Shown in pieces: positions 1 through 10,530 of a DNA stretch of 10,530 bases. Source of the stretch: Candidatus Wolfebacteria bacterium CG_4_10_14_0_8_um_filter_39_64 (GTDB taxonomy: Bacteria; Patescibacteriota; Minisyncoccia; UBA6257; UBA9933); assembly GCA_002784365.1 (NCBI GenBank), contig PFKY01000005.1, positions 1 through 10,530 on the forward strand. Direction: 5' to 3'. Every line of letters begins with the position of its first letter. Position 1 is the stretch's first letter. The position numbers were made by a program, and so were the translations under genes. Below the pieces are notes generated by a model. It ran no database searches, was not told the DNA's origin, and was given only the letters and a program-made list of their open reading frames with translations.

Positions 1-33
1 AAAAGATAAATATAAAACATTTAATGACTCGGA

Positions 34-69
34 GAGAGGGCCACGTTCTATCCGTTAAACTATAGGGAT
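34..69 (-). tRNA. 5' part of a tRNA-Glu(CUC)-like gene, interrupted
   Basis: Read on the minus strand from base 69, the sequence folds as a tRNA 5' half. It has a 7-nt acceptor strand ATCCCTA, then TA, a D-stem GTTT/GAAC closing the loop AACGGATA, one G, the anticodon-stem strand TGGCC, then C, T and CTC (36 to 34), which reads as a Glu anticodon. The expected 3' stem GGCCA, T-arm and acceptor complement do not follow in the remaining 33 bases, which are A+T-rich. The gene is therefore either interrupted by an intron in the anticodon loop, with the 3' exon outside the window, or a truncated remnant. It starts two bases after the permease stop codon. The acceptor begins with A rather than the usual G, so the identity is tentative. 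Confidence 0.5.
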
Positions 70-70
70 G

Positions 71-1213
71 TTAATGTATTATTTCGTAAAGTATCCCGCC
101 AATAAACACCGTAATTAGAGCATAAATAATTAAAGGATTCAATTTTTTAAAAATAATTTGTTCGGCTTTTGCCTTAGATGCCCTTATCCACATTAAAACA
201 ATAAAAATGCCTTCCAAGGCTATAAAAATGCCGCCAACCAGACCGACCAGAGTTAAAAAACTTTGAAAGCCCCAAAAATATAGGAGCGCTGGCAATACCA
301 CTACTGTCAGGCCAGCCAAAATCTTGGGAAATTTCAAATCAAATTTCAGGGAATTTTTAATATCTAAACCAATAATAATATAAGAGCTCCAGAGCGAAAT
401 CAGGCCGAAGATTCCAACAAGTGTTAAAACCCACTGGGGTATTTGGCCTACTAATCCCGAGACCGCGTCTTCAGAAACGATTTCCGATAGTCCCCAAATC
501 CCAAAAACAAACAACAAATAAACCAGGGCGGGCATCAAAGTCCCTAAAATAATCGGCGTCTTGGCTTGAACCAACGGCTCTCTGATTTTTTGAAAATAAC
601 TAATTACGGCCGGAATAGCCGTTCGGCCCATCAAAGCGAAAAGGACCGCTCCGTAGGGAAGGAAAATATTTTGGAGATTGAAGGTCGGTACAGAAATTAT
701 TTTGCCAAAATAACCCAGCCCATAGCTGAAAATTATTAGAATAATCGCAATAATGCCTCCGGTGATTAAAAATTCCGAAAAAGCGATTCGCCGGATTCCT
801 AAAAAAATGGCGGCTGAGCCGAAAAACCAAAAAATTAAAAGTTTAGAAGCATCAGAAATATCCAAGCCTATTGGGTAAATCAAATTAATAAAACTGATTG
901 ACAAAATTAAATAAACAGTTAAAACAAAAAGCATTCCAATAATGGTCGTTAAAATTGCCAGCCAGAAACCCCAGTTTCCCAAATAAATTTTGGCGTAGCC
1001 GGGAAATCGATGGAAATTTCTGCCTCCTTCGGTTTTTAAAATTAAATCCGCATACATTAAGTGGATGAAAACGAAAGCAACGCTAAAAAATCCTAAATAA
1101 AATAAACCGGTCATAATTCCGGCTTTTTCAAAAACAAAGGGCAGGGCAAAAACGCCTGCGCCAATAATTGTTCCGGCCAACAAAGAAGCCGGCAGAATAA
1201 TATTCTTATACAT
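71..1213 (-). CDS. aromatic amino acid permease-like membrane transporter
   Basis: A 380-residue integral membrane protein with about 11 hydrophobic segments and a very short cytoplasmic N terminus. TM1 carries GTIIGAGVFALP (residues 14-25), the glycine-rich unwound-helix signature of amino acid/polyamine/organocation-fold transporters. The overall shape fits the tryptophan/tyrosine permease (HAAAP) family found in many Patescibacteria. The likely role is cation-coupled uptake of an amino acid across the cytoplasmic membrane; the substrate cannot be read from sequence. It is the last gene of the minus-strand operon, 11 nt after the MgtC-like gene, and its stop codon almost touches the tRNA-like sequence. 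There is no Shine-Dalgarno site before the ATG, as for its operon partners. The fold and transport role are fairly sure, the aromatic specificity is not. Confidence 0.8.
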   Translation of the reverse strand: MYKNIILPASLLAGTIIGAGVFALPFVFEKAGIMTGLFYLGFFSVAFVFIHLMYADLILKTEGGRNFHRFPGYAKIYLGNWGFWLAILTTIIGMLFVLTVYLILSISFINLIYPIGLDISDASKLLIFWFFGSAAIFLGIRRIAFSEFLITGGIIAIILIIFSYGLGYFGKIISVPTFNLQNIFLPYGAVLFALMGRTAIPAVISYFQKIREPLVQAKTPIILGTLMPALVYLLFVFGIWGLSEIVSEDAVSGLVGQIPQWVLTLVGIFGLISLWSSYIIIGLDIKNSLKFDLKFPKILAGLTVVVLPALLYFWGFQSFLTLVGLVGGIFIALEGIFIVLMWIRASKAKAEQIIFKKLNPLIIYALITVFIGGILYEIIH

Positions 1214-1224
1214 TGACTGTTAAA

Positions 1225-1686
1225 TTAAAGCTCTTGGTTGTCTTTGGGCGGTTTACTGGCTAATTTTTTAACCAGCTGATTTTCTATGAACCAAAAAACG
1301 ACGAAAATCGAAACTACCAAGAAAGTGGTAAAAACAGCCAACAGATAAATTTTAAAGCCAACAGCCATTCCGATGGCTGCTGCTACCCAAAGGCCGGCAG
1401 CCGTGGTCAATCCCCTTAATTGAGAACTGTGAAAAATTATCAAGCCGGCGCCGATAAATCCCACTCCCAAAACAATCTGGGACGGAATTCGGGAAACGTC
1501 AAAAAGATATTTTGCATCAGAAAATTTTTCCGAGGCAATTATTGAGATAATCGTAAAAAAAGCCGCGCCCAAACCGACCAAAGCAAAGGTGCGCATCCCG
1601 GCCGCTTTTTTAGAAAGTTCTCTTTCTAATCCAACGAAGGCACCCAAAACGGTTGCCAAAACAAGTTGGCCAAAAAATTCAAGCAT
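1225..1686 (-). CDS. MgtC/SapB-family membrane protein
   Basis: A 153-residue protein with the conserved MgtC core. It shows GAFVGLERE (residues 15-23), a following MRTFALVGLGAA (31-42), the segment QIVLGVGFIGAG (70-81) and RGLTTAAGLWVAAAIGMAVG (91-110), all in hydrophobic helices. About four to five membrane segments are visible. It lacks the soluble C-terminal ACT-like domain of full-length MgtC (roughly 230 aa), ending instead in a short charged tail, so it is the short SapB/YhiD-type form. Family members are linked to Mg2+ limitation, acid or intramacrophage survival and F-ATPase modulation in other bacteria; none of that can be assigned here. It sits 9 nt after the EF-Tu-domain-like gene and 11 nt before the permease gene, so co-transcription is likely. 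Confidence 0.88.
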   Translation of the reverse strand: MLEFFGQLVLATVLGAFVGLERELSKKAAGMRTFALVGLGAAFFTIISIIASEKFSDAKYLFDVSRIPSQIVLGVGFIGAGLIIFHSSQLRGLTTAAGLWVAAAIGMAVGFKIYLLAVFTTFLVVSIFVVFWFIENQLVKKLASKPPKDNQEL

Positions 1687-1695
1687 AATTTTAAT

Positions 1696-1947
1696 TTAAG
1701 CGCTGTAGACTTCGTCGCTTTCTCTCACTTTTTGTTCTGCTTTAATCCCCACCTCCTGTCCTTTTTTGGCGCTTCCGATATCTTTATGGTCATACTGCAT
1801 TGAGTCAATTTTCTGACTGAAGTCGGTATGAGGACCCTTAAAATGAATCGTTTCGCCCAGTTTTATCTCGCGATTAAATTTAACAATCGCCACGCCAATG
1901 CCGCCGTAATAGTGAGTTACCTTACCGATAGGTTTTTCCTCTGCCAT
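1696..1947 (-). CDS. stand-alone EF-Tu domain 2-like beta-barrel protein
   Basis: An 83-residue soluble protein. Its IGKVTHYYGGIGVAIVKF opening, the central LGETIHFKGPHTDF and the KKGQEVGIKAE region follow the pattern of translation-factor domain 2 (the oligonucleotide/RNA-binding barrel of EF-Tu and IF2), but with no GTPase domain. Proteins of this size are commonly annotated as translation elongation factor-like in Patescibacteria and archaea; a related barrel is found at the C terminus of U32 peptidases. Function is unknown; RNA or ribosome association is only an inference from the fold. It is the middle gene of the operon, 12 nt after the LOG gene, with an A+T-rich leader and no Shine-Dalgarno site. 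Confidence 0.75.
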   Translation of the reverse strand: MAEEKPIGKVTHYYGGIGVAIVKFNREIKLGETIHFKGPHTDFSQKIDSMQYDHKDIGSAKKGQEVGIKAEQKVRESDEVYSA

Positions 1948-1959
1948 AAATTAATATAT

Positions 1960-2538
1960 TTAGTTATTATTGCGACCTTTTTCTTTTTTAATTAATTCGA
2001 TTAATTTGGAAACTAATTCTTTTGGGTCTCGGGAAAAAATTATTTTCCCTTTTATTTCTTCGGCGCGGTGGGATTTTTCAATCATTGTCTTAACCAGTTC
2101 ATCGGTTTCCCAATCGCCCTCTAAAATGCCGATGGGTTTTTTGTCCTCAAAAGCTATGGTGAATTCGTTAATCGTTCCCATCCGGCCGCAACCGACAATC
2201 ACCGCATCGGCGGCCCGGGTCAAAAGCAAATTGCGGCCCGAGTAGCCAAAGCCGGTGTAAATAATCAAATCCTGATAATCAACCGGCAATTCATATTTCT
2301 TAATATGTTCTTGTTCTGAAGAGGCCGGCGAGATTCCTACCACAATGCCGTCAGCTGCTTTTGCGCCTTTGGCTGTCCAGTAGGGGAAACCCGTAGTTGC
2401 TCCGTTAACCAGAACCGCTCCTTGACGAATAATTTCCTTTCCCAATTCTTCGGCTATAACAAAGGCATCTTGGCCGCACTGGCCGGTTTCCGCCGCTCCG
2501 GAAACGCAGATTTTGTATTTGGGATAATTATTTGTCAT
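1960..2538 (-). CDS. TIGR00725-type LOG family (Rossmann-like) protein
   Basis: A 192-residue Rossmann-like protein of the SLOG/lysine-decarboxylase-like superfamily, related to the nucleotide-binding fold of DprA. An early glycine turn lies at GAAETGQCG (residues 14-22), GYSGRNLLLTRAADAVIV spans 98-115, and the family's PGGxGTxxE signature appears as CGRMGTINE (117-125). The GT and E are kept, but the first proline-glycine pair is altered. LOG proteins release cytokinin-like bases from nucleoside monophosphates, while the TIGR00725 branch has no established substrate; binding of a nucleotide derivative is inference. No Shine-Dalgarno site precedes the ATG, but a TGCTATAAT extended -10 lies 13-21 bases upstream, so the gene may also have its own near-leaderless transcript. 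Confidence 0.82.
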   Translation of the reverse strand: MTNNYPKYKICVSGAAETGQCGQDAFVIAEELGKEIIRQGAVLVNGATTGFPYWTAKGAKAADGIVVGISPASSEQEHIKKYELPVDYQDLIIYTGFGYSGRNLLLTRAADAVIVGCGRMGTINEFTIAFEDKKPIGILEGDWETDELVKTMIEKSHRAEEIKGKIIFSRDPKELVSKLIELIKKEKGRNNN

Positions 2539-2550
2539 CGCTTTGTCTTA

Positions 2551-2559
2551 ATTATAGCA
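2551..2559 (-). promoter_or_regulatory. extended -10 promoter before the LOG gene
   Basis: On the minus strand the sequence reads TGCTATAAT, a consensus extended -10, overlapping the stop codon of the upstream nuclease gene. Initiation about 7 nt downstream would leave a leader of only about 6 nt before the LOG ATG. The -35 match is weak (CTTCAT at an 18-nt spacing), as is common with extended -10 promoters. Confidence 0.45.
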
Positions 2560-3919
2560 TAACTTCCTCGCCTAATGAAGGTATAACCGTCTCTACTGCC
2601 AACTCATCCCTTATCTTTTGCGCCAAAGGCAACATCTGGTCTTCTTCGCCCTGGACCAAAAAAACTTTCTTTAAACTTAACTTCATCGGTCGCAACCAAT
2701 CCAAAAGTCGATTCTGGTCGGCGTGAGCTGAATAACCGGCGATTGCCCTAATCCGACATTTCACGGGAATTTCTTCGCCAAAAATTTTCACTGCTTTAAC
2801 TCCTTCTAAGATTCGTCTTCCCAAAGAACCGTTAACCTGATAACTGATAAACAAAATGGTACTTTTGGAGTCAGATAAATAACGGCGTTCGTGGTGTAAT
2901 ATTCTACCGCCTTGCGACATTCCGGCGCCGGCAATAATAACTTTCGGGGCCGATACATCATTAATTTCTTTTGATTGTTCGGTGGTCAAAGCCAGTTTCA
3001 GGCCGGGAAAATTGAAAATCGCGTCCCCTTTTTTAAACATGGAAATCGCTTCTTGGTCAAAATAATTCGGGTTCTGGGAATATTTTTTGTAAACCGAGGT
3101 CAGTTTAATTGCCAAAGGGCTGTCAATAAAAATCGGCACCTTGGGGATGCGACCGTTTTCCACCAATTCGTTCAGTTCAAACAATAATTCTTGTGTCCGC
3201 TCCATGGCAAAAGCCGGAATCATCAAAACCCCGCCAGATTTAACCGTTTCCTCAATTGTGTCTTCAAGGATATCTTTTCGGACGGCTACGCCCTCATGAA
3301 TTCGATTGCCATAAGTTGATTCAATTAGAGCATACTCTGCTTCTTTTATAATTTCTGTATCTCTAACCAGGGGTGCTGGCACATTGCCCAAATCGCCGGA
3401 AAAAACAATACGTTTGCCGTCGGCTGAAACTACGATAAAACTTGAACCCAAGATATGGCCGGCATCGTAAAATTCAATTTCGAGGCTGGCCAATTTAAAT
3501 TTTTGATGATAGTCGATGGTTTTCCATAAAGCCATTACTTTATTAACGTCTTCTAAATTGTAAATTGGCATCAATTTCTTTTCTTCGGCTTCTTTTATTA
3601 AAAGATGTTCGGAATCAATTAAAAGTTGTTCACTAAAATCTCTGGTCGGAGGAGTGGAAAAAATTTCTCCCCGAAATCCGGCTTTGTAAAGTTGGGGCAG
3701 CCGACCGATATGGTCAATATGAGCGTGAGTGATTAAAACCGCCTCAATAGTCTTTGGGTCGTAAGGAAACGGTTCGTAATTGTGGCGTTCGCAAAAACTT
3801 GAACCTTGATACAAACCGCAATCAACTAAAATTCTTGTCGCTTGTCGCTTGCCGCTTGTCTCTAATAAATAATTAGAGCCGGTTATATTCTTAGCGCCGC
3901 CGTAAAAAGTCAATTTCAT
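2552..3919 (-). CDS. MBL-fold/beta-CASP RNA-processing nuclease-like protein
   Basis: A 455-residue metallo-beta-lactamase-fold protein of the beta-CASP (CPSF-73/YsxA-like, 'RNA specificity factor') group. Numbering from MKLTF, the zinc ligands are THAHIDH (H65, H67, D69, H70), H155 in DAGHILG and D176 in SGDLG. Motif A is E200 in IESTYGN, and motif B is H399 in GYSAHAD. Other family signatures are PAFAMERTQELLF, FIDSPLA and GAGMSQGGRI. The expected motif C histidine (LVHGE) is glutamine here (LVQGE, Q423), which is unusual. The start at 3919 is preferred over an in-frame ATG at 3952 because the family begins here and because a -35/-10 pair places the transcription start on this ATG. A heptamer tandem repeat lies in codons 20-29. 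It is the first gene of the five-gene minus-strand operon. Confidence 0.87.
   Translation of the reverse strand: MKLTFYGGAKNITGSNYLLETSGKRQATRILVDCGLYQGSSFCERHNYEPFPYDPKTIEAVLITHAHIDHIGRLPQLYKAGFRGEIFSTPPTRDFSEQLLIDSEHLLIKEAEEKKLMPIYNLEDVNKVMALWKTIDYHQKFKLASLEIEFYDAGHILGSSFIVVSADGKRIVFSGDLGNVPAPLVRDTEIIKEAEYALIESTYGNRIHEGVAVRKDILEDTIEETVKSGGVLMIPAFAMERTQELLFELNELVENGRIPKVPIFIDSPLAIKLTSVYKKYSQNPNYFDQEAISMFKKGDAIFNFPGLKLALTTEQSKEINDVSAPKVIIAGAGMSQGGRILHHERRYLSDSKSTILFISYQVNGSLGRRILEGVKAVKIFGEEIPVKCRIRAIAGYSAHADQNRLLDWLRPMKLSLKKVFLVQGEEDQMLPLAQKIRDELAVETVIPSLGEEVML
3834..3861. repeat. four tandem 7-bp units inside the nuclease gene
   Basis: Four consecutive heptamers on plus: CTTGTCG, CTTGTCG, CTTGCCG, CTTGTCT. 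They encode the SGKRQATR stretch in the nuclease N terminus, where relatives usually have a shorter turn. A unit of 7 is not a multiple of 3, so gain or loss of one copy would shift the frame. Confidence 0.85.
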
Positions 3920-3925
3920 GCCATA

Positions 3926-3954
3926 ATTGTATAAATTTTTAGACGAAAACACAA
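3926..3954 (-). promoter_or_regulatory. promoter of the five-gene minus-strand operon, leaderless
   Basis: On the minus strand there is TTGTGT (3954-3949), a 17-nt spacer, then TACAAT (3931-3926). A start 7 nt downstream of the -10 falls on base 3919, the A of the nuclease ATG, so the transcript would be leaderless. This agrees with the absence of any Shine-Dalgarno site. Confidence 0.5.
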
Positions 3955-3967
3955 AAAAGCAAAGCCC

Positions 3968-3996
3968 TTTACAAATTTGAAAAAATATGCTATAAA
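3968..3996 (+). promoter_or_regulatory. strong extended -10 promoter of the small-gene pair
   Basis: TTTACA (3968-3973), a 17-nt spacer, then TATAAA (3991-3996) preceded by TGC, an extended -10. The predicted start is near 4003, giving a leader of about 35 nt. It is back-to-back with the divergent promoter of the nuclease operon, with 13 bp between the two -35 boxes. Confidence 0.65.
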
Positions 3997-4037
3997 GGAA
4001 CTAGCGTAAAATTAATTTTTAAATAAGGGAGGTAAAG

Positions 4038-4226
4038 ATGAGAAATGCAAAGATCGTCAAAGGAGAAATTTTTAATCTGTTTTTTCTTCTATTGGTCATT
4101 TATATCTGTGTTGGTGTCTTTTCTCTGCTTGCTGTGGCCATGGGAGAAGATGTCCCCTATATGCCATTTTGGCATGCGCCGTGGGGGTGGTTGTTGTGGT
4201 TGTTTAACTTTCTCGGGATTAATTGA
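4038..4226 (+). CDS. small Trp-rich membrane protein, unknown function
   Basis: A 62-residue protein I do not recognise. Residues 1-11 are polar and basic, and residues 12-35 form a clear membrane helix (FNLFFLLLVIYICVGVFSLL). An acidic turn follows (GEDVPYMPFW), then a Trp-rich, partly hydrophobic end (HAPWGWLLWLFNFLG) that could be a second, interfacial or membrane segment. The positive N terminus suggests its start is cytoplasmic. The start is well supported: AGGGAGGT lies 5-12 nt upstream of the ATG, a far stronger ribosome binding site than those of neighbouring genes. An overlapping frame starting at 4045 has no such signal and is rejected. It is followed 20 nt later by a zinc-ribbon gene in the same transcription unit, so the two may act together. 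Confidence 0.72.
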   Translation: MRNAKIVKGEIFNLFFLLLVIYICVGVFSLLAVAMGEDVPYMPFWHAPWGWLLWLFNFLGIN

Positions 4227-4246
4227 GATTATTTAGGAGGTGATAG

Positions 4247-4426
4247 ATGTATCATTGTAAAAACTGCGGATGTCAGGTCCAGCCGCGGACCACTAAGTGT
4301 CCGAATTGTGATGAAAACCCATATATTTTTTCTCGCGGTAAAACATTTACCAAGCAAGAAATGGAGGGTAGAAAGAAATTTTTTGACGCACTTTCAAAAA
4401 CCCGCGCCTTGCTTCGCGACAAGTAG
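4247..4426 (+). CDS. small zinc-ribbon protein, unknown function
   Basis: A 59-residue protein starting MYHCKNCGCQ. It has C4, C7 and C9, then C18 and C21 in KCPNC, so a CxxC...CxxC zinc ribbon is formed in the first 25 residues. The rest is polar and basic, ending in KTRALLRDK, with no membrane segment. Small ribbons of this kind bind nucleic acid or act as structural adaptors, but no partner or activity can be named. Strong support comes from TAGGAGGTGA, a near-perfect ribosome binding site just before the ATG, and from a rho-independent terminator 14 nt after the TAG stop. It is the second gene of a two-gene plus-strand unit wedged between minus-strand operons. Confidence 0.72.
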   Translation: MYHCKNCGCQVQPRTTKCPNCDENPYIFSRGKTFTKQEMEGRKKFFDALSKTRALLRDK

Positions 4427-4440
4427 TACCATACCTATAG

Positions 4441-4476
4441 AAGGCTCTCCAAAAGAGAGCCTTATTTTTTATTTTT
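4441..4476 (+). terminator. rho-independent terminator of the small-gene pair
   Basis: A 9-bp stem AAGGCTCTC/GAGAGCCTT closes the loop CAAAA and is followed by ATTTTTTATTTTT. It lies 14 nt after the zinc-ribbon stop codon. Confidence 0.9.
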
Positions 4477-4483
4477 ACAAATA

Positions 4484-4513
4484 TTGGACTTGCGATGTCC
4501 AAAAAGTTAAAAT
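4484..4513 (+). promoter_or_regulatory. possible ferredoxin promoter inside an inverted repeat
   Basis: TTGGAC (4484-4489), an 18-nt spacer, then TAAAAT (4508-4513), with a predicted start near 4520. The -35 box overlaps the left arm of the 14-bp inverted repeat, and the initial transcript would contain the right arm, so a bound protein could block initiation. Confidence 0.4.
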
Positions 4514-4537
4514 AAAATAATTGGGACATCGCAAGTC
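4487..4537. repeat. 14-bp inverted repeat in front of the ferredoxin gene
   Basis: The arms GACTTGCGATGTCC (4487-4500) and GGACATCGCAAGTC (4524-4537) match perfectly across a 23-nt A+T-rich spacer. Each arm is itself nearly dyad-symmetric, with GGAC and GTCC at its ends. The right arm ends 2 nt before the ferredoxin ATG. It could be a pair of operator sites or a hairpin. Confidence 0.85.
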
Positions 4538-4539
4538 TT

Positions 4540-4755
4540 ATGCCTAAAATTATTCATCAGCAGAAAAAATGTATTGGTTGCGGCACTTGCGCGGCGGTCT
4601 GCCCGAAATTTTTTGAAATGAGCGAAAAAGACGGTTTGGCGGTTTTAAAAAATTCAAAAAAAGCCGGAAAAGATTTTGAATTAGAAATAGATAAAGTTGG
4701 TTGTATTAAAGAGGCAGCAGAAATGTGCCCCATGAAAATCATTAAAATACTTTAA
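4540..4755 (+). CDS. [4Fe-4S] ferredoxin
   Basis: A 71-residue soluble electron carrier. Residues 11-22 read CIGCGTCAAVCP, giving cluster ligands C11, C14 and C17, with the fourth ligand C63 in MCP near the C terminus. C21 and C55 are the extra pair that forms a disulfide in single-cluster ferredoxins of the Thermotoga/Pyrococcus type, so one cluster rather than two is expected. No Shine-Dalgarno site is present: the sequence before the ATG is the right arm of an inverted repeat. Its stop overlaps, tail to tail, the stop of an FNR-type flavoprotein gene on the other strand, and NifS and IscU lie just beyond. A role as redox partner of that flavoprotein, possibly in Fe-S assembly, is inferred from position. 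Confidence 0.9.
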   Translation: MPKIIHQQKKCIGCGTCAAVCPKFFEMSEKDGLAVLKNSKKAGKDFELEIDKVGCIKEAAEMCPMKIIKIL

Positions 4756-5483
4756 TAAAAGGCTTCGGTTTTTATAAAGTTTTCTTTGACGCCGTTCTTT
4801 TTTAACTCCTTCCATAAATCATTTACAAATTCAATTGGACCGCAAATAAAGAAATACTTACCCTTTAAGATTTTGAGTTGTTTTTTTATTGTTTTAACAT
4901 TGAGCCGACTAAATTTTTTAATTCTTTTATCTTTAGTTTTTTCTCTGGTCAAAAGGTAAATTACTTTGAAATTGGGCGATGGGTCGGCAATTTTATTCAA
5001 TTCTTTAAAAAAGATAATTTCTTTTTTTGTCTTGCTGCTGTAAAACAAAGTGATTTTGTTGCGTGATAACAAACCTCGATTAGCCCAATCTTTTATAATG
5101 CTGTAAAAGGGGGTAATGCCAATACCGCCGGCTAAAAAAACTATATTTTTCATTGATTCCTGGGGGTAAAAATTTCCAGCCGGAAAGCTAATGTTCATCC
5201 GTTCTCCTATTTTTAAATTATGTAAAGCTGAAGAAAAAGCGCCTAATTTTTTGATTGTTAACGCTAAAAATTTGTCTTGCGGAACACTGGAGATTGAATA
5301 AGCCCTAATCTTTCCTGCGGCCCGATTATCAAGAAAAGAAACCAAAGCAAATTGACCCGGCTCAAAAGAAAGAGTCGCGCTTTTAACAGGTGAAAATTTT
5401 AGAGTCAGCACTCCTTCGGCCTCCTTAATCTTTTGTTTAAGAACAAAAATATTATTTTGTCTCTTTATTTTTGAGGTAGTCAT
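4752..5483 (-). CDS. FNR-type FAD/NAD(P)H oxidoreductase
   Basis: A 243-residue flavoprotein of the ferredoxin-NADP reductase fold. Residues 1-105 form the FAD-binding barrel with RAYSISS (60-66), and residues 113-243 form the NAD(P)-binding part with AGGIGITPFYS (118-128), ICGP (213-216) and a C-terminal aromatic tail TEAFY (239-243). There is no fused [2Fe-2S] domain, so electrons must pass to a separate carrier; the convergent ferredoxin gene next door is the obvious candidate. The start overlaps the last 32 nt of the scaffold gene, indicating translational coupling. The family includes ferredoxin reductases, oxygenase reductases and PyrK-like subunits; the pairing with ferredoxin and ISC genes favours a ferredoxin reductase role, which is inference. 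Confidence 0.85.
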   Translation of the reverse strand: MTTSKIKRQNNIFVLKQKIKEAEGVLTLKFSPVKSATLSFEPGQFALVSFLDNRAAGKIRAYSISSVPQDKFLALTIKKLGAFSSALHNLKIGERMNISFPAGNFYPQESMKNIVFLAGGIGITPFYSIIKDWANRGLLSRNKITLFYSSKTKKEIIFFKELNKIADPSPNFKVIYLLTREKTKDKRIKKFSRLNVKTIKKQLKILKGKYFFICGPIEFVNDLWKELKKNGVKENFIKTEAFY

Positions 5484-5913
5484 TAATTGCTTCTTTCAAG
5501 GCGTCCAGACCCAAAACCGAGCAATGAAATTTCAGTTCCGGCAAACCGCCTAATCTTTCAATAATTTGTTGGGGTTTCAAGTTAAGGGCTTTCTTTACGG
5601 CTATGCCGCCTTTTTCTGTGACCATCACCGAGAGCATTGAGGTGGCGGAGATGGCTGAAGCGCAGCCATAGGTGCGCCATTTACAATCTTTAATTTTCTG
5701 AGTTTTAGGGTCAACTTTAATCCAAAGCGCCATTATATCGCCGCATAAGGGATTTCCGGCAATTCCTTTTCCGTCATATTGATAATTTGTTTCGTCCAGT
5801 AAAACGTTTCGGGGATGAAAAAAATGGTCCTTGACTATTCCGGTATAAAGCCAAGATTTTCCTTTATTTTTCCCAATGACATCGCCGATTTTTTTGTTTT
5901 TTTTCTTTTTCAC
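5452..5913 (-). CDS. iscU: IscU/NifU-type Fe-S cluster scaffold
   Basis: A 153-residue scaffold protein on which new Fe-S clusters are built. The three conserved cysteines are present: C57 in GNPLCGD with D59, C84 in YGCAS, and C131 in KFHCS with H130. The HPRN motif (33-36) and the C-terminal ALKEAINDYL fit the IscU/SufU family. It carries about 20 extra Lys-rich N-terminal residues and lacks the LPPVK-type chaperone-binding site after the third cysteine. The start codon is GTG, and its G belongs to the end of an inserted 130-bp element. Removing that element restores ATG in the same frame, so this start is well supported despite being rare. It follows nifS and overlaps the flavoprotein gene by 32 nt. 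Confidence 0.9.
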   Translation of the reverse strand: MKKKKNKKIGDVIGKNKGKSWLYTGIVKDHFFHPRNVLLDETNYQYDGKGIAGNPLCGDIMALWIKVDPKTQKIKDCKWRTYGCASAISATSMLSVMVTEKGGIAVKKALNLKPQQIIERLGGLPELKFHCSVLGLDALKEAINDYLKNKETK

Positions 5914-6042
5914 CCCGTTAGAAGTCTGTCTTTGTATAGCACCAAGCTAAATTCAGACAGAACTTGGTTTTTCTTTATACCCCGTTATTACCCAGCAGAA
6001 AAATTTTCAAGAAAATTTTTCTGCTAAAGACTTCTAACGGGG
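5913..6042. mobile_element. MITE-like element with 15-bp TIRs and TTCA duplication
   Basis: A 130-bp unit with perfect terminal inverted repeats CCCCGTTAGAAGTCT (5913-5927) and AGACTTCTAACGGGG (6028-6042). It is flanked by direct repeats TTCA (5909-5912 and 6043-6046), which look like a 4-bp target-site duplication. Inside are a third copy of the ACCCCGTTA motif (5979-5987), a 15-bp hairpin with a 2-nt loop (5994-6008/6011-6025), and two crossing stems (5925-5931 with 5955-5961, 5941-5946 with 5963-5968) that could form a pseudoknot. It has no coding capacity. Deleting it with one TTCA makes nifS stop and iscU start overlap as ATGA, strong evidence of insertion. Confidence 0.8.
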
Positions 6043-6043
6043 T

Positions 6044-7216
6044 TCATAATTGAATCGCCGATATTTTTCTTAGGTTTCCAACGACTTTCGGCAAAATTTT
6101 CAAAACATAATCTAAATCTTTTTTGGTGGTTTTTCTGCCTAAAGTCAGACGCAATGAGCCGTGAGCCAAGTCCTCCGGCACTCCCAAAGCCAATAAAACA
6201 TGGGAAGGTGTCAGGTCGGTAGAAGTGCAAGCAGAACCAGTAGAGGTAGAGATTCCATATTGGTCAAGTTTTAAAACCAATGACTCGCCCTCAATGCCGT
6301 CAAAAGAAAGATTAATATTGTTCGGCAATCGTTTTTGAGAATGGCCGTTTAGCTGGCAATGGGGAATAAGTTTTAAAACTTTTTTAATAAAATAGTTGCG
6401 TAAATTTCTTAGTCGCTGGCCTTCTCTTTTTCTTAATTGCTCTGCCAGCTTCAGGGCCTCGCTAAAACCGACAATTAAAGCCGTATTTTCCGTACCAGCC
6501 CGCAAGCCCATTTCCTGAGAACCACCGACAATCAAAGGTTTAATTTTATAATCTTTACTTACATATAAACAACCAATACCTTTTGGTCCATAAATTTTTG
6601 AGCCGTTCAAGGTCAGTAAATCCACTCCTAATTCATCAACCCTCAAAGATGATGCGCCAGCTGCCTGACAAGCGTCGCTGTGAAAAGCCGGCAATAAATT
6701 TTCTCGGCGGAATTTTTTGATGATTTTAGAAATTTCTTTAATCGGTTGAATTGCTCCGATTTCGTTGTTGGCGTACATTATTGAAACCAGAATTGTTTTT
6801 CTGTTCAACGCTTTTTTTAATTCGTTAAGTTTAACAATTCCTTGCGAATCAACATTTAAATAAGTAATTTTAAAGCCCTCTTTTTCCAATCTTTTGGCTG
6901 ATTCTAAAACTGCCTTATGTTCGATTTTGGAGACGACAATATGATTGCCTTGATTACAGTAGGCTTTGGCAATTCCATAAATCGCCATATTAGCTGATTC
7001 CGTGCCTGAACCGGTAAAAATGATTTCCTGAGACGATGCTCCCAAAATTCTCGCCACATCTTCTCGGGCTTTTTCAATTGCATTTTTCGCTTCCCGACCC
7101 AATAAATATAAAGAAGAGGCATTGCCATAAGCGTTTGTTAAATACGGCCTCATTTTCTGAAGCACCCTGGGGTCAATATAAGTAGTAGCTGCGTAGTCAA
7201 GATAAATTTTTTTCAT
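6044..7216 (-). CDS. nifS: cysteine desulfurase (NifS/IscS type)
   Basis: A 390-residue PLP enzyme that removes sulfur from cysteine and passes it as a persulfide to the scaffold. It has the full family length and shows YLDYAATT (5-12), GTESAN (71-76), H100 in IEHKAV, D181 in HSDACQ, the PLP-binding K207 in NGSKIYGPKG, the GGSQEMGLRAGTEN block (231-244) and the catalytic loop GSACTS with C330. The compact loop after C330 is typical of NifS/IscS. It is the first gene of the nifS-iscU-flavoprotein group; its TGA stop lies in the right target-site copy flanking the MITE. Upstream (7217-7314) there is no clear consensus promoter; TTGATT and TAAGAT at an 18-nt spacing is a weak candidate. It may also serve tRNA thiolation. 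Confidence 0.95.
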   Translation of the reverse strand: MKKIYLDYAATTYIDPRVLQKMRPYLTNAYGNASSLYLLGREAKNAIEKAREDVARILGASSQEIIFTGSGTESANMAIYGIAKAYCNQGNHIVVSKIEHKAVLESAKRLEKEGFKITYLNVDSQGIVKLNELKKALNRKTILVSIMYANNEIGAIQPIKEISKIIKKFRRENLLPAFHSDACQAAGASSLRVDELGVDLLTLNGSKIYGPKGIGCLYVSKDYKIKPLIVGGSQEMGLRAGTENTALIVGFSEALKLAEQLRKREGQRLRNLRNYFIKKVLKLIPHCQLNGHSQKRLPNNINLSFDGIEGESLVLKLDQYGISTSTGSACTSTDLTPSHVLLALGVPEDLAHGSLRLTLGRKTTKKDLDYVLKILPKVVGNLRKISAIQL

Positions 7217-7314
7217 AATCCTGATAACATCTTAACCCTACTTGACGAGCGAAATCAAAGGCTTTCAGATTCTTCAGCAATAGTTAAGGCCTTAATAATT
7301 TTAAGAAGGGTACA

Positions 7315-7920
7315 TTATTGATATTTTTCTACAGTGAATTTATAAATTAGAATTTTTTCTTTTTGGGGATTAATTCCTCCTTTTCGGCAGGCGATAAAAA
7401 TCTGTTTCTCAATAGTATCTACGCCTTCTAAGTCCGGCAGCAAGAGACCGGTTTTGGCAACAAAATGACCGTTGAAAACCACATCTCCGGAAGGAGAAAG
7501 CGGCGCGGTTTTGACAATTATCCCATATTTTTTGGGGTCTAATTCTTTGATATCTTTCACCAATTCAGGCTCGCTTAAAATATAAACCGTATAGGAAAGC
7601 TCGGGTAATTCCTCTTTTTTAAGCGGTCCAAATCGATAATCCTCGGTGGCAGCAGCAATGGCATTATAAATTACTTCCTCTGCAATATTTTTTCTGGTCG
7701 CTAAATAAGTGCCAATACAGCCTCTCAACTCCGTTCGGGGCAAGCCCCGCAGTTCACCATCCTTGTGGTGAGTTCGTCGAACCATTTTCTCAATGGTCAC
7801 AAAAGTTCCAGCTTTTCTCTTAAGAAATCCATTGGGCAAATCTTCGGCCGAAGAAATAATTTTCCCTTCCAGGATAAAACTTTCAACAGTTGATTTAGCA
7901 AGCAAAACAAGTGGGTTCAT
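7315..7920 (-). CDS. amrA: AmmeMemoRadiSam system protein A (AMMECR1 domain)
   Basis: A 201-residue AMMECR1-domain protein. The family signature LRGCIGTY is at 65-72, followed by AATEDYRFGPLKKEEL, a strand with YTVYILSEPE, and the glycine/leucine segment GLLLPDLEGVD (about 157-167), close to the C-terminal ACRKGGI region. Biochemical function is unknown; with Memo-like and radical-SAM partners it forms a set conserved across bacteria and archaea and proposed to carry out an undefined modification. Residues of about 46-63 (starting MVRRTHHKDG) interrupt the usual short link before LRGCIG and come from a hairpin-rich repeat, duplicating the peptide ELRG. Its ATG overlaps the stop of the Memo-like gene as ATGA, so translation is coupled. 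Confidence 0.92.
   Translation of the reverse strand: MNPLVLLAKSTVESFILEGKIISSAEDLPNGFLKRKAGTFVTIEKMVRRTHHKDGELRGLPRTELRGCIGTYLATRKNIAEEVIYNAIAAATEDYRFGPLKKEELPELSYTVYILSEPELVKDIKELDPKKYGIIVKTAPLSPSGDVVFNGHFVAKTGLLLPDLEGVDTIEKQIFIACRKGGINPQKEKILIYKFTVEKYQ
7732..7785. repeat. in-frame hairpin-rich repeat insertion in the AMMECR1 gene
   Basis: About 54 bp containing GTTCG-A-CGAAC symmetry, TCACCA/TGGTGA (7754-7759/7766-7771) and CGGGGC/GCCCCG with a 2-nt loop (7736-7741/7744-7749). It adds about 18 residues directly before the conserved LRGCIG motif without breaking the frame. It contains TTCGACG...CTCA...ACAAG on the minus strand, a pattern shared with the repeat in the radical-SAM gene. Confidence 0.65.
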
Positions 7921-8567
7921 AATTTAAAATTCGCTACTAAATATCCTACGCCGAATGGGCTTTCGTAAGATAAAATTTCGGGTTGCCACGCTAAACGTGG
8001 CTTTAATCCCGCTGAGCGGGATTGCCATTCATCCAAAATTCCCAGCATAAAACAAAACGACCGCAAACCACACTCACCGGCTTCAGGATATAATTCGTCT
8101 AATTTCAAAATTGTATTTATATTTTTCTTTTTCAGGGATTCTATCAGTTTCTCGTCAAATTTCGGTCCATCAGGATGAAAACCATAAGGACCGTCCGGCC
8201 TCAAACAGTGGGATAAATCGCCACTGGCTATAATACCAACTTTTGACTTTTTGACTAATTGACTAATTGACTTGTATAGTTTTTTCCCTTCTTCAAAATA
8301 AAATTTTGGCGATTCTATTCCAATTAAATAGGTTTTAATTTCACCCTTAAAATCTTTGGCTAAAAAGAATAAGGGAACATTAAAGCCCCAGTCAGGGTGA
8401 GGAGAGGAAATTATTATTGAATCAGGCCTGGTTTTTTTTAGTTTCTCGCCTAAAAATTTTAAACTCTCAATTGTTTTTTTTACCTTTTCCCAGTCTTCTT
8501 TTGAACCAACGTCAGGCAAAATTATCGGTGGATGAGGTGAAATTGCTGCAAAAATAATTTTTAGCAT
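7917..8567 (-). CDS. amrB: AmmeMemoRadiSam system protein B (Memo-like)
   Basis: A 216-residue member of the Memo/class III extradiol dioxygenase-like fold. Candidate metal ligands are H12 in ISPHPPI, H57 in SSPHPDWG and H120 in SGDLSHCL, with the GECGLRSF segment (164-171) forming the rest of the active site region. The C-terminal LSYESPFGVGYLVA matches the family's ending. Memo-type proteins bind a metal such as iron or copper in this site; the reaction in this system is not known. Residues of about 183-195 are an extra in-frame segment between two copies of WQ, made by a two-hairpin repeat. An 8-nt tandem repeat lies in codons 99-109. It starts 1 nt after the radical-SAM stop and overlaps the AMMECR1 start by 4 nt. 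Confidence 0.9.
   Translation of the reverse strand: MLKIIFAAISPHPPIILPDVGSKEDWEKVKKTIESLKFLGEKLKKTRPDSIIISSPHPDWGFNVPLFFLAKDFKGEIKTYLIGIESPKFYFEEGKKLYKSISQLVKKSKVGIIASGDLSHCLRPDGPYGFHPDGPKFDEKLIESLKKKNINTILKLDELYPEAGECGLRSFCFMLGILDEWQSRSAGLKPRLAWQPEILSYESPFGVGYLVANFKL
7983..8021. repeat. in-frame 39-bp palindromic insertion in the Memo-like gene
   Basis: Two hairpins, GCCACG/CGTGGC (7985-7990/7996-8001) and AATCCCGC/GCGGGATT (8005-8012/8016-8023), are bounded by direct repeats TTGCCA (7983-7988 and 8022-8027). The repeat-to-repeat distance is 39 bp, exactly 13 codons, adding SRSAGLKPRLAWQ. Excision leaves LDEWQPEILSYESPFGVG, which fits the family. Confidence 0.8.
8241..8272. repeat. four tandem 8-bp units in the Memo-like gene
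   Basis: Consecutive octamers TTTTGACT, TTTTGACT, AATTGACT, AATTGACT. They encode ISQLVKKSK on the minus strand. A unit of 8 is not a multiple of 3, so copy-number change would shift the frame. Confidence 0.85.
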
Positions 8568-8568
8568 A

Positions 8569-9609
8569 TTAATTTAAAATTAAATCCAAATTTTCCCCGC
8601 ATTGTGGACATTTACCGTTTTTATCATAGCGGTGGATAATATAATTCATTCTATCAATGGCTACGGTCCCGCATTTTGGGCAAATTGTGTCTTCGCCTTT
8701 GTGGCCGGGAATATTGCCGGTATAAACGTATTTTAAACCAGCTTTTTTGCCAATTTGATAGGCCTTTTCTAAGGTTTTCACCAGTGTATCCGGCAGATTT
8801 TTTAACTGCCAGGAAATTGCTCCGGAAAATTGAGTGACGTGCCAAGGCGTTTCTTCGCCTAATTCTTTTTTGATAAAATTAGCAATGCCCTTAAAAGTTT
8901 TTTCATCATCATTCAAAGTGGGAATGACTAAAGTAGTTACTTCTACCCAAATTTTTTCTTGTCCTGAGCCGCGTCGAAGGGTTTTCATTCTTTTTAAAGT
9001 TTCTAAGACTGGCTTGAGTCGGCCGCCACAAACTTTCTGGTAGAATCCGTCATCAAAACCCTTTAAATCAACGTTGGCCGCATCTAAATAAGGAGCAATT
9101 AAATCTAAAGATTCTTTTGACTGATAACCATTAGTTACCCAATTGTTCTTTAATCTGGCTTTTTTGGCTAATTTCATCGTGTCCAAGGCGTATTCCAAAA
9201 AAATTGTCGGTTCGGTATAAGTATAAGAAATAGAAGGTGTTTTATTTTCCAAAGCCATTTTAACTATTTCTTGGGGCGATAAATCGTAAAAAGAAGAAAT
9301 CGGCTTATTGGGTTTCGGGCCCTGGGAAATATCCCAGTTTTGGCAATTTAAGCAGCGAAAATTACAGCCTACGGTAGCAACTGAGAGTGAATAACTTCCG
9401 GGTAAAAAATGAAAAAAGGGTTTTTTCTCAATCGGGTCAACATTGATTGCCACGGCTTTACCATAGACCAAAGAATAAAGTTTGCCATCTTTATTTTCCC
9501 GCACCCCGCAAATCCCTCGTTGATTATTTTCAATCACGCAATAATGAGCGCAGTTTGTACATTGAACCTTCTTGTTGGGTAATTTTTTATATAAATAAGC
9601 CTCTTTCAT
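8569..9609 (-). CDS. amrS: AmmeMemoRadiSam system radical SAM enzyme
   Basis: A 346-residue radical SAM protein. An N-terminal Cys cluster (C17, C20, C24, C34 in GICGVR) precedes the radical-SAM motif C82-NFR-C86-LN-C89, which binds the [4Fe-4S] cluster that cleaves SAM. It is followed by TYTEPTIFLEY (131-140), WVTNGY and the NVDLKGF strand. The end is a zinc-ribbon-like CPKC...CPQC (C310, C313, C334, C337). This is the architecture of the system's radical-SAM component, related to pyruvate formate-lyase-activating enzymes; its substrate is unknown. Residues of about 211-219 (LRRGSGQEK) look like an in-frame repeat insertion before WVEVTTLVIP. It is the first gene of the operon; a 17-bp tandem repeat covers its start codon and a 50-bp palindrome lies 50 bp upstream. 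Confidence 0.93.
   Translation of the reverse strand: MKEAYLYKKLPNKKVQCTNCAHYCVIENNQRGICGVRENKDGKLYSLVYGKAVAINVDPIEKKPFFHFLPGSYSLSVATVGCNFRCLNCQNWDISQGPKPNKPISSFYDLSPQEIVKMALENKTPSISYTYTEPTIFLEYALDTMKLAKKARLKNNWVTNGYQSKESLDLIAPYLDAANVDLKGFDDGFYQKVCGGRLKPVLETLKRMKTLRRGSGQEKIWVEVTTLVIPTLNDDEKTFKGIANFIKKELGEETPWHVTQFSGAISWQLKNLPDTLVKTLEKAYQIGKKAGLKYVYTGNIPGHKGEDTICPKCGTVAIDRMNYIIHRYDKNGKCPQCGENLDLILN
8958..8981. repeat. 24-bp repeat-derived in-frame insertion in the radical-SAM gene
   Basis: On the minus strand it has CCTTCGACG and CTCAGGACAAG around a GCGG centre, encoding TLRRGSGQ. The layout TTCGACG...CTCA...ACAAG matches part of the AMMECR1-gene insertion, with the closing pairs changed together: CCT/AGG here, GGT/ACC there. 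Relatives usually run from the helix into WVEVTTLVIP with fewer residues. Confidence 0.55.
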
Positions 9610-9640
9610 AATTTGTAATTATACATGATTTGTAATTATA
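9607..9640. repeat. 17-bp tandem duplication covering the amrS start
   Basis: Two adjacent 17-bp units (9607-9623 and 9624-9640) differ at one base. On the minus strand each reads TATAATTACAAATNATG, so both a perfect TATAAT -10 box and an ATG are duplicated; the second ATG is the radical-SAM start. The downstream -10 would give a nearly leaderless transcript, the upstream one a leader of about 20 nt. The -35 matches are weak. Confidence 0.85.
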
Positions 9641-9658
9641 TCATTAATTTAAGCGCTT

Positions 9659-9708
9659 ACCACTTTACTTGTAAAGTCTACGATCGTAGACTTTACAAGT
9701 AAAGTGGT
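9659..9708. repeat. 50-bp perfect palindrome, copy 1
   Basis: Perfect dyad symmetry centred on CGATCG (9681-9686), with no spacer. Moving outward from the centre, each arm includes ACTTGTAAAGTCTACG, then TTTACC-type sequence ending in ACCAC. Each arm also folds on itself (ACTTTAC-TT-GTAAAGT, 9662-9677 and its mirror 9690-9705), so the heptamer ACTTTAC occurs four times in alternating orientation. A 10-bp palindrome TAAGCGCTTA (9650-9659) abuts it. No T-run follows, so it does not look like a terminator. It lies 49 bp upstream of the amrS ATG and 61 bp past the stop of the PaaX/Cas2-like gene. Confidence 0.95.
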
Positions 9709-9769
9709 CGTATCTTGTTTATATTTTAATATTTCTTTCAAGATTTCAATATAAAAATTTTCAAGAAAT

Positions 9770-10405
9770 TTAGGTAATTTGTTTTAGTGTGCCGGTTTTA
9801 TTGATTTCAAAAATTTCCACATATTCAACCAATTGTAATTGTTTAAAACATTCTAATAATTCTTCTGGGATTTTGATCGTCCCCACCCAAACGCTTTTTT
9901 GTAAAAATTTTAATCCTAAATTCCCTAAAACCTCTCTCAGCCAATCTCTTTTTGGTCTTTCAATTTCGGGAATATCAAAAGTCACCACGATAAATCTATT
10001 ATTTTTATTGTCTCTAAATCTTTTATCTTTAAATGATGAGGGGTCAGGTAGGGCGTTTTCTATTTTATTCTTTAAAATAATTAGACGATTCTTCCCCTTT
10101 AAAGTAAGACGAATGAGTTTTTTGTCTTTCTTCGGTATTTCTTTGATCAAACCATCTTTTTTAAGTCGATTTATCATTTCATAAAATCTTTGGCGTCGCT
10201 TCTTTTCTAAAAGAATTTTTTCTTTTTGTTTTTCTCGTTCAATTTGCCTTTGTCGTCGCTGTTTTTGTAATTTGAAGCGTTCATATTCGATTCTTAAAAC
10301 AGAAGCGCCATAACCAGTATTTAAAAATGCTGTCAGCAAATCAGCTGCATCAATGGTGGCCTCACCGATAGTTTCTAATATTTGTAAAGTTTTCTCTCCC
10401 CACAT
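9770..10405 (-). CDS. PaaX-like regulator with C-terminal Cas2-like domain
   Basis: A 211-residue protein. Residues 1-45 are a helical, weakly recognisable N terminus. Residues 43-75 form a very Arg/Lys/Gln/Glu-rich helix, probably a coiled coil. Residues 74-110 look like a winged helix (YEMINRLKKDGLI, then LIRLTLKGKNRL). Residues 137-205 are Cas2-like, with VVTFDIPE (D144 at the position of the Cas2 catalytic Asp) and LGLKFLQKSVWVG (163-175). This layout is that of PaaX-type repressors, in which the Cas2-like part is a dimer module. No CRISPR array or other cas gene is visible, so a regulator is likelier than an adaptation nuclease. No Shine-Dalgarno site precedes the ATG. Two long palindromes lie at almost equal distances on either side. 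Confidence 0.8.
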   Translation of the reverse strand: MWGEKTLQILETIGEATIDAADLLTAFLNTGYGASVLRIEYERFKLQKQRRQRQIEREKQKEKILLEKKRRQRFYEMINRLKKDGLIKEIPKKDKKLIRLTLKGKNRLIILKNKIENALPDPSSFKDKRFRDNKNNRFIVVTFDIPEIERPKRDWLREVLGNLGLKFLQKSVWVGTIKIPEELLECFKQLQLVEYVEIFEINKTGTLKQIT

Positions 10406-10465
10406 TTTCTAAATCTAATTTCTAAATATAAATAGAAATCTCTTAAAATTAATTAAAACCGATCT

Positions 10466-10511
10466 TATTCAACTTGTAAAGTCTACGATCGTAGACTTTA
10501 CAAGTTGAATA
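10466..10511. repeat. 46-bp perfect palindrome, copy 2
   Basis: Perfect dyad symmetry centred on CGATCG (10486-10491). From the centre outward it shares the whole 34-bp core with copy 1 (each half ACTTGTAAAGTCTACG plus the central base), but the outer parts differ: TATTCA here against ACCACTTT there. The outer bases changed in both arms, so symmetry is kept. It lies 60 bp upstream of the PaaX/Cas2-like ATG. The sequence between (10406-10465) is A+T-rich with no clear promoter. Confidence 0.95.
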
Positions 10512-10530
10512 TTTATCTAGACTATCATCT

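Follow-up and report, generated by a model that had tools for sequence, protein, structure and literature searches.

The closest described relatives of this locus are REPtrons, PaaX regulators and the Cas2 proteins of CRISPR. Two reports describe a REPtron as a RAYT or TnpA-REP gene, encoding a Y1 HUH transposase, with flanking REP palindromes and scattered REPs elsewhere (PMC3733652, PMC8266576). Both give high copy numbers for REPs (PMC3733652, PMC8266576), and the first places no REPs between divergent genes (PMC3733652). The window, meaning the whole stretch analysed here, spans contig C47 from end to end (10,530 bp); the draft genome to which it belongs amounts to 373 kb in 68 contigs. 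Its palindrome-bracketed gene belongs to a family that resembles REPtrons in three ways: a small gene is bracketed by gene-specific palindromes, several differently coded units occur in one genome, and lone palindromes (solos) lie elsewhere between codirectional or convergent genes, never divergent ones (0 of 17 here, a raw count). It differs from them in its protein, a winged helix joined to a Cas2-like domain instead of the Y1 HUH transposase that is a REPtron feature. It also differs in its palindromes, which are about 34–50 bp long with an even, CG-rich centre and carry no GTAG-type tag beside the hairpin, and in the few solos per examined genome compared with the high-copy REPs. No description of a Cas2-like gene between its own palindromes was found in the open-access literature, which is weak evidence of novelty and covers open-access texts only.

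The features of the locus are collected in Table 1. The initial annotation had reported two long perfect palindromes without spacer around one gene, sharing a 34-bp core and lying 61 bp from its stop and 60 bp from its start; coordinates, arms (25/25 and 23/23), core and gaps were all reproduced exactly. It had also described the outer arms as unlike between the copies yet symmetric. This holds in the window (arm positions 18–25 and 18–23), but over the whole family symmetry is no higher than background from about position 22 outward, and chance must account for part of the longest outer extensions. First-order Markov surrogates of the window (n = 200) contained no zero-spacer arm longer than 12, with a mean of 7.4. 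A chance origin is ruled out by these arm lengths and by the rarity of such palindromes at the distant control sites described below.

Table 1. Positions of the gene, its domains and the two palindromes in the window.
Feature	Position	Strand	Remarks
Downstream palindrome	9659..9708		50 bp, perfect, zero spacer; core 9667-9700
211-aa gene; product with N-terminal helices, a winged helix (~residues 66-118) and a Cas2-like domain (137-205)	9770..10405	-	
Winged-helix part, residues ~66-118	10052..10210	-	likely reads the palindrome address
PaaX_M / Cas2-like domain, residues 137-205	9791..9997	-	profile matches
Asp144 codon	9974..9976	-	invariant in 70/70 homologues; presumed place of the Cas2 active-site Asp
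Upstream palindrome	10466..10511		46 bp, perfect, zero spacer; core 10472-10505; also on C52
Promoter-like pair overlapping the upstream palindrome	10452..10480	-	TTTACA 10475-10480, TTTAAT 10452-10457, spacer 17

The last 80 bp of C47 are repeated exactly on contig C52, where the sequence continues; the right palindrome, 19 bp from the end of C47, falls within this overlap and is thus backed by two contigs. The genome shows the core at five places, but the overlap makes one copy appear twice. Four distinct copies therefore exist, the two flanking the gene and two imperfect solos on C46 and C6. The C46 solo adjoins the 3' end of a gene that we take to be recG-like, and the C6 solo precedes tRNA-Asp. 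A search of 100 relatives for the innermost 24 bp of this core, allowing up to one mismatch, gave no hit. The promoter-like pair has 10/12 consensus matches and is absent from the list of a stricter scan; at this one locus alone, a promoter overlapping the upstream palindrome is only suggestive.

The window protein matched Pfam PaaX_M (6.8e-14) and, barely past the cut-off, the NCBIfam cas2 model (1.7e-5), with a Cas2-like fold in the C-terminal domain of Table 1. In alignment A1, which covers 56 of 70 high-scoring loci, PaaX_M was present in all 56 members, TIGR01573 (Cas2) was matched by 53/56 and TIGR02277 (the NCBIfam PaaX regulator model) by 17/56. The top Foldseek row was E. coli PaaX 8a39, with a weak E of 0.009. 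The N- and C-terminal Pfam domains of PaaX were not among the matches of the window protein and the 56 members, which comprised only PaaX_M/Cas2 profiles and assorted HTH models; the same search detected all three domains in a Rhodococcus PaaX control. Asp144, whose place we take to be that of the Cas2 active-site Asp, is absent from both PaaX regulators aligned for comparison, and its invariance is compatible with a nuclease activity. A Y1_Tnp domain gave no Pfam match in the window protein or the 56 members. Cas1 was found in 0/6 searched genomes of homologue carriers (our own genome being 85% complete), while the search was positive in 9/14 controls. The family shares the Cas2-like domain with PaaX regulators but lacks PaaX_N and PaaX_C and keeps an Asp that the two compared regulators lack; it shares the fold with CRISPR Cas2 but carries a winged helix and a palindrome bracket, with no Cas1 in those six genomes. 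We do not class the family as REPtron, PaaX regulator or Cas2, because a defining feature of each was looked for and was absent. Among PADLOC models only Cas2 matched, and PHROGs returned one weak match to a transcription regulator. As for other candidates, phages contained no match to the window gene, plasmids contained only three partial PaaX-like matches, and comparison with known RNAs gave only sub-threshold microRNA-type and sRNA matches.

Homologues occurred in 101 of 200 related genomes (own genome included), at 1–8 per genome, and the relatives in named records belong to Candidatus Wolfebacteria, Liptonbacteria and other Paceibacteria. Palindromes were scored by a strict test, with a centre of CG[AG][CT]CG and at least 10 of 14 further pairs. 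Among the 70 loci, which are the high-scoring matches out of a longer set, 56 had a palindrome on both sides, 12 on one side and 2 on neither; for the 80 named loci (the best 80 of 92 relatives) these numbers were 57, 16 and 7, respectively. Merging the two sets gave 110 distinct loci in Patescibacteria, a group of very small bacteria that are for the most part uncultured, with 79, 23 and 8. Only 2 of 132 gene-distant centres in the 70-locus set passed the test, both resembling a flanking palindrome, and 7 of 627 comparable distant sites passed in the 80 named loci. Several loci that failed carry variant centres (CAATTG or GCGATAGC) or are cut by contig ends, as seen in a free-centre rescan; the counts quoted here are those of the strict test. 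The palindromes are thus tied to this gene family and not scattered without link (79 + 23 of 110 loci against 7/627 distant sites), and the proposed co-occurrence of homologues with long palindromes holds for all but 8 of the 110 loci by the strict test. Two loci (L149 and L157) in a MAG labelled Nanoarchaeota are units with nearly identical address, which may reflect misbinning or transfer. Near a contig end, one locus listed twice (L088 = L126) carries a perfect palindrome whose two arms measure 60 bp or more each (at least 120 bp in all), probably an assembly fold-back.

Outward from the centre, each arm consists of CG[AG] (set by the search itself), an A (0.77), tolerant positions 5–8 and an address at positions 9–17. 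The centre is CGATCG-like and common to the family; the address varies between elements and agrees between both palindromes of one gene. Positions 11–16 are the same and paired in 71–77 of 79 elements. Address similarity was 0.92 within an element (79 elements), compared with 0.30–0.34 between proteins of less than 45% identity (4803 pairs), and was 0.76–0.85 above 60%. The family logo, drawn to position 28, showed no conserved base outside the palindrome. Selection for unlike addresses within a genome was unsupported: at matched protein identity, with 54 within-genome pairs and 90 labelled loci, the within/between similarities were 0.33/0.32, 0.32/0.35, 0.31/0.38 and 0.78/0.78.

At 139 element-positions (4–17) the two palindromes of one gene are unlike, and at 48 of these both copies are still paired. 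In locus L033 the two palindromes have unlike middles, each perfectly symmetric. A solo behind a gene that we take from its sequence to be recA can be compared at an orthologous site between two species of one genus; it shows several mirrored changes and one unmirrored change, next to a nearly identical flank. From the paired differences, L033 and the mirrored changes in this solo, we infer that palindrome symmetry is maintained or regenerated, and the earlier proposal that symmetry itself is kept up gains support.

The recurring bracket with differing codes suggests an undescribed, possibly selfish, genetic unit. We rate as evenly balanced the reading that the gene and its two palindromes form a REPtron-like unit of a widespread Patescibacteria family, built on a different kind of protein that would bind its palindromes as a dimer and drive their dispersal. 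The protein, probably a dimer, would read the element-specific half-site (arm positions ~9–17) through its winged helix, and the common CG-rich centre would be read perhaps through the Cas2-like domain. Bound to the upstream palindrome, it would block its own promoter. The two palindromes would delimit the unit, and units and lone palindromes would be gained, lost and duplicated.

In the complete genome CP011209.1, 7 of 1561 CGRYCG sites are palindromic at 14/14 pairs and an eighth reaches 11/14. Four of the seven bracket its two family genes, and the other three are solos, each of one resident gene's type. Two of these three solos lie between convergent genes, and two directly follow an ordinary-looking terminator. 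In four genomes of this genus, one palindrome type occurs in 3, 3, 7 and 9 copies (at most 2 mismatches), and a reversed control gave 0. Altogether 20 solos were examined; among the 17 with two neighbours, the flanking genes are codirectional at 12, convergent at 5 and divergent at 0. These are raw counts in which three sites are counted in two sister genomes and five overlap a mechanical ORF. In the codirectional group, 7 of 12 lie closer to where the next gene begins than to where the previous one stops, and by placement alone solos are therefore compatible with operators. By eye, on the GC skew of G017 and G052, no clear clustering at origin or terminus was seen of the kind known for parS or matS.

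Gain and loss were visible at several sites. The gap behind the presumed recA holds no such palindrome in G017, a solo in G020 and in G021, and a full unit with another address in G018. One G020 solo is absent from G021, where the surrounding sequence has changed too. One chromosomal site, at which the two alternate within a genus, carries a family unit in G001 and G021 and a Y1_Tnp gene in G017 and G020. Two solos of G033 (L281 and L285) have a 111-bp block in common from the left palindrome edge and differ beyond it, as if the palindrome marked a breakpoint. The units L119 and L122 show 89% DNA identity and have unlike surroundings, in two species whose flanks are 70–76% identical; both come under one sample label, and more than 100 bp at the ends of their contigs are identical, so a chimeric assembly is possible. 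The protein tree (69 of 70 loci; L083 was left out for an in-frame stop) contains starred within-genome sister pairs, namely L037/L058, L026/L056, L073/L075, L081/L085 and L061/L062. In a separate observation, two palindromes at L271 (G021:C3:210173-210890) bracket an NT5C-like nucleotidase gene in place of a family gene, and the matching region of G017 has no such palindrome.

The alternative in the initial annotation that gene and palindromes make up a small mobile unit was upheld in part, by the lone copies, the gain and loss and the within-genome sister copies; the exact junction was not found. At three unit loci and four solo sites neither a base-exact empty site nor a target duplication was found, and absence was seen at the level of the gene or site. 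The symmetric but unlike outer arms in the window would argue against a recent att-type crossing-over between a circular unit and a solo. For dispersal speak the solos, their presence and absence, the sister pairs, the site shared with Y1_Tnp and the absence from divergent pairs; against it speak the tree, which mostly follows hosts, the positions of many solos, which could suit operators, and the missing exact junction. We consider the case for dispersal to stand about level with the case against it.

The main rival is a resident autorepressor that acts through a pair of strong dyad operators (possibly looping) and a few further sites, passes mainly by vertical descent and is not itself mobile; we regard it as a serious but clearly lesser possibility. 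Its best evidence lies in the promoters. Between the upstream palindrome and the gene, a −10-like hexamer was present in 50/91 loci; the three remaining palindrome sides had one in 16/91, 13/90 and 14/90, and shuffles (n = 200) gave 21.3 ± 3.3. Two-hexamer promoters with the first box in or beside the upstream palindrome reached a score of at least 9 of 12 in 46/90 loci, against 14/90, 19/88 and 13/88 on the other sides. A dyad overlapping the gene's own promoter is statistically present across the family, and this overlap with a likely promoter in about half of the loci makes autoregulation via the upstream palindrome probable. The suggestion that the palindromes are operators of the encoded protein is supported to this extent, and by the matched addresses. 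Occlusion of the promoter is the simplest reading of the upstream copy and leaves the downstream copy unexplained.

The family history also fits an inherited regulator. Mapping host families on the protein tree required 23 label changes, where the least possible is 13 and the shuffled mean 41; the tree mostly follows host families. Some units have flanks in common across genera, and the 7/12 codirectional solos nearer a gene start than a gene end and the 17/56 matches to the PaaX regulator model point the same way. Other observations sit badly with an autorepressor. The downstream palindrome is present with its neighbouring gene in either orientation (34 codirectional, 32 convergent). Convergent genes flank five of the 17 solos and divergent genes flank none, and solos show no promoter excess (score of at least 9 in 11/40 directions). 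The several differently coded copies per genome, the site shared with Y1_Tnp and the changes mirrored over arms of about 20 bp exceed an ordinary operator's needs.

Within the REPtron-like reading, a more specific mechanism can be proposed, which we think rather unlikely. In it, a class of selfish elements would encode a single protein, a winged-helix enzyme with a Cas2 fold, which would cut or copy the element's own palindrome, through a hairpin or cruciform at CG[AG][TC]CG, and so mobilise units and solos. Fold-back copying would rewrite both arms together, which would produce the mirrored changes and leave each element with its own address. If true, this would be a Cas2-type mobilisation system that works without Cas1, and a present-day counterpart of the ancestors from which CRISPR adaptation arose. 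If the units move by whatever route, they would be a REPtron-like element on a Cas2 fold, bearing on the entry of Cas2 into CRISPR and on repeats in minimal genomes. If they stay put, they would be a family of autoregulators whose private operators diverge fast, and from which the rules of winged-helix specificity could be learnt as from a natural library. Either way these Cas2-like genes become a testable system: each has a private palindromic code and lone target copies, and in many of them a promoter overlaps one of the palindromes.

A further possibility, which we consider improbable, treats the palindromes as REP-like repeats that the cells' Y1 (RAYT-type) transposases spread in trans, with the Cas2-like gene as a passenger or as a regulator that adopted them. 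Y1_Tnp genes occur in 6/7 genomes searched, and a matching palindrome pair stands on both sides at 4/9 scanned Y1 loci, with locus-specific palindromes (G020:C1:301932-302165, G017:C1:103218-103451, G017 604988-605209 and L371). Among the other five, three have none, one has a single palindrome and the locus in the window's own genome has two unlike ones. At the chromosomal site shared with the Cas2-like units, the palindromes around the Y1_Tnp gene measure 27–37 bp and have a centre of 1 base; one of them contains a mismatch. The Y1 palindromes have centres of 1 or 3 bases and sequences unlike those of the Cas2-like family, and the address goes with the Cas2-like gene, all of which disfavours spread in trans.

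Genome G052 (GC 0.25; 640 of 680 kb scanned) bears on the same question. It gave no family match, 0/39 palindromic CGRYCG sites and no Y1_Tnp match, yet it has palindrome units of another type. These are perfect palindromes of a different family (AACATTCCAACATTCT...) around a stand-alone gene for a 98-aa winged-helix protein (G052:C1:546611-546976), with solos of the same type at 127423, 553121 and 587549. Among 30 loci of its relatives (L335–L364), 17 had palindromes on both sides, 10 on one and 3 on neither; their distant flanks together contained 12 palindromes. In a pairwise comparison the 98-aa protein showed no significant similarity to the window protein. These units share with the Cas2-like family a gene bracketed by long perfect palindromes, plus solos; they differ in the palindrome family and in lacking the Cas2-like domain, so the bracket needs no nuclease, a point against the REPtron-like reading. 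Palindrome-bracketed single genes are a wider pattern in these bacteria, with at least three different proteins.

That the protein-bound palindromes are transcription insulators or terminators between genes, insulating the gene on both sides, is very improbable: all 17 solos lie between codirectional or convergent genes and, on the plus strand, the window's upstream palindrome is scored as a terminator-like stem, but the upstream palindrome carries the unit's own likely promoter in about half of the loci, and at two CP011209.1 solos what looks like an ordinary terminator stands directly before the palindrome.

Two minor observations concern the remainder of the window. Genes for AMMECR1, LigB-fold and radical SAM proteins, a trio that we take to be AmmeMemoRadiSam, stand next to one another at 7315-9609, and the radical SAM gene starts 49 bp away from the downstream palindrome. 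Farther away, between the NifU-like and aminotransferase genes, an inverted pair (ACCCCGTTAGAAGTCT at 5912-5927 and AGACTTCTAACGGGGT at 6028-6043) surrounds a nested hairpin.
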